DNA of 64,000 nt, from positions 186,001 through 250,000 of the forward strand of contig NZ_JALPSC010000002.1 in NCBI RefSeq assembly GCF_023217965.1, written 5' to 3'. The position numbers and the translations under genes were made by a program. Below the pieces are notes generated by a model, which was not told where the DNA came from, searched no databases, and was given only the letters and a program-made list of their open reading frames with translations. Position 1 is the first letter of the stretch, and each line of letters starts with the position of its first letter. The DNA comes from Prevotella sp. E13-27 (GTDB lineage: Bacteria > Bacteroidota > Bacteroidia > Bacteroidales > Bacteroidaceae). Positions 1 through 64,000 of the stretch are shown piece after piece.

Positions 1-2
1 CC

Positions 3-1526
3 ATCGAGGCACAGACAAAACTGTATGCGGCCAGTGACACGCTGAGCCAGGCACAGGTGACAAAGGAACAGCAGGACCGGGATAAGCGTATCGAGATAGA
101 GAATGCCTACTACCAGCAGCAGAAGAACAGCATGGAAAAGGCTTATCAGGAGGGTAAGATCACTAAGGGTGCATACGATGCCTATATGATGGAGGTGGAA
201 CAGGCTCACTGCATGGAGATGGAAGAGATTGCCAGAACATACCAGGAAAGGATAACCGCCCTGGAAATTGCCAACAGTGAGACAAAGGAAAAAGTCGTCA
301 AGGAGGCAAACGATGCCGTGAAAGCCTCTGAGATGGATACGCTCAGGGCAAGGGCCGCCATTGCTCAGAAGATGAAGGAACTGGGAGCCTCTAACCCCGT
401 AGGACTGGCTGGGATGCAGTCTCAACGGGATCGTATGATAGCTGATACGGAAGCGACCTATAATGCCATCATTCAGATTGCTAAGAATGCGGGACTGTCA
501 ACAGTGGAACTGGAAAGGCAGAAGCAGGCTGAGATCAACCAGATAAACTATGAATATGAACAAGGACAGTACCAGCTGCAGCAGGAACTGGGCGTTACCT
601 GGGCACAGGAATACAATAATGAACTGGATAAATATAAGCACCTCCTGGATCAGGAGCTTATCAGCGAAAAGCAGTTCCAGAAAAAGAAACTACAGCTGCA
701 GGTACAGAACGCCAAGAAGTATTTCGACTACTATAGCGGCCTGAGCTCTTCAATGATCGACAATATGCAGCAGTACGAAATGGATGCCGTCGATGCAAAA
801 TACGATGTACTGATCCGTGAGGCTGAGAACAATGGCGAGGATACGGCAGAACTGGAAGAGAAGAAAGAAAATGAGAAACTGGAAATCCAGAAGAAATATG
901 CGGACGTGAACTTCGCCATCAAATGCTCACAGATCATCGCAGATACAGCAGTGTCTATCATGATGGCATACTCACAGCTGGGACCTATCGCCGGATCTAT
1001 TGCCGCCGCTCTGATGACAGTGACGGGAGCTATGCAGCTGGCCAGCGCCAAGGCTGAACGTGACAAGATCAAGAACATGAAGCCTGGAAAGACATCTGGA
1101 AGCAAGGGAGAATCGGCCGTTACAGCTGAGCGTGTGGTGAACGGATATGCGGAAGGTGGTTATACAGGTGACGGTGGCCGCTATGAGGTGGCCGGATATG
1201 TGCATAAAGGTGAGTATGTAGTACCACAGCCTATCATGGATGATCCGCGTGTCATTGATGCGGTAGGAACAATCGAGGCCATCAGGAGACATCAGGATAA
1301 GACGGGAACAATGCCAGGATATGCGGAGGGTGGACCGGTGGCAGGTTCAGCACCTTCTGGTACGTCGAAGGAAGATCCGTCTATTATCAGAGAGGCCGCC
1401 AGGGATATCAGGGAGGCCGCTGAAAGCATCAGGAAAGTGAAGGCATATATCGTCTATCAGGATCTGGAAAAGGCTAAGGATACCATAGACAATGCCAGGG
1501 GACATTTCAAACGCAATAACGGATAA
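3..1526 (+). CDS. Phage tape-measure protein, C-terminal part (5' end outside window)
   Basis: The frame is open from the first bases of the window, so the GTG at 57 is an internal codon and the gene is truncated by the window edge; about 507 residues are visible. Most of the visible part is charged, Gln/Glu/Lys-rich and heptad-like, as expected for a long coiled coil. A hydrophobic stretch rich in Ala, Ile and Met lies near residues 300-345 of the visible part. Near the end are two Gly-rich YAEGG motifs and the segment HKGEYVVPQPIM, which is typical of the C-termini of tape-measure proteins in Bacteroidetes phages. Such proteins set tail length and are packed in the tail tube. The next gene starts 6 bp downstream, and the order tape measure then distal tail proteins fits a siphovirus-like tail module. 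The call is inferred from architecture and context. Confidence 0.75.
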   Translation: MEAQTKLYAASDTLSQAQVTKEQQDRDKRIEIENAYYQQQKNSMEKAYQEGKITKGAYDAYMMEVEQAHCMEMEEIARTYQERITALEIANSETKEKVVKEANDAVKASEMDTLRARAAIAQKMKELGASNPVGLAGMQSQRDRMIADTEATYNAIIQIAKNAGLSTVELERQKQAEINQINYEYEQGQYQLQQELGVTWAQEYNNELDKYKHLLDQELISEKQFQKKKLQLQVQNAKKYFDYYSGLSSSMIDNMQQYEMDAVDAKYDVLIREAENNGEDTAELEEKKENEKLEIQKKYADVNFAIKCSQIIADTAVSIMMAYSQLGPIAGSIAAALMTVTGAMQLASAKAERDKIKNMKPGKTSGSKGESAVTAERVVNGYAEGGYTGDGGRYEVAGYVHKGEYVVPQPIMDDPRVIDAVGTIEAIRRHQDKTGTMPGYAEGGPVAGSAPSGTSKEDPSIIREAARDIREAAESIRKVKAYIVYQDLEKAKDTIDNARGHFKRNNG

Positions 1527-1532
1527 GAAGAT

Positions 1533-3785
1533 ATGAAGATACTTACAGAGAAGGGAGCACTCGATCTGACTGAGGATTTCAGCATCCAGATCGACAACAA
1601 AAGCCCGATCAGTAACGATCTGGCATCACAGAGCGTGCCAGTGACAGTACCGGCTACGCCGAATAATGCGAAGATAACGGGATTCCCGTTCAGGCCTGAC
1701 CTGGCAGATGAACCTATGGGAGGGGATGCACCGTGTGTCGTACAGGATGGATCATACAGAAGGACGGGACAGATGCATGTGGTATCCGCTTCAAGGAAAG
1801 AAGGTATCACCATAAACATAGGATTCGACAACGCGGAGGCATATGCGAAGTGGAAGAACTCATACATGCAGGATCTTCCGAACCTGCCTGTTATCGACTA
1901 TGGCATGGCGAGCAGTGCCGCTGCTACACTGGAGAGGCTGATGGCTGATCCTGGAAGTTCTCAGGATATGGCCGTATTCCCCGTACAGGTGTCGGAAAAG
2001 AGCAAGGATAACGTGTATTATCGGGAGTTCTTGAATCAGATAGAAGAGAATAACGGAAGCTATCACCTGGTATATCAGTCGAGAACGGTAAGTGTGCTCT
2101 ATAACGATACGCCGGTGAACACTACACTGCCAGTGGGATACGGATGTACGGCTTTCCTGTTCGTCGGCAGGGTGTTGGAGGTTCTGTTTGAGAACCTGGG
2201 ATACCAGATCTCTAAGAATCCGTTCAGGGACGATCCTGAACTGGCACGCATAGTGGTGCTAAACAACACGGCTGATGCCATCGTGACAGGGAAACTGCAT
2301 TATGCCGACATGCTGCCTTCTATCTCTGTAGAGGAGTTCCTGAATGCTCTGTATGTAAGGTTCGGCATGATATACCAGCTGGATAATGATACGAAAACAG
2401 TGAGGATAGACCTGATACGCGACATACTAAACTCAGAGCCTCAGATAAATATATCGGACTTTAAGACGGCATTCCCTATGGTGACATTCACTGAGAAAAA
2501 GCAGATAAAGCTGACACAGGGTAATACCTTTGCTAGTGATGTTAAGGCAGAGAGATATGAGGATTTTAGGAAAGGCCAGGGAACGCTGAACTCATGCAAG
2601 GTAAACGACAACTCCTTTATACCTACCTCCATGTTTATTGAGCTGAGAACGGGAAGGATAAGCAAATGGGATGCTGATAATCAATTCTATAACGGACAGT
2701 CTGCCAGCTTTTTCCGGTGGGACCGCCAGACGAAAGGTGTGACGGCTGAGGATCTGGTAAGCGTGGATGAAGCAGTGGAAATGAGGGTGTGGGACGGCGC
2801 ACCGATGCCGAAATATATGGCTGGATATGCACACAGGCATACGTATATCAGATCGTCAAACGACAGTGTGAAGGATAAGGAGGATACGGATACACCCCTG
2901 GTATTCCTGCTTGCACTGCCTGTAACCAGCAGGCAGATGGCCGTAGCCAATGGCAGTGTGCCGGTACTGGCTGGAACGATCATGCCATACGATGCTTCTG
3001 GAAACAGAATACAGATAAACGGTAAGGACTTTTCTTTCACACTGCTGATGACTTTTGCTGACGGCATCTTTGCCACATTCTGGCAGAAATATGACGCGAT
3101 ACTGAGACATTCGGCAAACGAGATCGAGACTGAGGTAAGAATGCCCGCCCATAGGCTCATGAACATAAACATGCTGGATCCGTTCATGTATGAAGGACAG
3201 AGACTGCTACCTGATACTGTGTCATTCTCATTGCCAGGTAAAGGGGATATAAAGGCCGATGTGAAGATGCGGACAATGAACCTGGTGGGACAGTTCAACC
3301 TGGGAGAGGAACAGGGACTGATCAGTGCTGAGGACGGTGGCGGCGGTGGCGAGGTTATACCGGAAACGTCATACGCATGGCGACAGGTAAGCAGCGATCT
3401 CTATGAGCAGTATGCTGCACTCATTGATGATTACCAGAGCCTTTATCCTAGACAGTGGAAGATGGGAAAGGACAGATTCGGAAATGATTGTTGGATAAAG
3501 TATGATGTCGAGGTACAGCACCAAGGAATAGATACGTACAATTATGAGAATCCGAGTACGGATGTATGGCTAAAAGATAACCCGCCTACATCCCTGGAAC
3601 AGCAACATCTCTTTGTACCATATGATGCAGGGTGCTATTTCGGCTTTTATGGAAAGAGATATAAGAGCTATAACTTGATGGTCGAGCCTCCTTCTTCAGA
3701 CTATGGATTAGAATATGATGATGTGACAGACAGCTATTGGGACGAAATCCACTATACAGTGGAATTTGAGCCGGTGGAGGTGTAG
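1533..3785 (+). CDS. Phage tail/baseplate structural protein, 750 aa
   Basis: This protein has no signal peptide or membrane segment. It follows the tape-measure gene directly, the place where distal-tail or baseplate-hub proteins are encoded in tailed phages. The N-terminal 120 residues (MKILTEKGALDLTEDFS, then an SQSVPVTVPATPNN segment) recall proteins found after the tape measure in Bacteroidetes prophages. The middle region, around residues 265-295, contains EEFLNALYVRFGMIYQLD, reminiscent of hub proteins with a Gp27/Gp44-like fold. A run of Gly residues near 605 marks a linker before a Tyr/Trp/Asp-rich C-terminal domain of about 140 residues. No enzyme motif is recognised. The assignment to tail or baseplate rests on gene order; the precise role is unknown. 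Confidence 0.6.
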   Translation: MKILTEKGALDLTEDFSIQIDNKSPISNDLASQSVPVTVPATPNNAKITGFPFRPDLADEPMGGDAPCVVQDGSYRRTGQMHVVSASRKEGITINIGFDNAEAYAKWKNSYMQDLPNLPVIDYGMASSAAATLERLMADPGSSQDMAVFPVQVSEKSKDNVYYREFLNQIEENNGSYHLVYQSRTVSVLYNDTPVNTTLPVGYGCTAFLFVGRVLEVLFENLGYQISKNPFRDDPELARIVVLNNTADAIVTGKLHYADMLPSISVEEFLNALYVRFGMIYQLDNDTKTVRIDLIRDILNSEPQINISDFKTAFPMVTFTEKKQIKLTQGNTFASDVKAERYEDFRKGQGTLNSCKVNDNSFIPTSMFIELRTGRISKWDADNQFYNGQSASFFRWDRQTKGVTAEDLVSVDEAVEMRVWDGAPMPKYMAGYAHRHTYIRSSNDSVKDKEDTDTPLVFLLALPVTSRQMAVANGSVPVLAGTIMPYDASGNRIQINGKDFSFTLLMTFADGIFATFWQKYDAILRHSANEIETEVRMPAHRLMNINMLDPFMYEGQRLLPDTVSFSLPGKGDIKADVKMRTMNLVGQFNLGEEQGLISAEDGGGGGEVIPETSYAWRQVSSDLYEQYAALIDDYQSLYPRQWKMGKDRFGNDCWIKYDVEVQHQGIDTYNYENPSTDVWLKDNPPTSLEQQHLFVPYDAGCYFGFYGKRYKSYNLMVEPPSSDYGLEYDDVTDSYWDEIHYTVEFEPVEV

Positions 3786-3825
3786 TGTCTTTTGAGAAGT
3801 TGTATAAATTGACGATTTTTGTAGT

Positions 3826-4032
3826 ATGAAACAGAATAATGTGATCATAGCACCGCAGATAGCGGATACTGCTACGCTGTTCGCGGCATGGGCTGAGGAG
3901 AACTTCGGTACGGAAGAGCGCTTCTACGAGTTCATGACAACGCCAAGCGCAGAGAGAACGGCTTTTCTTGCAAAACACAGTGTGGACCTGTCGCATGATG
4001 GGAACTTCGTAACTCAAAACTATTCGGTATGA
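3826..4032 (+). CDS. Small phage protein, 68 aa, unknown function
   Basis: This 68-residue acidic protein has no signal peptide and no recognised motif. It lies between two tail genes and overlaps the next start by four bases (ATGA), which suggests translational coupling, so it is probably a real gene. A role as a small tail or chaperone-like protein would be a guess from position only. Confidence 0.6.
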   Translation: MKQNNVIIAPQIADTATLFAAWAEENFGTEERFYEFMTTPSAERTAFLAKHSVDLSHDGNFVTQNYSV

Positions 4033-5198
4033 GCCTGATAACAAACATATATCCGCAAGACTACGCTTTTACGAGGAATCCCATCCTCGTATCTGTGTCG
4101 GCACCGACGCTGGCGACATACAAGGTGTATGCGAATAACAGCCTGGTATTCACAGGGAAAGGTTCGGGAAACTTCACGGTGAATATCTCTGAGATACTGG
4201 AGACAGTATTCGGGGAGACAAACCCGCCGGTAGGAAACGGGATGCTGCTGATGTTCGTACAGTTCAATAACTATGTATATGCTACCTTCGAGGTGACTAC
4301 GGACGGTGAGGATACGGAGACGGTGAGTGTCATGGCATGGAAGGGCGGTATCAACAAGAATGATTACAGAAGCCTTCGAAATCAGGGACTGAGCATCTTC
4401 GGGGTGAAGTTCAGGAACTATTCCGGTAACTTCTTCTTTACAACACGTACCTACGGATGGACTGTCAGCATGAAGGAAACGGAACTGGAACCACTGGCAT
4501 TTATCATGCCCGTTATACCTGGAGAGGAAAACGGATACATCAGAATCAGGGAGACGGTGACGGCCAGATGGATACAGGTGAGTGGAGCTGCTGGCGCGTT
4601 GGTAGCCCTGAACATGGAGGCAGTGAGAAAAGAGTTCTTTACGCGCTATGGCATACTGGCAAATCTGTTCGATGTCATGGATCCTTACCATTCGGGAAGA
4701 GTGGCCTGCAGGATTGCCATCGAGGAGGCAGACAATGCTGCTGAGAGGTGTGCAGTGAGGTTCCTGAACTCTTTCGGGGTCTATGAGCGTATAGACCTGG
4801 TGGGAAAGACTACGGTAAGCACCATTCAGGATGATGATGAGGATGGTACTTTCAAGAAATACGACGAAGTGACGGACAGCTTCGTGAAGAGCAGGACAAG
4901 GACGGCCATAGGACAGGTATATAAGGTGAAGACCGGCCCAAAGAGAACGGAAGAACTGAACTTCATCATGGACATGCTGGCTTCTGACAGCGTATATCTC
5001 GTTTTGCCTGACAGTGAGATAAAGGTGATACCGTCGGTAGAGAGCAATACTCACGCCTACAGACAGACGGAGCCTGAGAGTATGGAGATCACCTTCACAC
5101 CGGTAGAGGAGGAAAGTAACTTCTCAGCAGCGGCAACGAAGTTCGGAAGCACACGCCCAAGAATCTTCACAAGTAAATTCAGCGAACAATTTAATTAA
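4029..5198 (+). CDS. Phage minor tail/baseplate protein, 389 aa
   Basis: This protein has no signal peptide or transmembrane segment. The N-terminal half is beta-rich (for example VYANNSLVFTGKGSGNFTVN), consistent with a structural tail or baseplate component. The C-terminal region ends in an NFSAAATKFGSTRPRIFTSK segment. It sits between the small protein gene and the giant receptor-binding-type gene, with which it is separated by only 7 bp, so the two are probably co-transcribed. Function is inferred from position in the tail module. It may connect the tail tip to the large fibre-like protein. Confidence 0.55.
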   Translation: MSLITNIYPQDYAFTRNPILVSVSAPTLATYKVYANNSLVFTGKGSGNFTVNISEILETVFGETNPPVGNGMLLMFVQFNNYVYATFEVTTDGEDTETVSVMAWKGGINKNDYRSLRNQGLSIFGVKFRNYSGNFFFTTRTYGWTVSMKETELEPLAFIMPVIPGEENGYIRIRETVTARWIQVSGAAGALVALNMEAVRKEFFTRYGILANLFDVMDPYHSGRVACRIAIEEADNAAERCAVRFLNSFGVYERIDLVGKTTVSTIQDDDEDGTFKKYDEVTDSFVKSRTRTAIGQVYKVKTGPKRTEELNFIMDMLASDSVYLVLPDSEIKVIPSVESNTHAYRQTEPESMEITFTPVEEESNFSAAATKFGSTRPRIFTSKFSEQFN

Positions 5199-5205
5199 TT
5201 ATATT

Positions 5206-8200
5206 ATGTCAGATACTAGAAACTTTATTGTCGGGCTCGTGTCGCAGATAAACACGGCCACGGAACCGGAGAGCGTCACTAACCAGATGGTGGCCAGGGT
5301 GATGCAGTATTTCCTTGATGAACTGGCAAAGCAGATTCAGGGATCGCAGATCGCGAACTCTTCTATCAACACGAATCATCTTGTCCCAAGCTCAGTAGAT
5401 GAGACGATAATCGCTGACGGAAGTATCCTTACAGGGAAAATCGGAGATAGGCAGGTAACAGCCTCCAAGATTGCCGTGGATGCTGTTTCTGGTGATCATA
5501 TACAGGACGGTGCTGTCGATACTGTTCACATAGCTGATAATGCTATAGTTGCAGAAAAAATCCTTAATGGTGCAGTAGCGTGGGATAAGCTGGATCAGGC
5601 AGTGAAGACCAGGATAACGAACATCGAGAGGAATATCACTTCTCTTCTGGGAGATGGAGCTTCTGAGGCGATAGAGAACTTCAATGAGATACTGGAATTT
5701 CTGTCAGGAGTTACGGATGAACAGCACCTGGCCGAACTCCTGGATAGTTTGGGACAGAGGATAACGGCTTTGGAAAATGGTACTCCTTCACTGGATAACG
5801 ATGGAAAGATATTACCGGAATATCTGCCTGATGATGTCTATGATGTGGTGATGTGTGACCAGTGGGATGAGAATGTTTCACTGGGTAATACTTCACCTAA
5901 TACGGCAGAAGAAACCTCGTATGGATACAATCCGCATACGGATAGACTGTATAAGACACAAAGAGAGTGGGTGAATGCACCGAGAGGAGGGTACTGGATT
6001 TCTGTCTATTCAGAAGAGGTTGACCTAAGCCATGGGAAAATTTATATCGATAGGACAAAGAATATTCCGTACAGATGGGATTTAAGAATGATACCGCTGG
6101 CACCTGAAAACGTACCGGCCTCTATCTTCAATGCCACGGTGGAAGTTCCTGTGAACGGATACTATACACTCGTGGATCCGAACAACGTGGTATTGAGCGC
6201 AGTACATGCGGTGTGGAATGCTGGGAAGGCGGTGTCTGGCCTGATCCTTTCCTTCGAGATTTCAGCAGGTATCTGGAAGACATACCAGTATATCGGCAGG
6301 ACGGTGACGGAACAGAACTGGCTCAACGCTGATAACTGGAAGGACTTCGGTAGCCTGGCTGCAGGATCGGAGCCGTATATCATCATAGACAGTCTGATAG
6401 GCCGCCCGTCTGTGGGTGAGTACTATACGCTGGAGACAGCCGTGCAGGAACTGCTGAGATACCAGCAGTCAAGCGGCGTGACATACGCGAAGGTGGGACT
6501 GATAATCTCTTATTCGACAGGGGAGAATACCATGGAATCGAAACAGTTCCAGGGTACGACGGTGAACGACTTCGGAGAGACCGGACTGTGGAAGGACTTC
6601 GGAGGCGGTGGCTCTTCTCAGGTAGAGACAAAGGATGAGCCGGAAGAGAACGGTACCGACGCACTGAGTACGGGAGGCGCTTACGAATGTATCCCTACCG
6701 GCATACACCTGGATACAGAGACGGCTGGCGTGGTGAAGATGCAGCTGGTGAACGCCAAGGGTGAGGGCGTAGGCGATGAACAGCAGTTCCCTGTAGGAAC
6801 GGGAACAGGGGGCAGCGCTACGATCTTGGCTATAGTGTGCGAGAAATCACCTCTGTATGTGGCAGCTGGAGGAACAGTGGAGCTTAAGGCGGCCATCAAG
6901 TCAACTACATCACAGGGAGGAACGGAGACACTGAACGATATCGAGACGGTGGAGATATGGGACCGAGACACGAACCAGGTACTGGAGACACTGGCCATGA
7001 ACAGGGCTTCATCTGCTGACCTGGAGACCTTCGACTTCATCTTCAATATTACTTCGTACTTCACAACGGCAGGAACGAAACGCCTGAAACTGGTGGCTTA
7101 TGACAATGCCGGAAACTCAGGACAGAGAACGGTCAACGTGATTGCAGTGGATGTGACGGTGACATCGGCACAGACAACGCTGAACTACACAGCGGCAACG
7201 GCACTGAGCGTCGGAGGGGCACAGAAATCTCTGCCTATGTATAAGTTCGCGAACAATGCCAGCGACAAGGGTATCTTCGTGACCACGGAGATATTCATAG
7301 GCAACGCCTGGAGAACACTGGGAACGGCAACGGTGATGGATACCTATAGCCACAGCATCACCATCAATCCAGCCGATTGTCTGGGATATACCCTGACACA
7401 TGGGGCATACCCGATCCGCATACACGGTGAGGACGTGGGCAGCCGTAGGAACGATATCGCCGGTACCGGTGTGCAGGGTAACTACCTTCATACGGCTGTC
7501 ATGGTAATCGATGAGGGGGAAACGACACCGATAATCATTTCACGCTGGTATAGCGAACAGGAAACGGCCAGGGTGAAACTGTATGAGACGATATCCGTTG
7601 ATTTTGCTGTCTATGATCCTGCTTCAACAGCACCGACGGCAGCTATCCTGGTAAACGACGTGCAGCAGACAACAAGAACGGCATACCGTTCACAGACATA
7701 TACATACCTTCACAGGGTGCAGGATGTGGAGACGGACGGCAGCGTGACACTCAATGTCATGGTGGCATCGGGAACGGCTTCAAGCCAGGCAGCACCGTTC
7801 ATAGTATCTGGAACGATGCTGAATATCGAAGAGGTAAGGACACAGCTGCAGTTCGACATGGATTTCTCTACCAGGTCGAACAGCGAGGCTGACCACACAA
7901 TCAGCAATAACGGTGTGACACTGGAACTGCAGGGCGTGAACTGGGATACCACTGGATTCGTCAGGGATTCATTCGGTACGGACCAGTTCGGAACGGAACA
8001 GGATACTGGCGTGACGGCACTGAGAATAGCAGAGGATGTGACAGGTGTACTGAACTACAAGCCGTTTGATGATGATGCCATAGAACAGAACGGCCTGGCT
8101 ATACAGTTCGCATTCAGGAAGAAGAATATCGCGGATGATTCGGCTCGTATGCTGTCATGTATAGCCAACGGATTCGGATTCTACGTCGATGGAAAGAATG

Positions 8201-11200
8201 TGGTGTTTACAAGCGACAACGGCGAGACGGTGGCTAAGACGATCACGGCTGCAGTACAGAACGATGAGCCGGTACATGTGGCTATCGTCATAGAACCGGT
8301 GGCAGTGGCTCCCTATGGTGGCATCGGCGTGGTGAAGATGTTCTTTGATGGTGAAGAGATTGGAGCATGTGAATATTCGGCTGGATCACTGACCAGACAC
8401 GACACGCCCGTTTCGTTCAATGGCACAGAAGGAGATTTCTACCTCTATAGCATAAAGGCATGGAAGACGTACTATTCGTTTGAACAGGCCTTCGATAACT
8501 ACCTGCTGAAAATGTACGACACGGATAAGATGGTGACGGAATATCAGTTCAATGATGTGATGGCCTCAGTGACAGCTGAGAACACGACAAAGAACAGACC
8601 GCAAGCTATGGCACTCTATAATATGGGAATGCCTTACTTCGTGGTGTGTAAGCATCCTGAGACGGCTGACAACGACGCGAAGGATAACTATCCGGAATAC
8701 CTGGAGACACTGGATGGCGATAAGAAGACGAAGAGACTGCTCGTGTGGTATGCCTACTTCCCTGATCGCCCATGGCAGGACTGTAAGCTGGTGATGCAGA
8801 CAACGAACCAGGGAACGACATCGGCAAAGCGACCGATCAAGAATATCAAGGGTAAGATACAGAGCGTGGAGCTGCTGCATCAGGCAAGTGAGTTCACAGG
8901 CGCAGACCTGGAGAAATACAACGCTTGTCTGGCAAATGCCAATGCAGGACGAATACAGATAAAGGCGGATTCACTGCCTACGAAGATCGTAACGGTGAAG
9001 GTGGACTATTCGGAATCCGGAGGATCGAATAACGGTGGATCGACGCAGCTGTTCAACGACCTGCAGAGAGCACTGGGTGACCGGTATGTGACACCGGCAC
9101 AGAAAGTATACAACAGGGCAGGCCATCCCTATGTCCTGAACACGTCTATAGCATCAATGCCTATAGCTTTCTTCCGGACAGACCGTTTCAGTCCGGATGC
9201 CACAAGTCCGTCATACGGATATTTTCACGCGAAAGGCAACTGGAACGAGGATAAGGGTGATGCCAAGGTGTTCGGATTCGAAGACGTAGAAGGGTATAAC
9301 AGGGGATGCCTGAACTATGGGGATTTCGTAGAACTGGTGGCAGACCGCAACGAGACACTGGACGCATTCGCGCAGCGCGTGGATAAGTCACAGTGGGTGG
9401 CAGATAACATTTATGTGCTGTCTGAGTTCTGCGGACCGCTGCATAAGGTGTACAGATACCGGAATAACGCATGGACTGATACAACAGGAAACATGACATT
9501 CACTAATGGGCACTGGGTGATTACAGGTGATGTGGTGAATCCGGTAGAGAACTATGAACTGCGAAAGTATGACGGATTCTGCTGGTTCCAGGGTGTTGAC
9601 AGCCCCGACGATCTGCTGACACTAGACAGCGAGGGCAAACCGATATGGCTGCAGTATTATGAAAGCCGCTATCCGGACAATGACGATTTGAATGACCTGT
9701 ATGAGAGTGGACGGAAACTGCCTTACCAGCTGTACAGATGGCTGAGATTCTGCCAGGAGTGTAACCAGAACCTGAACGAGGATGACGGACGTATCACCAT
9801 CAATGGCGCATCGGTGAACGGTACGGTGGCACGAAGACTGGAGAAATGGCAGAAGGAACTGCATCTGTATGCTAACGTGTATTCAATACTGTGCTACCAT
9901 GTGTTTACGGACTATATCGCTGCTGTGGACCAGCGAGCCAAGAACATGATGGTGGGATTCTACCTGGATGAGGATGGCGTGGTGAGAATGTACCTGAACC
10001 ACCTCTATGACGGTGATACGATCCTGGGCAGTGATAATGACTGTGGACTGACCATACCGGCACTGCTGGATCCGAACAATGATCCTGGAGGTGTGTACCA
10101 GGGACACGACAGCGTTCTTTTTACACAGAATGCAGCCTTGCAGAATAACGGTATCTGGCTCGATAACCAGGGAACGGAAACAGTGACGGTAAGACAGGTG
10201 GCACAGGCCATGAGAGACGTGACGCTGGCTGATGGACTGCACCCGTTCAGCTATGCGGGACTGGTGAAGTATTTCGTGACTGACCGACTGCAGAAATGGC
10301 CGAAACTGGTGAGTTCGTTCGACGGTGAGCGTAAGTATATCGAGCACTCGAAGGCTACGGCGAACTACTTCTATGCACTCCACGGACTGAGCATCCAGAG
10401 ACTGAAAGACTTCATACATACGCGATTCTTGTACCGTGACGGATTCTATCAGACGGGTGATATGTTCGCGTCAAAGGTGTCACTGAGAGCAACTGGCACG
10501 AATATCACCATCGGGATAAAGGCTGCAAAGACTGGCTATTTCGGTATCGGAGTGGACCGTCTGAACGTGGCTACAGACAGCTGCTATCTGGAAGCCGGTG
10601 AGAGCTATACGCTGAGAACAGGCGTGACGAACACTGGCTCTGGAACGGCACTCTATGTGTTCGGAGCGGAGAACCTGGCAGAACTGGACCTGTCAGACTG
10701 CACACCGTCACCCTTCTCATGGGATATATCGGAACTGGTATTAATCAAGAAACTGATACTGGGCGGTCCGGACTACTCCAAGGCGAACAATAACGAGGGC
10801 TATCTTACTACGCTGAACCTGGGTAACCTGCCGTTCCTGGAGGAACTGGAGATAAGGAAGACGGAGGTGACAACAGTGAACGCCCGCTACTGTCCGAGAC
10901 TAAAGACAGTAAGGGCTGCAGGATCGAAGCTGCAGCGTATCGACGTGGCACCGGCCTCGAAGATAGAATATCTGCAGATACCGACGACATACAAGACGCT
11001 GATACTTCGACACCTGCCTGTGCTTACCATCAACGGTATAGTGTTTGAGAACGCTGCGGCAACGCCCATCGAGAGGGTGGTGGTGGAAAGCTGTGCTAAT
11101 ATCGACGGTCTGGAACTGCTGAGTACTATAGTGACAAACAACAGTAACGGACTGAGATATGTGAGGGTGACACCGATCAATGCCAGGGGTAGAGGTGAGA

Positions 11201-13083
11201 TCCTGGAGACACTGAGTAACATCACTGGGCTGCAGGGTGTGGACGCTACATTGGCAGACGGTGGCGCACCGGCGCTTGTCGGTACTTACCGGCTGACAAA
11301 ATATACAGAGGATGAGTATCTGGATAAGTGGAGAAACACCTTCCCTGAGCTGACCATCAAGCAGCAGGCATATACGGCTTTCAAGGAGAATGACCTGGAG
11401 ACGGATTCTGAGAATATTACCAACCTGGATAACCAGACGGGATATGACTATGGATCGACATTCGTACCGTCAGGACATATCCTTAAGATCAGGCAGAAAT
11501 GCCTGCCTGTTGCAGGTACGTATGACCAGAACCAGGGTGGTATGCACATGGATCTGCTGAGTAAGCACGACTACACGAAGTACTACGATGGCAGTGCCTT
11601 TGATAATACGGATCAGCTGGGACGTGGCACGGATTCATTCATCAGGGTACCAAAACACTGGTATAAGGGCATCAACGACTTCAAGAACCAGGAGAAATAT
11701 ACGCTGGTATCCTATAATAGCGAAATGCCTGAAAACACCTGGACGCGGAGAAATGTCGCTACACTGGCAGAAGCTATGTTCCGCGAGAGTGTGGGCCTGG
11801 CTATGGGCAGTGTGGTGGAAGGTGAGGCCTTCAATATCGACACGGCAACAAACATGCTGTCTTCATGCTCTGTGTACCGTCTCGATGTGGAGGGAATGAA
11901 GCAGGTACGGTACGTGGGTATGAATAATGCCACATACGGTGCAGTGTTCGTGGACGCAGACGGTGATGTAATCAGTAAGGTGGCACTGTCTATCGCTGGT
12001 ACTACAGACAGCCCACTGGACTTCTCGAATGAACAGGGTGACTATATTTTCAGAGACGTACCGACAGGGGCTAAATACCTGTACTTCACTGCATTGAAGG
12101 TGGTGCCTCAGACTACGGAGGTGTTCGCAGTGGATAGTGAAGACATCGAGGCCATCGAACCAGGATGGGAACTGTTCCCTGCAGGACTGCTGGCTGTCTA
12201 TGCGGCAACAATCGACGATCTGGGACTGCTGAGGTCTATAGCTGGCAGAACAACGAAGAGAGGTAACGGAACGGCTGTTACATCTTCTGAATGGGTATAT
12301 GATGCAGAAGGCACACCAACAGCCATGCCCGTAAGCACGATGAACTACACATACCAGGATTTCCTGAACCTCTGTGCATTCCGAGGAGAGGGGTACATGG
12401 GAACACCTTACGAGGCAAGTAAGCAGATCGCCTTGATATCCAGGTTTATCTGTGGAAACAGGGATGATCAGCGTGTATATGGATTCGGACAGCAGTCGGA
12501 ATACAGGACGGGTGTACGTGACAGCATCGGTGCAGGCAGTACAGTGTACGGAGTACATTCAGGAGTGACAAAGGTGCTGGGACTGGAAGGATTCGTAGGC
12601 TGTATCTGGGAGGTGATGGACTGCGTAGGCGTGAACATATCTGACTTCCGGACATGGAGAAAGAACCACAGGCCGGATTCTGGTACGGCTAACGGGAAAT
12701 GGCACATAGTCGATCCTGTTACGAAGACTGAGCGCGTGGTGCAGGGCCTCACTTCTGGCAGTGGTAATAATATCGCACGCCTGAAACATGGCCGACACTG
12801 TGATTACATACCGGCTGCAGTATCTTCGGATACGTCACAGTATAGCAAGAGTTACGGAGCTGGATGGTGGATCAATAATACAGGCGGGCGCTGCGTGGGC
12901 CGGTCGAATAACAGCGCGAACGCGAGCGGCGGTCTCGTGTGTGCGAGCGCGTACTACGCTGCGTCGTACTCGAGCGCGAGCAACGCGGTGCGCCTCGCCT
13001 TCTTTGGAAGGCTGCTGAACGAGAGCGAGATCGATGCGCTCGACGATCTGACGAACGAACAGCTCCCGGACACGGGAGTATAA
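5206..13083 (+). CDS. Giant phage receptor-binding/tail-fibre-type protein, DGR target, 2625 aa
   Basis: This is the largest gene in the window and the target of the diversity-generating retroelement. Residues 1-130 contain short imperfect repeats of the type A-D-x-A-I-V-A-E-K-I-L-N-G-A-V, as in fibre attachment regions. Around residues 880-1090 there is a beta-rich segment resembling a LamG/concanavalin-like domain. Residues about 1825-2005 contain leucine-rich-like strands (ELDLSDC, TTLNLGNLPFLEELEI). From about residue 2085 to the end the sequence resembles the C-type lectin/formylglycine-generating-enzyme fold, with GLEGFVGCIWEVMD near 2460 and GWWINNTGGRCVGRSNN near 2553. The variable repeat encodes residues 2561-2598, followed by 27 invariant residues. 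This placement is the hallmark of DGR variable proteins such as Mtd, where the lectin fold displays diversified ligand-binding residues. A role in host-surface binding is inferred. Confidence 0.85.
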   Translation: MSDTRNFIVGLVSQINTATEPESVTNQMVARVMQYFLDELAKQIQGSQIANSSINTNHLVPSSVDETIIADGSILTGKIGDRQVTASKIAVDAVSGDHIQDGAVDTVHIADNAIVAEKILNGAVAWDKLDQAVKTRITNIERNITSLLGDGASEAIENFNEILEFLSGVTDEQHLAELLDSLGQRITALENGTPSLDNDGKILPEYLPDDVYDVVMCDQWDENVSLGNTSPNTAEETSYGYNPHTDRLYKTQREWVNAPRGGYWISVYSEEVDLSHGKIYIDRTKNIPYRWDLRMIPLAPENVPASIFNATVEVPVNGYYTLVDPNNVVLSAVHAVWNAGKAVSGLILSFEISAGIWKTYQYIGRTVTEQNWLNADNWKDFGSLAAGSEPYIIIDSLIGRPSVGEYYTLETAVQELLRYQQSSGVTYAKVGLIISYSTGENTMESKQFQGTTVNDFGETGLWKDFGGGGSSQVETKDEPEENGTDALSTGGAYECIPTGIHLDTETAGVVKMQLVNAKGEGVGDEQQFPVGTGTGGSATILAIVCEKSPLYVAAGGTVELKAAIKSTTSQGGTETLNDIETVEIWDRDTNQVLETLAMNRASSADLETFDFIFNITSYFTTAGTKRLKLVAYDNAGNSGQRTVNVIAVDVTVTSAQTTLNYTAATALSVGGAQKSLPMYKFANNASDKGIFVTTEIFIGNAWRTLGTATVMDTYSHSITINPADCLGYTLTHGAYPIRIHGEDVGSRRNDIAGTGVQGNYLHTAVMVIDEGETTPIIISRWYSEQETARVKLYETISVDFAVYDPASTAPTAAILVNDVQQTTRTAYRSQTYTYLHRVQDVETDGSVTLNVMVASGTASSQAAPFIVSGTMLNIEEVRTQLQFDMDFSTRSNSEADHTISNNGVTLELQGVNWDTTGFVRDSFGTDQFGTEQDTGVTALRIAEDVTGVLNYKPFDDDAIEQNGLAIQFAFRKKNIADDSARMLSCIANGFGFYVDGKNVVFTSDNGETVAKTITAAVQNDEPVHVAIVIEPVAVAPYGGIGVVKMFFDGEEIGACEYSAGSLTRHDTPVSFNGTEGDFYLYSIKAWKTYYSFEQAFDNYLLKMYDTDKMVTEYQFNDVMASVTAENTTKNRPQAMALYNMGMPYFVVCKHPETADNDAKDNYPEYLETLDGDKKTKRLLVWYAYFPDRPWQDCKLVMQTTNQGTTSAKRPIKNIKGKIQSVELLHQASEFTGADLEKYNACLANANAGRIQIKADSLPTKIVTVKVDYSESGGSNNGGSTQLFNDLQRALGDRYVTPAQKVYNRAGHPYVLNTSIASMPIAFFRTDRFSPDATSPSYGYFHAKGNWNEDKGDAKVFGFEDVEGYNRGCLNYGDFVELVADRNETLDAFAQRVDKSQWVADNIYVLSEFCGPLHKVYRYRNNAWTDTTGNMTFTNGHWVITGDVVNPVENYELRKYDGFCWFQGVDSPDDLLTLDSEGKPIWLQYYESRYPDNDDLNDLYESGRKLPYQLYRWLRFCQECNQNLNEDDGRITINGASVNGTVARRLEKWQKELHLYANVYSILCYHVFTDYIAAVDQRAKNMMVGFYLDEDGVVRMYLNHLYDGDTILGSDNDCGLTIPALLDPNNDPGGVYQGHDSVLFTQNAALQNNGIWLDNQGTETVTVRQVAQAMRDVTLADGLHPFSYAGLVKYFVTDRLQKWPKLVSSFDGERKYIEHSKATANYFYALHGLSIQRLKDFIHTRFLYRDGFYQTGDMFASKVSLRATGTNITIGIKAAKTGYFGIGVDRLNVATDSCYLEAGESYTLRTGVTNTGSGTALYVFGAENLAELDLSDCTPSPFSWDISELVLIKKLILGGPDYSKANNNEGYLTTLNLGNLPFLEELEIRKTEVTTVNARYCPRLKTVRAAGSKLQRIDVAPASKIEYLQIPTTYKTLILRHLPVLTINGIVFENAAATPIERVVVESCANIDGLELLSTIVTNNSNGLRYVRVTPINARGRGEILETLSNITGLQGVDATLADGGAPALVGTYRLTKYTEDEYLDKWRNTFPELTIKQQAYTAFKENDLETDSENITNLDNQTGYDYGSTFVPSGHILKIRQKCLPVAGTYDQNQGGMHMDLLSKHDYTKYYDGSAFDNTDQLGRGTDSFIRVPKHWYKGINDFKNQEKYTLVSYNSEMPENTWTRRNVATLAEAMFRESVGLAMGSVVEGEAFNIDTATNMLSSCSVYRLDVEGMKQVRYVGMNNATYGAVFVDADGDVISKVALSIAGTTDSPLDFSNEQGDYIFRDVPTGAKYLYFTALKVVPQTTEVFAVDSEDIEAIEPGWELFPAGLLAVYAATIDDLGLLRSIAGRTTKRGNGTAVTSSEWVYDAEGTPTAMPVSTMNYTYQDFLNLCAFRGEGYMGTPYEASKQIALISRFICGNRDDQRVYGFGQQSEYRTGVRDSIGAGSTVYGVHSGVTKVLGLEGFVGCIWEVMDCVGVNISDFRTWRKNHRPDSGTANGKWHIVDPVTKTERVVQGLTSGSGNNIARLKHGRHCDYIPAAVSSDTSQYSKSYGAGWWINNTGGRCVGRSNNSANASGGLVCASAYYAASYSSASNAVRLAFFGRLLNESEIDALDDLTNEQLPDTGV
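12885..12999 (+). repeat. DGR variable repeat (VR)
   Basis: This 115-bp segment inside the 3' end of the giant gene matches the template repeat at 13143-13257 (constant offset 258) at 104 of 115 positions. The 11 differences are at VR positions 12914, 12926, 12941, 12947, 12952, 12955, 12961, 12967, 12974, 12976 and 12980. At all except 12961 the TR has A; the VR has G at seven and T at three of these. Codons affected encode residues 2570, 2574, 2579, 2581, 2583, 2584, 2586, 2588, 2590, 2591 and 2592. The last 19 bp, ending GCGGTGCGCCTCGCC, are identical and GC-rich, as expected for the initiation-of-mutagenic-homing end. Two further A-to-non-A pairs lie just outside each edge (AA/GG at 12883-12884, AA/TT at 13000-13001). 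Confidence 0.95.
13063..13078 (+). other. GC-rich hairpin with GACA loop downstream of VR
   Basis: CTCCCG (13063-13068) and CGGGAG (13073-13078) form a perfect 6-bp stem around the loop GACA. It ends two bases before the stop codon of the DGR target gene, 63 bp after the VR. In the Bordetella phage DGR a short GC-rich hairpin or cruciform with a 4-base loop close behind the VR is needed for efficient target recognition, so this element is a candidate equivalent. It is farther from the VR than in that phage. Confidence 0.55.
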
Positions 13084-13092
13084 CGAGAACGA

Positions 13093-13120
13093 GGGCGGCG
13101 GCCTGATGAGGGCCGTCCCC
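13093..13120 (+). other. Strong hairpin between DGR target gene and TR
   Basis: CGGCC (13099-13103) pairs with GGCCG (13111-13115) around a 7-base loop. The stem can be extended outward by G-U and G-C pairs and a GGG/CCC clamp with one bulged C. There is no following T run, so it is not a typical intrinsic terminator. It is probably a structured element of the DGR RNA or a transcription boundary. Confidence 0.5.
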
Positions 13121-13128
13121 TTCCAAAG

Positions 13129-13288
13129 GTAGACGATCTCAACGGGCGCTGCGTGGGCCGGTCGAATAACAACGCGAACGCGAACGGCGGTCTCGTGTAT
13201 GCGAACGCGAACAACGCTTCGTCGAACTCGAACACGAACAACGCGGTGCGCCTCGCCAACTAGAACCCCTTCAAAGAATCGTCTCTAC
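13129..13288 (+). repeat. Inverted repeat enclosing the TR
   Basis: GTAGACGAT at 13129-13137 can pair with ATCGTCTCTAC at 13278-13288 (nine pairs with a two-base bulge). The two arms bracket the template repeat, so in the TR transcript they would close the TR into one large loop. Pairing is seen in the sequence. A role in presenting the TR to the reverse transcriptase is inferred. Confidence 0.5.
13143..13257 (+). repeat. DGR template repeat (TR)
   Basis: This is the non-coding donor copy for the VR. Read in the VR frame it is packed with AAC codons, the codon that lets adenine mutagenesis reach many amino acids without stop codons. Its translation in that frame is Asn-rich (for example GRCVGRSNNNANANGG). 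It contains 26 adenines, 10 of which differ in the current VR. No start codon or ORF of its own is evident, and the frame meets TAG at 13261-13263. It lies 59 bp after the target gene's stop codon and 197 bp before the reverse transcriptase start. The TR/VR cassette is much richer in GC (CGC, GCG, TCG codons) than the surrounding phage genes. Confidence 0.95.
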
Positions 13289-13454
13289 GGCACTCTGTAC
13301 GTGTACGGAAAAGCAGTGGGCGAGAGATCGGAGCCTCGGCAACAGCAGCCGGTAACGGCTGGAAAGCGGAAAAATCACAGGGTGGGGACTATAACTGGCA
13401 AGTAGACGGAATAACGGCTGAAAGTCACAACGTCCCCGGAATCAAAGAAGAAAG
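13262..13454 (+). ncRNA. DGR spacer RNA region between TR and reverse transcriptase
   Basis: This stretch of about 190 bp has no plausible gene and contains several complementary segments. CAGCCG (13346-13351) and CGGCTG (13356-13361) form a hairpin with a GTAA (GNRA-type) loop. A second CGGCTG at 13415-13420 offers an alternative partner. GGGGAC (13384-13389) can pair with GTCCCC (13432-13437) just before the RT start. In the Bordetella phage DGR the equivalent spacer is part of the RNA bound by the RT and is needed for cDNA priming. Equivalence here is inferred from position and foldability. Confidence 0.6.
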
Positions 13455-14924
13455 ATGGGAAGCAACAGACTTCATCATGTTATCCCTGAGATTATCGAGC
13501 GTGATAATATGAAGCAGTCTTTCAGGGAAGTGACAGAAGACCTGGAGGATGAAATCAGGGAAAGATACGAGCGAAAGAAGGAAAGCATAGTCAGGAGCCT
13601 GCAGAAGAAAATCGGTAACGGGACATTCAGAGTGACCAGGTATCACGAGTTCTGGACTAAGGACGGACCGAAGATGAGAAAGATACAGGCACCGCCAGTC
13701 ATACAGAGGATAGGGTGTAATGCTATCATGCGAGTGGTGGAAAGACACCTGTATCCAACGGTGATAAGAACTTCGGCTGCAAGCATCAAGGGAAGAGGGA
13801 TGCACAGGCTCTACAGAAAGGTAAGAACGGACATAAGGCATGACAGGGAAGGAACGGCCTTCTTCTATATGTGCGATATCAGGAAGTTCTACGAGAGCAT
13901 AGACCAGGACAGGATGTTTGAATATATCTGTACCAGGATAAAGGACCCGCTACTGCTGCCAATGCTGGAGAACTTTATAAGGCTGATGGCAAAGGGACTG
14001 TCTATAGGACTGAGATCATCACAGTTCTTTGGGAATATTCTTCTTTCAAGACTGGACCACAGGCTTAAGGAGGTCGAAAGGGTACGGTATTATTACAGGT
14101 ACTGCGACGATTTCAGAGTGCTGGCAGGGAACAAAAGGTATCTGTGGAGAATACGGGACATCATACACGAAGAGGTGGAAAGCCTGGGACTGGCGATAAA
14201 GACAAACGAGGCAGTGAAACCTATCGGTGAAGGAAATGACTTCCTGGGATTCGTGGATGATGGGGAACACTCCAGGATACGGAAGAGAACGAAACAGAAC
14301 GCCGCAAGGAAACTGCACAAGGTGAAAAGCAGGAAAAGGAGGCAGAAGATTATTGGATCCTTTAAAGGTATGGCCAAGTGGGGAGACTGCGGACATTTAT
14401 ACAAGACTTTAACAGGAAAGAATATGGAAGATCTGGGGGAGGTCAATATCAGAATGGCCTACAAGGATGGAAAGAAACACTTCAAGGGAAAGGATGTGGG
14501 ACCGCGTGAACTTGAACGACGGCCCTTCGTGGTCGTTGACTTTGAGAGGGACGTGACTCCAAGACGCGAACGGGTGGAATATGAGAGGAACATCGAGGAG
14601 GCAAAAGCTCAGGGAAAAGATCCTGGTATGGTAAGGGAACCGGTGAAGAAATGGGTAATAAGCCTGCTGTTCGATGGAAAGCCACGGAAGATGTGGACTG
14701 GAATACAGGAAAACAAGATTATCCTGGAACAGATGGAGAAAGCTGGAAAAATTCCGTTCTTTGCTTCTATAGTGGCTGACTACGAGAGCGGAAAGTATCC
14801 GTTCTATACGCTGACATCGGCAACGGCACTGGGATTCAGTAAGCCGGACGATAAGGAGGTGGAAAGACTGATTAAACAATTTAATATGAGCACTAGTGTC
14901 CGGTTAAATTTTTCCGAACGTTAA
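13455..14924 (+). CDS. DGR reverse transcriptase, 3' end altered by an IS insertion
   Basis: The protein makes adenine-mutagenised cDNA from the TR RNA. The start MGSNRLHHVIPEIIERDN fits the usual beginning of DGR RTs. The first catalytic Asp is D141 (FYMCDIRKFYESID). A DGR-type SQ motif lies at S189-Q190 (GLRSSQFFGNILLS) in place of the QGxxxSP of retron and group II intron RTs. The catalytic YCDD is at residues 216-219, and a thumb-like SFKGMAKWGDCGHLYKTL segment ends near residue 325. Another 150 residues follow, with no recognised domain. The natural end was MR-stop (ATG, AGG, TAA) at residue 479, still visible across the IS. The insertion splits the AGG codon, so the present protein ends in 11 IS-encoded residues (STSVRLNFSER) for 489 in all. 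Activity is probably retained but untested. Confidence 0.92.
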   Translation: MGSNRLHHVIPEIIERDNMKQSFREVTEDLEDEIRERYERKKESIVRSLQKKIGNGTFRVTRYHEFWTKDGPKMRKIQAPPVIQRIGCNAIMRVVERHLYPTVIRTSAASIKGRGMHRLYRKVRTDIRHDREGTAFFYMCDIRKFYESIDQDRMFEYICTRIKDPLLLPMLENFIRLMAKGLSIGLRSSQFFGNILLSRLDHRLKEVERVRYYYRYCDDFRVLAGNKRYLWRIRDIIHEEVESLGLAIKTNEAVKPIGEGNDFLGFVDDGEHSRIRKRTKQNAARKLHKVKSRKRRQKIIGSFKGMAKWGDCGHLYKTLTGKNMEDLGEVNIRMAYKDGKKHFKGKDVGPRELERRPFVVVDFERDVTPRRERVEYERNIEEAKAQGKDPGMVREPVKKWVISLLFDGKPRKMWTGIQENKIILEQMEKAGKIPFFASIVADYESGKYPFYTLTSATALGFSKPDDKEVERLIKQFNMSTSVRLNFSER

Positions 14925-14982
14925 TTAAATGTTTAAATTTCAATGAGATACAGCGATTTAAAAATTTTCCGATTTGATTTTT

Positions 14983-14990
14983 TATCTTTG
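14983..14990 (+). promoter_or_regulatory. Candidate -7 box for the IS transposase
   Basis: TATCTTTG matches the Bacteroidetes -7 consensus TAnnTTTG and lies about 30 bp before the preferred transposase start at 15021. No clear TTTG box is seen at the usual spacing upstream. Confidence 0.45.
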
Positions 14991-15020
14991 TACTGTCTCA
15001 TATATAAGATAGCACAGGAT

Positions 15021-16181
15021 ATGAATGCCGGAAATACTGTATTCTCGCAACTGATGTCTCTCATCCCTGACTACGAGCTCAGGAAATGTATTGACAGATA
15101 TAGAGGGGATTTTCATGCAAGACGATTCACTTGCCGTGACCAGTTCCTTGTCATGAGTTATGCTCAGCTGACCAGCAGCGCAAGCCTTCGTAGCATAGAG
15201 GCTCAGTTGACTGCTTTCAACTCCAAGTTGTATCATGCCGGTCTGAAGGTGATGCCCAAGTCCACTCTCGCCGACATGAACGAGAAGAAGGACTGGCGTA
15301 TCTATCAGGACTACGCAATGGTACTTGTCGAGAGGGCTAAAGTCCTGTATAAAGATGAATACTATCGGTTGGGAATTGACAATATGGTGTATGCCTTTGA
15401 CAGCAGTACCATCAACCTGTGTCTGCATCTCTGTCCATGGGCGAAGTTCCATCATGACAAAGGTGCTTTCAAGATGCACACTTTGATTGATGTAAAGAAC
15501 AACATACCCAACTTCATCATGCTTACTCCTGGCAATGTGCATGATACTCAGGCTATGGACAGCTTGCCTGTAGAAGCAGGGGCTTACTATCTGATGGATA
15601 AAGGCTATGTGGACTTTGACCGTCTGTTCCGTCTCTTCCAACAGCAGAAGGCTTACTTTGTAACCAGAGCAAAGGACAACATGAAATATTCCGTATTCGA
15701 GGCAAGAGAGGTTGACAGGCAGACTGGCGTCATCTCTGACGAGTCCATCAGTCTTACTGGTCTCTTTACAGCCAAGAAGTACCCTGATTTGTTGCGTCTG
15801 GTCGTCTATGAGGACTTTGCGCAGAACGTAGTGTATCGATTCCTGACGAATGACTTCACCCTTGAAGCAATTACCATTGCGGAACTGTACCGAGAGCGCT
15901 GGACTATCGAAACGTTCTTCAAATGGATCAAGCAGCACCTGCACATCAAGACGTTCTATGGGACGTCCCAAAACGCAGTCTTCACACAGATATGGATTGC
16001 CATCTGTGACTACCTGCTGCTTATTATTGCTCTGAAGATGTATCATATCGAACAAAATCTTTACATATTCTCTAATGTCATCGGCCAAGTTCTCTTTGAG
16101 AGGACTCCGCTGAATGAACTTTTTGACAAACCAATTATTAATCAAAATCCGGAAGATGACCGCCAACTTTCGCTTTGGTGA
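15021..16181 (+). CDS. IS4-family transposase (DUF4372 plus DDE domain), 386 aa
   Basis: This enzyme cuts and joins the IS ends. The N-terminal segment MNAGNTVFSQLMSLIPDYEL matches the DUF4372 domain typical of Bacteroidetes IS4 transposases, so the ATG at 15021 is preferred over an in-frame ATG at 14943, which lies upstream of the candidate promoter. The DDE triad is visible: Asp in YAFDSSTI, Asp in YLMDKGYVDFD, and Glu in YRERWTIETFFKWIK, where the IS4 signature Y-2-R-3-E-6-K is exact. The reading frame is intact, and its stop codon overlaps the first base of the right inverted repeat. The reverse strand shows a long shadow frame over the same DNA. Confidence 0.93.
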   Translation: MNAGNTVFSQLMSLIPDYELRKCIDRYRGDFHARRFTCRDQFLVMSYAQLTSSASLRSIEAQLTAFNSKLYHAGLKVMPKSTLADMNEKKDWRIYQDYAMVLVERAKVLYKDEYYRLGIDNMVYAFDSSTINLCLHLCPWAKFHHDKGAFKMHTLIDVKNNIPNFIMLTPGNVHDTQAMDSLPVEAGAYYLMDKGYVDFDRLFRLFQQQKAYFVTRAKDNMKYSVFEAREVDRQTGVISDESISLTGLFTAKKYPDLLRLVVYEDFAQNVVYRFLTNDFTLEAITIAELYRERWTIETFFKWIKQHLHIKTFYGTSQNAVFTQIWIAICDYLLLIIALKMYHIEQNLYIFSNVIGQVLFERTPLNELFDKPIINQNPEDDRQLSLW

Positions 16182-16216
16182 AATTTAACCGGACAGTAGT
16201 GTAATATGAGGTAACT

Positions 16217-16708
16217 ATGGAAAAAATCTATGGCGCTAAAGGCGAACAGAACGGCCTCTATCGTATAGGCCGCTTCAAATGGGAGGTTATCTACGGCTTC
16301 GGCAAGGATAACGAGAATGATGAGACTGGCTATAACTATCGCCTGCAGTATTCATACAGGCCACGCCTGGAGAATATCAAGAAGGATATCATCGAGACAG
16401 TGAACGAGATCGTCAGGGACAGGATCCTGCAGGGAATGAGGTTCAGGGGACACCTGGTGTGGCTCAATGCTGAGAACCAGCGGAACTATGCAGATTGGTA
16501 TGGCCTGGCGGTAATTAGCGACAGTAACCTGCCTGTCACGGTGAAGCTGGGACAGGATGAGGAACCGGTAGAGGTGACTTTCAACACTCTGGAAGAGATT
16601 ACCGAGTTCTACGAGGCTGTAGCTAACCATATCCGTGAAACTGTGACCACTGGCTGGCAAATGAAGAAAAATATCAACTGGGAGGAATACGAGCATGAGA
16701 AAGATTAA
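16217..16708 (+). CDS. Phage protein of unknown function, 163 aa
   Basis: This soluble protein has no signal peptide or membrane segment. Charged, possibly helical stretches lie near residues 50-72 and 125-145. Before the IS insertion its ATG lay only three bases after the RT stop (TAACTATG), so it was tightly linked to the RT gene. It overlaps the endolysin start by 14 bp. It does not look like an Avd protein, which is a small basic helical bundle usually encoded upstream of the TR. Position suggests either a DGR-associated or a lysis-associated role; I cannot choose between them. Confidence 0.6.
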   Translation: MEKIYGAKGEQNGLYRIGRFKWEVIYGFGKDNENDETGYNYRLQYSYRPRLENIKKDIIETVNEIVRDRILQGMRFRGHLVWLNAENQRNYADWYGLAVISDSNLPVTVKLGQDEEPVEVTFNTLEEITEFYEAVANHIRETVTTGWQMKKNINWEEYEHEKD

Positions 16709-17144
16709 GAGAATATTCGTTCACTGTACGGCTAGCTGGCAGAAAACGACTACGGAGGCCTCACTGAGGGCTGAGTTCAAAAAAAACGGATGGAAGAATC
16801 CTGGATACCATTATGTGATAATGCCTGATGGCAGCGTGATCAACATGCTCGATGAAAGCCTGGTGGCTAATGGAGTGAAAGGCTATAATGCTACCAGTGT
16901 TCATGTGGCATGGGTAGGAGGTATCGACAAGCAGCACCCTAACGGTATCGACAATAGGACACAGGAACAGAAACAGACGCTGATAGGGATACTGACGGTG
17001 CTGAGGAAAAGGTATCCGGATGCTCAGATCATGGGACATCGTGATATTTCGCCGGACAAGAACGGGAACGGTATCGTGGATCCATGGGAAAGGATCAAGG
17101 AATGTCCGTGCTTTGACGCAATGATCGAGTATGCTGATCTATAG
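16695..17144 (+). CDS. Phage endolysin, N-acetylmuramoyl-L-alanine amidase (Amidase_2 type)
   Basis: The 149-residue protein hydrolyses the amide bond between muramic acid and the stem peptide of peptidoglycan. Zinc-ligand motifs of the Amidase_2/PGRP fold are visible: the N-terminal FVHCTASW, the central PGYHYVIMPDGS, and the C-terminal MGHRDISPDKNGNG followed by a Cys-containing CPCFD. No signal peptide is present, so export would need a holin or other phage factor, which is not seen in the window. It is the last + strand gene of the prophage and overlaps the end of the convergent integrase gene by six bases. Confidence 0.88.
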   Translation: MRKIKRIFVHCTASWQKTTTEASLRAEFKKNGWKNPGYHYVIMPDGSVINMLDESLVANGVKGYNATSVHVAWVGGIDKQHPNGIDNRTQEQKQTLIGILTVLRKRYPDAQIMGHRDISPDKNGNGIVDPWERIKECPCFDAMIEYADL

Positions 17145-18284
17145 GAAACTGTCAAAGGCATGAACGCCTTCTGAACGTACTTCATCGACTACATGGGCGT
17201 AGATAAGCGTCATGCGTAACGAGGAATGACCGAGAATATTCTGCAATGTCAGGATATCTCGGTTTTTCTGGTAAAAAAGGGTGGCAAAGGTATGGCGGCC
17301 AGCCTTGCAGCTTATAGGCTTGTCAATCTTGGCATCGGTACAGATGGATCTGATCTTCCTGTTTATGGTCTGGCTCTTCGCAAAACGCTCTATCAGGAGA
17401 CCTTTTGACCGGCCTCCTTTATAATACTCTACAAGTTTCAATGCAGGAGCGGAAAGGGGTACACAGACATTCAGACGTGTCTTCCCGCGCGTATAGTGGA
17501 TCTCGTTGTTACGGATGTCGTCAATCTTCAAGCGTAGGGCATCACCTATATGAAGGGAGGTGAAACACATGAAAAGGAAAAACCTGAGACATTGGAGATC
17601 CAGTCCGGAATATTGATTCGAGTTGTACAGGTCGATAAGGCGTTTAAGCTCTGGTTCTGTCAGGTAAATGATCTTGCTCTTCGGGTGGCGGATCTTGATG
17701 GACTTGAAAGGATTGTCCTGGATATAACCGGCACGATCGGCAGCGTTCACATACGTCTTAAGACATGAGATATTCTTCCATACGGTTGCTTCCTGATTAC
17801 CGATCTTACGGAGCCAGGAGGCAAAGCCATGTATCATTTGTGGCGTGATCTCATGGAAGGCAAGACCGGCACGGTAGGAACGGAGCTTCGCTAGGACGGC
17901 AGAATGCTGACGGCAGGTATTCAGGGCTAGTGTACGGCTCTCGATCTTCTGTAGGGCTTCTATGAAGTCATAGAAATCTTTGTAGTCCCTGGGACTGTTG
18001 TACTGCCTGAAAAAACTTTCTTTCGTGAGTTTCTGATGCCTGAGCCTTGCAGTAACCAGAACATCACTTATACGTGCGCGCGTGTCTTCTATTATTAAAT
18101 TACGGTCTTTAACGTCCTGACTACGGCCACGGATCTTCTCTGACTGAGGATCCCACTCTGAGGAACTGACACTGAGTTTGATGGGGACACGGACCTTTTC
18201 ACGGCTGCAATAGAAAACAGCATATAAGGGTGACTTACCATTCTTACCTTCCTCTGGACGCTTGATGATTCGAATAACTGCCAT
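17139..18284 (-). CDS. Phage tyrosine integrase, 381 aa
   Basis: Site-specific recombinase of the Bacteroidetes phage/ICE type. An N-terminal SAM-like core-binding domain (about residues 100-185) is followed by the catalytic domain. Visible catalytic residues are K327 and R330 (CKAGRHTFAT), H353 (LGHSSLRMT) and the nucleophile Y362 (LIYAHV). The position usually held by the first catalytic Arg (G-L-R-I/F-S-D) reads SLHIGD, giving H245. Several Bacteroidetes element integrases, such as that of CTnDOT, also lack this Arg. The gene is convergent with the endolysin gene and is adjacent to tRNA-Phe, the likely attachment site. It lies at the right end of the prophage. Confidence 0.92.
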   Translation of the reverse strand: MAVIRIIKRPEEGKNGKSPLYAVFYCSREKVRVPIKLSVSSSEWDPQSEKIRGRSQDVKDRNLIIEDTRARISDVLVTARLRHQKLTKESFFRQYNSPRDYKDFYDFIEALQKIESRTLALNTCRQHSAVLAKLRSYRAGLAFHEITPQMIHGFASWLRKIGNQEATVWKNISCLKTYVNAADRAGYIQDNPFKSIKIRHPKSKIIYLTEPELKRLIDLYNSNQYSGLDLQCLRFFLFMCFTSLHIGDALRLKIDDIRNNEIHYTRGKTRLNVCVPLSAPALKLVEYYKGGRSKGLLIERFAKSQTINRKIRSICTDAKIDKPISCKAGRHTFATLFYQKNRDILTLQNILGHSSLRMTLIYAHVVDEVRSEGVHAFDSFL

Positions 18285-18404
18285 ATCTTGTGCCTATTTT
18301 GTGACGATTTTAACTTCCAAGAATTGCCTTGTGCCTACAAAAATTACAAAATCTTATTGAGAAGGCAAACAGGCGAAAATTCTCAGAACCCCCTAAAACA
18401 GGAA

Positions 18405-18437
18405 AATCCCGCTCGGTCCGAAGACTTTCGCGGGATT
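18405..18437 (-). terminator. Candidate intrinsic terminator for tRNA-Phe
   Basis: AATCCCGC (18405-18412) and GCGGGATT (18430-18437) form a perfect 8-bp stem with a 17-base loop. It lies 17 bp after the 3' end of tRNA-Phe on the - strand and is followed there by TTTTCCTGTTTT. The 170 bp between the integrase and the tRNA hold no gene. Confidence 0.55.
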
Positions 18438-18454
18438 CATAATGAAAGGAGGAG

Positions 18455-18500
18455 TGGTACCTCCAGGAATCGAACCGGGGACACACGGATTTTCAGTCCG
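18455..18500. other. Probable prophage attachment site (right end) in the 3' part of tRNA-Phe
   Basis: The integrase gene faces the 3' half of the tRNA-Phe gene with only 170 bp between them, the usual arrangement when a tyrosine integrase uses the tRNA 3' end as attB. The matching copy should lie at the left phage end outside the window, so the exact core cannot be drawn here. Confidence 0.35.
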
Positions 18501-18527
18501 ATGCTCTACCAACTGAGCTAAGGCACC
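18455..18527 (-). tRNA. tRNA-Phe (GAA anticodon)
   Basis: The 73-nt gene folds as a standard cloverleaf on the - strand. The acceptor stem is GGTGCCT/AGGTACC with one G-T pair, the anticodon loop is ACTGAAAAT with GAA, and the T-loop is GGTTCGATTCC. CCA is not encoded. A promoter with both boxes lies upstream. Confidence 0.96.
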
Positions 18528-18561
18528 ATTATTTTCAATACAATCCTTTCGTTTGCGGGTG

Positions 18562-18593
18562 CAAAGGTACTAATAAAAAAATAATCAGCCAAA
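18562..18593 (-). promoter_or_regulatory. Promoter of tRNA-Phe
   Basis: On the - strand TTTG (18590-18593) is followed after exactly 20 bp by TACCTTTG (18562-18569), a full match to the Bacteroidetes -33/-7 pattern. The -7 box ends 34 bp before the tRNA 5' end. Confidence 0.8.
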
Positions 18594-18611
18594 TTTTTGA
18601 CTGATTATTTT
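18578..18611 (-). terminator. Terminator of the 821-aa exported-protein gene
   Basis: AAAATAATCAG (18578-18588) and CTGATTATTTT (18601-18611) form an 11-bp stem followed by a T run on the - strand. It lies 50 bp after the stop codon of the gene ending at 18662. It overlaps the -33 box of the tRNA-Phe promoter. Confidence 0.65.
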
Positions 18612-18661
18612 GTTTTACAATTAAAAATATGTTATGCTATTTGACATTATACGATATCTTT

Positions 18662-21127
18662 TTATCGTGTACTGTATTCTTGGTATGACGATGTCCAAAT
18701 TCTTGTGACGGTGTTTGTACCGCATGTAACGTTCAAGTAGTTTGAATGGATGGGACTGCCTCCACCACGAGGGTAGATTACAAACCATCGGCTGTAGCTT
18801 GACATTAGATGACTCCAAAAATTGAAGTTGTATGAATAGCTGTACTCTCTGTCGCTTGGATGCCATGCATTCAGACTGGATAGATTCCATGCACTAATGG
18901 AAGAATCATGAACTACTTTTTCCATCCAGAAACTGCCATTTACGTCTTCATCGAATGTAACTTTGGCGTTGTACTGTGTATGTGTTTCCTGTTCGTTATT
19001 ATCGTTTGTTACCGTCTCCGTCTTGTTGACCTTTACATTCTCTACTCGTGGGTTACTGATTGTAACTGATGGTGGGGTGTCATAGCGAATGGTATATTTG
19101 GCAGATTCTCCATAGAATAATTCTAATTCATTTGTTTTTTTGTTGCGTTTCTTTGCATACAATCCAATTGTGGCATCGAGTTCGGCAACAAAGTTATTAT
19201 AGTCCTTCCTCATTGCAGCCTCACTGCTCCTCAAATAATATGTTGCATTCTGGGGAGTAGTGTTGATGCTATTGAATTTCCCGATTATATCAATATAACC
19301 ATCAGCCAATACTCTGAATAGTCCCCATTCCTCGATGTCCTCTGTATTGTTAAGTTTTGCTTTAATACCGATGTACATGCGGTTTGGTTCTTGTGGATAG
19401 CTGTCATTTGTGACGTATTTTGCACCGTTACTAGTAACGCTCTGTAACAGGGCTGGACAGTAGCCCAGTGGAATGGCTGGCGTAGCACGCATGGTAACAC
19501 CGGCTATTTTGACAATGGGATAGGCTGTCAGTTGCTGGGACTTTGGTATATTGCTGAATGTATATTCAAAAGTGCTGTTTGCCTTGTTGTGCTCACCAGT
19601 ATAGTCTGCAGTCTGTATTATGTTGTCATCGGAGTCATAGAGTGCCATGCCGATGATAGGTGAAAACAGCGTATTGCGCTCTACATTTAGTGTCACCTTC
19701 ATGTCTGTGAAAAGATCTTTCTGGCTACCTGGTTGGAACGTAGGTAGTAAATAATCCTTTCTGATGGACGTTTTAAAACGTTTGGGAGTAGTTGAACCTT
19801 TAGCATTCTTGCCAAGCAGGCTGAGTTTTGCAAAGGTGGAAACTTCGCTTGTACGGAATGTCTCTGCCTGTGTGTCTTTGATAGCATCGTAAATGCCCGT
19901 GTCAAACAAACTGATAGCGTCAAAACTAAATGTGGCTTCCTCCCTTACACCGAATACTGGTGTGATTCCGATGCCTGTTGACGAACCGTTCACCGATAGC
20001 ATCACTTCAGGCACAAGCCCTACTTCCACAGCTCCCTCCAATGAAAGTGAGGCTAAGTTAAGTTCGGCATCGCTTGAATGTGTCGGTACAAGGCGTAAGC
20101 TTTCGTTCTCATAGACAATGGCAAGTCTGTCGGTACGCTCATAGCTGGCATTAAAGCCAAATCCTACCTTGCCCTCAGCTTCGGCATAGCCGTAGAGCGT
20201 TAACTGCGGCTCGAACCATAGTATCTTGCTCAATATGGGATTGGGGAACGATAATTTCCCTATTTTTACAGTGTGTCCTATCTGGCGTCGTCCTGTGCTC
20301 ACCTCTTTTTCCACTTCTGCCTGAAAGGATAGTTCAGCTTCCGTGTTCATTCTGAACTCTAGTTTCAAATAGATGGGGTCTTTCCATGAAGTCTTGCGTA
20401 TGGTTGCTTGTAGATGTGCATTGTTCTTTACAGAGGCACTAGCTTTCAACTTGCCCTTTTCCCATTCTCCTTCCAGTTTTTTGTCCCAAAGCTCTTTGTT
20501 GATGTTTGCTTCAGCGCGTCTAATTGCATTTGTGTTGTTTGGTATTGAAGTTTCATCACCATTGACTGTGCCATAGTAGAGTATTTGATCGAAAATTTCG
20601 TCCAGAGTAGCACCCTCGCACTCATACTGTATTCCGTTGCTGTTGGCAGTAATGGCTGTCACGCGTGCCATGATTCCATTGGCAAATGCTGTACATTCAG
20701 GCGTGGCGACTACTACATTGCCTTTTTGGGGGCGTAGGCTTTCTGGTGTTGATAGCAGCATGGTGAAGTGCAGCGTGTCAGCTTTCATTATATAAGGCAA
20801 ATGCTCTTCAGTGAGCATGAAGACATCTTTGTTGATGATTGTTTCGAGAGCAGTAAATCCGACACTGTCCACAGCTTCGATGGGGATACGGTATACACTG
20901 TCTTGAGTCCAGATGAGTTGTGCTACGATGTGGTCGCAAAAGACACTATCTTGTCCGACAACTTTCACGTCGGTATAGGTTATGCTGTCAACGTCGTGGA
21001 AATGAAATGCATTGAAGTCGCCGTCATTGCGATAGATGAAAAATGCGTCTTGTTGTCCTTGGGCGACAACGTTCGTCACTGTGCTGAGCAAAGCAACAAA
21101 CATAAGAATAAAATGCCTTGCTTTCAT
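18662..21127 (-). CDS. Exported protein of unknown function, 821 aa
   Basis: A signal peptide is evident at residues 1-22 (HFILMFVALLSTVTNVVAQ), so the protein is exported. Residues 25-95 contain two FxxVDSITYT/AVDSVGFT-like segments, a pattern common in Bacteroidales surface proteins. The central part is beta-rich, with alternating KLEFRMNTEAELSFQAEVE-type strands. The C-terminal 100 residues include KVTFDEDVNGSFWMEK and do not show a clear secretion-system sorting tail. No catalytic motif is recognised. Its start overlaps the stop of the upstream 164-aa gene by four bases (ATGA), so the two are translationally coupled and probably act together at the cell envelope. Confidence 0.7.
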   Translation of the reverse strand: MKARHFILMFVALLSTVTNVVAQGQQDAFFIYRNDGDFNAFHFHDVDSITYTDVKVVGQDSVFCDHIVAQLIWTQDSVYRIPIEAVDSVGFTALETIINKDVFMLTEEHLPYIMKADTLHFTMLLSTPESLRPQKGNVVVATPECTAFANGIMARVTAITANSNGIQYECEGATLDEIFDQILYYGTVNGDETSIPNNTNAIRRAEANINKELWDKKLEGEWEKGKLKASASVKNNAHLQATIRKTSWKDPIYLKLEFRMNTEAELSFQAEVEKEVSTGRRQIGHTVKIGKLSFPNPILSKILWFEPQLTLYGYAEAEGKVGFGFNASYERTDRLAIVYENESLRLVPTHSSDAELNLASLSLEGAVEVGLVPEVMLSVNGSSTGIGITPVFGVREEATFSFDAISLFDTGIYDAIKDTQAETFRTSEVSTFAKLSLLGKNAKGSTTPKRFKTSIRKDYLLPTFQPGSQKDLFTDMKVTLNVERNTLFSPIIGMALYDSDDNIIQTADYTGEHNKANSTFEYTFSNIPKSQQLTAYPIVKIAGVTMRATPAIPLGYCPALLQSVTSNGAKYVTNDSYPQEPNRMYIGIKAKLNNTEDIEEWGLFRVLADGYIDIIGKFNSINTTPQNATYYLRSSEAAMRKDYNNFVAELDATIGLYAKKRNKKTNELELFYGESAKYTIRYDTPPSVTISNPRVENVKVNKTETVTNDNNEQETHTQYNAKVTFDEDVNGSFWMEKVVHDSSISAWNLSSLNAWHPSDREYSYSYNFNFWSHLMSSYSRWFVIYPRGGGSPIHSNYLNVTCGTNTVTRIWTSSYQEYSTR

Positions 21128-21618
21128 CGTTTCGCTATTTTGTGGGTGATACCATTTACAGTGACAAGATATACTCCTATGGGGAGACTACCCAAGTTGA
21201 AAGCGTATTCACCGTCGGTGGCTATCTGACGAATCAGAACAGGTGTGCTGTTAGCGGTGTGTAGTTCTACGATGCTTCCAGCATGGAGTTTTGGGAACAT
21301 CAGTACATTACCGTCGAATTGAAAGTTGACTTCTTTTTTTGAACTGTCGGTGCTAATGTCGAATATACTGTTGACTTCCTGTATTTCATGGGTAAGACGT
21401 AGGATGTCGGAACGCTTGTATGATACTTGAAGCGTTGCCGTTGTTACCAATAGCTCAGTGTCGTTGAATTGCAGACGCGGTTTCTCAGCCAAGGCATAAG
21501 CCACTTTAGTACCGTCTTTTGCTTGAATAACAAGACACATCATTTGTTTTGCTGTAGATGGTATGGCCACCAAGCAAAGCAACGATAGAAAAATTAGGAT
21601 TCTTCGTTTCATTGTCAT
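21124..21618 (-). CDS. Small exported protein with a sorting-domain-like C-terminus, 164 aa
   Basis: A signal peptide is visible at residues 1-23 (MKRRILIFLSLLCLVAIPST after the first three residues). The middle part has the LIQAKDGTKVAYALAEKP-like and LRLTHEIQEVNSI segments seen in Bacteroidales surface proteins. The C-terminal 70 residues end in GVYLVTVNGITHKIAKR, resembling the type A sorting domain used by type IX secretion (pattern GxYxVxVxxxxxKxxx). The gene overlaps the following 821-aa gene by four bases. The sorting-domain assignment is by eye and tentative. No other T9SS component is present in the window. Confidence 0.65.
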   Translation of the reverse strand: MTMKRRILIFLSLLCLVAIPSTAKQMMCLVIQAKDGTKVAYALAEKPRLQFNDTELLVTTATLQVSYKRSDILRLTHEIQEVNSIFDISTDSSKKEVNFQFDGNVLMFPKLHAGSIVELHTANSTPVLIRQIATDGEYAFNLGSLPIGVYLVTVNGITHKIAKR

Positions 21619-21700
21619 AGGTTTTTATTGATTGTTTTATACAACAATATACTAATGGAGCGGCTCCGTATCAATGTCAATAATCTAAACCGCATTTGTA

Positions 21701-21728
21701 AAACAGACTGGGCAGACGCCCAGCCTGT

Positions 21729-21730
<2 letters not shown>
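21701..21730 (-). terminator. Terminator of the sppA-lpxK-PNP-thiL operon
   Basis: AAACAG and CTGGGC (21701-21713) pair with GCCCAG and CTGTTT (21718-21730) around an AGAC loop, with one A-C mismatch. The hairpin overlaps the thiL stop codon and is followed by TTTTAC on the - strand. Confidence 0.7.
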
Positions 21731-22826
<1,096 letters not shown>

Positions 22827-22856
22827 TATTATATTAAAGAGGTGAGGGGACAAAAT

Positions 22857-23732
22857 CTACTTTTTCCAGTTCTCTGTTGGGTGACTGGTGTCAAACTTTT
22901 CTTTTTTGTCGCTATTTACTTTTTCAGAGCGGATAATCATCTCGCGCATGATTTCTGTCATGATGGGTTGTGCCTTGTCAGCAGATTCCTGTACCTCTTC
23001 GTGGCTTACCTCGACAGGATTGTCGAAGCCACCAAGATCTGTTACAACAGAAATGCCGAATGTGCGAATGCCGCAATGGTGTGCAACGATTACCTCAGGA
23101 ACTGTTGACATGCCTACTGTGTCGCCTCCGAGAGTGCGATACATGCGGTATTCGGCAGGAGTCTCAAAGGTAGGTCCCTGTACACCCATATATACACCGT
23201 ATTGCAGGCGAATCTTCTTTTCGCGTGCAATCTGACTTGCTAACTTGATGAGTGATGTGTCGTAGGTCTCGTGCATGTCAGGAAAACGTGGACCTGTTGG
23301 GAAGTTCTTTCCGCGCAGAGGATGCTCTGGGAAGAAGTTGATGTGATCGGTGATAACCATTAGGTCACCAATCTTAAAGCCAGGGTTCATGCCACCGGCA
23401 GCATTGCTGACAAAGAGTGTCTTGATGCCCAGCTCATACATTACTCGAACAGGAAATGTCACTTCCTTCATTGAGTAACCCTCATAGTAGTGGAAGCGTC
23501 CTTTCATGGCCATTATGTCTATACCGCCTAACTTTCCAAAGATGAGCATTCCGCTATGACCTTCAACTGTAGATACAGGGAAGTTCGGAATTTCTGCATA
23601 TGGAATTTCTAATTTGTCGGTTATCTCAGAAGCTAATTGTCCGAGACCCGTTCCCAGAATTATGGCTGTCTTTGGATTTGTCGTCATCCTTTGTTTTAGC
23701 CAGGATGCTGTTTCTTGAATTTTTTCGTACAT
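22857..23732 (-). CDS. Purine-nucleoside phosphorylase (PNP, trimeric family)
   Basis: The enzyme cleaves purine nucleosides with phosphate, for purine salvage. Family motifs visible are ILGTGLGQLA near the N-terminus, NFPVSTVEGHSG, GRFHYYEGY, the conserved VSNAAGGMNPGF, GPTFETPAEYRMYRTLG and VTDLGGFDNPVEVSHEEV. Length (291) is normal, with a short charged C-terminal tail. The start at 23732 (MYEKIQETASWLK) matches the usual N-terminus, although it lies 107 bp inside the end of the upstream lpxK frame. The gene is followed by thiL 30 bp downstream. Confidence 0.92.
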   Translation of the reverse strand: MYEKIQETASWLKQRMTTNPKTAIILGTGLGQLASEITDKLEIPYAEIPNFPVSTVEGHSGMLIFGKLGGIDIMAMKGRFHYYEGYSMKEVTFPVRVMYELGIKTLFVSNAAGGMNPGFKIGDLMVITDHINFFPEHPLRGKNFPTGPRFPDMHETYDTSLIKLASQIAREKKIRLQYGVYMGVQGPTFETPAEYRMYRTLGGDTVGMSTVPEVIVAHHCGIRTFGISVVTDLGGFDNPVEVSHEEVQESADKAQPIMTEIMREMIIRSEKVNSDKKEKFDTSHPTENWKK

Positions 23733-24783
23733 AGCTGATAATCTTTTCGTTAAACACTTCTTCTTGCTCCAGCAAGAACTTTATTTTCACAGGTAAAGAG
23801 TATATGTTGTCTTTTATCTCTTTGCTCAATCCCTTGGTATCGTTTATTCTGACAGCATCTTTTTCCGTCGTTATAACAATCTTTGGGGATGGCATGTTTG
23901 CAAAAGTTTCATTGATGAGCTGAACGTCATCGTCATTGAACTCATGATGATCAGGGAACCTGAGTGGCGTTAAGTTTTTAACGTATGGCTTCAGGTCTTC
24001 CCTCAATTGCCGTGGTGATGCTATTCCTGTCAGCAGTAAGACGTGTTCGTCGCTGCCAATGCTGTTAAGTTCGCGTGTGCTACCATTATATAAGTGCTTA
24101 AGGTCATCGTATGCAAGCTTTGTGAAAAAGAGGTCCTGATAGGGGAAAAGGTCCATTGCTTTCGTTACCACTCTGAACTCCATAGGGCGCAGAGCGTCAG
24201 GACACTTTGTGATGATGACTATGTCTGCACGGTTCTTGCCGCTCAGTGGTTCGCGTAGACGACCGGCAGGCAATAGCTTGTCATAGATGATGAGACGATG
24301 ATAGTCAACGAGTAGGATGTTTATGCCAGGCTTTACATAACGGTGCTGAAAGGCATCGTCGAGAAGAATGACATCTATCTTCTTATCGCTATCCATGAGT
24401 GTCTCAATACCATGAACCCTTTTCGCATCAACAGCAACTGTCACTTTGGGGAACTTTTGCTTCATTTGGAAAGGCTCGTCACCAATATCGGTCATGATGG
24501 TGTTCGCATCAGCAACAATATAGCCTTTTGTTCTACGTTTATAGCCACGACTGAGCACTGCCACATTAAATCTATCTTTCAGAAGACGTATGAGGTATTC
24601 CACATGAGGCGTTTTTCCTGTTCCTCCAACAGTAATGTTGCCTACTGAGATGACAGGTATGTCGAAGGCGCGACTTTTGAGAACTCCCACATCGAAAAGA
24701 AAGTTCCTAAAGCCTATAATACATCCATAGAGCCAGCTTAATGGCTTTAGCCATTCGTTGATCTTGATGAAATCGCCTTCCAT
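23626..24783 (-). CDS. lpxK: Tetraacyldisaccharide 4'-kinase LpxK, 385 aa
   Basis: LpxK phosphorylates the lipid A disaccharide at the 4' position on the inner face of the cytoplasmic membrane. Motifs include the membrane-associated N-terminus (LSWLYGCIIGFRNFLFDVG), the Walker A-like GNITVGGTGKTPHVEYLI, LSRGYKRRTKG, the GDEPFQMKQ segment, and ILLDDAFQHR with the catalytic DDAFQHR. The C-terminal tail runs 107 bp into the PNP gene in another frame. That tail is Lys/Ser/Asn-rich and looks poorly constrained. The gene lies 51 bp after sppA in the same operon. Confidence 0.93.
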   Translation of the reverse strand: MEGDFIKINEWLKPLSWLYGCIIGFRNFLFDVGVLKSRAFDIPVISVGNITVGGTGKTPHVEYLIRLLKDRFNVAVLSRGYKRRTKGYIVADANTIMTDIGDEPFQMKQKFPKVTVAVDAKRVHGIETLMDSDKKIDVILLDDAFQHRYVKPGINILLVDYHRLIIYDKLLPAGRLREPLSGKNRADIVIITKCPDALRPMEFRVVTKAMDLFPYQDLFFTKLAYDDLKHLYNGSTRELNSIGSDEHVLLLTGIASPRQLREDLKPYVKNLTPLRFPDHHEFNDDDVQLINETFANMPSPKIVITTEKDAVRINDTKGLSKEIKDNIYSLPVKIKFLLEQEEVFNEKIISYVRKNSRNSILAKTKDDDKSKDSHNSGNGSRTISF

Positions 24784-24834
24784 TTTAGTTGCCTATTTCG
24801 AGTCGTTGTTATGATGAGGTAACAATACTATAGT

Positions 24835-26622
24835 TTATCGAATGGTTGTCGTAAATGGCAATCTTGCCTGCAGACGGTTGCGCTGTTGGTCGAGACGCAT
24901 CTCCATGATTGGCTCGTAGAAGTCGCCAAGGATTGTGCGCAACTGGCTGTCAAGATAAGAGCCTTTTTCGTCTTTCTTGAAGAGGTTGTCCATCCAGTCT
25001 TCCTGACCAGGATAAGCAGTGGTGTAGTATTTCTCACTCTTTGCGAGTTCAGCAGCCTTCTTGATAGCGTCATCGAGTGAACCAAGCTGATCAACAAGCT
25101 TTATGTTGATGGCATCAGATGCCAGCCATACGCGACCTTGAGCAATAGTATGAACCTCATCGCGGCTCATCTTGCGTCCCTGTGCAACAATGCTGAGGAA
25201 TTTTTCGTAGCCACGGTCCACATAATGTTGCATGTGGAGTAGCTCAGCCTCATTTTCCTTGCTGAAAACGAGATTGTCCTCATAGTCTGTGAAGCGGTTA
25301 GTCTTCACACCGTCGAAGGTTATTCCTAACTTGTCTGTTGCAAGTCCTGTGAGATTTGGAATAAGACCGAATATACCTATAGAGCCTGTAAGTGTGGTTG
25401 GCTCAGCTACGATGTAGTTAGCACCAGCACTAATCATGTAGCCACCAGAAGCAGCCAAACCGCCCATAGATACCACCACTGGCTTCTTCGCTTTAAGGAG
25501 TTCTATTGCATGCCATATCTGTTCAGATGCAATTGCACTTCCGCCAGGAGAATTGACTCTTAAAACAACTGCCTTGATGTCGTCATCGTCAGCAAGTTCT
25601 GCAATATCTTCAACGGTCTTGTTGCCAACGATAGAATGGCTTGGGAAAAGTCCGCCGGCATTAGAGTCTATTATTTCGCCGTAAGCATAATAGATGGCAA
25701 TCTCATCACCTTTCTCTTTCTTTTTCGCATCAACGCCAGCCATGTCTGAAAGCAGCAACTGGTTAATATCGTCATCATCGTCAATACCAAGTTTAGCTTT
25801 CACTACAGTCTTTATTTCTTCTGGATACATGAGCTTGTCCACAAGGTGAGCCTTAATGTAGTCATTTGCATCAGCAAAGGCGATTATGCTGTCGCTGGCA
25901 AGCTGGTTTAGTTGCTCAGTGCTAACCTTACGACTGTCTGCTATGTCTTTCAGCATGTGTTTCCACACGCCCTGAAGGTAAGCTGTTCGCTGCTCGCGGT
26001 CATCGTCGCTCATGTCCTTACGTGTCACGCTCTCAATGGCACTCTTGTATTTTCCTACACGTGTTGCCTGCATTTTAATGCCAAGCTTTTCATATAGACC
26101 AGTCATATACTGACTTTTACCTCCAAGACCCTTGAAGTCAATCATGCCAGTAGTGTTGAGGAATACAGAGTCAGCTACAGATGCTACATAATAGCTCATT
26201 TGCATGTATTGGTCGGCATATGCAATAATCCATTTGCCACTCTTCTTGAACTCTACCAAGGCGTCACGAAGCTGCTGTGCTGACGCAGGAGCATCGAACG
26301 ACAAGAGACCTCCTTCAAGATAGATACCTTTAATATCTTCATTGTCTTTTGCCTTGTTTATAGCGCAGATAAGTTCGTCAAGTCCCATCTGCTCTGTGTT
26401 ATCGTTTCCTAATAATGAGGAGAAAGGATTGTTATCCTCTGAACGTTCCTGCAGAATGCCACTCAGTTTGATAACGAATACCGAGTTGTCTTTAACTTGA
26501 GTAGAAGCAGATTCACTAGCAATCATACCTACAATGGAAATCATAAACATGATTCCTGAAATCACCGATAGAAGAACGATACCACAGATTGTGGCAAGCG
26601 TGTATTTGAAAAATTCTTTCAT
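24835..26622 (-). CDS. sppA: Signal peptide peptidase SppA (67-kDa type), 595 aa
   Basis: This membrane-bound serine protease digests signal peptides left after export. One N-terminal transmembrane segment is visible (residues about 10-33). Two tandem Clp/crotonase-like domains follow. The N-terminal domain carries the general-base Lys in a TRVGKYKSAIE segment. The C-terminal domain carries RVNSPGGSAIASEQIW and MGGLAASGGYMISAGA, with the nucleophilic Ser in AASGGYMIS. Length is normal for the long form. It is the first gene of the sppA-lpxK-PNP-thiL operon and has a promoter about 30 bp upstream. Confidence 0.93.
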   Translation of the reverse strand: MKEFFKYTLATICGIVLLSVISGIMFMISIVGMIASESASTQVKDNSVFVIKLSGILQERSEDNNPFSSLLGNDNTEQMGLDELICAINKAKDNEDIKGIYLEGGLLSFDAPASAQQLRDALVEFKKSGKWIIAYADQYMQMSYYVASVADSVFLNTTGMIDFKGLGGKSQYMTGLYEKLGIKMQATRVGKYKSAIESVTRKDMSDDDREQRTAYLQGVWKHMLKDIADSRKVSTEQLNQLASDSIIAFADANDYIKAHLVDKLMYPEEIKTVVKAKLGIDDDDDINQLLLSDMAGVDAKKKEKGDEIAIYYAYGEIIDSNAGGLFPSHSIVGNKTVEDIAELADDDDIKAVVLRVNSPGGSAIASEQIWHAIELLKAKKPVVVSMGGLAASGGYMISAGANYIVAEPTTLTGSIGIFGLIPNLTGLATDKLGITFDGVKTNRFTDYEDNLVFSKENEAELLHMQHYVDRGYEKFLSIVAQGRKMSRDEVHTIAQGRVWLASDAINIKLVDQLGSLDDAIKKAAELAKSEKYYTTAYPGQEDWMDNLFKKDEKGSYLDSQLRTILGDFYEPIMEMRLDQQRNRLQARLPFTTTIR

Positions 26623-26651
26623 GGGTTAATAATAATTGTGTTATTTCGTGG

Positions 26652-26683
26652 CAAAGTTAATATAAATATGTAATAAAAGCAAG
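26652..26683 (-). promoter_or_regulatory. Promoter of the sppA operon
   Basis: On the - strand CTTG (26680-26683, one base off TTTG) is followed after 20 bp by TAACTTTG (26652-26659). The -7 box is about 30 bp before the sppA start. Confidence 0.65.
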
Positions 26684-26962
26684 AAAACAATCTATTTTAT
26701 TGTGTTTTTTTACACTATACAACGAAAGAACAACAAAAGGAGCCGAACTTCTCAGCCCAGCTCATTTCTTTTTACCATAAAAAATTACTAACTAAAACTA
26801 TTTCATTAAAACGCTTTCCATGTTACGTCATTGAACAATTCAAATTGAGTTATTTGTGAAAATGTGATGCAAAGGTAGGACGTTAGCTAAAGAAAAAGAT
26901 TATAATGGTGTACATTTTGTTGTAAAATCGTACGGATTATGTCTTTTTTGAGATTTTTTTTC
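26684..26962. other. Intergenic AT-rich region between sppA and the GH28 gene
   Basis: No gene is seen in this divergent interval. It contains a further TACCTTTG on the - strand (around 26870-26880) that could be a second, more distal promoter for the sppA side. No operator or riboswitch is recognised. Confidence 0.4.
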
Positions 26963-26970
26963 TACTTTTG
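26963..26970 (+). promoter_or_regulatory. Candidate -7 box for the GH28 gene
   Basis: TACTTTTG matches TAnnTTTG and lies 80 bp before the GH28 start, which leaves an untranslated leader. A TTG lies upstream at a shorter than usual distance. Confidence 0.45.
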
Positions 26971-27050
26971 TAGGCTGAAAACCTTGACGTCTTTCTTTCA
27001 AAGACGATAATGCTAATCGTAAACGAATATATAAATTTTGAATAAAACTA

Positions 27051-28391
27051 ATGAACAAACGAATCATTTTGGGAGTCTTGGTAGCTATGATTGCTATTGT
27101 GACATTTGCTAAAGGAAAGAAAGTGCAACCTGAACTATGGCCAGATGGAACACCTATACCAGCATGGTTTAGTGATACCTCTCGTGTAGATGTATCTACT
27201 CTTGGCAAGAAATATGTAGTTACTAACTACGGAGTAAAGAATTATTCTGAGCAGGTGCAGACAGAAAAGCTACAGGCTGTTATTGACCTGGCTGCAAGTC
27301 AGGGTGGGGGAGTAATTGTCATCCCTCGCGGCTTTGTGGTAAGTGGCTCACTGTTCTTTAAAAAAGGTACACATCTTTTAATAGAAGAGAATGGCGAGTT
27401 GAGAGGTTCTGACCGTATACGTGATTTTAAGCTTGTTAAGACTCGTATGGAAGGACAGACGTTGAATTATTTTGCAGCATTGGTCAATGCAGATGATAAT
27501 GATGGATTCACCATTACAGGTCCTGGCACCATAAATGGAAACGGACAGGCATATTGGGAGGAATTCTGGATTCGTAGGCAGTATAATAAAAACTGTACCA
27601 ATCTCGAAGCAATGCGTCCTCGCAACGTGTATATCTCTAATAGTAAGAATGTCACCGTTCAGGATGTGCGTATAATAAACTCTCCTTTCTGGACAAACCA
27701 TCTCTATAAGTGTGAGAACGTGCGCTATCTTGGTTGCTACATCTTCGCTCCTTTTGACAATGTGACACCTGTTGATCCGAAAAGAGGCGCTCCTTCGAGT
27801 GATGCAATTGATATTGATGTATGTAAGAATGTGCTAATTAGTGGTTGCTACATGAGTGTCAATGATGATGCTGTAGTACTGAAAGGAGGAAAAGGAACAT
27901 GGGCTGATAAGGATCCAAACAATGGCCCATGTGAGAATATCATCGTGACAGACTGTACATATGGCAAAGTTCATGGATGTATGACCCTCGGATCGGAATC
28001 GCTTCATGACAAAAACGTTATCATGCGACGCTGTACAGTTAAGGATGCCACTCGTGTGTTGTGGCTGAAGATGCGTCCTGACACTCCCCAGCATTATGAG
28101 TATGTGAGGGTTGAGAATTTTAAGGGTAATTGTGGCTCGTTCCTCGTCGTGCGTCCATGGACTCAGTTCTTTAAGCCTGAAAATCGTGAAGATATGCCTT
28201 TGTCGCAATGTAACAACATTTATTTCCGTAACATCAATATGGACTGCAAAAATTTCTTTGATGTAGGCACTTCTGATAAGTATCGTCTGAAAGATTTTAC
28301 TTTTGAGAATATCAATGTTACAGATCAAAAGAAAGCATTCAATCCTGAGATAATTGAAAACTGTACAGTCAAGAATGTTCAGATAAAATAG
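27051..28391 (+). CDS. Glycoside hydrolase family 28 (polygalacturonase/rhamnogalacturonidase type), 446 aa
   Basis: A signal peptide or N-terminal anchor is present (ILGVLVAMIAIVTFAKG). The rest is a right-handed beta-helix with recurring NVxIxxC/NIxVTDC strands. Catalytic motifs of GH28 are recognisable: SSDAIDI, VNDDAVVLKGG with the Asp pair, VHGCMTLGSE with the conserved His, and LWLKMRPD corresponding to the RIK site. The substitution of the classic NTDG by SSDAID suggests an exo-acting or rhamnogalacturonan-type enzyme, not a classic endo-polygalacturonase. The following gene encodes a GH2 enzyme, so the pair probably trims pectic oligosaccharides. No SusCD pair or regulator is adjacent. 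Confidence 0.88.
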   Translation: MNKRIILGVLVAMIAIVTFAKGKKVQPELWPDGTPIPAWFSDTSRVDVSTLGKKYVVTNYGVKNYSEQVQTEKLQAVIDLAASQGGGVIVIPRGFVVSGSLFFKKGTHLLIEENGELRGSDRIRDFKLVKTRMEGQTLNYFAALVNADDNDGFTITGPGTINGNGQAYWEEFWIRRQYNKNCTNLEAMRPRNVYISNSKNVTVQDVRIINSPFWTNHLYKCENVRYLGCYIFAPFDNVTPVDPKRGAPSSDAIDIDVCKNVLISGCYMSVNDDAVVLKGGKGTWADKDPNNGPCENIIVTDCTYGKVHGCMTLGSESLHDKNVIMRRCTVKDATRVLWLKMRPDTPQHYEYVRVENFKGNCGSFLVVRPWTQFFKPENREDMPLSQCNNIYFRNINMDCKNFFDVGTSDKYRLKDFTFENINVTDQKKAFNPEIIENCTVKNVQIK

Positions 28392-28421
28392 TAAAAATGT
28401 CATTCTGTTGAACGCTTTTAC

Positions 28422-28455
28422 AAGAAAACGGACGATTAGTATTGTCCGTTTTCTT
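28422..28455 (+). terminator. Terminator of the GH28 gene
   Basis: AAGAAAACGGAC (28422-28433) pairs perfectly with GTCCGTTTTCTT (28444-28455) around a 10-base loop, ending in a T-rich stretch. It lies 30 bp after the GH28 stop and before the GH2 promoter. Confidence 0.75.
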
Positions 28456-28465
28456 CTTGTCAGCT

Positions 28466-28473
28466 TACTTTTG
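28466..28473 (+). promoter_or_regulatory. Candidate -7 box for the GH2 gene
   Basis: TACTTTTG fits TAnnTTTG and lies 28 bp before the preferred start at 28502, downstream of the GH28 terminator. It supports separate transcription of the GH2 gene. Confidence 0.55.
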
Positions 28474-28501
28474 CAAAAACAAAACAAACTACTATAATTA
28501 T

Positions 28502-31500
28502 ATGCGTAAGAACCTCATTTGTGTGTTGTTGATGCTGTTCGCAGTGGTGGCATCGGCAACGGAGAGAAAAAAGCTTAACTTTAACGCCGATTGGAAATTG
28601 AAGGTAGGTGATTTGTCAGAAGCAATTATGCCAGATTTCGATGACAGTCATTGGCAAAAGGTTACTTTACCCTATGCTTTCAATGGTGACGAGGCATTCC
28701 GTAAAGATATAGTTGACCATACTGATACTGTCTGCTGGTATCGCAAGTCTTTTTCTTTGTCAGATGAAGATCTTAAAGGAAAGGTGTTCATTGAGTTTGA
28801 AGGAGCACGTCAGGGAGCTGATGTGTGGTTGAATGGACAAAAGGTTGGCTTTAGCGATAATGGAGTTATGGCATTTGGCTTCGACCTAACTCCTTATGCA
28901 CAGGTGGGACTTAACGTCATTGCTGTACGTTGCGACAATAGTTGGAACTATCGTGATCGCGTGCTTAACAGTCGTTATCAGTGGAACGATAAGAACTTTA
29001 ACGCAAACTACGGTGGTCTTCCAAAAAATGTATTCCTGCATCTGACCGATCGCCTTTATCAGACACTTCCTCTTTATTCAAACCTTTCTACAACAGGAAC
29101 ATATATTTTTGCAACTGATTATGATATATCTGGTCGCAAGGCTGTTATACATGTTGAGTCTCAGGTAAAGAATGAAGCTTCTTCTGAGCGTTCTTTCACT
29201 CTGGAAACACGAATATTTGATGTTGAAGGAAAAGAAATAACACGTTTCTCAGGAAAGCGTGTGACATTACAGTCTGGCAAGCTCTGTACTGTGTCGGCAT
29301 CCAAGGAGGTCGAAGGACTTCATTTCTGGTCATGGGGATATGGCTATCTCTACACAGTGAAGACTATGCTTAAGGCTGATGATGGCTCAGCGAGTGATTG
29401 CGTCGTTACACGTACTGGATTTCGCAAGACGGAGTTCAAAGATGGTAAGTTCTATCTCAATGATCGTGTTATGATGGTTCATGGCTATGCCCAGCGCACG
29501 AGTAACGAGTGGCCAGGTGTGGGCATTAGTGTTCCTGCATGGCTTAGTGACTACAGCAACGACCTTGTGGTTAAGTCTGGAGGAAATGTTGTGCGCTGGA
29601 TGCATGTGTGTCCATGGAAGCAAGATATAGAGTCGTGTGACCGTGTTGGACTTATTCAGGCGATGCCTGCTGGTGATGCAGAGAAAGATGTTGAAGGCCC
29701 ACGCTGGCAGCAGCGCACTCAGGTTATGCGTGATGCCATCATCTATAATCGTAATAATCCTTCGATTATCTTCTATGAGTGTGGCAATTTCCGTATCTCC
29801 CAAAAACACATGGAAGAGATGAAGAAGATACGTGATGATTTTGACCCAAAGGGTGGGCGAGCTATCGGTTCACGCGAGATGCTTGACAGACCCGAGGCTG
29901 AGTATGGAGGCGAGATGCTCTATATCAACAAGAGTGCTTCTAAACCTATGTGGTCAATGGAGTATTATCGTGATGAGGGCTTGCGGAAATATTGGGATGA
30001 ATATAGCTATCCATATCATAAAGAAGGTGACGGCCCTCTATACAGAGGTGCACCTGCCCTTGACTATAACCACAATATGGATGCCCTGGCATGTGGCATG
30101 GTAGAGCGTTGGCATGAGTATTGGCTTGAGCGTCCAGGCACAGGAAAACGAGTAAATTCTGGTGGAGTGAAGATCGTGTTCTCTGACACAAATACTCATC
30201 ATCGTGGAGAGTCTAACTATCGTACAAGTGGAGTCACTGACGCCATGCGTATACCTAAAGATGCATTCTTTGCCCATCAGGTTATGTGGGATGGATGGGT
30301 GTCACCAGAGAATGAACGTACATATATTATAGGTCATTGGAACTATGAAAGTACAAAGCAAGTTGTTAAGCCTGTCTATGTTGTTTCTACTGCCGATGAG
30401 GTAAAACTGTTCGTTAATGGTAAACTAGTAGAACGCGGTGAGCGTTCTTACCAATGGCTGTTTACGTTTAAGCCAATCGCATTTGAACCAGGAAAGATAG
30501 AGGCTGTTGGCTACACAAATGGTAAGGAGACATCTCGCCATGCCATAGAGACAGCAGGCAAACCATATCAGCTAAAGCTTACTGCCATCCAAAATCCAGA
30601 AGGATTCAAGGCTGATGGTGCTGATATGGCACTCGTTCAGGTTGAGGTTCTTGACAGACAAGGACGTCGTTGTCCACTTGATGACAGCATGATTCATTTC
30701 ACTCTTTATGGTGAAGGACAGTGGATTGGAGGTATTGGTACACGAAACAACAACGAGTATCTGAAAGATAACGAGAAGAAGGATCCAAATCTTTTGGATT
30801 CTGCAAACAAGAAGAATCTGAGCGATAATTATGTAGGAGCAATGTCGTTGCCAGTAGAATGTGGCGTTAATCGCGTGCTCGTTCGCAGTACAGTCAACCC
30901 TGGTGAGATACACCTGTCTGTCACTGCCGATGGTCTTCGTCCTGCTTATCTCACTCTAAATACAACAAAGGCACCTGCTGCTGATGTGCTGCCATCGTTA
31001 ACATTAGCTCCTGTTCTGGACCGTGGTGAAACGCCATCAACACCTTCTTATGATGATGTGTTCAAGAGTGTAGATATCGCTTCAGTGAAAGCTGGCTCAA
31101 ATCAGGCCGATGTGGAAAAGGCGTTTGATGACAACGAATTGACGGAATGGAAGAGCGATGGCCAGCGCGAGAATGCGTGGCTTACATTTAAGCTTTCTCG
31201 CAAGGCTGCTATCAGCGAAATAACAATGAAGCTTACTGGTTGGCGCCAGAAGTGCTATCCGTTGGAGGTCTATGCTGGTAAGAAAAAAGTTTGGGAAGGT
31301 GTTACACCAGCATCATTGGGTTATGTCCATATGTCAATTGCTGAACCAGTTGATGCTAAAGAATTGACTATAAAGATGATAGCTCCGTCTCAAGATAGTA
31401 AAAAGTTCGGCCTTGTGAAAGAACTGGCAGGCGGTGTGGCTAACGAAATGGATCGCATGAAGTCATCAAAAGGAAAGACTGAATTGAGAATTGTAGAGGT

Positions 31501-31528
31501 TGATTTGCTTGAACGAGTAAAAAAATAA
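28502..31528 (+). CDS. Glycoside hydrolase family 2 protein (beta-galactosidase type) with C-terminal discoidin-like domain, 1008 aa
   Basis: The start at 28502 gives a signal peptide (NLICVLLMLFAVVASAT); an in-frame extension upstream runs through the terminator and is unlikely. Domains in order: GH2 sugar-binding domain (residues 25-190, with VWLNGQKVG), immunoglobulin-like domain, TIM-barrel catalytic domain (about 290-600), a DUF4982-like domain (FVNGKLVERGERS), another beta-sandwich, and a C-terminal F5/8 discoidin-like domain (about 865-985). The nucleophile candidate is E487 in SMEYYRDEG. The usual acid/base motif GNE reads GNF (Phe430), with a nearby Glu426 in FYECGNF that might serve instead. 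Substrate is unknown; context with GH28 suggests a pectic galactoside or glucuronide. Confidence 0.85.
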   Translation: MRKNLICVLLMLFAVVASATERKKLNFNADWKLKVGDLSEAIMPDFDDSHWQKVTLPYAFNGDEAFRKDIVDHTDTVCWYRKSFSLSDEDLKGKVFIEFEGARQGADVWLNGQKVGFSDNGVMAFGFDLTPYAQVGLNVIAVRCDNSWNYRDRVLNSRYQWNDKNFNANYGGLPKNVFLHLTDRLYQTLPLYSNLSTTGTYIFATDYDISGRKAVIHVESQVKNEASSERSFTLETRIFDVEGKEITRFSGKRVTLQSGKLCTVSASKEVEGLHFWSWGYGYLYTVKTMLKADDGSASDCVVTRTGFRKTEFKDGKFYLNDRVMMVHGYAQRTSNEWPGVGISVPAWLSDYSNDLVVKSGGNVVRWMHVCPWKQDIESCDRVGLIQAMPAGDAEKDVEGPRWQQRTQVMRDAIIYNRNNPSIIFYECGNFRISQKHMEEMKKIRDDFDPKGGRAIGSREMLDRPEAEYGGEMLYINKSASKPMWSMEYYRDEGLRKYWDEYSYPYHKEGDGPLYRGAPALDYNHNMDALACGMVERWHEYWLERPGTGKRVNSGGVKIVFSDTNTHHRGESNYRTSGVTDAMRIPKDAFFAHQVMWDGWVSPENERTYIIGHWNYESTKQVVKPVYVVSTADEVKLFVNGKLVERGERSYQWLFTFKPIAFEPGKIEAVGYTNGKETSRHAIETAGKPYQLKLTAIQNPEGFKADGADMALVQVEVLDRQGRRCPLDDSMIHFTLYGEGQWIGGIGTRNNNEYLKDNEKKDPNLLDSANKKNLSDNYVGAMSLPVECGVNRVLVRSTVNPGEIHLSVTADGLRPAYLTLNTTKAPAADVLPSLTLAPVLDRGETPSTPSYDDVFKSVDIASVKAGSNQADVEKAFDDNELTEWKSDGQRENAWLTFKLSRKAAISEITMKLTGWRQKCYPLEVYAGKKKVWEGVTPASLGYVHMSIAEPVDAKELTIKMIAPSQDSKKFGLVKELAGGVANEMDRMKSSKGKTELRIVEVDLLERVKK

Positions 31529-31560
31529 TTACAGACAGTTCTTTTTTAAGAAAATATTCT

Positions 31561-31568
31561 TATCTTTG
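31561..31568 (+). promoter_or_regulatory. Candidate -7 box for the kinase/nucleotidyltransferase gene
   Basis: TATCTTTG fits TAnnTTTG and lies 40 bp before the start at 31608. No clear -33 box is seen. Confidence 0.5.
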
Positions 31569-31607
31569 TCCCCATAAAACAAGATAAGAATATTTTTTTA
31601 TTAACCA

Positions 31608-33554
31608 ATGATTAAGCTTTTTGTTCCAGGACGTCTGTGCCTTTTCGGTGAGCATACCGACTGGGCAGGTCACTATCGTACAATGAATGCTGACATCGCC
31701 CCAGGTGCAGCCATTGTTACAGGTATAGAGCAGGGTATCTATGCCGAAGTTGAGAAATCGACACTTTTTGAGGTTCAGAGTATTGCTCCTACAATGCATG
31801 GACAGTGGCATGATTTCGCATGTCGTATGGATGAGCAGGAACTTAAACGTATAGCACGTTCTGGCGATTTCTTCTGTTATTGTGCAGGAGTGGCATCTTA
31901 TATGCTCGAATGGTATAAGGTCGGTGGCGTACGCATAAAGATTACTGACATGACACTTCCCATGAAGAGCGGACTGAGCTCATCTGCTGCCATCTGTGTC
32001 CTCGTTGCGCGTGCATTTAACCTTATATATAATCTCAACCTTAATACAATGGGCGAGATGAACATCGCCTATGTGGGAGAGCTGCGAACGTCGAGCCGTT
32101 GTGGACGTCTTGACCAAGCCTGCGCCTTTGGTGTTAAGCCAAACCTTATGACCTTCGATGGCGATGAGGTTGAGGTGCAACAGTTGACTGTGAAGAAACA
32201 GTTGTATTGGGTTTTTGCAGACCTCTGTGGAGAAAAAGATACTATCAAGATTCTTGCTGACTTGAACAAAGCCTATCCTTTCGCTTCCAATGAGCAGGAG
32301 CGTTTGGAACATGATGCCTTGGGAAAGCAAAATCTTGAGTTTATTGAGAGAGCTGTGAAATACATGGCTGAAGGTAACCGTGAGGCGTTGGGAAAACTTA
32401 TGACTGAGACAGAAGAGGTGTTCGACAGGCAAGTGGCACCTATGTGTCCTTCAGAGTTGACATCGCCGAAGCTTAAGTCTGTGCTTGCCGATGAACATAT
32501 AAAAACTCTTACTTATGGAGGAAAGGGCGTGGGATCACATGGTGATGGTTCGGTACAGTTCCTTGCACGCGACGCGGAATCACAGCAGAAGTTGATTGAC
32601 TATCTTATATCAAAGGGAATGCCGGCTTATCCGCTTACTATTAAGCCTGTTCATACTGTCCGTCGTGCTATCATACCTGTTGCTGGATTTGGTACGCGCC
32701 TTTACCCGGCAACGCGTGGACTGAAGAAAGATTTCTTCCCCATTCCATGTCCCGATGGCATGGTACGTCCTGTCATACTTATTCTTCTTGAAGAGCTAAT
32801 TCATAGTGGCATCGAAGAGATTTGTCTTGTTCTTGGCAGCGAGGAAGAGCGTCAGATGTATTCAGACTTCTTTGAGCGTCCGCTATCACAGGAGCACATG
32901 CGGAAACTGAATACTGAGAGTCAGGAGTACGAGAACCGCATACTCAATATAGGAAAGCACTTGCATTATGTTTATCAGACAGAGAAACGCGGTTTTGGAC
33001 ATGCTGTTTATCAGGCAGCCCAGTTCGCACACGAAGAGCCGGTTCTTCTTATGCTTGGCGACACTCTTTATCGTTCCAATACGAATAAGCCTTGTGCATT
33101 GCAGCTGATAGAAGCCTACGAGAAATATAACACTCTCATGGCAGGACTTTATCCCGTACCTGTTAGTACGGTGAGCCATTTCGGAATAATGAGTGGTGTA
33201 TGGGAAGACAAGCATTGCAACGTGCTTCATGTATCTGCTTTGAATGAGAAGCCAAAGGCAAGCTACGCTGAAGAATTCCTTGGCGTTCGTAACTCTGAAG
33301 GTGAAAAGGAGTATTGCTCTGTATTAGGACAGTACATTCTGACACCAGAAGTGTTCCATCAGCTTGAGGCTGACATCCGTTTAGCCGATGAGCAGGGTGA
33401 CACCCAGCGTGAGATAGAACTTACTTCAGCTCTCGATGCAGTGCGTAAGCGCGAAGGCATGTATGGCATTCGTCTTAAAGGCGAGCGCTTTGATATGGGT
33501 AATCCTGCAGCTCTTGTTGACACAGTGTCAAAATTCAGTAAGGCGGAAGGGTGA
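31608..33554 (+). CDS. Fused GHMP sugar kinase and sugar-1-phosphate nucleotidyltransferase, 648 aa
   Basis: Two enzymes are joined in one chain. Residues 1 to about 345 form a GHMP kinase with all three motifs: VPGRLCLFGEHTDWAG, MKSGLSSSAAICVLVA and GGKGVGSHGDGSVQF. Residues about 350-648 form a GalU-like nucleotidyltransferase, with VAGFGTRLYPATRGLKKDFF and the metal/nucleotide-binding LMLGDTLY. The natural reading is sugar to sugar-1-phosphate to NDP-sugar within one protein. The order is the reverse of Bacteroides FKP, where the pyrophosphorylase comes first, and the nucleotidyltransferase resembles UTP-using GalU. Neighbouring pectin-type glycosidases hint at galactose, arabinose or uronic acid salvage, but the substrate cannot be read from the sequence. 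Confidence 0.85.
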   Translation: MIKLFVPGRLCLFGEHTDWAGHYRTMNADIAPGAAIVTGIEQGIYAEVEKSTLFEVQSIAPTMHGQWHDFACRMDEQELKRIARSGDFFCYCAGVASYMLEWYKVGGVRIKITDMTLPMKSGLSSSAAICVLVARAFNLIYNLNLNTMGEMNIAYVGELRTSSRCGRLDQACAFGVKPNLMTFDGDEVEVQQLTVKKQLYWVFADLCGEKDTIKILADLNKAYPFASNEQERLEHDALGKQNLEFIERAVKYMAEGNREALGKLMTETEEVFDRQVAPMCPSELTSPKLKSVLADEHIKTLTYGGKGVGSHGDGSVQFLARDAESQQKLIDYLISKGMPAYPLTIKPVHTVRRAIIPVAGFGTRLYPATRGLKKDFFPIPCPDGMVRPVILILLEELIHSGIEEICLVLGSEEERQMYSDFFERPLSQEHMRKLNTESQEYENRILNIGKHLHYVYQTEKRGFGHAVYQAAQFAHEEPVLLMLGDTLYRSNTNKPCALQLIEAYEKYNTLMAGLYPVPVSTVSHFGIMSGVWEDKHCNVLHVSALNEKPKASYAEEFLGVRNSEGEKEYCSVLGQYILTPEVFHQLEADIRLADEQGDTQREIELTSALDAVRKREGMYGIRLKGERFDMGNPAALVDTVSKFSKAEG

Positions 33555-33718
33555 TTTCCAAGCCTTCACCATAGGTGCTTGTCGTTTTAGGACATATGCT
33601 TTTGGTGAAGGTTTAGGCTTCTCTTGATGATATTGTTTAATAGGAAAACTTTTGTTCCATTTTTTACGTATCAGTGTTAAAATTGAAAAAGTAACATCGC
33701 TATTTCTTAACTAATTTG
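33555..33718. other. Intergenic region upstream of pfkA
   Basis: No gene is supported here. CACCAAAAGCATATGTC-type inverted sequence is visible: CCTTCACCATAGG near 33561 and GGTGAAGG at 33604-33611 can form a stem behind the preceding gene, a possible weak terminator. Confidence 0.4.
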
Positions 33719-33726
33719 TACCTTTG
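33719..33726 (+). promoter_or_regulatory. Candidate -7 box for pfkA
   Basis: TACCTTTG is a full match to TAnnTTTG and lies 91 bp before the preferred pfkA start, leaving a leader. No clear -33 box is seen. Confidence 0.55.
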
Positions 33727-33817
33727 CATTACGTAAAAAAGGTAAAAAAAGAGCAAAGCGCTAATAATGCAATTCTTATCAATGCAGAGCGCAAGTAAAT
33801 TTAATAATTGTTTTACT

Positions 33818-34795
33818 ATGTCAAAGATTAAGACAATAGGTATTTTAACTTCCGGAGGAGACTCTCCAGGTATGAATGCTGCTATTCGTGCAGTGACTCG
33901 TGCAGGCATTTACAATGGTTTTAATATTAAAGGAATCTATCGCGGTTACGATGGACTTATAAATGATGAAGTTAAAACCTTTACTACAGAAGATGTTAGT
34001 GGTATCATAACCCGTGGTGGTACTATTCTTAAGACGGCACGTTCTAAGGAGTTTACTACCGAAGAGGGTAGAAACAAGGCTTATGAGACTTGTGTCAACG
34101 AAGGTATAGATGCTCTCGTTGTCATAGGTGGTAATGGCTCTCTTACCGGTGCTCGTGCTTTTGCTATGGAGCACGATTTCCCTGTTATCGGACTGCCTGG
34201 TACTATTGATAACGACCTCTATGGTACCGATGCAACAATAGGCTATGACACTACTATGAACACCATCATGGAGTGTGTTGACCGCATTCGCGATACTGCC
34301 AACTCACATGAGCGTATATTCTTCATTGAGGTGATGGGACGTGAAGCTGGCTATCTGGCTCAGAACTGTGCTATTGCCTGTGGTGCTGAGGCTGCTATTA
34401 TTCCTGAAGATATGACCGATGTGGATCAGTTGGCTGAGTTTATGCACCGTGGTATTCGTAAGTCAAAGAAATCGTGCATCGTTATAGTGTCGGAAAGTCA
34501 GAAGTGCGGCGCTCTTTATTATGCCGACCGTGTGAAGAATGAGTTCCCAGGGTTCGACGTCCGTGTGTCTATACTTGGTCATCTGCAGCGTGGTGGAAGT
34601 CCGTCTGCTCGTGATCGTGTACTTGCAAGTTGTATGGGTGTCGGAGCTATTAAGGCAATATTGCAGGGACAGCGCAATGTCATGATAGGCTATCGCTTCA
34701 ATGAAGTTGTATATGTTCCTTTCTCAGAGTGCATACGTACTGACAAACCTTTCGACAAACGACTGATAAAAGTACTTGATGAATTAAGTATATAA
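33818..34795 (+). CDS. pfkA: ATP-dependent 6-phosphofructokinase, 325 aa
   Basis: The enzyme phosphorylates fructose 6-phosphate in glycolysis. Motifs: ATP-binding [18 protein letters not shown] at the N-terminus, GGNGSLTGA, the catalytic [21 protein letters not shown], and the substrate-binding [14 protein letters not shown]. The ATG at 33818 ([15 protein letters not shown]) is chosen; an ATG 17 codons upstream would add a non-conserved leader. Length is typical for PfkA. The next gene is 30 bp downstream on the same strand. Confidence 0.95.
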
Positions 34796-34825
34796 CACAA
34801 TGCAAAAAACTTAAAACTATCTACT

Positions 34826-37228
34826 ATGAAAAGACTCCTTTCTTTGGCAGTTATCGTAATGATGACTACTTTTGGTGTTCTGGCACATGAGATAGATGAG
34901 AATGAGAAGTCAACTGTAACGAAAAGTAGTAATAAGTCCTCAAAAAGCTATGGCGCAAGCGTAGGGTTGGGGCTTATTACTATTTCCGATACGGTGAAAG
35001 GCATACAGATTTCGCCTGTGTCTATCCTTGGCTCAAATGTGACAGGTGTACAGATGTCTGTGTTTAGCAATGTGGCATACGATGGTATGACTGGAGTGCA
35101 GTTGTCGGGACTCAATAATATCGTTATTGGTGAAGCAAACGGACTTCAGCTTAGCGGTTTTACGAACCAGAATATCGGAACCCTGAAGGGTGTGCAGATG
35201 GCATTCCGTAATGGAACAGATACTCTGCGAGGCGTACAGTTTGGCATGTTTAATATTCTTCGTGAATACGAGAAAGGAGTGCAGATAGGTATTGTAAACT
35301 ATTCCCACGATACAATCTCTAAGCGCTATGGACTCGTCAATGTCAATCCTAAGACTAAGATAGCCTTAATGGGTTTTGCAGGTACCAATTCTAAAATAAA
35401 CTTTGCATTGCGCTTTCGCAATAGGAGTACTTATAACATCTTCGGTGCCGGTACCCATTATATGGGACTTAACGATAAATTCTCTGGTACCATATTCTAT
35501 CGTATAGGACAGTACTTTAATCTTACTCCGCGGTTGTCGGTGAGTGGCGACTTGGGCTTTTTTCATATAGAGACATTCCAAGAACACTCTACTGAAGCTC
35601 CTGAGCGTCTATACTCTCTGGAAGCACGCTTGAACTTGGATTACCAGCTTAGCAAACACTGGGGCATATTTGGTTCTGTGGGCTATGGAGATACTCGTTA
35701 CTATAATCATAACAAGAGTTTCAGACACCGTATGATTGGTGAGGTTGGTCTCACTTATCAATATGCTGGTTATAATAGTCAGAAATCACGTGAACTACAT
35801 CTTCACTCTGAAGAAGATATGATGGAAGGCAATGATAATCGTTTTGCACTTCCTGAGAAACGCAATATGGTTCGCACCATTTCCATGATTACTGCATTGA
35901 ACGCCTTTGTGAACCGATGGGACACATGGGTACTCAACGAGGAATTCTCTAGAATAAACTTTCATAGCATAGGTCACAACTTCGAACATGCTTTCGTGTG
36001 GGATAACGATAATTTCAACACGAACCTGTTCGCTCACCCATACCATGGAAATCTTTATTTTAACTCTGCTCGAACTAATGGCTATAACTTCTGGCAGTCA
36101 TATCCTTGTGCACTTGGTGGCTCGTTGATGTGGGAGTTCTTTGGCGAGATTACACCGCCAGCCATCAATGACATGATTGCTACCTCTGTTGGTGGCTCGT
36201 GCATTGGTGAAATCACTTTCCGCATAAGTGATCTGTTCTACGATGATCGTGAAGTCGGCTTCAGCCGATTCTTGCGCGAGCTTGGAGGCGCTGCCGTTTC
36301 GCCAATGAAAGGCTTGAAACGAATACTGACAGGTCAGGCATGGAAGCGTAAGAGTCGCAACTACCTCTATCACGATTATAAACGTATTCCTGTGAAGTAT
36401 AGCATCTCAGTAGGTTCGCGTTATTTGGCCGATGATCATGCACTGTTCCGTGGTGAACACAATCCTTACATGGAACTTGTAATGGTATATGGCGATGCAT
36501 ACAACAATGATGAGAATAAGCCATACGACTATTTCCGTTCCAGTGTCACTATGGGATTCTCAAGCAACCAGCCTCTCATAAACCGACTGAACTTGTTAGG
36601 ACGTCTCTGGGGTACTCCTATTAGCGATACTGATAAGTTTGAGGCAGACCTTGGTATTTTCCAGCATTTTAACTTCTATAACTCTGAAGCAGTGAAAGAT
36701 GGTACCGACCTCATTCCTTATCGTATCAGCGAAGCTGCCTCAGTAGGTCCTGGCCTCATCTATCGCTTCCCGCATCTTGAGCAGCGCATGGAACTTGAGC
36801 AGCGCATCTTCGTCAGCGGAATCTTACTTGGTGGTTCTCTCAGCGACTACCTTTACATTCAGGAGCGTGACTACAATATGGGAAGCGGCTTCTCAGCCAA
36901 GATCCAGACGCGAATGGATATCAAGAAGGTGGGCTATATGGATATTGATGCCAACTATTTCCACATCTTCACATGGAAAGGCTATGATCGTTCTCAATGG
37001 GTTGGCAAAACTGGATTTGATCTGGACTATACAAATGCACAGGGTGATCCAGGTAACACTCGTATGATGGCTTTCAATGCCAATTTCGGCGTGTATCTTA
37101 GTCGTCATATGTCACTAGATATCCGTACCAGCTATTTCTGGCGTCATGCTCATTATAAAGCTGCTGAATTTAAAAACGTTGATGCGAAAACCTTCGAACT
37201 ACGTGCTGGTCTGACATATAAACTGTAA
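34826..37228 (+). CDS. Outer-membrane protein with GVQ surface repeats and DUF3943-like domain, 800 aa
   Basis: A signal peptide is evident (LLSLAVIVMMTTFGVLAHE). Residues about 45-165 contain six or so repeats of the form G-V-Q-x-S/G-x-x-x-N (VKGIQISPVSI, TGVQMSVFSNV, TGVQLSGLNNI, KGVQMAF, RGVQFGMFNI), as in the LA_2272-type surface repeat. The middle region carries the DUF3943 signature FAHPYHGNLYFNSARTNGYN followed by WEFFGEITPPAINDM. The C-terminal part shows alternating aromatic beta strands ending in ELRAGLTYKL, as in outer-membrane barrels. Export to the outer membrane is inferred; function is unknown. Confidence 0.75.
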   Translation: MKRLLSLAVIVMMTTFGVLAHEIDENEKSTVTKSSNKSSKSYGASVGLGLITISDTVKGIQISPVSILGSNVTGVQMSVFSNVAYDGMTGVQLSGLNNIVIGEANGLQLSGFTNQNIGTLKGVQMAFRNGTDTLRGVQFGMFNILREYEKGVQIGIVNYSHDTISKRYGLVNVNPKTKIALMGFAGTNSKINFALRFRNRSTYNIFGAGTHYMGLNDKFSGTIFYRIGQYFNLTPRLSVSGDLGFFHIETFQEHSTEAPERLYSLEARLNLDYQLSKHWGIFGSVGYGDTRYYNHNKSFRHRMIGEVGLTYQYAGYNSQKSRELHLHSEEDMMEGNDNRFALPEKRNMVRTISMITALNAFVNRWDTWVLNEEFSRINFHSIGHNFEHAFVWDNDNFNTNLFAHPYHGNLYFNSARTNGYNFWQSYPCALGGSLMWEFFGEITPPAINDMIATSVGGSCIGEITFRISDLFYDDREVGFSRFLRELGGAAVSPMKGLKRILTGQAWKRKSRNYLYHDYKRIPVKYSISVGSRYLADDHALFRGEHNPYMELVMVYGDAYNNDENKPYDYFRSSVTMGFSSNQPLINRLNLLGRLWGTPISDTDKFEADLGIFQHFNFYNSEAVKDGTDLIPYRISEAASVGPGLIYRFPHLEQRMELEQRIFVSGILLGGSLSDYLYIQERDYNMGSGFSAKIQTRMDIKKVGYMDIDANYFHIFTWKGYDRSQWVGKTGFDLDYTNAQGDPGNTRMMAFNANFGVYLSRHMSLDIRTSYFWRHAHYKAAEFKNVDAKTFELRAGLTYKL

Positions 37229-37251
37229 TATGTTGACAGTGGGTTAGAAAA

Positions 37252-37317
37252 GTTTAACTTTACTCCGAGAGATGTTTAACTTTACTCCGAGAGATGTTTA
37301 ACTTTACTCGAAGGGAT
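37252..37317 (+). repeat. Three tandem copies of a 22-bp repeat
   Basis: Two identical 22-bp units (37252-37273, 37274-37295; GTTTAACTTTACTCCGAGAG plus AT) are followed by a third with three changes (37296-37317). A partial GTTTA follows. The block fills the gap between two convergent genes and has no hairpin. Confidence 0.9.
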
Positions 37318-37323
37318 GTTTAT

Positions 37324-39486
37324 TTAGTTCATTCCTCGCATGGTAAGTGAGATGCGCTTGCGACGATAATCGACTTCTAAAACCTTGACCCTGACATGCT
37401 GGTGTAGCTTCACCACATCGTTAGGGTCTTTCACATATTTGTCTGCAAGCTGTGATATGTGTACAAGGCCGTCTTGATGGACACCTATATCAACAAACGC
37501 ACCAAAATTAGTGATATTGGTAATAATGCCAGGTAGCTCCATGCCTACCGTTAGGTCGTCCATATTCTCAATCCCTTTTGCAAACTCAAACTCTTCAATC
37601 TGTTCACGCGGATCGCGACCTGGTTTTTCCAGTTCGTTCATTATGTCGTTGAGCGTTGGCAGACCGACCTCGGCGCTTACATACTTATTAATGTCAATTT
37701 TTTCTCGAAGCTCCTTCTTTGCGATGAGGTCGCTTATGCTACAACGTAAGTCCTTAGCCATTTGTTCCACGAGGGCATAGCGCTCTGGATGTACGGCACT
37801 GTTGTCAAGTGGGTTCTTAGCATTAGGTATGCGTAGGAAACCTGCACACTGTTCAAAGGCATTTGGCCCCAGTCGCGGAACTTTCTTCAGTTGGGCACGG
37901 CTGGTGAAGGCACCGTTTTCTTTCCTATATTCAATGATGTTCTTTGCAATAGTTGGACCAAGTCCGCTGACATATTGTAACAGATGGCTTGAGGCTGTGT
38001 TCAGGTTCACTCCTACTGAGTTAACGCAACTCTCTACTGTCAGGTCGAGCTGTCGCTTTAGCTTTGTCTGGTCAACATCATGCTGATATTGTCCAACTCC
38101 AATGCTTTTCGGGTCAATCTTTACAAGTTCAGCCAATGGATCCATGAGTCTTCTGCCTATTGATACTGCACCGCGAACGGTGACATCTTCGTCAGGAAAC
38201 TCATCGCGTGCTGTTTTCGATGCAGAATAAACAGAAGCTCCGTCTTCGCTTACAATAAAAATCTTAACTTTCGACCCGTTCTCTGTTTGAGCTGATAGTT
38301 CATTTATGAGATCTTCCACGAAGGCTCGTGTCTCGCGACTCGCTGTACCGTTGCCAATTGCTATTGCTTCGATGTGATAGTCCTTTATCATCTGCTGCAT
38401 GTGGACTGTAGCCTGCATTCTTCGATTTACAGGAGGGTGGGGGAATATAGCCTCGTGGTGAAGGAGGTTGCCTTGCTCGTCAAGACACACAACCTTGCAT
38501 CCTGTGCGGAAACCTGGGTCAACTCCCATTACTCGCTTCTGACCGAGTGGCGCTGCAAGAAGCAACTGACGGAGGTTCTCAGCAAATACACGTATCGCCT
38601 CTTCGTCAGCTTTCTCTTTGCTGAGCGTGCTGAACTCTGTCTCTATTGATGGCTCCAGCAGGCGCTTATAGCCATCGGCAATGGCTTCCTCTACTAGACT
38701 GCCACATGCAGAACGTCCATGGACTATGTGCCTACATAAGTTGGAGATGCATGTCTCGTCGTCAATAGTAATGGATACTCGTAATATTCCTTCTTCTTCG
38801 CCACGTCGCATAGCTAACAGACGATGGCTTGAACAGCGCTTTAGTGGCTCTTGCCAGTCAAAATAGTCGCTGAACTTTGCTGCTTCATCGCTGTCGGCTT
38901 TGCTTTTTACCACTTTTGACGTGATGGTGGCTTCGCGGCGAAAAGATAAGCGAACTGACTGACGGTTACGCTCATCCTCGCTAATAATCTCTGCTACAAT
39001 GTCCTGAGCACCTTTGATGGCTTGCTCTGTGTCTTTAACATCACCATGAACGTACTTCTCAGCAGCCTTCTTCGGATTTGGCTCACGCTGCATGAGCAAA
39101 AGCATAGCCAGTGGTTCGAGCCCCTGCTCTCTGGCAACTTGTGCGCGTGTGCGTCTCTTGGGCTTAAACGGAAGATACAGGTCTTCAAGTTCTGTCGCAT
39201 CCCAACAGTCTGCTATACGCTTCTCCAATTCAGACGTCATCTTGTTCTGTTCATTGATGGTTTTTACGATAGTGCCTTTTCGCTTTGCTATCTCCTGCAA
39301 TTTTTCGTATTGCTCGCTGATAGCAGCTATTTGCACTTCGTTAAGACCTCCTGTGCGCTCTTTTCTGTAGCGCGATATGAACGGTATCGTACACCCCTCA
39401 TCAAGGAGTGTCAGCGTGTTTCCCACAGCGTCGGACTGAAGTGACAACGCTTTGGCAATGATGACGATGAATTTCTTCTTGTCCAT
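37324..39486 (-). CDS. tex: Tex-family RNA-binding transcription accessory protein, 720 aa
   Basis: Tex proteins bind nucleic acid and act with the transcription or translation machinery. Visible in order: the N-terminal helical region with FISRYRKERTGGLNEVQ, the YqgF/RNase H-like core with VMGVDPGFRTGCKVVC, the SVYSASKTARDEFPDED segment, a helix-hairpin-helix part with VGVNLNTASSHLLQYVSGLG, and the C-terminal S1 domain (LPGIITNITNFGAFVDIG). Length and order are typical. Its end is close to the 22-bp repeat block. Confidence 0.95.
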   Translation of the reverse strand: MDKKKFIVIIAKALSLQSDAVGNTLTLLDEGCTIPFISRYRKERTGGLNEVQIAAISEQYEKLQEIAKRKGTIVKTINEQNKMTSELEKRIADCWDATELEDLYLPFKPKRRTRAQVAREQGLEPLAMLLLMQREPNPKKAAEKYVHGDVKDTEQAIKGAQDIVAEIISEDERNRQSVRLSFRREATITSKVVKSKADSDEAAKFSDYFDWQEPLKRCSSHRLLAMRRGEEEGILRVSITIDDETCISNLCRHIVHGRSACGSLVEEAIADGYKRLLEPSIETEFSTLSKEKADEEAIRVFAENLRQLLLAAPLGQKRVMGVDPGFRTGCKVVCLDEQGNLLHHEAIFPHPPVNRRMQATVHMQQMIKDYHIEAIAIGNGTASRETRAFVEDLINELSAQTENGSKVKIFIVSEDGASVYSASKTARDEFPDEDVTVRGAVSIGRRLMDPLAELVKIDPKSIGVGQYQHDVDQTKLKRQLDLTVESCVNSVGVNLNTASSHLLQYVSGLGPTIAKNIIEYRKENGAFTSRAQLKKVPRLGPNAFEQCAGFLRIPNAKNPLDNSAVHPERYALVEQMAKDLRCSISDLIAKKELREKIDINKYVSAEVGLPTLNDIMNELEKPGRDPREQIEEFEFAKGIENMDDLTVGMELPGIITNITNFGAFVDIGVHQDGLVHISQLADKYVKDPNDVVKLHQHVRVKVLEVDYRRKRISLTMRGMN

Positions 39487-39504
39487 GAAGCGTTTCAGTT
39501 GAGA

Positions 39505-39990
39505 TTATTCTTCGTCGTCTTTTAAGGTCAGCTCAGCTATCGGCAACTGTCTGTCTATTGCTGAATGGAAAGATATGATACTCTCACTACGAGCAAGACC
39601 AAGGGGTTGAAGCTTGTCGTGAATGATGGTAAGAAGATGGTGGTTGTTTATTGCGTAAAGCTTAATGAACAAATCGTAGTCACCTGTAGTGTAGTGACAT
39701 TCAACAACCTCAGGAATCTCTTTCAGTTTCTCTACTACCTCATCAAACGATTCGGGGTTCTTCAGGTTCAGACCAATGTAAGCACAAGTCTCAAATCCCA
39801 TCCTTTCGGGATCAATAATAAATTGTGAACCACGTAATATTCCCATATTCGTCAGCTTCTGAATGCGCTGGTGAATAGCAGCACCACTTACATTACATGC
39901 TCTGGCTACTTCCAGAAATGGAATGCGGGCATCCTCCGATATCAGGCGAAGGATCTGCTTGTCTAATGTGTCAAGTTTCTGATTTGCCAT
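39505..39990 (-). CDS. Lrp/AsnC-family transcriptional regulator, 161 aa
   Basis: An N-terminal helix-turn-helix (LDKQILRLISEDARIPFLEV followed by CNVSGAAIHQRIQKL) is joined to a RAM ligand-binding domain (residues about 70-150, with VVECHYTTGDYDLFIKLYA). Such proteins respond to amino acids. It is transcribed 18 bp upstream of tex on the same strand and may be co-transcribed with it. The target genes cannot be told from the window. Confidence 0.9.
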   Translation of the reverse strand: MANQKLDTLDKQILRLISEDARIPFLEVARACNVSGAAIHQRIQKLTNMGILRGSQFIIDPERMGFETCAYIGLNLKNPESFDEVVEKLKEIPEVVECHYTTGDYDLFIKLYAINNHHLLTIIHDKLQPLGLARSESIISFHSAIDRQLPIAELTLKDDEE

Positions 39991-40025
39991 AATTAATTAT
40001 TAACTCTGTCTATTGTTAGAACATG

Positions 40026-40057
40026 CAAAGTTAATGATAATTTTTCTTATAAACAAC
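40026..40057 (-). promoter_or_regulatory. Promoter of the Lrp/AsnC gene
   Basis: On the - strand GTTG (40054-40057) is followed after 20 bp by TAACTTTG (40026-40033). The -7 box lies 36 bp before the start codon. Confidence 0.6.
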
Positions 40058-40094
40058 AGATTGATAATAAAAAAGCCCAAAAAGTAACGAATTG

Positions 40095-40547
40095 TTATTT
40101 TTCAGTAGCAGAATAGTTGATTTTTAGCGAAGATGAAAGCTGAAGCTCTTTCTTGATGTCTGCTATGATACCCATTGGCACGTCCCTGTCAGCCTTAATG
40201 CTTACAGTCATACGTTGGCGGTCTTCGGCATTCATCTTCTCTCGCTCCTGCTCTATAAACTCCTTTATATCTGCAATGGTAGCAATCTCATTGTTTAGCT
40301 GTATGAAGAACTCACTATCTTCTTTGGCACTAATCTTCTTGCCTACATATATGTATATAATAGAACCTTTATGACCTTGCTTTTTAAGTTCGGTACCTTG
40401 GGGAACCTGATATCTGACTTTTAAGTCTACGTCCCTCATATGGGTGACAATCATAAAGAAAAACAGAACGGTGAAGATCAGATCGGGTAGGGACGAGGTG
40501 TTCAAGCCTGGCACCTCGTGTTCTCTGTGTCTAAAAAAAAGTCTCAT
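40095..40547 (-). CDS. ExbD-like biopolymer transport protein (second copy), 150 aa
   Basis: One N-terminal transmembrane helix (SLPDLIFTVLFFFMIVTH) carries the conserved membrane Asp of ExbD/TolR (LPDLIF), followed by a periplasmic domain. The preferred start MRLFFRHREHEV overlaps the upstream exbD stop by four bases (ATGA); an in-frame upstream extension lies in the other gene. It works with ExbB to harness the proton gradient for TonB-dependent transport. Confidence 0.88.
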   Translation of the reverse strand: MRLFFRHREHEVPGLNTSSLPDLIFTVLFFFMIVTHMRDVDLKVRYQVPQGTELKKQGHKGSIIYIYVGKKISAKEDSEFFIQLNNEIATIADIKEFIEQEREKMNAEDRQRMTVSIKADRDVPMGIIADIKKELQLSSSLKINYSATEK

Positions 40548-41149
40548 TGCTCCCCTCCTTTCCCAGTCGTTGTAACAGATGTAGGCTCGTCTTCGCTTAT
40601 GCGTTGAGGATATACCATTGCTATGGCATCTTTCTGATCCTTGTTGCATCTAGCAAGTGGTTTGCCAAACTTCTCTTCTGCCAGTTCATTTCTAAGCTGA
40701 GAGTATGCCCTGACTATTGCATCTTGAATCTGAAAATAAGCATCGTAGCTCGTCTCTCTGTCAACTCTTATATAGATGACATGACGGTCACTCACTTCGC
40801 AAAGACCGAAGTAGTTCACTTCTCTCTTGCTCTTTTCTGGCAGGGAAGAGTCATTAGTCTTGTTTGCAACGAACGTCTTTACGCGTTCCACTAAGTCATC
40901 GGTTATGATGGCTTCGTTATTACATGTTAGTTTGTCCTCTCCGTCAATGACAATCTCCAGTATGTTCCGCTGTTTTATCTTCTGCTCTACAACTTCTTCT
41001 TCATTTTGGATTGGGGGAAGCTGTCGCGGAAGGCCTTTATCGGTAGCCATTGATGAAGTCACCAAGAAGAATATCAACAGCATGAACGATATGTCTGCAG
41101 TTGAAGTGGTGTTTAATATGGGTACTCTACGTTTCGGACGTTCAAACAT
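40544..41149 (-). CDS. ExbD-like biopolymer transport protein (first copy), 201 aa
   Basis: The N-terminal membrane helix contains the ExbD signature TSTADISFMLLIFFLVTSS with the critical Asp. The periplasmic domain is longer than usual and includes a Cys-containing NYFGLCEVSDRHVIYIRVDR segment. It lies 10 bp after the small membrane protein gene and overlaps the second exbD. Two ExbD paralogs in tandem are common in Bacteroidales energy-transduction clusters. Confidence 0.9.
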   Translation of the reverse strand: MFERPKRRVPILNTTSTADISFMLLIFFLVTSSMATDKGLPRQLPPIQNEEEVVEQKIKQRNILEIVIDGEDKLTCNNEAIITDDLVERVKTFVANKTNDSSLPEKSKREVNYFGLCEVSDRHVIYIRVDRETSYDAYFQIQDAIVRAYSQLRNELAEEKFGKPLARCNKDQKDAIAMVYPQRISEDEPTSVTTTGKGGEQ

Positions 41150-41159
41150 CTTCTTCTTT

Positions 41160-41525
41160 TTATTTTCGTCTGCCAGGAGCTGCCATACTTACAATGACGC
41201 ATGCTGCTGCTATGAGAATCATAGCTATGGAGCTATTGATAAGCATGTCACTAATGCATAGCCATGTGCGGTCTTCAAATGCTTTGCCGTTGATGTTCAG
41301 TGGAGTACTGTCGGCAGAAAACCATGATATGCCAAGCGTCAGTATCAGGAGCACCATAACGCAAATAGAGATATATCGCGTTGCCTTGCTCTCATCTTTT
41401 TCTGTTCCGTGCTGACGTATGGAGTTAACCATCGACCACACTGCTAATGCTACAGTCGCAAACAGTAGCACATACATGGTGATGAGCAGTATGTCAACAA
41501 ATAGCGGATATTCGTAGAAACTCAT
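41160..41525 (-). CDS. Membrane protein of the ExbB/ExbD cluster, 121 aa
   Basis: Three hydrophobic segments are visible (about residues 10-32, 50-70 and 92-115), giving a small inner-membrane protein. It overlaps the exbB stop by four bases and precedes the exbD genes. Its place in the operon suggests an accessory role in the proton-driven complex. No family name is recognised with confidence. Confidence 0.75.
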   Translation of the reverse strand: MSFYEYPLFVDILLITMYVLLFATVALAVWSMVNSIRQHGTEKDESKATRYISICVMVLLILTLGISWFSADSTPLNINGKAFEDRTWLCISDMLINSSIAMILIAAACVIVSMAAPGRRK

Positions 41526-42274
41526 GACTGGCGCAGCTTGTGTTTCATTATTATGTCAAGAAGAGATATTGCAGACTCTTCCATCTGAGATGTCAGATGC
41601 TCTATCTTTGACAATATGTAGTTGTAGAATATTTGTAGAATGATTGCTACAACGATACCGAAGATAGTAGTGATGAGGGCTACTTTCATACCAGATGCTA
41701 CAATCGTTGGGCTGATATCGCCTGCTTCTTGAATCTGGTCGAACGACATCACCATACCTATAACCGTTCCAAGAAATCCAAGTGATGGAGCTATAGCAAT
41801 GAATAGCGTTATCCATGAGCAGCCTTTTTCCAGCTTAGCTGACTGTACGGATCCATAACTGACGATAGAACGCTCCACTACATCCATGGCTTCTTCTATA
41901 TGCATCAAACCCTGATAACAGATGGATGCAACAGGGCCTCGAGTGTCACGGCACAGAGTCTTTGCTCCCTCAATATCGTTCGCCTCCACTTTCTTCTCTA
42001 TGTCAACAAGCAGTTTCTTCGCGTTTATCTCTGAGAGAGTGAGATATATGATTCTTTCAATACAGAAAGCGAGACCGAGAATAAGCGTTATTGCGACAAG
42101 TGACATAAAGCCTACTGATCCTTCTACAAACTTCGTCTTCAGTTGTGAGTGGAAACCATCGCTCTGAGCCACTTCTTCCATTGTAGAGTTGATCAGTGAA
42201 TCAACTTGTGCCAATGTAGGTAGAATAAACAGCGCAAGCAGAATGCTGGTTAAGACAAATATCTTCGTCTTCAT
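41522..42274 (-). CDS. ExbB/TolQ/MotA-family proton channel protein, 250 aa
   Basis: An N-terminal signal-like helix is followed by a long periplasmic stretch and three membrane helices, including FMSLVAITLILGLAFCIERI. The signature WITLFIAIAPSLGFLGTVIGM, split here as two parts, and the DISPTIVASGMKVALITT segment are typical of ExbB/TolQ. It is the first gene of the cluster and drives TonB or Tol-type systems. Confidence 0.92.
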   Translation of the reverse strand: MKTKIFVLTSILLALFILPTLAQVDSLINSTMEEVAQSDGFHSQLKTKFVEGSVGFMSLVAITLILGLAFCIERIIYLTLSEINAKKLLVDIEKKVEANDIEGAKTLCRDTRGPVASICYQGLMHIEEAMDVVERSIVSYGSVQSAKLEKGCSWITLFIAIAPSLGFLGTVIGMVMSFDQIQEAGDISPTIVASGMKVALITTIFGIVVAIILQIFYNYILSKIEHLTSQMEESAISLLDIIMKHKLRQS

Positions 42275-42318
42275 AAATATCTCCTATATTATTAAATATG
42301 TGTTTGCTATTTGGTGCA

Positions 42319-42326
42319 CAAAGTTA
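42319..42326 (-). promoter_or_regulatory. Candidate -7 box of the exbB operon
   Basis: TAACTTTG on the - strand fits TAnnTTTG, 45 bp before the exbB start. No -33 box is evident at the usual distance. Confidence 0.5.
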
Positions 42327-42438
42327 CTAAGAAGCGACTATCTACTCCGCTTTTTTTGTGTTAAATTACTTGAATTGTTTGGTAAAACGCAATTATTTTC
42401 TGAAATTTGTAGAATAATAACTGAAACCGAGGAAAAAG

Positions 42439-43056
42439 ATGGCATTACAAATGACTCTTTCGTGTGCATCGTCATCTGTAGCAGATGGAACGAGCTATTT
42501 CTGGGATGCGCCACAGCTGCCCGCAGGCACTGACCTTTATCCATATTATCTTAACGAAGATAATGAGGAACAGCCATTGCAGTTTATCTGTCAACTGAAC
42601 CTTGCTAAGTTGCCGAAAAGCGAGTTGCCATCAAAAGGCATGCTCTATTTCTTTGGGCTGATAGACTACTATCTTGGTTATGACGTACCATATGAGTTTG
42701 GAACTGGTTGGTGGGGCGAAGGCAGCGTAAGAGCTGTATATGTGGAGAATACTGATGTGCCACTTGAGCGTCAGAACCCTTACACAGAGGATGATATGAT
42801 TCCACCACATCTTATCACTTTTCAAGAAACACTGCAGAGAAGTGACGGCATGCGTCTTCTTGGCGAGCCCTTTGAGGATGAGGTCCGTATGGAGATTCCT
42901 GATGGATGGACTCTGCTTCTTCAACTTGATTCCGATGAGAATGAACACTTCTCGCTGATGTTCCACGACATGGGACTCCTATATATAATTATTGAGGAGG
43001 AACGGCTGAAGAAAGGTGACTTCTCCAACCTGCGTGCCTATATGACATCTATGTAA
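42439..43056 (+). CDS. DUF1963 (YwqG-like) protein, 205 aa
   Basis: The segment FICQLNLAKLPKSELPSKGM followed by LYFFGLIDYY is the core motif of DUF1963. The protein is cytoplasmic, without signal peptide. Family function is unknown; members are found in many bacteria. The gene is divergent from the exbB operon and 40 bp upstream of the flotillin gene, and may be co-transcribed with it. Confidence 0.85.
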   Translation: MALQMTLSCASSSVADGTSYFWDAPQLPAGTDLYPYYLNEDNEEQPLQFICQLNLAKLPKSELPSKGMLYFFGLIDYYLGYDVPYEFGTGWWGEGSVRAVYVENTDVPLERQNPYTEDDMIPPHLITFQETLQRSDGMRLLGEPFEDEVRMEIPDGWTLLLQLDSDENEHFSLMFHDMGLLYIIIEEERLKKGDFSNLRAYMTSM

Positions 43057-43096
43057 GAAACAACTTTACTAAACCTTTTAATTTTTCAAAACCATT

Positions 43097-44596
43097 ATGG
43101 AAGAACAATTGTATTATTTGATTGGAGCAGGCGTAGTCCTGGTCGCAGTGATTCTTTTCATTTCCTATGTCAAGGCACCGCCTTCATTCGCGTTTATCAT
43201 TTCAGGTCTGTCTAAGCAACCACGTGTGCTCATTGGTAAGGGCGGATTCCGCATCCCTTTCTTTGAGCGACTAGACCGTGTATATCTCGGTCAGATTACC
43301 GTAGATATCAAGACGGAGGAGAGCGTTCCTACCAACGACTTCATCAATGTCGATGTTGATGCCGTTGCGAAGATTCGTGTTACTCCCGACAGCGAGGGTA
43401 CCCGCCTTGCAGCGAAGAACTTCCTGAACATGACTCCCGATGAGATTGCTGCTCAGTTGCAGGATTCACTTCAGGGTAACATGCGTGAAATCATTGGTAC
43501 TCTCGACCTGCGTTCACTTAACACCGATCGTGATGGATTCTCTGATCAGGTGATGGCAAAGGCTTCTCCCGATATGGCTAAGTTGGGTATTGACATTATA
43601 TCTTGTAATATTCAGAACGTTACCGACCGTGAAGGACTTATCAAGGACCTCGGTGCTGATAACACTGCTAAGATTAAGAAAGATGCCGCAATCAACCGTG
43701 CCGTTGCTGAGCGTGACGTAAAGATTGAGGTTTCAAAGGCTGACAAGGAGTCTAACGATGCACGTGTAGATGCTGATACAGCTATCGCAATCAAGAACAA
43801 TGAGCTGGCTCTTAAGCGTGCTGCGCTGAAGAAAGAGGCTGATACTGCTCAGGCTGATGCCGATGCCGCATATGCTATCCAGCAGCAGGAGCAGCAGAAG
43901 ACCATCAATATTAAGACTGTTGAGGCTGAGATCGAGAAGACTAAGCGTGAGCAAGTGCTTTCTCGTGAGCAGATTGAAATCAAGCAGAACCAGCTGGCGG
44001 CAGAAGTGGAGAAAAAGGCTGATGCTGATAAGTATAAGGTGGAGATTGATGCTCAGGCTGATCTCGAGCAGCGCAAGCGTGTTGCTGAGGCTCAGAAGTA
44101 TGAGGCAGAGCAGAAGGCTCTCGCTCAGAATGCAGAGTCTGATGCTACTCGTTATCGCTTAGAGCAGGAAGCAGCAGGTATAAAGGCTAAGGGTGAGGCT
44201 GAGGCTTACGCCATCCAGAAGAAGGGTGAGGCTGAGGCTCTTGCCATGGATAAGAAGGCCGAGGCTTATAAGAAGTATAACAATGCTGCTGTGATTCAGA
44301 TGATGATTGAGGTTCTGCCTCAGGTCGTTGAAAACGTTGCTAAGCCAATATCTTCTATCAAGGATGTCCATGTTTACAGTGGCGGTCAGGATTCAGGTGC
44401 CGGTGTTGCTTCAATGAGCGGTGGAGTGCCTGTTGCTATAAAGCAGGCTTTCGATGTGTTGAAGACTGCTACTGGTGTTGATATGGCTGACATCATGCGT
44501 GCTGGTACTCTTGAGGCGAAGACAACTCGTAACATCAACCTCAACGACGAAGCTGCTGATGCTGTCAATAACATCATCGGAAAAGATAAGAAGTAA
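43097..44596 (+). CDS. Flotillin-like SPFH protein, 499 aa
   Basis: An N-terminal membrane anchor (YYLIGAGVVLVAVILFISYV) precedes an SPFH domain (about 30-200, with LIGKGGFRIPFFERLDRVYL and NFLNMTPDEIAAQLQDSL). A long Ala/Glu/Lys-rich coiled coil follows (about 215-400) with EAEAYAIQKKGEAEALAMDK. Flotillins organise membrane microdomains. The C-terminal part has a Gly-rich linker and an NLNDEAADAVNNIIGK end. It is convergent with the glycosyltransferase gene, only 11 bp away. Confidence 0.92.
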   Translation: MEEQLYYLIGAGVVLVAVILFISYVKAPPSFAFIISGLSKQPRVLIGKGGFRIPFFERLDRVYLGQITVDIKTEESVPTNDFINVDVDAVAKIRVTPDSEGTRLAAKNFLNMTPDEIAAQLQDSLQGNMREIIGTLDLRSLNTDRDGFSDQVMAKASPDMAKLGIDIISCNIQNVTDREGLIKDLGADNTAKIKKDAAINRAVAERDVKIEVSKADKESNDARVDADTAIAIKNNELALKRAALKKEADTAQADADAAYAIQQQEQQKTINIKTVEAEIEKTKREQVLSREQIEIKQNQLAAEVEKKADADKYKVEIDAQADLEQRKRVAEAQKYEAEQKALAQNAESDATRYRLEQEAAGIKAKGEAEAYAIQKKGEAEALAMDKKAEAYKKYNNAAVIQMMIEVLPQVVENVAKPISSIKDVHVYSGGQDSGAGVASMSGGVPVAIKQAFDVLKTATGVDMADIMRAGTLEAKTTRNINLNDEAADAVNNIIGKDKK

Positions 44597-44607
44597 GAAT
44601 GAAATGA

Positions 44608-45726
44608 TTATTTGGCTAAATCATGGTAGAGCGATAACAGTTGTTCTGCCGTGTGACGCCAAGAGAATAATTGAGCGCGCTGTAGTCCTACGGCGCGTTT
44701 TTCGTTGTAGAAGACCTCATCAGTCTCTAAGCGTAACAGCATCTCTGCTATCTCGTCTGACTTTTCCGGATTAATGAGTATGGCATCTTTACCGCCAATC
44801 TCTGGCATCGATGATGTGTTGCTCGTGATAACAGGAGTGCCGCATGCCATGCCTTCCAAAAGGGGAATGCCGAAACTTTCACGTAGCGAAGTGTATAAAA
44901 ACGCAAAGGCGTCATTATAGATGTATGGCAGGTCGCTGTTGGGAATATATCCTGGCAGATGAAGGTATTCGCGAATAATCTCTATGTCGTTGCGCTTGAT
45001 GATGTCCTCTAGGAACTGGCGGTCAAGGTCTGCCATGAGTAATGGGCGCTTCACCTTTGACTGTTTCAGATATTTGGCGTATGCCACGAGTGTGCGCTCA
45101 GTGTTCTTCTTCGGGTCTGTATTGCCTAAGAAGAATATGAAGCCTTTCTCCTTGATATATTTTTTGTAGATGTCCTTCGTGTCTTCAATAGGGCGGAACC
45201 ATTCGTTATAGCCATTATAGATCATCGCCATGCGGCTTTCCGGTATCTGTAGCTTGTCAACGATGTTCTTTAACTCGAAGTTCGAAACTGTAATTATACG
45301 TTGGCACTTATGCAGTATGCGTGGAACTACAAGGCGACGGTAGAGCCATCCCATGTTTTGATATAGTGACTTGTTGTTTTTATCACGTGGCTCAAGAAAA
45401 ATAATGTCGTGAAGAGTGAGAACAAGTGGTATGTCGCACCATATTGGGGCTGTGTTACTCGTGCAATGGAGTAATTCTACTCCAGCTTTCTTCGCAGCTC
45501 TCGGTAGCGCCCACTGTTCCCAAAGGGGATAGCTGGGCGTGCTGAGTTCCACGATATGTACATTGGCAGAATCTTTCACACAGCGGTCGGGACCAGGCTT
45601 AACGAAGATGAAATACTCGTTCTCGCAATCAATCTGCTGCAGCTGTAGAATCTCCTGCAGCACCACATAATCCATTCCGTGTTTGTTTGCGCGGAATATA
45701 CGCTGTGCTTCAATGCCAATTTTCAT
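44608..45726 (-). CDS. Glycosyltransferase family 4 protein, 372 aa
   Basis: Two Rossmann-like halves of a GT-B fold are seen. The C-terminal half carries FFLGNTDPKKNTERTL, LHLPGYIPNSDLPYIYNDA and the E-x7-E motif in ESFGIPLLEGMACGTP. The N-terminal half includes LTLHDIIFLEP. It probably adds a sugar to a surface glycan or glycolipid; donor and acceptor are unknown. It lies 13 bp downstream of pheS on the same strand and may be read from its promoter. Confidence 0.9.
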   Translation of the reverse strand: MKIGIEAQRIFRANKHGMDYVVLQEILQLQQIDCENEYFIFVKPGPDRCVKDSANVHIVELSTPSYPLWEQWALPRAAKKAGVELLHCTSNTAPIWCDIPLVLTLHDIIFLEPRDKNNKSLYQNMGWLYRRLVVPRILHKCQRIITVSNFELKNIVDKLQIPESRMAMIYNGYNEWFRPIEDTKDIYKKYIKEKGFIFFLGNTDPKKNTERTLVAYAKYLKQSKVKRPLLMADLDRQFLEDIIKRNDIEIIREYLHLPGYIPNSDLPYIYNDAFAFLYTSLRESFGIPLLEGMACGTPVITSNTSSMPEIGGKDAILINPEKSDEIAEMLLRLETDEVFYNEKRAVGLQRAQLFSWRHTAEQLLSLYHDLAK

Positions 45727-45739
45727 AGTATGGAGTCAT

Positions 45740-46801
45740 TTAGTCTGCTGCCTCAAACTCACGCAGGAACTGTGTGTCGTTCTCTGAGAACAGGCGCAGG
45801 TCGTTAACCTTGTACTTTAGGTTAGTGATACGCTCCACACCCATACCGAAGGCATAACCGCTGTAGATGCTTGAATCAATGCCACACTGTTCGAGTACAT
45901 TGGGATCGACCATGCCGCAACCCAAAATCTCAACCCATCCAGTATGCTTGCAGAAACCACAGCCTTCACCGCCACAGATGAAACATGAGATATCCATCTC
46001 TGCTGATGGTTCTGTGAATGGGAAGTAGCTTGGGCGAAGACGAATCTTCGTGTCAGCTCCAAACATCTCCTTTGCAAAGCTCAGAAGCACCTGCTTCAGG
46101 TCGGTGAACGACACGTTCTTGTCAATATAAAGGCCTTCCACCTGATGGAAGAAACAGTGAGCGCGAGCTGTAATGGCCTCGTTACGATACACACGTCCAG
46201 GGCAGATGACGCGGATGGGAGCTGTAAGTTTGCCGTCCTCGGTATGCATCTGCTCCATCACACGTGCCTGAACACTTGATGTGTGTGAACGGAGCAAAAT
46301 GTTCTTTGTCACGTCGTTAGGATGCTGTGAAACAAAGAAGGTGTCCTGCATGTCGCGTGCTGGGTGATCAGCAGCAAAGTTCATCTTTGTAAAGATATGC
46401 AGGTCATCCTCTACCTCTGGGCCATCAGCCAGAACAAAGCCCATGCGAGAGAAGATGTCGATAATCTCGTTGGTGACGATTGTTAGCGGATGGCGTGTGC
46501 CCAACTGAATAGGGTAGGGCGTACGTGTAAGGTCTATTGCCTCTTCACCAGTGTCCTGTGTCTGTACGTCTTCGCGCAACTGGTTGATGCGTTCCGTTGC
46601 CAGTGTCTTAAGTTCGTTGATTTTCATGCCAACGGTTTTCTTCTCGTCGGCTGCTACGTTGCGGAAATCATTCATAAGGGCTGTTATCTCACCCTTCTTG
46701 CTGAGATACTTCAGGCGAAGCTGTTCCACATCCTCTGCATTTTTTGCACTCAGTGTTTCCACTTCTTTTAGAAGTTCGTCTATTTTGTCAAGTAATGCCA
46801 T
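45740..46801 (-). CDS. pheS: Phenylalanyl-tRNA synthetase alpha subunit, 353 aa
   Basis: The class II catalytic subunit charges tRNA-Phe. N-terminal coiled coil (about 1-85), then the catalytic domain with HPLTIVTNEIIDIFSRMGF, LLRSHTSSVQARVME (motif 2 region), VYRNEAITARAHCFFHQVEG and the C-terminal GMGVERITNLKY (motif 3). The segment CFICGGEGCGFCKHTGW holds four Cys, a possible zinc knuckle also seen in other Bacteroidetes PheS. The beta subunit gene is not in the window. Confidence 0.95.
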   Translation of the reverse strand: MALLDKIDELLKEVETLSAKNAEDVEQLRLKYLSKKGEITALMNDFRNVAADEKKTVGMKINELKTLATERINQLREDVQTQDTGEEAIDLTRTPYPIQLGTRHPLTIVTNEIIDIFSRMGFVLADGPEVEDDLHIFTKMNFAADHPARDMQDTFFVSQHPNDVTKNILLRSHTSSVQARVMEQMHTEDGKLTAPIRVICPGRVYRNEAITARAHCFFHQVEGLYIDKNVSFTDLKQVLLSFAKEMFGADTKIRLRPSYFPFTEPSAEMDISCFICGGEGCGFCKHTGWVEILGCGMVDPNVLEQCGIDSSIYSGYAFGMGVERITNLKYKVNDLRLFSENDTQFLREFEAAD

Positions 46802-46840
46802 TGTACTTACTTTAAGTATATATAGTGTTTAATTTGCGTG

Positions 46841-46872
46841 CAAAGGTACTAATAAGCAATTAAAAAGCCAAA
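46841..46872 (-). promoter_or_regulatory. Promoter of pheS
   Basis: On the - strand TTTG (46869-46872) is followed after exactly 20 bp by TACCTTTG (46841-46848), a full consensus match. The -7 box is 39 bp before the pheS start. Confidence 0.8.
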
Positions 46873-46888
46873 AGATTTTGGGCTTTTT
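46862..46888. terminator. Hairpin overlapping the pheS promoter
   Basis: AAAAAGCC and AAAA (46862-46873) pair with TTTT and GGCTTTTT (46876-46888) with one bulged G. It has T runs on both sides and could work as a terminator in either direction. Its left arm includes the pheS -33 box, so it could also affect promoter access. Confidence 0.5.
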
Positions 46889-46931
46889 CGAGTAAGAGTA
46901 TCTTCGATAGTCCTTCAAATGTGAATAAAAA

Positions 46932-46966
46932 AAACGAAAACGGTGAAAAAGCCACCGTTTTCGTTT
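46932..46966 (-). terminator. Terminator of the 185-aa lipoprotein gene
   Basis: AAACGAAAACGGTG (46932-46945) pairs perfectly over 14 bp with CACCGTTTTCGTTT (46953-46966), and on the - strand is followed by eight T. It lies 28 bp after the lipoprotein stop. Confidence 0.85.
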
Positions 46967-46993
46967 CTGTTCTGATAATTTATGCCTTTATTA

Positions 46994-47551
46994 TTATCTC
47001 CACATTGGCTGATACTTTATGTATGCTCCGATAATGCCGTTGTTGGTGGCTGCGTTCATCCAACTAACCACATAGACACGTGCATAGCATACATAGTCGT
47101 TATAGTATTCGTGATCTTTGTACTCATACTTGATGACATAACCATTGCCTGGAACTACGATTGCCTTGTCACTCCAGCCAGACGTTGGTATTGAGTTAAT
47201 ATCAGAAAGCCTTTTCACACTGCCTACAGAGGCAATTTTTGCATTGTCGTTCCTGTCGAAATTGTATGACCAGCCTCTCAGAATAAAGTTGTTGCCTCGG
47301 TCCATGTCTAAGAGTATTTGTAATGAATACTCACCACCGTTTTTCTTGTAAGTGGCCTTTCCAAATGGGATTGTTGCATAAACATCGCCATCGTCATTTC
47401 TTATGCTACTTGCAACAGCTCCTGCAGGATCTTCTCCTGTCACAGATTTGTTTACATCTCTTTCATCATCATCGCTACAAGAAACGAAACTGATACTAAC
47501 CATTGCTGTCAATATCAATGTCGTTAATGTGACTAATAGATTTTTCTTCAT
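46994..47551 (-). CDS. Putative lipoprotein, 185 aa
   Basis: A lipoprotein signal is visible (LILTAMVSISFVSCSDDDE, lipobox Cys at residue 25), followed by an acidic linker. The mature part is beta-rich with Tyr-rich C-terminal stretches (YVIKYEYKDHEYYNDYVCYA). No family is recognised. It has its own promoter and terminator and so is a single-gene unit. Envelope location is inferred from the lipobox. Confidence 0.75.
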   Translation of the reverse strand: MKKNLLVTLTTLILTAMVSISFVSCSDDDERDVNKSVTGEDPAGAVASSIRNDDGDVYATIPFGKATYKKNGGEYSLQILLDMDRGNNFILRGWSYNFDRNDNAKIASVGSVKRLSDINSIPTSGWSDKAIVVPGNGYVIKYEYKDHEYYNDYVCYARVYVVSWMNAATNNGIIGAYIKYQPMWR

Positions 47552-47613
47552 AGTTTTGCGTTGATATTAGGTGAATATTACTTTTTAAAATTATTGAATT
47601 ATCAATTCGCTTG

Positions 47614-47645
47614 CAAAGATAAGTGATAATAATTGTTCTTCCAAA
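47614..47645 (-). promoter_or_regulatory. Promoter of the 185-aa lipoprotein gene
   Basis: On the - strand TTTG (47642-47645) is followed after exactly 20 bp by TATCTTTG (47614-47621), a full match to the Bacteroidetes pattern. Confidence 0.75.
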
Positions 47646-47659
47646 TAAAACGTACAAAT

Positions 47660-48760
47660 TTATTTCTTCTTTGCCAAATTATAGTTGTAGTACTTCGTGC
47701 TGCAGGTGATATCCTCCTTTACTTGGATGAATGGTGGAAATTTCACCGATTTGTGTTCGGTGATGCCCTTCGTCTCGAGGATGACAAGTCCGTCAAGTTG
47801 GTCTTTATAGAAGTCGAGCTCGAAATACTGTCCTTTCCAGATAAAACTCTTACGCAGTTTGTGGATAGGCATGCGCTCAGGGTCTGCAAGAGCGAGCATC
47901 ATCTCATAGAGACTGTTGTTTATCTGACGTTCAGTGACAATTTCTTCAGTCTCTGATATGCGTTTGCGTGTTGTGTGTATGTTTACAACCTTGCCCTGCC
48001 AGATACGACGACGCAGACGAACCTCAGCACCAGACTCACCAACAAGATAGCATTGTGTGATTTCACTCGTAGCGCAGTCTTCGGGTATCTCGCCTATGAC
48101 TTCAACGATGTATTTGCGTTCATCTACAATGGGTTGTGGCAGACTGAGCACGTCGGAGATCTCCTTCAGAACGCGTGTCATCTTCTTGTCAAAGTCCTCG
48201 TCATTGTTTATGACACGTAGGTGTGGGTGTCCTGTCCATGCTTTGATGACTTTCTTGTCAAGACCACGGGCAATGCGCAGGCCCTCCTCGTCGTTAGACT
48301 CATTGCGCGATGCATTGTTGGCAGTGGTGTAGAACTGCTCTGCACCATCGGCAGCCGATACAAGATGAAGGACGGCATCATAGCGCTGACGCAGTTCTGG
48401 GCTTGAGGTGCCAACGGCGCGTGTTATCTCTTCCCATGTCTCAGGTGTCATGTAAGCTGAGATATCCATCGTACCGCGGTCACAGATGATGAGACAATCC
48501 TCGGCACACTCTTGTGCCATGCGTGTGAACTTCTCTTCAAGTGCCAGCTGTATCTCAAGAGTGGCTTTCTCACCTTCATAGAAGAAACCTCGGTTTTTAG
48601 TCAGATAGTCCATGCCTGCCTGAGTGAAAATTGTGGGCACTTCAGGAATAGTGAAAACCTTGAATCCAAGGCTTGAGAAATGTTCAATAACGCGCACTAA
48701 TGCCGATGTTTTGCCAGCGCAAGGACCGCCGGTAAGTACAATTTTTGTTATGTTACCCAT
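47660..48760 (-). CDS. Fused AAA-type NTPase and CYTH-like domain protein, 366 aa
   Basis: The N-terminal 190 residues form a P-loop NTPase (Walker A GGPCAGKTSA; CLIICDRGTMDISAYM as a Walker B-like strand). Residues about 215-350 resemble a CYTH/triphosphate-tunnel domain: YIVEVIGEIP, alternating basic EVRLRRRIWQGK, TRKRISETEEIVTERQI and FELDFYKDQLDGLVILETK. CYTH proteins bind triphosphate-containing substrates. A fusion of a kinase-like NTPase to a CYTH domain suggests handling of a nucleotide or polyphosphate, but the reaction is unknown. A candidate TAATTTTG box lies 23 bp upstream of the start. Confidence 0.75.
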   Translation of the reverse strand: MGNITKIVLTGGPCAGKTSALVRVIEHFSSLGFKVFTIPEVPTIFTQAGMDYLTKNRGFFYEGEKATLEIQLALEEKFTRMAQECAEDCLIICDRGTMDISAYMTPETWEEITRAVGTSSPELRQRYDAVLHLVSAADGAEQFYTTANNASRNESNDEEGLRIARGLDKKVIKAWTGHPHLRVINNDEDFDKKMTRVLKEISDVLSLPQPIVDERKYIVEVIGEIPEDCATSEITQCYLVGESGAEVRLRRRIWQGKVVNIHTTRKRISETEEIVTERQINNSLYEMMLALADPERMPIHKLRKSFIWKGQYFELDFYKDQLDGLVILETKGITEHKSVKFPPFIQVKEDITCSTKYYNYNLAKKK

Positions 48761-48832
48761 GTCGTTTGGTTGTTGTCGGGTGCAAAATTAATAAAAAAAC
48801 TCCAACGATTATGTTATGTCATGGAAAAAGTG

Positions 48833-48840
48833 TACCTTTG
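48833..48840 (+). promoter_or_regulatory. Candidate -7 box for the DUF4348-murB genes
   Basis: TACCTTTG fully matches TAnnTTTG and is 42 bp before the start at 48883. No TTTG is seen at the usual spacing. Confidence 0.55.
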
Positions 48841-48882
48841 CGGCATTATTTTTAAAAGTGAACAATAGTGTTTGCGCAAGAA

Positions 48883-49710
48883 ATGAAAAATTGCCTATTT
48901 TGTTCGTGCTTGTTGTGCATGATTCTTTTTTCGTGTGACAAGCAGAAAGGTGGTTCGGCTGTCGTGAGTGAGACAGCCATTGCTGACAGCGTATCAGCTG
49001 ACAGCATAAAATCTGTGGCAGAAGAGGCCTCAATGCCTGTCGGTGCCGATGAACTGTTTGACGATTTCTTTTTTAATTTCGCTTCTAATCAGATGCAACA
49101 AAGGGAACGTGTGGTTTTTCCATTGCCTGTAGATGATGGTAAAAACACTCGTGTGATACAGCGTCGTCAATGGAAACTAGAGCCATTCTTCATGAATCAG
49201 GATTGCTACACGCTGTTCTTCGATTCGCCATCACAGATGGAACTTGTTCGTGACACTACTGTCTCTGATGTTGTGGTTGAGCGATTCTACTTTGACAAGA
49301 GTATCGTGGAGCAGTTTCTGTTCAGTCGCAAGAGTGGTCGCTGGATGCTACATAAAATAATTTGGCAGGCGATGGCACATAATGCTAATGCTCAGTTCAT
49401 GAAGTTCTATCAGCAGTTTGTCAGCGATTCGTTGTTCCAGCACAAGAGCCTTGCAAGTCAGATAGAGTTCTCTGGTCCTGATCCCGAGGATGACTTCTCG
49501 ACTATTGACGGTGTTATTACTCCTGATTTCTGGGATGCGTTCCGTCCTGATCTTCCTAAAGACAGATTATACAATATTGTATATGGTCATCAGAATCCTG
49601 GTTCAACTCAGAAAATCATTCTGCTTCGTGGCATTGCCAACGGACTGGAGGTGGAGATGACGTTCCGCCTACAGAAAGGACACTGGAAACTGACTAAACT
49701 GTTGACATAA
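48883..49710 (+). CDS. DUF4348-type lipoprotein, 275 aa
   Basis: The ATG at 48883 gives a lipoprotein signal (NCLFCSCLLCMILFSCDK, lipobox LFSC); a GTG five codons upstream is less likely. A Ser/Ala-rich linker follows, then the domain LFDDFFFNFASNQMQQRERV with WKLEPFFMNQDCYTLFFDS, which I recognise as the DUF4348 pattern of Bacteroidales. Function is unknown. The next gene, murB, starts 9 bp downstream. Confidence 0.75.
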   Translation: MKNCLFCSCLLCMILFSCDKQKGGSAVVSETAIADSVSADSIKSVAEEASMPVGADELFDDFFFNFASNQMQQRERVVFPLPVDDGKNTRVIQRRQWKLEPFFMNQDCYTLFFDSPSQMELVRDTTVSDVVVERFYFDKSIVEQFLFSRKSGRWMLHKIIWQAMAHNANAQFMKFYQQFVSDSLFQHKSLASQIEFSGPDPEDDFSTIDGVITPDFWDAFRPDLPKDRLYNIVYGHQNPGSTQKIILLRGIANGLEVEMTFRLQKGHWKLTKLLT

Positions 49711-49719
49711 TAGTGAGCT

Positions 49720-50727
49720 ATGAAAGAGATAGAGAACTATAGCCTTTTGGCCCATAACACTTTTGCCATTGATGCTAGTTGTAGCCGTTATGTAGAATAC
49801 TCGTCAATAGAGGAAGCACGACAGGTGGCTATGCAACTTGTTGAGCCGTTCTTGATTATTGGTGGTGGCAGTAATCTGTTGCTGACTCGCGACTATGAAG
49901 GAACTGTAGTTCGTTCTGCTATAAAGGGTTGTGAGATTGTTAGTCAGACCGATAGCGAAGTTCTCGTTCGCGTGGGTAGCGGAGAAGAATGGGATGCTAT
50001 TGTGGCAAAGTTTGTTGAACACGGTTGGCATGGTGCCGAGAACCTATCACTTATTCCAGGTGACGTGGGCGCTACTGCTGTACAGAACATCGGAGCGTAT
50101 GGTGCCGAAGCATGTGATATCATAAAAGAGGTGGAGATGGTGCGCATCAGCACTGGCGAGGTCGTAACCGTCGCTGCTGCCGACTGCCATTACGGCTATC
50201 GTCAGAGCCGATTCAAGAAGGAATGGAAAAACAGCTTCTTAATCACTCATGTCACTTATTGCCTGCAGCGCTCTTTCCACCCTCAGCTTGATTACGGAAA
50301 TATTCTCTCTGAGCTTCAGCGACGTGGCATCGCTCACCCCACGGCAGCACAGCTGCGCGAGGTGATAATTTCTATACGTCGCGAAAAACTTCCTGACCCA
50401 AAAGTTGAAGGCAACGCTGGCAGCTTCTTTATGAATCCTGTGGTTAGTCGCGAAAAGTTTGAGTCGTTGTTGGAACTATATCCTCAGATGCCTCATTATC
50501 ATGTTGACGAACAGCATGAGAAGATTCCTGCCGGTTGGATGATTGACCAGTGTGGTTGGAAAGGTCGTACAGTAGGACGCGCAGGAGTACATGTTCGTCA
50601 GGCATTAGTCCTTGTTAACCGTGGCGGTGCCACAGGCCGTGAGATTGTTGACCTCTGTGATGCTATCCGTAAGGATGTCTTCGACCGCTTCGGCATTGAT
50701 ATCCAGCCCGAAGTAAACATCATATAA
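49720..50727 (+). CDS. murB: UDP-N-acetylmuramate dehydrogenase MurB, 335 aa
   Basis: The FAD enzyme reduces UDP-GlcNAc-enolpyruvate in peptidoglycan synthesis. FAD-binding FLIIGGGSNLLL, the PGDVGATAVQNIGAYGAE region, YGYRQSRFKKE (type I MurB) and GNAGSFFMNPVV with the catalytic Ser are visible, as is the C-terminal Glu region DIQPEVNII. It is followed 11 bp downstream by the metallo-hydrolase gene. Confidence 0.95.
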   Translation: MKEIENYSLLAHNTFAIDASCSRYVEYSSIEEARQVAMQLVEPFLIIGGGSNLLLTRDYEGTVVRSAIKGCEIVSQTDSEVLVRVGSGEEWDAIVAKFVEHGWHGAENLSLIPGDVGATAVQNIGAYGAEACDIIKEVEMVRISTGEVVTVAAADCHYGYRQSRFKKEWKNSFLITHVTYCLQRSFHPQLDYGNILSELQRRGIAHPTAAQLREVIISIRREKLPDPKVEGNAGSFFMNPVVSREKFESLLELYPQMPHYHVDEQHEKIPAGWMIDQCGWKGRTVGRAGVHVRQALVLVNRGGATGREIVDLCDAIRKDVFDRFGIDIQPEVNII

Positions 50728-50738
50728 TCACTTGATTT

Positions 50739-51503
50739 ATGAAAATATCTTTTCTCGGAACCGGAACCTCTTGTGGAGTGCCAGTCATAGGCTGTCAGTG
50801 TAAGGTTTGTACGAGCCATGATCCACGTGATAGGCGTCTGCGCTGTTCCATTGTCGTAGAGACTGAGCAGACACGTCTGCTCGTTGATATAGGTCCCGAT
50901 TTCCGCGAACAGATACTTCCCATGCCATTCCGCCGAATAGACGGCATCCTCATCACACATGCTCATTATGACCATGTGGGTGGCATGGACGATATACGTC
51001 CCTATTGTCAGTTTGGCGAGATAAATGTATATGGCGATGCATTGGCATGTAAGGGTATGCTTCAGATGCTACCATATTGTTTTGCTGAGCATCGCTACCC
51101 AGGAGTGCCTGCCATCGGCCTACATGAGATTACTCCTGGTGAGCCACTTCATTTTGGCGATATTCCCGTTATGCCTTTCGAGGTGATGCATGGCAAGCTG
51201 CCCATCCTTGGCTATCGTTTCGGCTGTAATTTCGCATATATCACCGACATGAAGACGATTGATGATAGTCAGATGCCTTTGCTTGAAGGTGTTGATACTC
51301 TTGTTGTCAACGCTTTACGTTTTGACAAGCCTCATCACTCCCACCAGCTTGTAGATGATGCCGTGTCATTTGCCAGAAGGGTAGGGGCACGTCGTACGCT
51401 GCTCACACACATGTGCCACGATGTCGGTCTTCATGAAGAAGTAAACCGTCTCCTTCCTGAAGGCGTTGAGCTCGCATACGACGGTCAGGTGTTAGAGGTT
51501 TGA
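50739..51503 (+). CDS. Metallo-beta-lactamase-fold hydrolase (PhnP-like), 254 aa
   Basis: The metal-binding motif THAHYDHVGGMDD (HxHxDH) is present, with further His residues in EVMHGKLPI and LTHMCHDVG. The N-terminal GTGTSCGVPVIGCQC and KVCTSHDPRDRRLR resemble PhnP-like phosphodiesterases and related family members. The likely reaction is hydrolysis of a cyclic or simple phosphodiester, which is inferred. It is co-transcribed with murB. Confidence 0.88.
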   Translation: MKISFLGTGTSCGVPVIGCQCKVCTSHDPRDRRLRCSIVVETEQTRLLVDIGPDFREQILPMPFRRIDGILITHAHYDHVGGMDDIRPYCQFGEINVYGDALACKGMLQMLPYCFAEHRYPGVPAIGLHEITPGEPLHFGDIPVMPFEVMHGKLPILGYRFGCNFAYITDMKTIDDSQMPLLEGVDTLVVNALRFDKPHHSHQLVDDAVSFARRVGARRTLLTHMCHDVGLHEEVNRLLPEGVELAYDGQVLEV

Positions 51504-51583
51504 CTTTTGGCTTGAAATACACATAAGAATTGCTTGATGTGTAAAAAAATGTCATAATCGCTTCCGTTTTACAAGAAAAGTGG

Positions 51584-51591
51584 TATCTTTG
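51584..51591 (+). promoter_or_regulatory. Candidate -7 box for the 278-aa PAS-like gene
   Basis: TATCTTTG fits TAnnTTTG and is 30 bp before the start at 51622. No clear -33 box is seen. Confidence 0.5.
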
Positions 51592-51621
51592 CAAAACCTA
51601 ATTTGCAATAACTGAAGATTT

Positions 51622-52458
51622 ATGACAATCTATGTGTTGATTTTTGTTACCGTGGTGACTGTTGGCTTATTTGTCGTTATGTACTTTCAAGGACGAAAAA
51701 ACGTTCGTGATGTACAGCAGATGCGTGCTATCATTGACCATCAAGATGACTATACCTTTCTTTTGGATGATGGCTTCCATGTGAAGCAGACAAACTATTA
51801 TGCGCGTGGCAATGTTAAGGACGAAGGAGCACCAGATCTTTTGGGTAATGTGTTGCATTGTAAAAATGCTCATAAGGCAGGAAGGTGCGGCGAGTCTGAA
51901 GAGTGTCATAGCTGTCCAGTAAGGTTTGTTGTGGGGAAAGCATTTGAACGCCATAAGGGCTTTGATGGAATGGAGGCTTGTATGGAGATTATGGGCACTG
52001 AAGATCAAGCCGTTGACGTTGATGTGGAAGTGGCTGGACATTATGTAGAACTCGATAAGGAGAGCCACATGGTGATAAATGTAAGGGATATTACCATTGC
52101 AAAGGAACTGAAGCCAAAGATCCTCTTCGTATCGGATAGAATTGCTTTGTTAGATAAGGTGGCTCGTGCACTTGGCGACGACTATAGAGTCCTTGCAGCT
52201 GATAACCTGCATCAAGTTATGCTTCGATTAATGAATCTTGATACTTATCAGTTCAGCGCGCTAATTACTGACGATTCCTTCTATAATAAAAACGCTTCTG
52301 TGTTAAAAATGCTGGTAAAGGACGGACAGCTTCCTGTCTATGTCTTTACCAGCAATGATAGTGTTTCTGATGACGATTTTGCTCGCTATCTGCCAATGAA
52401 TATAGGCATGGATGAGCTTATTCAGCGTGTCAGCGCTTTTTCTTCTTGCTCCGACTGA
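51622..52458 (+). CDS. Membrane-anchored PAS-like sensory protein with Cys cluster and receiver-like end, 278 aa
   Basis: One N-terminal membrane helix (residues 3-22). Residues about 35-155 look PAS-like: a DYTFLLDDGFHVKQTNYYA start and a VINVRDIT end. Inside is a Cys cluster, HCKNAHKAGRCGESEECHSC (four Cys plus His), resembling the motif seen in some PAS domains. Residues about 165-275 resemble a response-regulator fold (PKILFVSDRIALLDKVARAL, then LITDDSFYNKNASVL and PVYVFTS), but the usual phosphoryl Asp is not obvious. No kinase or output domain is present. It may sense redox or a ligand at the membrane; this is inference. Confidence 0.65.
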   Translation: MTIYVLIFVTVVTVGLFVVMYFQGRKNVRDVQQMRAIIDHQDDYTFLLDDGFHVKQTNYYARGNVKDEGAPDLLGNVLHCKNAHKAGRCGESEECHSCPVRFVVGKAFERHKGFDGMEACMEIMGTEDQAVDVDVEVAGHYVELDKESHMVINVRDITIAKELKPKILFVSDRIALLDKVARALGDDYRVLAADNLHQVMLRLMNLDTYQFSALITDDSFYNKNASVLKMLVKDGQLPVYVFTSNDSVSDDDFARYLPMNIGMDELIQRVSAFSSCSD

Positions 52459-52705
52459 AAATTCTGGATAGGCCACCATATGTGTTCAGCAACTTGCGCA
52501 CAAGCAGGAAAGCGTCAATGGCTGTAATGCTGTTGGTTATGAGTGAGGCTATGAATTCCCCTTTAGTTGGGTTCTCATTTGTCTTAAACAACTCACCCCA
52601 CTTGTCGGCTATCAGGTCGCGGTCGTGCTCGATGGCTTCGCTCAGCTGATTGCGGCGCAACTGTATTTCTTCGAGCGTGTTATATGTTTCAGTATTAGTA
52701 GGCAT
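52430..52705 (-). CDS. Hypothetical protein of the envelope cluster, 91 aa
   Basis: The first half is helical and charged (LRRNQLSEAIEHDRDLIADK), the second contains a hydrophobic ASLITNSITAIDAFLLVRKL segment and ends in a basic SRSKKKKR tail. It overlaps the end of the convergent 278-aa gene by 29 bp and is 7 bp downstream of the holin-like gene, so it is probably the third gene of that cluster. Function is unknown. Confidence 0.65.
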   Translation of the reverse strand: MPTNTETYNTLEEIQLRRNQLSEAIEHDRDLIADKWGELFKTNENPTKGEFIASLITNSITAIDAFLLVRKLLNTYGGLSRIFSRSKKKKR

Positions 52706-52712
52706 GGTCGTT

Positions 52713-53060
52713 TTAACTCATAAGTATGTTGGCAAGGAACTTGACGAGCGGACGCTCTATCCAAGACTTGCGGAACACGAAAAACATTGTTAGTAGGAGC
52801 AGATGTGCTCCTGATACAGCAAAGAATGATGCTGTCAGACCGATAAAACCTGACAGCCAATATGCTGTTCCGAGCCAGAAGAACATTAACACAGCTACAA
52901 TGAGGATGACGAACAATATGGCAAGGGCGAGTGCCGTCAGCAGACGTACCACCTTGTCTATTATCGTGAGCTTTCCGTATTCGGTTTGTAGCTCAAGAAA
53001 ATGTCTCAGCACCTCAATGAGTTGTGCTATGTTCTCAACGTTCTTGTCGCTCGACAACAT
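52713..53060 (-). CDS. Phage-holin-superfamily (Phage_holin_3_6-like) membrane protein, 115 aa
   Basis: Two adjacent membrane helices (AILFVILIVAVLMFFWLG and GFIGLTASFFAVSGAHLL) follow an amphipathic N-terminal helix (NIAQLIEVLRHFLELQTEY). This matches the chromosomal holin-like family found beside YtxH-type genes in Bacteroidetes, where it is linked to envelope stress and not to lysis. It lies 17 bp after the YtxH gene. Confidence 0.8.
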   Translation of the reverse strand: MLSSDKNVENIAQLIEVLRHFLELQTEYGKLTIIDKVVRLLTALALAILFVILIVAVLMFFWLGTAYWLSGFIGLTASFFAVSGAHLLLLTMFFVFRKSWIERPLVKFLANILMS

Positions 53061-53077
53061 TTCTTCTCTCCTTTGAT

Positions 53078-53287
53078 TTATTCTTCTGTTGCGTCTGCAA
53101 TATCGTCAACCAAATCACCGACGTCCCTGCGGTTAAGCTTAATGTTGTGCTTACGCATGAAATCATCAATGGCATCGGTAATTTTTTCTCTTGTATCACT
53201 GCCCTTTTCAGGAGCCATCAATACACCAAGTGCAGCACCGGCGATAGCACCGCCCAAGAATGCGCCAATGTAACCTAGACTTTTCAT
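53078..53287 (-). CDS. YtxH-domain protein, 69 aa
   Basis: A Gly/Ala-rich N-terminal membrane helix (YIGAFLGGAIAGAALGVLM, with GVLMAPEKGSDTR just behind it) and a charged helical tail are typical of YtxH proteins, small stress-related membrane proteins. It is the first gene of a three-gene - strand cluster and has a promoter upstream. Confidence 0.88.
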   Translation of the reverse strand: MKSLGYIGAFLGGAIAGAALGVLMAPEKGSDTREKITDAIDDFMRKHNIKLNRRDVGDLVDDIADATEE

Positions 53288-53370
53288 AGCTAATTGTTGT
53301 TTTAAATTGAGTTATACTTATAAGATTTCTAAAAGATTGCGGGTAATTGTTGTCTTACCCTTTTCGATAG

Positions 53371-53400
53371 CAAATTTAATAAATAATCTCATATTTCAAA
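53371..53400 (-). promoter_or_regulatory. Promoter of the YtxH-holin cluster
   Basis: On the - strand TTTG (53397-53400) is followed after 18 bp by TAAATTTG (53371-53378), about 84 bp before the YtxH start. The AT-rich interval 53288-53563 between the divergent genes holds nothing else recognised. Confidence 0.6.
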
Positions 53401-53563
53401 ACATTTTGGCTGTCATTTTTTGTTAAAATGGTTGTATTTTCCCAAATTAACAAAGTTTATGCGCAATAATTGCCTGTTTTAGAGCGATTTTTCGTAATTT
53501 CGCCAGCAAATTGCGAAAGAATTATTTTTTATTAAACATAAAACATTGAATAAAAGAATGATT

Positions 53564-54079
53564 ATGAAAAAGTACATGTTGTTGAGTGCAGGTCTTTGCC
53601 TTGCATTGGTTCTCACAGGTTGTAAGTCAAAGGAGAGTGCATATAAGCAGGCTTATGAGAAAGCCAAGGCTGCTGAGAGCGCTCAGGCTCATGAGGCTGC
53701 TATCGAGGAAACTCCTACAGTTGTTGCAACAGAGACTCCAGTGGTTACCCCTGTTCAGACACGTCCTGTTACTCAGACAAAGGTTGTGGATAACGCTGAC
53801 AATGTTCGTGTTACAGAGGAGCGCGTTTCTGTAGTAAGTGGTAATGGACTGCGCAACTTCAGCGTTGTAGTAGGTTCTTTCTCTATCATCGCAAATGCCG
53901 AAGGTCTTCAGCAGAAACTTAAGAATCAGGGCTATGATGCACAGATTGTAAAGAACGAGCAGAAGAACATGTATCGTGTCGTTGCAACAACATTTGACGA
54001 CAAGGCATCAGCAGCACAGAGCCGTGACGAGCTCATCGGTACCTATGCTGGCGCATGGTTGCTTTATAATGTAAAATAA
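53564..54079 (+). CDS. SPOR-domain lipoprotein, 171 aa
   Basis: A lipoprotein signal is seen (MLLSAGLCLALVLTGCKS, lipobox LTGC). A Glu/Thr/Val-rich linker follows (residues about 30-95). The C-terminal 75 residues form a SPOR domain (NFSVVVGSFSIIANAEGLQQ, then YRVVATTFDDKASA), which binds denuded peptidoglycan at the division site. The start at 53564 (MKKYMLLSAG) is preferred over one six codons upstream. ruvX starts 7 bp downstream. Confidence 0.85.
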   Translation: MKKYMLLSAGLCLALVLTGCKSKESAYKQAYEKAKAAESAQAHEAAIEETPTVVATETPVVTPVQTRPVTQTKVVDNADNVRVTEERVSVVSGNGLRNFSVVVGSFSIIANAEGLQQKLKNQGYDAQIVKNEQKNMYRVVATTFDDKASAAQSRDELIGTYAGAWLLYNVK

Positions 54080-54086
54080 TAACAGC

Positions 54087-54500
54087 TTGGCCCGAATCCT
54101 TTCTATAGACTACGGACGTAAGCGTACAGGACTGGCAGTCACCGATCCGCTACAGATTATTGCTGGCGGATTGGCGACTGTTTCTACTTCTGAACTCTTT
54201 GATTGGCTGAAGGCATACGTTGCGAAAGAGACTGTTGAGCGTATCGTTATTGGCGAACCACGCCAGCTCGATGGCTCGCCCAGTGAGAATCTTGCTCGTG
54301 TGCAGCAGTTTGTGAACCGTTGGCGCAAGGCAATGCCTGAAGTACCCATTGAGTTCTACGACGAGAGATTTACATCGGCTTTGGCCCATCAGGCCATGCT
54401 CGATGGAGGGCTAAAAAAGAAAGCCCGACAGAACAAGGCGCTAGTTGATGAGATTAGTGCAACAATTATTCTTGAGGACTACATGCGTAGTCGAAAATAA
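54087..54500 (+). CDS. ruvX: RuvX/YqgF-family RNase H-like nuclease, 137 aa
   Basis: The N-terminal ILSIDYGRKRTGLAVTD and central IVIGEPRQLDGSPSE with the later YDERFTSALAHQ match the YqgF/RuvX (putative Holliday-junction resolvase, pre-16S rRNA processing) family. The start codon is TTG at 54087, giving MARILSIDYG, with no better upstream ATG. The def gene starts 11 bp downstream. Its distant relative domain also occurs in Tex, encoded elsewhere in the window. Confidence 0.9.
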   Translation: MARILSIDYGRKRTGLAVTDPLQIIAGGLATVSTSELFDWLKAYVAKETVERIVIGEPRQLDGSPSENLARVQQFVNRWRKAMPEVPIEFYDERFTSALAHQAMLDGGLKKKARQNKALVDEISATIILEDYMRSRK

Positions 54501-54510
54501 ATCGAAAAAG

Positions 54511-55071
54511 ATGATATTACCTATTTATATATATGGACAGCCTGTCCTGAGAAAAGTAGCTGAAGATATTCCTGCCGACTATCCCGACTTGGCGAAGTTT
54601 CTTGACGATATGCGTGAGACACTTGCTGCATCGGAAGGTATAGGATTGGCAGCACCGCAGGTGGGACGCGATGTGCGCGTGGTCATCATTGACCTCGATG
54701 TTCTTAGCGATGACATGCCTGAATATAAAGGTTTCAAACGTGCTTTCATCAATCCTCATATCATTGAATATGATGAGACCAACATGGAGTCGATGGAAGA
54801 GGGATGTCTCTCTTTGCCGGCAATTCATGAGAAGGTGAAGCGCCCTACACGTATTCGTGTCCAGTGGCTTGATGAGGAGATGAATGCTCACGATGAGTGG
54901 ATAGAAGGCTATCTGGCTCGAGTCATGCAACATGAGTTTGACCACCTCGATGGTAAGATGTTTATTGATCGTGTGTCGCCACTTCGCCGACAGCTCATCA
55001 GTAGCAAACTGAAGGCACTTGTCAATGGACGCTATCGTTGTGGCTATAAGACAAAGCCTGTAAGAAGGTAA
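54511..55071 (+). CDS. def: Peptide deformylase, 186 aa
   Basis: The metalloenzyme removes the formyl group from nascent proteins. All three motifs are present: GIGLAAPQVG, EEGCLSLP and QHEFDHLDG. The ATG at 54511 (MILPIYIYGQPVL) matches the family start; an upstream in-frame ATG would lie inside ruvX. Length is normal. Confidence 0.95.
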   Translation: MILPIYIYGQPVLRKVAEDIPADYPDLAKFLDDMRETLAASEGIGLAAPQVGRDVRVVIIDLDVLSDDMPEYKGFKRAFINPHIIEYDETNMESMEEGCLSLPAIHEKVKRPTRIRVQWLDEEMNAHDEWIEGYLARVMQHEFDHLDGKMFIDRVSPLRRQLISSKLKALVNGRYRCGYKTKPVRR

Positions 55072-55080
55072 TTGAGAACA

Positions 55081-55203
55081 CCCATACCAGGTCCCTCTCT
55101 TACGAAGGGAATTTTTCATAGTTTTGAGTTATGAGTTTTTTATTTGAATTTAATAACAGAAACTATTTTGTCGCCTCTCCCTTGGTGAGGGGATTGGTAT
55201 GGG
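55081..55203. repeat. Imperfect inverted repeat spanning the start of the TPR gene
   Basis: CCCATACCA (55081-55089) is the exact complement of TGGTATGGG (55195-55203). Inner parts are also related: GTCCCTCTCTTACGAAGGGA on the left and CCTCTCCCTTGGTGAGGGG on the right are similar when one is inverted. The latter resembles a CTCTCCCTTGG-type repeat common in Bacteroidetes genomes. The TPR gene starts inside the element. Confidence 0.6.
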
Positions 55204-57167
55204 CTTCCCTTTTCCTTTTCCCATTGTTATGTGAAGCCCAGTACAATGTGGACCGCCTTATAACGATAGGACGCTCTGCTCTCTACTACGAGGACTATGT
55301 GCTGTCAATGCAGTATTTCAATCAGGCAATAGATGCCAAACCTTATCTTTATGAGCCGTGGTTCTTTCGTGGAGTGGCAAAATACAGCCTTGACGACTTT
55401 GCAGGCGCTGAGGCTGACTGCAGCGAAGCCATTCAGCGCAACCCCTATGTTGTTAGTGGATATGAGTTGCGAGGAATAGCACGCATACAGCAGAAGAAAT
55501 ACAAAGAGGCAATCGATGACTATAATGTTGCGCTGAAGTATGATCCTGAGAACAGGTCACTATGGCATAACCGTGTGTTGTGTCACATACGCCACGAGGA
55601 TTATGATGCGGCTCTACTCGAGATAGACTCCATGCTCACACGATGGAGCCGTTATGCACCGGCATATATGATGAGGGCTGATGCCTACATGCAGCAGAAA
55701 GATACAGCATCGGCAATCGTGGCACTTGACAAAAGCCTTGAGATAGATCCTTACGATGGACAGATATGGGCGGCTCGCAGTATTATAAGCTTGTCAAGGG
55801 AAGAATGGAAGGAGTCGGAAGAATATCTTGACAAAGCCATTCATCTTCAGCCCAAACATGCGGGTAACTATATCAATCGTGCTATGGCGCGATACAACCG
55901 TAACAACCTGCGTGGAGCAATGGCAGATTATGATACTGCCCTTGACTTAGAACCCAACAACTTCCTTGGACACTATAACCGTGGATTGCTGCGCGCACAG
56001 GTGGGCGATGATAACCGCGCTATCACTGACTTTGACTTTGTGTTGCGCCTTGAGCCTGATAATATAATGGCTCTGTTTAATCGTGCTGTACTGCTTGACC
56101 GTACTGGTGATCTCCGAGGTGCAATTCGTGACTATTCAAAAGTTATCGATGAATATCCGAATTTCTGGACAGGACTTGAATTCCGCGCAAGTTGCTACAG
56201 ACGTTTGGGCATGACTCGTCAGGCAGAACAGGATGAGTTTACGGTTTATAAGGCGCGGCTTGAGAAACATCTCTATGGAAAACAGCCTCGACTGAACAAA
56301 CGCCAGATGCGTAAGCGAAGCGACGAAGATCCTGAAAAGTACAACCAGCTTGTCATGGAAGATGAGCAGGAAATGGAGCATGAGTATCAGAACGACTATC
56401 GTGGCAGGGTACAGAACCGTCGTGTAGAGATGGAGTTTCAGCCTATGTTTGCCCTCTCGTTTGTTCCCATGAAGAGTGATGTGAGGTCATACATGCCTTT
56501 CGACCGTCATGTTGATGCTATCAATCATAGAAAGTCTGTTCGCCATATATATATTAATAATGTGTTGCCATCATTCTCGGAAGAAGAGACACATGAGTAT
56601 TTTGCTTACATAGATTCGCTCTCTTCCCAGATAGCACGTAGTCGTGTGACCAGCGAGACTATGGACTTGCTGCTTCTTAGGGCAGTGGCATTTGCCTCGC
56701 TGCAGAATTTTGAATCGGCTATCGATGACTTCTCTACCTACCTGCAGGAAGATTCTGTCTGTGTACCTGCTCTTTGGATGAGAGCCGTGTGTCAGGCTCG
56801 CATAAACCAGTTTATGTCGGCCACTGGTAACAATTCCGATAACAGCGCTTCACTTGGCTCGAATGCTGAGCTGAAGAATGCTAATGTGCTGGCAGACCTG
56901 AACCATGCCTTAGCGTTAGACCCACAGAACGCTTATATCTATTATAACCGTGCGACGCTCTATGCGCAGCGTCAGGACTACGGAAGGGCAATAGAAGACT
57001 ATACCCGTGCCATTACCATTGACGCAAACATGGCTGAGGCTTATTTCAACCGAGGTCTCTGTGCAGTTTATCGCAAACAGCTTGAAGCTGGATTGTCAGA
57101 TTTGAGTAAGGCTGGAGAACTGGGACTTTATTCAGCATATAGTATAATAAAAAAATACCGCAAATAA
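55131..57167 (+). CDS. TPR-repeat exported protein, 678 aa
   Basis: An N-terminal hydrophobic segment (WASLFLFPLLCEAQ) suggests a signal peptide. Then come about ten tetratricopeptide repeats in residues 40-375 (for example WHNRVLCHIRHEDYDAALLE, GNYINRAMARYNRNNLRGAM), a linker, and further repeats at the C-terminus (AYIYYNRATLYAQRQDYGRA). TPR arrays are protein-interaction scaffolds; partner unknown. The start lies within an inverted repeat, and residues SPLVRGLVW are encoded by its right arm. The next gene begins 2 bp downstream, so the two are probably co-transcribed. Confidence 0.8.
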   Translation: MSFLFEFNNRNYFVASPLVRGLVWASLFLFPLLCEAQYNVDRLITIGRSALYYEDYVLSMQYFNQAIDAKPYLYEPWFFRGVAKYSLDDFAGAEADCSEAIQRNPYVVSGYELRGIARIQQKKYKEAIDDYNVALKYDPENRSLWHNRVLCHIRHEDYDAALLEIDSMLTRWSRYAPAYMMRADAYMQQKDTASAIVALDKSLEIDPYDGQIWAARSIISLSREEWKESEEYLDKAIHLQPKHAGNYINRAMARYNRNNLRGAMADYDTALDLEPNNFLGHYNRGLLRAQVGDDNRAITDFDFVLRLEPDNIMALFNRAVLLDRTGDLRGAIRDYSKVIDEYPNFWTGLEFRASCYRRLGMTRQAEQDEFTVYKARLEKHLYGKQPRLNKRQMRKRSDEDPEKYNQLVMEDEQEMEHEYQNDYRGRVQNRRVEMEFQPMFALSFVPMKSDVRSYMPFDRHVDAINHRKSVRHIYINNVLPSFSEEETHEYFAYIDSLSSQIARSRVTSETMDLLLLRAVAFASLQNFESAIDDFSTYLQEDSVCVPALWMRAVCQARINQFMSATGNNSDNSASLGSNAELKNANVLADLNHALALDPQNAYIYYNRATLYAQRQDYGRAIEDYTRAITIDANMAEAYFNRGLCAVYRKQLEAGLSDLSKAGELGLYSAYSIIKKYRK

Positions 57168-57169
57168 CT

Positions 57170-58315
57170 ATGAGTAGTGAGACATTAGTTTGGAACAAAA
57201 TCCTGACAGCTGTTCTTAACATGCCAGGAGTAAAGGTTGACCGTGTGGCATTTCTGCGTAAGTCATTGAAGGACTATTGCAACGATCAGCGCCTTGATAT
57301 GCTCGAGAATGTTCGCCCTTATACGATTACAACGGAAAAGGTCATTGACAGTATTGCTGCTTCATGCATCAATTTTCATACCGCTATGGCAACGACAGGC
57401 TCAACAATAGCCGGACTGCCAGGCGGACTGGCTATGGCGGCCACTATCCCAGGTGATATAACACAGTATTATTTTCATGTCGTCGTCTTGTCACAGAAAC
57501 TGGCCTACCTCTATGGCTTCCCTGATTTCTGCGATGAGAATGGCGAACTGAGCGATGTGGCAAGTGACCTGCTGACAATCTTTATGGGGTCAATGATGGG
57601 CGTGAAGGTTGCCGACCAGGGCATAAATGAGTTTGCTGTTGGTTTGGCAAAGTCAGCAGTAGGACGTCTGCCACGCCTTGTCATTACCAAGACGGCCATC
57701 TATCCAATAGCTTTGCAGGTGGCTAAGCTCGTTGGCGCCAAACTTACTAAGGAAGGCTTTGCAAAGAGTATTGGTAAGTTGCTTCCAATAGCCGGTGGCG
57801 TGTTCTCTGGCACTCTTACCCTGCTCACCTTCAAACCAGGTGCCCGTCGTTTGCAGCGTCGTCTGCAAGCTCAGAGAGTTCATTTCAATGATGGCGATAT
57901 CGATGCATTGGAGTTCAGTAACATTCGTGCGTCGTTCGTAAAGGCTGAGCAGTCACAGGATAATCCTCAGTCTTGTCAGCTCGCCATTGCGCAGGCAATG
58001 GTAAACATGGCAAATATCTCCGATAATATTTCTTCCGACGTTCAGGACCTCATTGAGGAACGCATTGCAAAGACAGAACTGCCAGACAAGGAGCAGATTG
58101 AACTGCTCGAATATCTTGGAACGCAGTATAGCTTTGAAGTTGATTACGACCTTCTCGCATGTGATCATGATGTTTCTCTCGAAGCTCTTCGTGGCATGTA
58201 TGACGTGATGTGTGCTGCCGGTCGTAAGACAATGGCCGAGAAGATGTATCTGTCAATGGCAGCTAAAACTCTTGGTGTGTCGAAGGAAGAACTTGACGAG
58301 ATAACTGAAATTTAA
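57170..58315 (+). CDS. EcsC-like family protein, 381 aa
   Basis: Gly/Ala-rich hydrophobic helices near residues 70-95 (TGSTIAGLPGGLAMAATIP) and 195-225 (IGKLLPIAGGVFSGTLTLL) recall the EcsC protein family, with the intervening IFMGSMMGVKVADQGINEF segment. The C-terminal 130 residues are acidic and helical, with a TerB-like look. It follows the TPR gene with 2 bp between them. The family assignment is by eye and moderate; function unknown. Confidence 0.5.
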   Translation: MSSETLVWNKILTAVLNMPGVKVDRVAFLRKSLKDYCNDQRLDMLENVRPYTITTEKVIDSIAASCINFHTAMATTGSTIAGLPGGLAMAATIPGDITQYYFHVVVLSQKLAYLYGFPDFCDENGELSDVASDLLTIFMGSMMGVKVADQGINEFAVGLAKSAVGRLPRLVITKTAIYPIALQVAKLVGAKLTKEGFAKSIGKLLPIAGGVFSGTLTLLTFKPGARRLQRRLQAQRVHFNDGDIDALEFSNIRASFVKAEQSQDNPQSCQLAIAQAMVNMANISDNISSDVQDLIEERIAKTELPDKEQIELLEYLGTQYSFEVDYDLLACDHDVSLEALRGMYDVMCAAGRKTMAEKMYLSMAAKTLGVSKEELDEITEI

Positions 58316-58335
58316 GTGTTTCTTTTGAAAATACT

Positions 58336-58365
58336 TTTGTTGTATAAAAAAAATATGTAACTTTG
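58336..58365 (+). promoter_or_regulatory. Promoter of the polysaccharide export gene
   Basis: TTTG (58336-58339) and TAACTTTG (58358-58365) are separated by 18 bp, 28 bp before the preferred start at 58393. Confidence 0.65.
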
Positions 58366-58392
58366 CAAACTGTTTTAAATAATAATGATAAA

Positions 58393-59208
58393 ATGAAGAA
58401 GTCTTTCATTAAACAAATCAGCTTTTTTGCTCTGATTGTCACAACCGCTTTTTTGTTGGGTAGCTGCGGTAGCACAAAGAATGTAGCATATTTCCAGAAT
58501 AGTGATACTGTTGACCTGTCTCAGTCTCAGTTCCTCTATGATGCGAAGATTATGCCTAAGGATCAGCTGACGATAACAGTTAGTACTACAAACGATGAGG
58601 CAGCAGTTCCATTCAACCTGACGGTACCCACTCCTCAGTCTGTAAATAGTCGTTCGTCTTATTCTCAGGCAATGCTGCAGACATATCTCGTTGACAATAG
58701 TGGAAATATCACTTACCCTATTATAGGCGAGATTCATGTTGGCGGACTGACAAAGTCGGAAGCCGAGAATATGATTCGTGAAAAGATAAAGGTCTATATG
58801 GCAGAGACTGAGAATCCTATCGTAACTGTGAGAATGACAGGTTATCAGATATCTGTTATTGGTGAAGTGGCGCGTCCTGGTACATTTACAGTAAGCAGAG
58901 AGAAGATTACCGTTCTCGAAGCGTTGGCACAGGCTGGCGACCTGACCATCTATGGCATGCGTAACAATGTGCAGCTTATACGTGAGGATGCTGATGGTAA
59001 GAAAGCCATATATTTCCTCAATCTCAACGATGCCAATCTGATTAATTCGCCATATTACTATTTGCAGCAGAATGATGTCATTTATGTGACACCTAATAAA
59101 GTGAAGGCCCAGAACTCAAGTGTTGGTAGCATGACATCATTGTGGTTCTCAGCAACATCAATATTAATCTCACTGACATCGCTGCTCTACAATATCTTGA
59201 GCAGATAA
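58393..59208 (+). CDS. Polysaccharide biosynthesis/export lipoprotein (Wza-like), 271 aa
   Basis: A lipoprotein signal is seen (FFALIVTTAFLLGSCGSTK). The polysaccharide-export domain follows (IMPKDQLTITVSTTNDEAAV), then SLBB-type domains (GYQISVIGEVARPGTFTVSR and VLEALAQAGDLTIYGMRNNV). The C-terminus has a hydrophobic helix (SLWFSATSILISLTSLLYN) as in Wza-type outer-membrane exporters. It exports capsule or exopolysaccharide. The ATG at 58393 is preferred, as it follows the promoter; the earlier frame start overlaps it. Other capsule genes are not adjacent. Confidence 0.88.
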   Translation: MKKSFIKQISFFALIVTTAFLLGSCGSTKNVAYFQNSDTVDLSQSQFLYDAKIMPKDQLTITVSTTNDEAAVPFNLTVPTPQSVNSRSSYSQAMLQTYLVDNSGNITYPIIGEIHVGGLTKSEAENMIREKIKVYMAETENPIVTVRMTGYQISVIGEVARPGTFTVSREKITVLEALAQAGDLTIYGMRNNVQLIREDADGKKAIYFLNLNDANLINSPYYYLQQNDVIYVTPNKVKAQNSSVGSMTSLWFSATSILISLTSLLYNILSR

Positions 59209-59249
59209 AAACAGGTGTTGTTATTGTCGGATTAAGTTAATTGATAATT

Positions 59250-59810
59250 ATGAAACGATTATTCCCAATAGCAGCTGTCATTTGTCTGTTGGCTCTAGGC
59301 ACTTGGTCGTGCAAGGAAAAGAAGAAGAGCGATGACATCATTGTGGCAAAGTATGTGCCTGATGGTCCTAAGGAGCCGATAAGGATGACCATTGACAAGC
59401 GCGTCACCCCTGTTGAGTGGCTTGGCAAGAACTATACCATCACCATTAATCGTGCGCCTGCAGACTCGCTGCCTATGTTGAAAGACGAGACTGGACAGGA
59501 GTATGTTGACAATAGCGTGTCTGTTGTTATTCAGCGTAGTGACAATACTATGTTCTTCCGTCGTCTGTTCACCAAGAACTCGTTCTCTTCTTATGTTGAT
59601 GCCAGCTTCCGTAGCGAGGGCTGTCTGGAGAATATCGTCTTTCATGGTATAGAGGATGATAATCTGAAGTTCGGAGCAGTTGTAAGTCGTCCAGGCAATG
59701 AAGATGAGTTCGTGCCTATCGACGTTAAGATTGACCGTAATGGTAGCATTTCCATTAGTCAGGGCAAGCTCTTCGACCGCGATGAGGATGCTGATAGCTT
59801 AGGAGTTTAG
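59250..59810 (+). CDS. DUF4738-like lipoprotein, 186 aa
   Basis: A lipoprotein signal is seen (LFPIAAVICLLALGTWSCKE). The mature part (DKRVTPVEWLGKNYTITINR, then VVIQRSDNTMFFRRLFTKN) resembles small Bacteroidales lipoproteins of the DUF4738 type. Function is unknown. The ATG at 59250 is preferred to a TTG three codons upstream. A terminator follows. Confidence 0.65.
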   Translation: MKRLFPIAAVICLLALGTWSCKEKKKSDDIIVAKYVPDGPKEPIRMTIDKRVTPVEWLGKNYTITINRAPADSLPMLKDETGQEYVDNSVSVVIQRSDNTMFFRRLFTKNSFSSYVDASFRSEGCLENIVFHGIEDDNLKFGAVVSRPGNEDEFVPIDVKIDRNGSISISQGKLFDRDEDADSLGV

Positions 59811-59844
59811 AATTGTAAAGCACTCTTTCGGGTGTGTCAAAATA

Positions 59845-59874
59845 AAAAACGGCTGCGATTTCGTAGCCGTTTTT
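59845..59874. terminator. Bidirectional terminator between convergent genes
   Basis: AAAAACGGCT (59845-59854) pairs perfectly with AGCCGTTTTT (59865-59874) over 10 bp. A T run follows in both directions. It lies between the DUF4738-like gene and the MscS gene. Confidence 0.85.
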
Positions 59875-59882
59875 GTTTTGTT

Positions 59883-61619
59883 CTATTCCGTATGCTGCTG
59901 GTCCTTTGGTATCTGAAGTTCCAGGTCGTTGCGATGAGCGTAGATATGTGGCGACATAATCTCTACACCTGAAGTGTGGAACTTATCAAGGATATTCTGG
60001 CGCAACTCAGAATAGACTATTGACAGAGTCTCTGCCTTGTGGGTATAGGCGTTTATCTCGTATTCCACGTAGAAATCGTCCAACGCTGTTATCACTACAA
60101 ATGGCTTTGGATTATGTACTATGCCGTGGGTAGCTTCTGCAGCTTCAATGAGCAGCTGTCTTATGAACTGCCAGTTCATGTCGTAGCCTATTGTAACCTT
60201 TGTGTGAACTATGATTCCGTAGTCGTGGGCAGCCACCGTGTAGTTAGATGTCTGCGATGTGAGCAGGTTCGAGTTGGGAATAGTTATCACGTCGTTCTTG
60301 CGTGTCCTTATGCGAGTCACGAGTACTGTCTTCTCTATGACAAATCCCTCCGTATCGCCGTATTTTATGAAGTCGCCTATGCGGAACGGGCGCATATAGG
60401 TCATTACCATTCCTGCCATCACGTTGCCAATGATTGAAGATGAGCCGAGCGACACGATGATACCTATGAATACCGACACTCCTTGGAACACCTCTGAGTT
60501 GGAACTGGGCAGCAAAGGCCATATCATCACAAACATGAACGAATAGCAGAGCACCCTGACAATGACAAAAGTTGGGTGGGCCCAGTCAGCATAGAAACCG
60601 TTTATCTTCAGCTTGCCGGCAGCAATCTCGTTGGTGAAATACTTTATGCCCTTTACCAGATAGTGGAAGCACACCACTATTATTATAATCTTGATGAGGT
60701 TGGGCAGGAAGCCTACTATGGCATCGAATATGTCTTTTATCGGGTCAACTATATAGCCGTAGATGGTGTAAGCGAAATCCTTTGTCTCTGGGAATGCAGA
60801 GAAGAGTAGGGGAATGCTGACCAGCAACTGGAGTATTATGATGAAGATGAAGATGATGCGGAACGTGACGAGCGATGCTACACCTATCTGATGCATGTTC
60901 AGGAATTCGTAGTCTTTTATGCTTATCGGCTTTGCTTTCTTAAGAAGCAGTCGTGTCAGCCTTAGTCGCCAGCGCATGTAGAGCCATTTTGTCAGTCGGT
61001 ATGCGAACCACTGTCCTGCAAGGATGAGTACTATGAAAAGTATTCCGAGAATCTTCTGTTGCAATCCATAGTCTGCATGCAGCTCCTTTACTTTCGCTTC
61101 AATTATCTTGCAGTATTTGTTGGCTAACTCCTGGCGGGTGGTGTTTTCCCAAAGAGCATCCTCTAAGCTGATGCTTAGTATTACATCTTCGCCAATCATG
61201 ATGTCGCTAAAGTACTCACCTTCAAACACATAGCAGCTGTCTGAGAAGAATGTGAGGCTCTTGCCGCGCTCGTTGATAATCTTCTCGGCGCTCTCTATGC
61301 GCAGGTCGGGCGTCATGCCGCCTTTCCTGGCATAGAGCTTCAGCAGCGTGTCGCCGTCGATAACAAGCGGAGCTCCAGCCGTTATGCTGCGCAGAGAGTC
61401 TATGCTTGCCTTTCGTCGCGCAAGTTGCAGCGAGTCGCGCCTGTTGTTAGCGTCTGTGCGCGACAGTTGCTCGCGCATCATTATCTCGCGCAACTGATGT
61501 TCATGTAACTGACTCTGCAGGTCTTTGATTATCGAATCGCTGTCAGCTCTCTCTTGTGCAGCCGAAGGGAGAAGCAGTAAAAAACAAAGGGTGAAAAGTA
61601 AGGTTAGTCTATGTTTCAT
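59883..61619 (-). CDS. MscS-family mechanosensitive ion channel, 578 aa
   Basis: A signal peptide (LTLLFTLCFLLLLPSAAQE) and a coiled-coil periplasmic domain (residues 25-170) precede four or five membrane helices (190-400) and the MscS core. The pore helix VSLGSSSIIGNVMAGMVMTY and the beta domain with FRIGDFIKYGDTEGFVIEKT are typical. The C-terminal domain continues to the end. Such channels release solutes on osmotic downshock. It has a promoter upstream. Confidence 0.92.
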   Translation of the reverse strand: MKHRLTLLFTLCFLLLLPSAAQERADSDSIIKDLQSQLHEHQLREIMMREQLSRTDANNRRDSLQLARRKASIDSLRSITAGAPLVIDGDTLLKLYARKGGMTPDLRIESAEKIINERGKSLTFFSDSCYVFEGEYFSDIMIGEDVILSISLEDALWENTTRQELANKYCKIIEAKVKELHADYGLQQKILGILFIVLILAGQWFAYRLTKWLYMRWRLRLTRLLLKKAKPISIKDYEFLNMHQIGVASLVTFRIIFIFIIILQLLVSIPLLFSAFPETKDFAYTIYGYIVDPIKDIFDAIVGFLPNLIKIIIIVVCFHYLVKGIKYFTNEIAAGKLKINGFYADWAHPTFVIVRVLCYSFMFVMIWPLLPSSNSEVFQGVSVFIGIIVSLGSSSIIGNVMAGMVMTYMRPFRIGDFIKYGDTEGFVIEKTVLVTRIRTRKNDVITIPNSNLLTSQTSNYTVAAHDYGIIVHTKVTIGYDMNWQFIRQLLIEAAEATHGIVHNPKPFVVITALDDFYVEYEINAYTHKAETLSIVYSELRQNILDKFHTSGVEIMSPHIYAHRNDLELQIPKDQQHTE

Positions 61620-61645
61620 GTCTGTTTTTAGTATAGATTGCTTTG

Positions 61646-61677
61646 CAAATTTACGTAATTGAATCTAAACGAGCAAG
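61646..61677 (-). promoter_or_regulatory. Promoter of the MscS gene
   Basis: On the - strand CTTG (61674-61677) is followed after 20 bp by TAAATTTG (61646-61653), 27 bp before the start codon. Confidence 0.6.
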
Positions 61678-61728
61678 TTTTGAAGCGATTTTTAATCAGA
61701 TTACTTTTATTATTTGGGAGGAAAGTTG

Positions 61729-61736
61729 TATCTTTG
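61729..61736 (+). promoter_or_regulatory. Candidate -7 box for the 440-aa exported-protein gene
   Basis: TATCTTTG fits TAnnTTTG, 31 bp before the preferred start at 61768. It lies within the longer in-frame extension, which supports the later start. Confidence 0.55.
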
Positions 61737-61767
61737 CACTCGAAACATGTTTTTATTGCGCATAATT

Positions 61768-63090
61768 ATGAAAAAGATTCTATTACTCATATCCGTTTCT
61801 ATACTGTCGCTCGTGGCTAATGGTCAGACCCGTGACCCAAACAACAAGTATCTGGTATGGACGAACAATATAGTCTTCTCGCAGGAAAAGGTTGATACCG
61901 TCAAGGAGGAAGTGCCTGAGGAAGAGAAAGCTAAGTCTTTCATCGAGAAGTATTTCCGTTATGAGAGCATGTGCGACTGGCGTGAAGGCATGCGCTTCAT
62001 GGTCATTCCCGACAAGAAGGACATGGTCATTCGCACATTTGTTGACAGCATCACGGGCAGACTTGTCAGCAGCATGTCGCTGCGCCATAAGATTATGGTC
62101 TATAAAGGCCATTCTGGCGAAGGTGATCTTCACGAGAGGGTGAACTTCGTGTGCGAAGACGATGGCAAGGCCTACTATTACGAGTTGCCCACGGCAAGCT
62201 TCATGGACTATTGCTACACCAAGACTGGTGTGCCCACACTGGCTTACCTCGGCGATGTGGATACGGCTGTTGAGCAGCTTGTGGGAAAGCGCCTGGTAAC
62301 AAAGTTTCCTAAATACAATGTCGATGTGAGTACCACAAGCTATGGCTACGAGAAAATCGATGTGCCAGTGGGCACTGAGGTTACTGTTGTGGCAGCCGGC
62401 GTGGGAACACGTAACTATCCTGTTAAGCTTATCGTTGCCGACGATACAGGCCGTGAGTTCTTCCAGACGGTAGCCATCAGCTTCACCAATAGTGGCATGC
62501 GCGACGATGAGTTCCTTGAGGAGGATAACCTCAAGCACACCTTCGACGGCTCTTTCGAACTGTTGGGCGATGTTGCCCATGATGAGCAGAAATATCAGAA
62601 GTTCGTTGGCAACAACGTTATGACGCTCTATGAGACCACAATGGATAAGGGTGGTCAGCGTGTTACCGTGCCTCGCATGACCAGCTTCACCATCAGCGCT
62701 ATGCATATTGTACGTGGCACTGAGAATAAAGTTAAGGTCGTTCTTGAGGCTAATGGCGAGAAATATGCCAAGGTCGTTACCTTCGCACGCGAGAATGTTG
62801 CTGGCGACATAGCCGGCATGCGTGAAGACTATTATTATGATCTCTTTGCAAGCGGCAATGTGGGTAACATCAAAGGCGTGAGAAAAGAGAACCTCCCCGA
62901 TATACGCCGTTCTATAATACGTGTGGGCTTCAACGAGGCCGAGGTTAAGCTGGCACTTGGTGAGCCTAACGGTAAGGGAAAGGCCAAGAAAGGCATGTAC
63001 ACCTGGGTGTATAACTCAAATATGAATAGAAAGAACTGTATCGTGTTCTTCAGCAGCAATACCAAGAAGGTTAAGTATGTGAGGAAGTAG
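61768..63090 (+). CDS. Exported protein of unknown function, 440 aa
   Basis: The ATG at 61768 gives a clean signal peptide (ILLLISVSILSLVANGQT); an ATG 18 codons upstream would precede the promoter box. The protein is beta-rich with several hydrophilic segments and no membrane helix after the signal. The C-terminal part (VGFNEAEVKLALGEPNGKGK, then YTWVYNSNMNRKNCIVFF) resembles a SmpA/OmlA-like lipid-interaction motif (G-x-P-x-x-x). No function is assigned. It overlaps the convergent DUF2400 gene by 20 bp. Confidence 0.7.
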   Translation: MKKILLLISVSILSLVANGQTRDPNNKYLVWTNNIVFSQEKVDTVKEEVPEEEKAKSFIEKYFRYESMCDWREGMRFMVIPDKKDMVIRTFVDSITGRLVSSMSLRHKIMVYKGHSGEGDLHERVNFVCEDDGKAYYYELPTASFMDYCYTKTGVPTLAYLGDVDTAVEQLVGKRLVTKFPKYNVDVSTTSYGYEKIDVPVGTEVTVVAAGVGTRNYPVKLIVADDTGREFFQTVAISFTNSGMRDDEFLEEDNLKHTFDGSFELLGDVAHDEQKYQKFVGNNVMTLYETTMDKGGQRVTVPRMTSFTISAMHIVRGTENKVKVVLEANGEKYAKVVTFARENVAGDIAGMREDYYYDLFASGNVGNIKGVRKENLPDIRRSIIRVGFNEAEVKLALGEPNGKGKAKKGMYTWVYNSNMNRKNCIVFFSSNTKKVKYVRK

Positions 63091-63829
63091 CCTCATTCAC
63101 CCCGTAGCCGAAGAGCGCAAAGTCACCTTTCAAAGGATCATCTGGGAAAATCTTAGCGAGTTCTGCTGTCAGTCTGATGGCAGAACTCATGCTTGTTGTA
63201 CGGCTTTTGAGCAGTCCCATGCGCATCGACTGGTTCAGCACGTGGGTGTCCATAGGCATTATTATCGTGCGGCGGTCTATGAAGTCTGCCCATAGTCCGA
63301 TGTCAACGGGCGAGTCGCTTCTCACCATCCATCTAAGGAACATGCACACCCGTTTGCATGCCGACTGCGTGTCCTTGGGCACAACCACGCTTATGCCTTG
63401 TTGTGCGAAATAGTCGCATATGGCCTTTACTACCGACAGCCCGTCAGAGGCATGCTGGCGAACATAGCTGCCCAGTGTGCCGTGTTCTTTAAGCAGATGC
63501 TGGTAGGCGGTGAGAAAACTGTTCATCGTGTCGTTGTTGTATAGCCGGTAGAAGCATCTCGTGTCGCCCTCCTTGAACTGTTGGGCGAAGGCGCCTTTTA
63601 GAACCCACTCGTGAACGTTGCCTTCCGACCACTGTCTTATCAGCTCAATCTTTTTCATGAACTGCTGTCGGCTGCCGTAGCTCAGACATGAAGCAATGAA
63701 AGCCATAGCCTCTTGGTTCTCAGCACCGTTTACCTGATGCATGAACCATGAAGGGTCGCCGTCAAGAAAGTCTTTCGTTTCGTAACGGTTGGCGTGGCTT
63801 ATAAGCACTTCTCTGATGTTCTGTTCCAT
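63071..63829 (-). CDS. DUF2400/TIGR02757 family protein, 252 aa
   Basis: FIASCLSYGSRQQFMKKIEL near residue 45, MFLRWMVRSDSPVDIGLWAD and the metal-like MPMDTHVLNQSMRMGLL with GDFALFGYGVNE at the end match the TIGR02757 family of Bacteroidetes, distantly related to helix-hairpin-helix DNA glycosylases. Function is not established. It lies 17 bp after the ABC ATPase gene on the same strand and may be co-transcribed with it. Confidence 0.88.
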   Translation of the reverse strand: MEQNIREVLISHANRYETKDFLDGDPSWFMHQVNGAENQEAMAFIASCLSYGSRQQFMKKIELIRQWSEGNVHEWVLKGAFAQQFKEGDTRCFYRLYNNDTMNSFLTAYQHLLKEHGTLGSYVRQHASDGLSVVKAICDYFAQQGISVVVPKDTQSACKRVCMFLRWMVRSDSPVDIGLWADFIDRRTIIMPMDTHVLNQSMRMGLLKSRTTSMSSAIRLTAELAKIFPDDPLKGDFALFGYGVNEATSSHT

Positions 63830-63846
63830 TTCTTCTGTGGCTTTTT

Positions 63847-64000
63847 TTATTCTTTCCTCACATTTACCGTGAGCCCTTCGCGGTCAAATTCTATTCCGCT
63901 GCGCTCAACAAACTGGCTTAGCACACCCTCTGCGGCAAGCTCTTTGGCGGTGCCCACGTTCAGCCCATCCTTGTGCATCAGCCAGATGGTGTCAGCCACC
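63847..64000 (-). CDS. ABC transporter ATP-binding protein, C-terminal end (partial)
   Basis: Only the last 51 codons are present; the gene continues beyond the window. The segment ADTIWLMHKDGLNVGTAKEL and the ending FDREGLTVNVRKE match the C-termini of FecE/BtuD-like iron or cobalamin ABC ATPases. The substrate cannot be told from this fragment. Confidence 0.6.
   Translation of the reverse strand, partial: VADTIWLMHKDGLNVGTAKELAAEGVLSQFVERSGIEFDREGLTVNVRKE

What the first reader, a model, noticed from the sequence alone, without database searches (positions are those of the whole stretch)
12885..14924. Complete diversity-generating retroelement in a prophage of a Prevotella-like host
VR (12885-12999) and TR (13143-13257) align without gaps over 115 bp with 11 differences, 10 at TR adenines (VR has G at 7, T at 3). 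The VR lies at the 3' end of a lectin-like fold; the TR is packed with AAC codons; a YCDD/SQ-type RT follows. These are all the core DGR parts. The host-receptor-type target is among the largest DGR proteins I know of at 2625 residues.
Basis: partly seen in the sequence, partly recalled or inferred. Interest (0 to 1): 0.9.

Follow-up and report, generated by a model that had tools for sequence, protein, structure and literature searches.

The report
Phage hypermutation cassette with fused helper
This is a genuine phage gene-scrambling cassette of a known gut-phage type, and its copying enzyme carries a built-in small domain that other such cassettes appear to encode as a separate, unnamed gene, which may explain how cassettes lacking the usual helper protein work.

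Summary
It is a diversity-generating retroelement (DGR) in a ~47-kb prophage at a tRNA-Phe gene of a Prevotella-group genome. A viral relative has a near-identical TR, but its VR differs at 16 of 25 adenine sites and follows its own TR at all 4 sites where the TRs differ, so TR-to-VR copying went on after the lineages split. The 2,625-aa target is not exceptional (9th of 42 in its clade). Beyond the finding: no Avd was found. Instead the reverse transcriptase carries a ~100-aa C-terminal domain with OB-fold strand order. The same family (phrog_19665, function unknown) is a separate gene beside the RT in other DGRs, including archaeal virus ANMV-1. Fetched by that gene alone, 109 of 114 viral loci carry a DGR RT and/or TR/VR pair, none an Avd by my profile. 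The window's own copy is too diverged for stand-alone profiles; its link rests on position, an intermediate and the fold. Proposed: a nucleic-acid-binding accessory in Avd's place, fused here. Function is untested, and earlier surveys may already hold this gene under another label.

The parts
5206..13083 (+). DGR target gene, 2625 aa, tail-fibre-type protein
   Evidence: phrog_14959 over residues 363-2603 (2042 bits, unknown function); weaker N-terminal matches to tail-fibre PHROGs 892 and 28766
12885..12999 (+). variable repeat (VR), codons 2560-2598 of the target
13063..13078 (+). hairpin CTCCCG-GACA-CGGGAG downstream of VR, GRNA tetraloop as described for BPP-1-type DGRs
   Evidence: 7-bp stem in the scan, outer pair G-T; strict criterion met in only 8 of 58 VRs of the fused class, so not general in the clade; motif description from a PMC4372165 passage
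13143..13257 (+). template repeat (TR), 11 of 38 codons AAC in the VR frame
13277..13437 (+). RT-3 RNA (RF03068): structured spacer between TR and RT
   Evidence: 76.5 bits, gathering 40.5; same slot as RF03022 Phage_DGR in BPP-1
13455..14924 (+). reverse transcriptase, 489 aa as read; last 11 residues come from the IS
   Evidence: RVT_1; phrog_1423 4.9e-83; best PDB match of the model (residues 1-475) is BPP-1 DGR RT 8ub7
14007..14024 (+). RT motif GLRSSQ (residues 185-190)
14100..14111 (+). RT catalytic YCDD (residues 216-219)
14526..14819 (+). C-terminal OB-like accessory domain of the RT (residues 358-455)
   Evidence: models (domain model pLDDT 94.9); family relation via relatives
14882..14890 (+). 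target-site duplication TAATATGAG, left copy
14891..16201 (+). IS4-family insertion sequence, 1311 bp, transposase 14943-16181
   Evidence: 28-nt inverted ends, 86% complementary; NF033592 5.4e-73
16202..16210 (+). target-site duplication TAATATGAG, right copy
16217..16708 (+). DUF4376 / phrog_19239 gene that follows the RT gene
   Evidence: a related gene lies near the RT in 73 surveyed loci
16695..17144 (+). prophage amidase/endolysin
   Evidence: PF01510 2.3e-16; phrog_822 7.2e-42
17139..18284 (-). prophage tyrosine integrase
   Evidence: PF00589, phrog_1
18416..18471 (.). right att repeat (56 bp, perfect; left copy at G000:C2:157439, 28.6 kb before the window)
18454..18527 (-). tRNA-Phe (gaa), integration site

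Best explanation
A hankyphage-type DGR in a tRNA-Phe prophage. SHOWN by sequence: a TR/VR pair with adenine-restricted differences; one target, with VR at residues 2560-2598 of a 2625-aa tail-fibre-type protein; a structured spacer RNA (RT-3) between TR and RT; an RT whose model best matches the BPP-1 DGR RT; evidence of TR-to-VR copying since the split from its nearest relative. INFERRED from known DGRs: the TR transcript with its RT-3 spacer is bound by the RT, reverse-transcribed with random bases opposite adenines, and the cDNA replaces VR, varying the receptor-binding tip of the tail fibre. NEW PROPOSAL: Avd is absent and its role is taken by a C-terminal OB-like domain of the RT, a fused form of a small DGR accessory protein that in other DGRs is its own gene just after the RT or between target and RT. 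It most likely binds the template RNA or the single-stranded cDNA/target DNA during priming or retrohoming. Odds: DGR 0.97; copying went on in this lineage after the split 0.9; the clade's RT domain belongs to the accessory family 0.85, the window's own copy 0.8; nucleic-acid-binding role in retrohoming 0.55.
Against: The window's own domain is not hit by stand-alone-only profiles (4.4 bits; the best of 2000 shuffles reached 7.9) or by phrog_19665 at E 1; its strong hit (6.7e-25) is circular, since it was in that profile. The link runs through L007 (54% identical RT, E 1.1e-6), alignment position and the model. 19 of 92 fused RTs are missed by the stand-alone profile. Foldseek finds no significant fold match (best E 0.56) and VIA Z stays at 6.5 or less. 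37 of 162 loci have neither domain nor Avd, so an accessory may not be needed, or a third kind exists. Separate fusions are not forced: starred branches require only one origin. The hankyphage paper labels one gene as Avd (legend); Benler chose a small ORF by size and pI; the 64-aa ORF before the TR in BK010646 has no Pfam match, and whether it is the labelled gene was not established. 'Exclusive with Avd' rests on 6 Avd loci, together on one branch at support 32, and on narrow Avd profiles. No direct evidence that this copy is active now.
Confidence: 0.68

Rival explanations
1. Ordinary hankyphage-type DGR; the C-terminal extension is only an enlarged RT thumb without a separate accessory role.
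For: Zeta crAss authors ascribe variable RT C-termini to the thumb (PMC12386605, passages). The window's domain is not hit by stand-alone profiles.
Against: The region is a compact separate domain in the models and its family is a stand-alone gene in many DGRs in two positions.
Confidence: 0.2
2. The small gene is a phage SSB or tail-assembly gene that merely travels with DGRs.
For: Phage DGRs sit among tail genes, and OB proteins are common in phages (recalled). Two full-flank loci have the gene and no RT or TR/VR within 4 kb.
Against: 109 of 114 loci fetched by the gene alone have a DGR RT and/or TR/VR pair, on a fixed side (32 of 32; 73 of 74) and at short gaps (medians 284 and 98 bp); it fuses to the RT; the one hit in 395 genomes of the phylum is at a DGR.
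Confidence: 0.06
3. The cassette is a relic in this strain: the IS altered the RT's end and VR no longer turns over.
For: IS4 element at the RT's last codon; one VR change at a non-A site; only 10 of 26 A sites changed.
Against: The RT is open up to its last codon: the relative L002 ends one residue later, so one residue is replaced by 11. Only 1 of 89 non-A sites of VR has drifted from TR. The prophage has perfect att repeats and a full-length tape-measure frame.
Confidence: 0.2
4. The accessory family is already in print under another label: the DGR-linked protein of Wu et al. 2018 that has no Pfam or CDD entry, or the ORF labelled Avd in the ANMV-1 paper.
For: PMC10053308 (results section part 1 read) says one protein suggested in the 2018 survey lacks Pfam and CDD; the family here has no Pfam domain in any of 240 listed homologues. 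PMC4372165's figure legend labels an ANMV-1 ORF as Avd without saying in the passages which.
Against: I could not read the 2018 survey. Passages seen name Avd, HRDC and MSL or Avd_like only. Neither ANMV-1 ORF hits my Avd profile, and GenBank calls the gene hypothetical.
Confidence: 0.4

Closest known systems
Hankyphage (Bacteroides phage p00) DGR
   Same: Same RT class with the C-terminal domain (44.6% identity over residues 5-439; domain), order target-VR-TR-RT, RT-3 RNA, target above 2000 aa (PMC6199706 passage), DUF4376 gene after the RT.
   Different: Window phage carries a tyrosine integrase at a tRNA gene, hankyphage is described as transposable; RT C-terminal domain is longer and more diverged; IS at the RT end; only 60 bp between target stop and TR, where hankyphage has a 64-aa ORF.
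Bordetella phage BPP-1 DGR
   Same: RT fold (8ub7), adenine-specific TR/VR differences, structured spacer RNA between TR and RT (RF03022 there, RF03068 here), GRNA-loop hairpin after VR.
   Different: BPP-1 has bAvd (PF22296 7.3e-36), a 328-aa RT and a 381-aa target; here no Avd found, an RT with an extra domain, a 2625-aa target.
ANMV-1 archaeal virus DGR
   Same: Carries the accessory family as its own gene right after the RT (98 aa, annotated hypothetical).
   Different: Not fused; small target (AdtA, 446 aa by its coordinates). Its paper labels one ORF Avd; the passages seen do not say which.
phrog_19665 (unknown function)
   Same: Profile matches stand-alone genes and RT C-termini of this RT class.
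   Different: The window's own domain is below its detection.

Membership tests
DGR | TR/VR pair with substitutions confined to TR adenines | tested here: met
   10 of 11 at A, P 6.8e-7
DGR | RT of the DGR class (GxxxSQ, YxDD, DGR RT fold) | tested here: met
   GLRSSQ, YCDD; best PDB match BPP-1 RT
DGR | VR inside a coding target, changes mostly non-synonymous | tested here: met
   all 11 differences at codon positions 1 or 2 of the target frame, each changing the residue
DGR | C-type-lectin fold of the VR domain | tested here: inconclusive
   weak FGE-sulfatase hits in 2 of 24 relatives, none for the window; no PDB sequence match of use; not folded
DGR | structured RNA between TR and RT | tested here: met
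   RF03068 RT-3, 76.5 bits
DGR | Avd accessory protein | tested here: not met
   no bAvd in 9 ORFs scanned; own Avd HMM no hit in the window. Not defining for all DGRs: about a quarter lack it (PMC7290462 passage)
DGR | observed VR turnover in living cells | not testable with these tools
   no reads of this strain; indirect support from L002
Hankyphage-type DGR RT clade | RT falls in the clade with a fused C-terminal domain | tested here: met
   43-row clade that holds the window and hankyphage, SH-aLRT 100
Accessory family phrog_19665 / OB-like | direct profile match of the window's own domain | tested here: not met
   reached only through L007 (E 1.1e-6), RT alignment position and model
OB fold | five strands and a helix in the order b1-b2-b3-a-b4-b5, with OB proteins as closest folds | tested here: inconclusive
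Intact prophage | integrase, att repeats, structural genes | tested here: met
   56-bp perfect repeats, integrase, 1416-codon open frame whose end matches tape-measure PHROGs, head protease; not every gene was checked

The most novel reading that the evidence does not exclude
DGRs have a second main kind of accessory besides Avd: a ~100-aa OB-fold RNA/ssDNA-binding protein, present in phages, bacteria and archaeal viruses, placed before or after the RT and fused to it in the hankyphage clade and perhaps again elsewhere. It takes Avd's slot, goes with its own spacer RNA classes (RT-3 when fused; RT-17 seen in 2 loci with the separate gene), and delivers or protects the mutagenised cDNA, as gp32 or annealing proteins do for ssDNA.
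Probability: 0.45. Interest if true: 0.75.

Novelty: new variant of a known kind. Interest (0 to 1): 0.57.

Why it matters
Avd is essential in the one DGR dissected in detail (PMC12875486 passage), yet about a quarter (PMC7290462 passage) to 38% of DGRs are said to lack it (62% of RTs in complete genomes co-occur with Avd_like; PMC8934634 passage). How these work is open. A conserved alternative accessory, visible here because it is fused to the RT, makes the question testable in hankyphage, where DGR activity has been measured in culture, and gives a marker for annotating hundreds of 'hypothetical' genes.

Tried and rejected
Size as the headline: rejected after measuring 42 complete targets of the RT class. 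Avd by PF05635: uninformative, no control rang; replaced by PF22296 with BPP-1 as control (the window's genome was not in that search) and by an own HMM from four annotated Avd proteins. A second VR in this genome: none found. GRNA hairpin as a clade-wide mark: rejected, 8 of 58 fused-class VRs against 1 of 58 upstream controls. CrAssphage LMMB's 431-aa RT: its tail resembles the domain by eye, but E 1-4; left as a lead. Fold by Foldseek alone: no significant match. PDB sequence search with the domain: one unrelated row at E 1.2. phrog_19665 over 395 genomes of the phylum: 1 hit, so that profile is narrow (it misses the window's own copy). 'Every copy of the gene is DGR-linked': not claimed; two full-flank loci (L252, L255) have no RT or TR/VR within 4 kb, three others (L193, L221, L274) end close to the gene. 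GxxxSQ-like motif in RTs next to the before-RT type: my pattern found it in only 19 of 32. Prior art on the domain: searches listed no paper whose title or abstract describes it; the library lacks most subscription and non-commercial-licence papers, Wu 2018 among them.
Full report
OBSERVATION. VR 12885-12999 and TR 13143-13257 align without gaps over 115 bp with 11 differences, 10 at the 26 TR adenines (7 to G, 3 to T), one T>G; P = 6.8e-7. All changes fall at codon positions 1 or 2 of the 2625-codon ORF 5206-13083 and change the residue; VR is codons 2560-2598. No other copy was found in the genome by DNA search or by an adenine-tolerant scan of the window plus 40 kb upstream.

SETTING. The window is G000:C2:186001-250000. 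A perfect 56-bp repeat at C2:157439 and at window 18416-18471, overlapping tRNA-Phe 18454-18527, with an integrase next to it, bounds a prophage of about 47 kb. It has a head protease and a 1416-codon open frame that runs into the window and whose end matches tape-measure PHROGs. The host shares its GTDB genus with G195, whose hit lies at the coordinates of the Prevotella lacticifex record.

THE RT IS ALTERED ONLY AT ITS TIP. An IS4-family element (14891-16201, 28-nt inverted ends, 9-bp duplication) sits at the RT's last codon. The nearest relative's RT ends one residue after the insertion point; here that residue is replaced by 11 IS-encoded ones. I mend nothing; the RT core and its C-terminal domain are uninterrupted. 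The IS now separates the DGR from the following DUF4376 and amidase genes.

EVIDENCE THAT COPYING WENT ON. L002 (IMG/VR; RT 82% identical) is the only viral contig that holds this TR core, adenines left free. Of 114 aligned positions the TRs differ at 4, the VRs at 21: 16 of the 25 sites that are A in both TRs and 5 of 89 others (Fisher P 2.0e-9). At all 4 sites where the TRs differ, each VR carries its own TR's base; the fifth non-A difference is the window's T>G. That is what TR-to-VR copying after the split predicts. In related DGRs the same holds between near-identical strains: of 21 pairs compared (five, five and two loci, so not independent), 20 differ in VR, by 6-19 adenine sites and 0-2 others; one pair is identical. 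L019/L024 have identical TRs and 1500 bp upstream but 16 VR differences, all at A. Across 95 distinct gap-free TR/VR pairs of the survey A>G:A>T:A>C is 759:512:243 with 75 non-A changes (pairs were selected for at least 75% A mismatches, so the total bias is partly by construction).

THE TARGET IS NOT A RECORD. It matches phrog_14959 over 2241 residues. Among 42 complete targets over 1000 aa in loci with a fused RT (strains not dereplicated) it ranks 9th (median 2283, maximum 2836); in the other classes, 47 VR ORFs of any length, the median is 419. Large targets go with this RT clade. The lectin fold is likely from hankyphage (PMC6199706 passage) but was not confirmed here.

RT ORFs of this class are ~90 aa longer than DGR RTs with the separate gene (medians 437 against 351 and 349). 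The extension is a separate, confidently modelled domain with strand order b-b-b-helix-b-b and an extra helix after the first strand. In a locus set gathered by the RT, small ORFs beside shorter RTs proved to be related to it. phrog_19665, a PHROG of unknown function, matches both forms. A profile of 23 stand-alone genes only finds 73 of the 92 RTs called fused, always within 45 residues of the C-terminus, and L132 besides. tblastn of one stand-alone protein against 50,697 phage records returned 21 records, all at the C-terminal end of hankyphage-type RTs; that of another returned two, ANMV-1 and vir525, in both the gene directly after the RT.

COUNTS. RT-gathered set: 162 loci. L001 and L117 (copies of the window), L147-L149 (neighbouring stretches) and L150 (a second piece of L002's contig) were dropped before the count. 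Fused 92; gene after the RT 23, of which L021, L040, L094 and L156 look like split RT frames; gene before the RT 4; Avd without the domain 6; neither 37; one hit per locus, none farther than 1.5 kb from the RT, among 9239 ORFs. The set is redundant; at 85% RT-core identity, 101 rows (four loci too short left out): fused 48 plus 1 split, after 16, before 4, neither 26, Avd 6. Accessory-gathered set: 36 loci from one protein query and 78 new of 80 kept of 194 confirmed from an alignment query. DGR RT in 32 of 36 and 74 of 78; RT and/or TR/VR in 35 of 36 and 74 of 78; Avd by my profile in 0 of 114; where an RT was found the gene lay before it in 32 of 32 of the first type and after it in 73 of 74 of the second. 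Seven of the 78 are contigs already in the RT set (by contig name); without them 67 of 71. Protein databases hold at least 474 and 199 clusters of the two types at E 0.001; none of the 240 listed has a Pfam domain.

EVOLUTION. On the RT-core tree (quick method, SH-aLRT only) the window lies in a 43-row fused clade (support 100); L056 and L133/L135 are fused outside it. The fused label needs 3 changes (shuffled mean 33.8), but well-supported branches force only one origin; the 6 Avd rows sit together at support 32. Several long branches make deep placement unsure. RNA goes with it: RT-3 in the window and in 7 of 8 fused sources (not L128), in 0 of 12 others; RT-17 in two loci with the gene after the RT; Phage_DGR in BPP-1 (20 of the loci held were scanned).

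MECHANISM. By analogy with BPP-1, where Avd is essential and the spacer RNA recruits RT-Avd (PMC12875486 passages), I propose that the domain does the recruiting or strand-handling here in cis. Hankyphage, same RT type, is active in culture (PMC12135933 passages), so this architecture works; whether its ORF called Avd matters is not known to me, and the 64-aa ORF before its TR has no Pfam match.

KNOWN OR NEW. The cassette is a new member of the hankyphage-type DGRs. I found no description of the accessory in the searches or in the passages read. Two doors stay open: PMC10053308 notes one DGR-linked protein from Wu 2018 without Pfam or CDD entry, and the ANMV-1 paper labels an ORF Avd; either may be this family. 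On that second point I raised the odds of 'already in print' from 0.35 to 0.4 and lowered interest by 0.01 after checking.

Noticed in passing
window 14891-16201: IS4-family element between the DGR RT and the DUF4376/amidase genes; may be polar on the lysis gene and affect induction.
   Followed up: partly
L003:15669-15782, L013:16196-16313, L114:16371-16488; L008, L011, L083 near 14.7-15.0 kb: Relatives of the window's DGR have a second VR about 5-6 kb from the TR in small ORFs (280 aa on the same strand; 196-247 aa on the opposite strand). None was found for the window.
   Followed up: partly
L158:2860-4155 (crAssphage LMMB RT): RT tail after the thumb looks like a short version of the OB-like domain by eye but scores E 1-4; LMMB is described as lacking avd.
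   Followed up: partly
L139, L140, L143, L144 RT tails: Prevotella-group DGR RTs of 548-549 aa whose long tails score E 0.002-0.013 with the domain profile; possible further fusions.
   Followed up: partly
L132 RT tail: Counted as 'neither', yet hit by the stand-alone profile (5.9e-8); probably a further fused RT.
   Followed up: partly
L252, L255: Two 8.3-kb viral loci with the stand-alone gene and full flanks but no RT or TR/VR detected.
   Followed up: no
Rfam RF03068 (RT-3) and RF03020 (RT-17): In these loci both RNAs lie just before or at the start of the DGR RT, RT-3 in the slot of BPP-1's spacer RNA, so they look like DGR spacer RNAs of two accessory classes.
   Followed up: partly
L152:4475-4669 (hankyphage BK010646): Small 64-aa ORF between VR and TR has no bAvd or other Pfam match, although hankyphage is described with an Avd-like ORF.
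   Followed up: partly
Bacuni phage DGR (PMC8143477 passage): An 'Avd' ORF lies between target and TR, the slot of the before-RT accessory type; it was not checked which family it belongs to.
   Followed up: no
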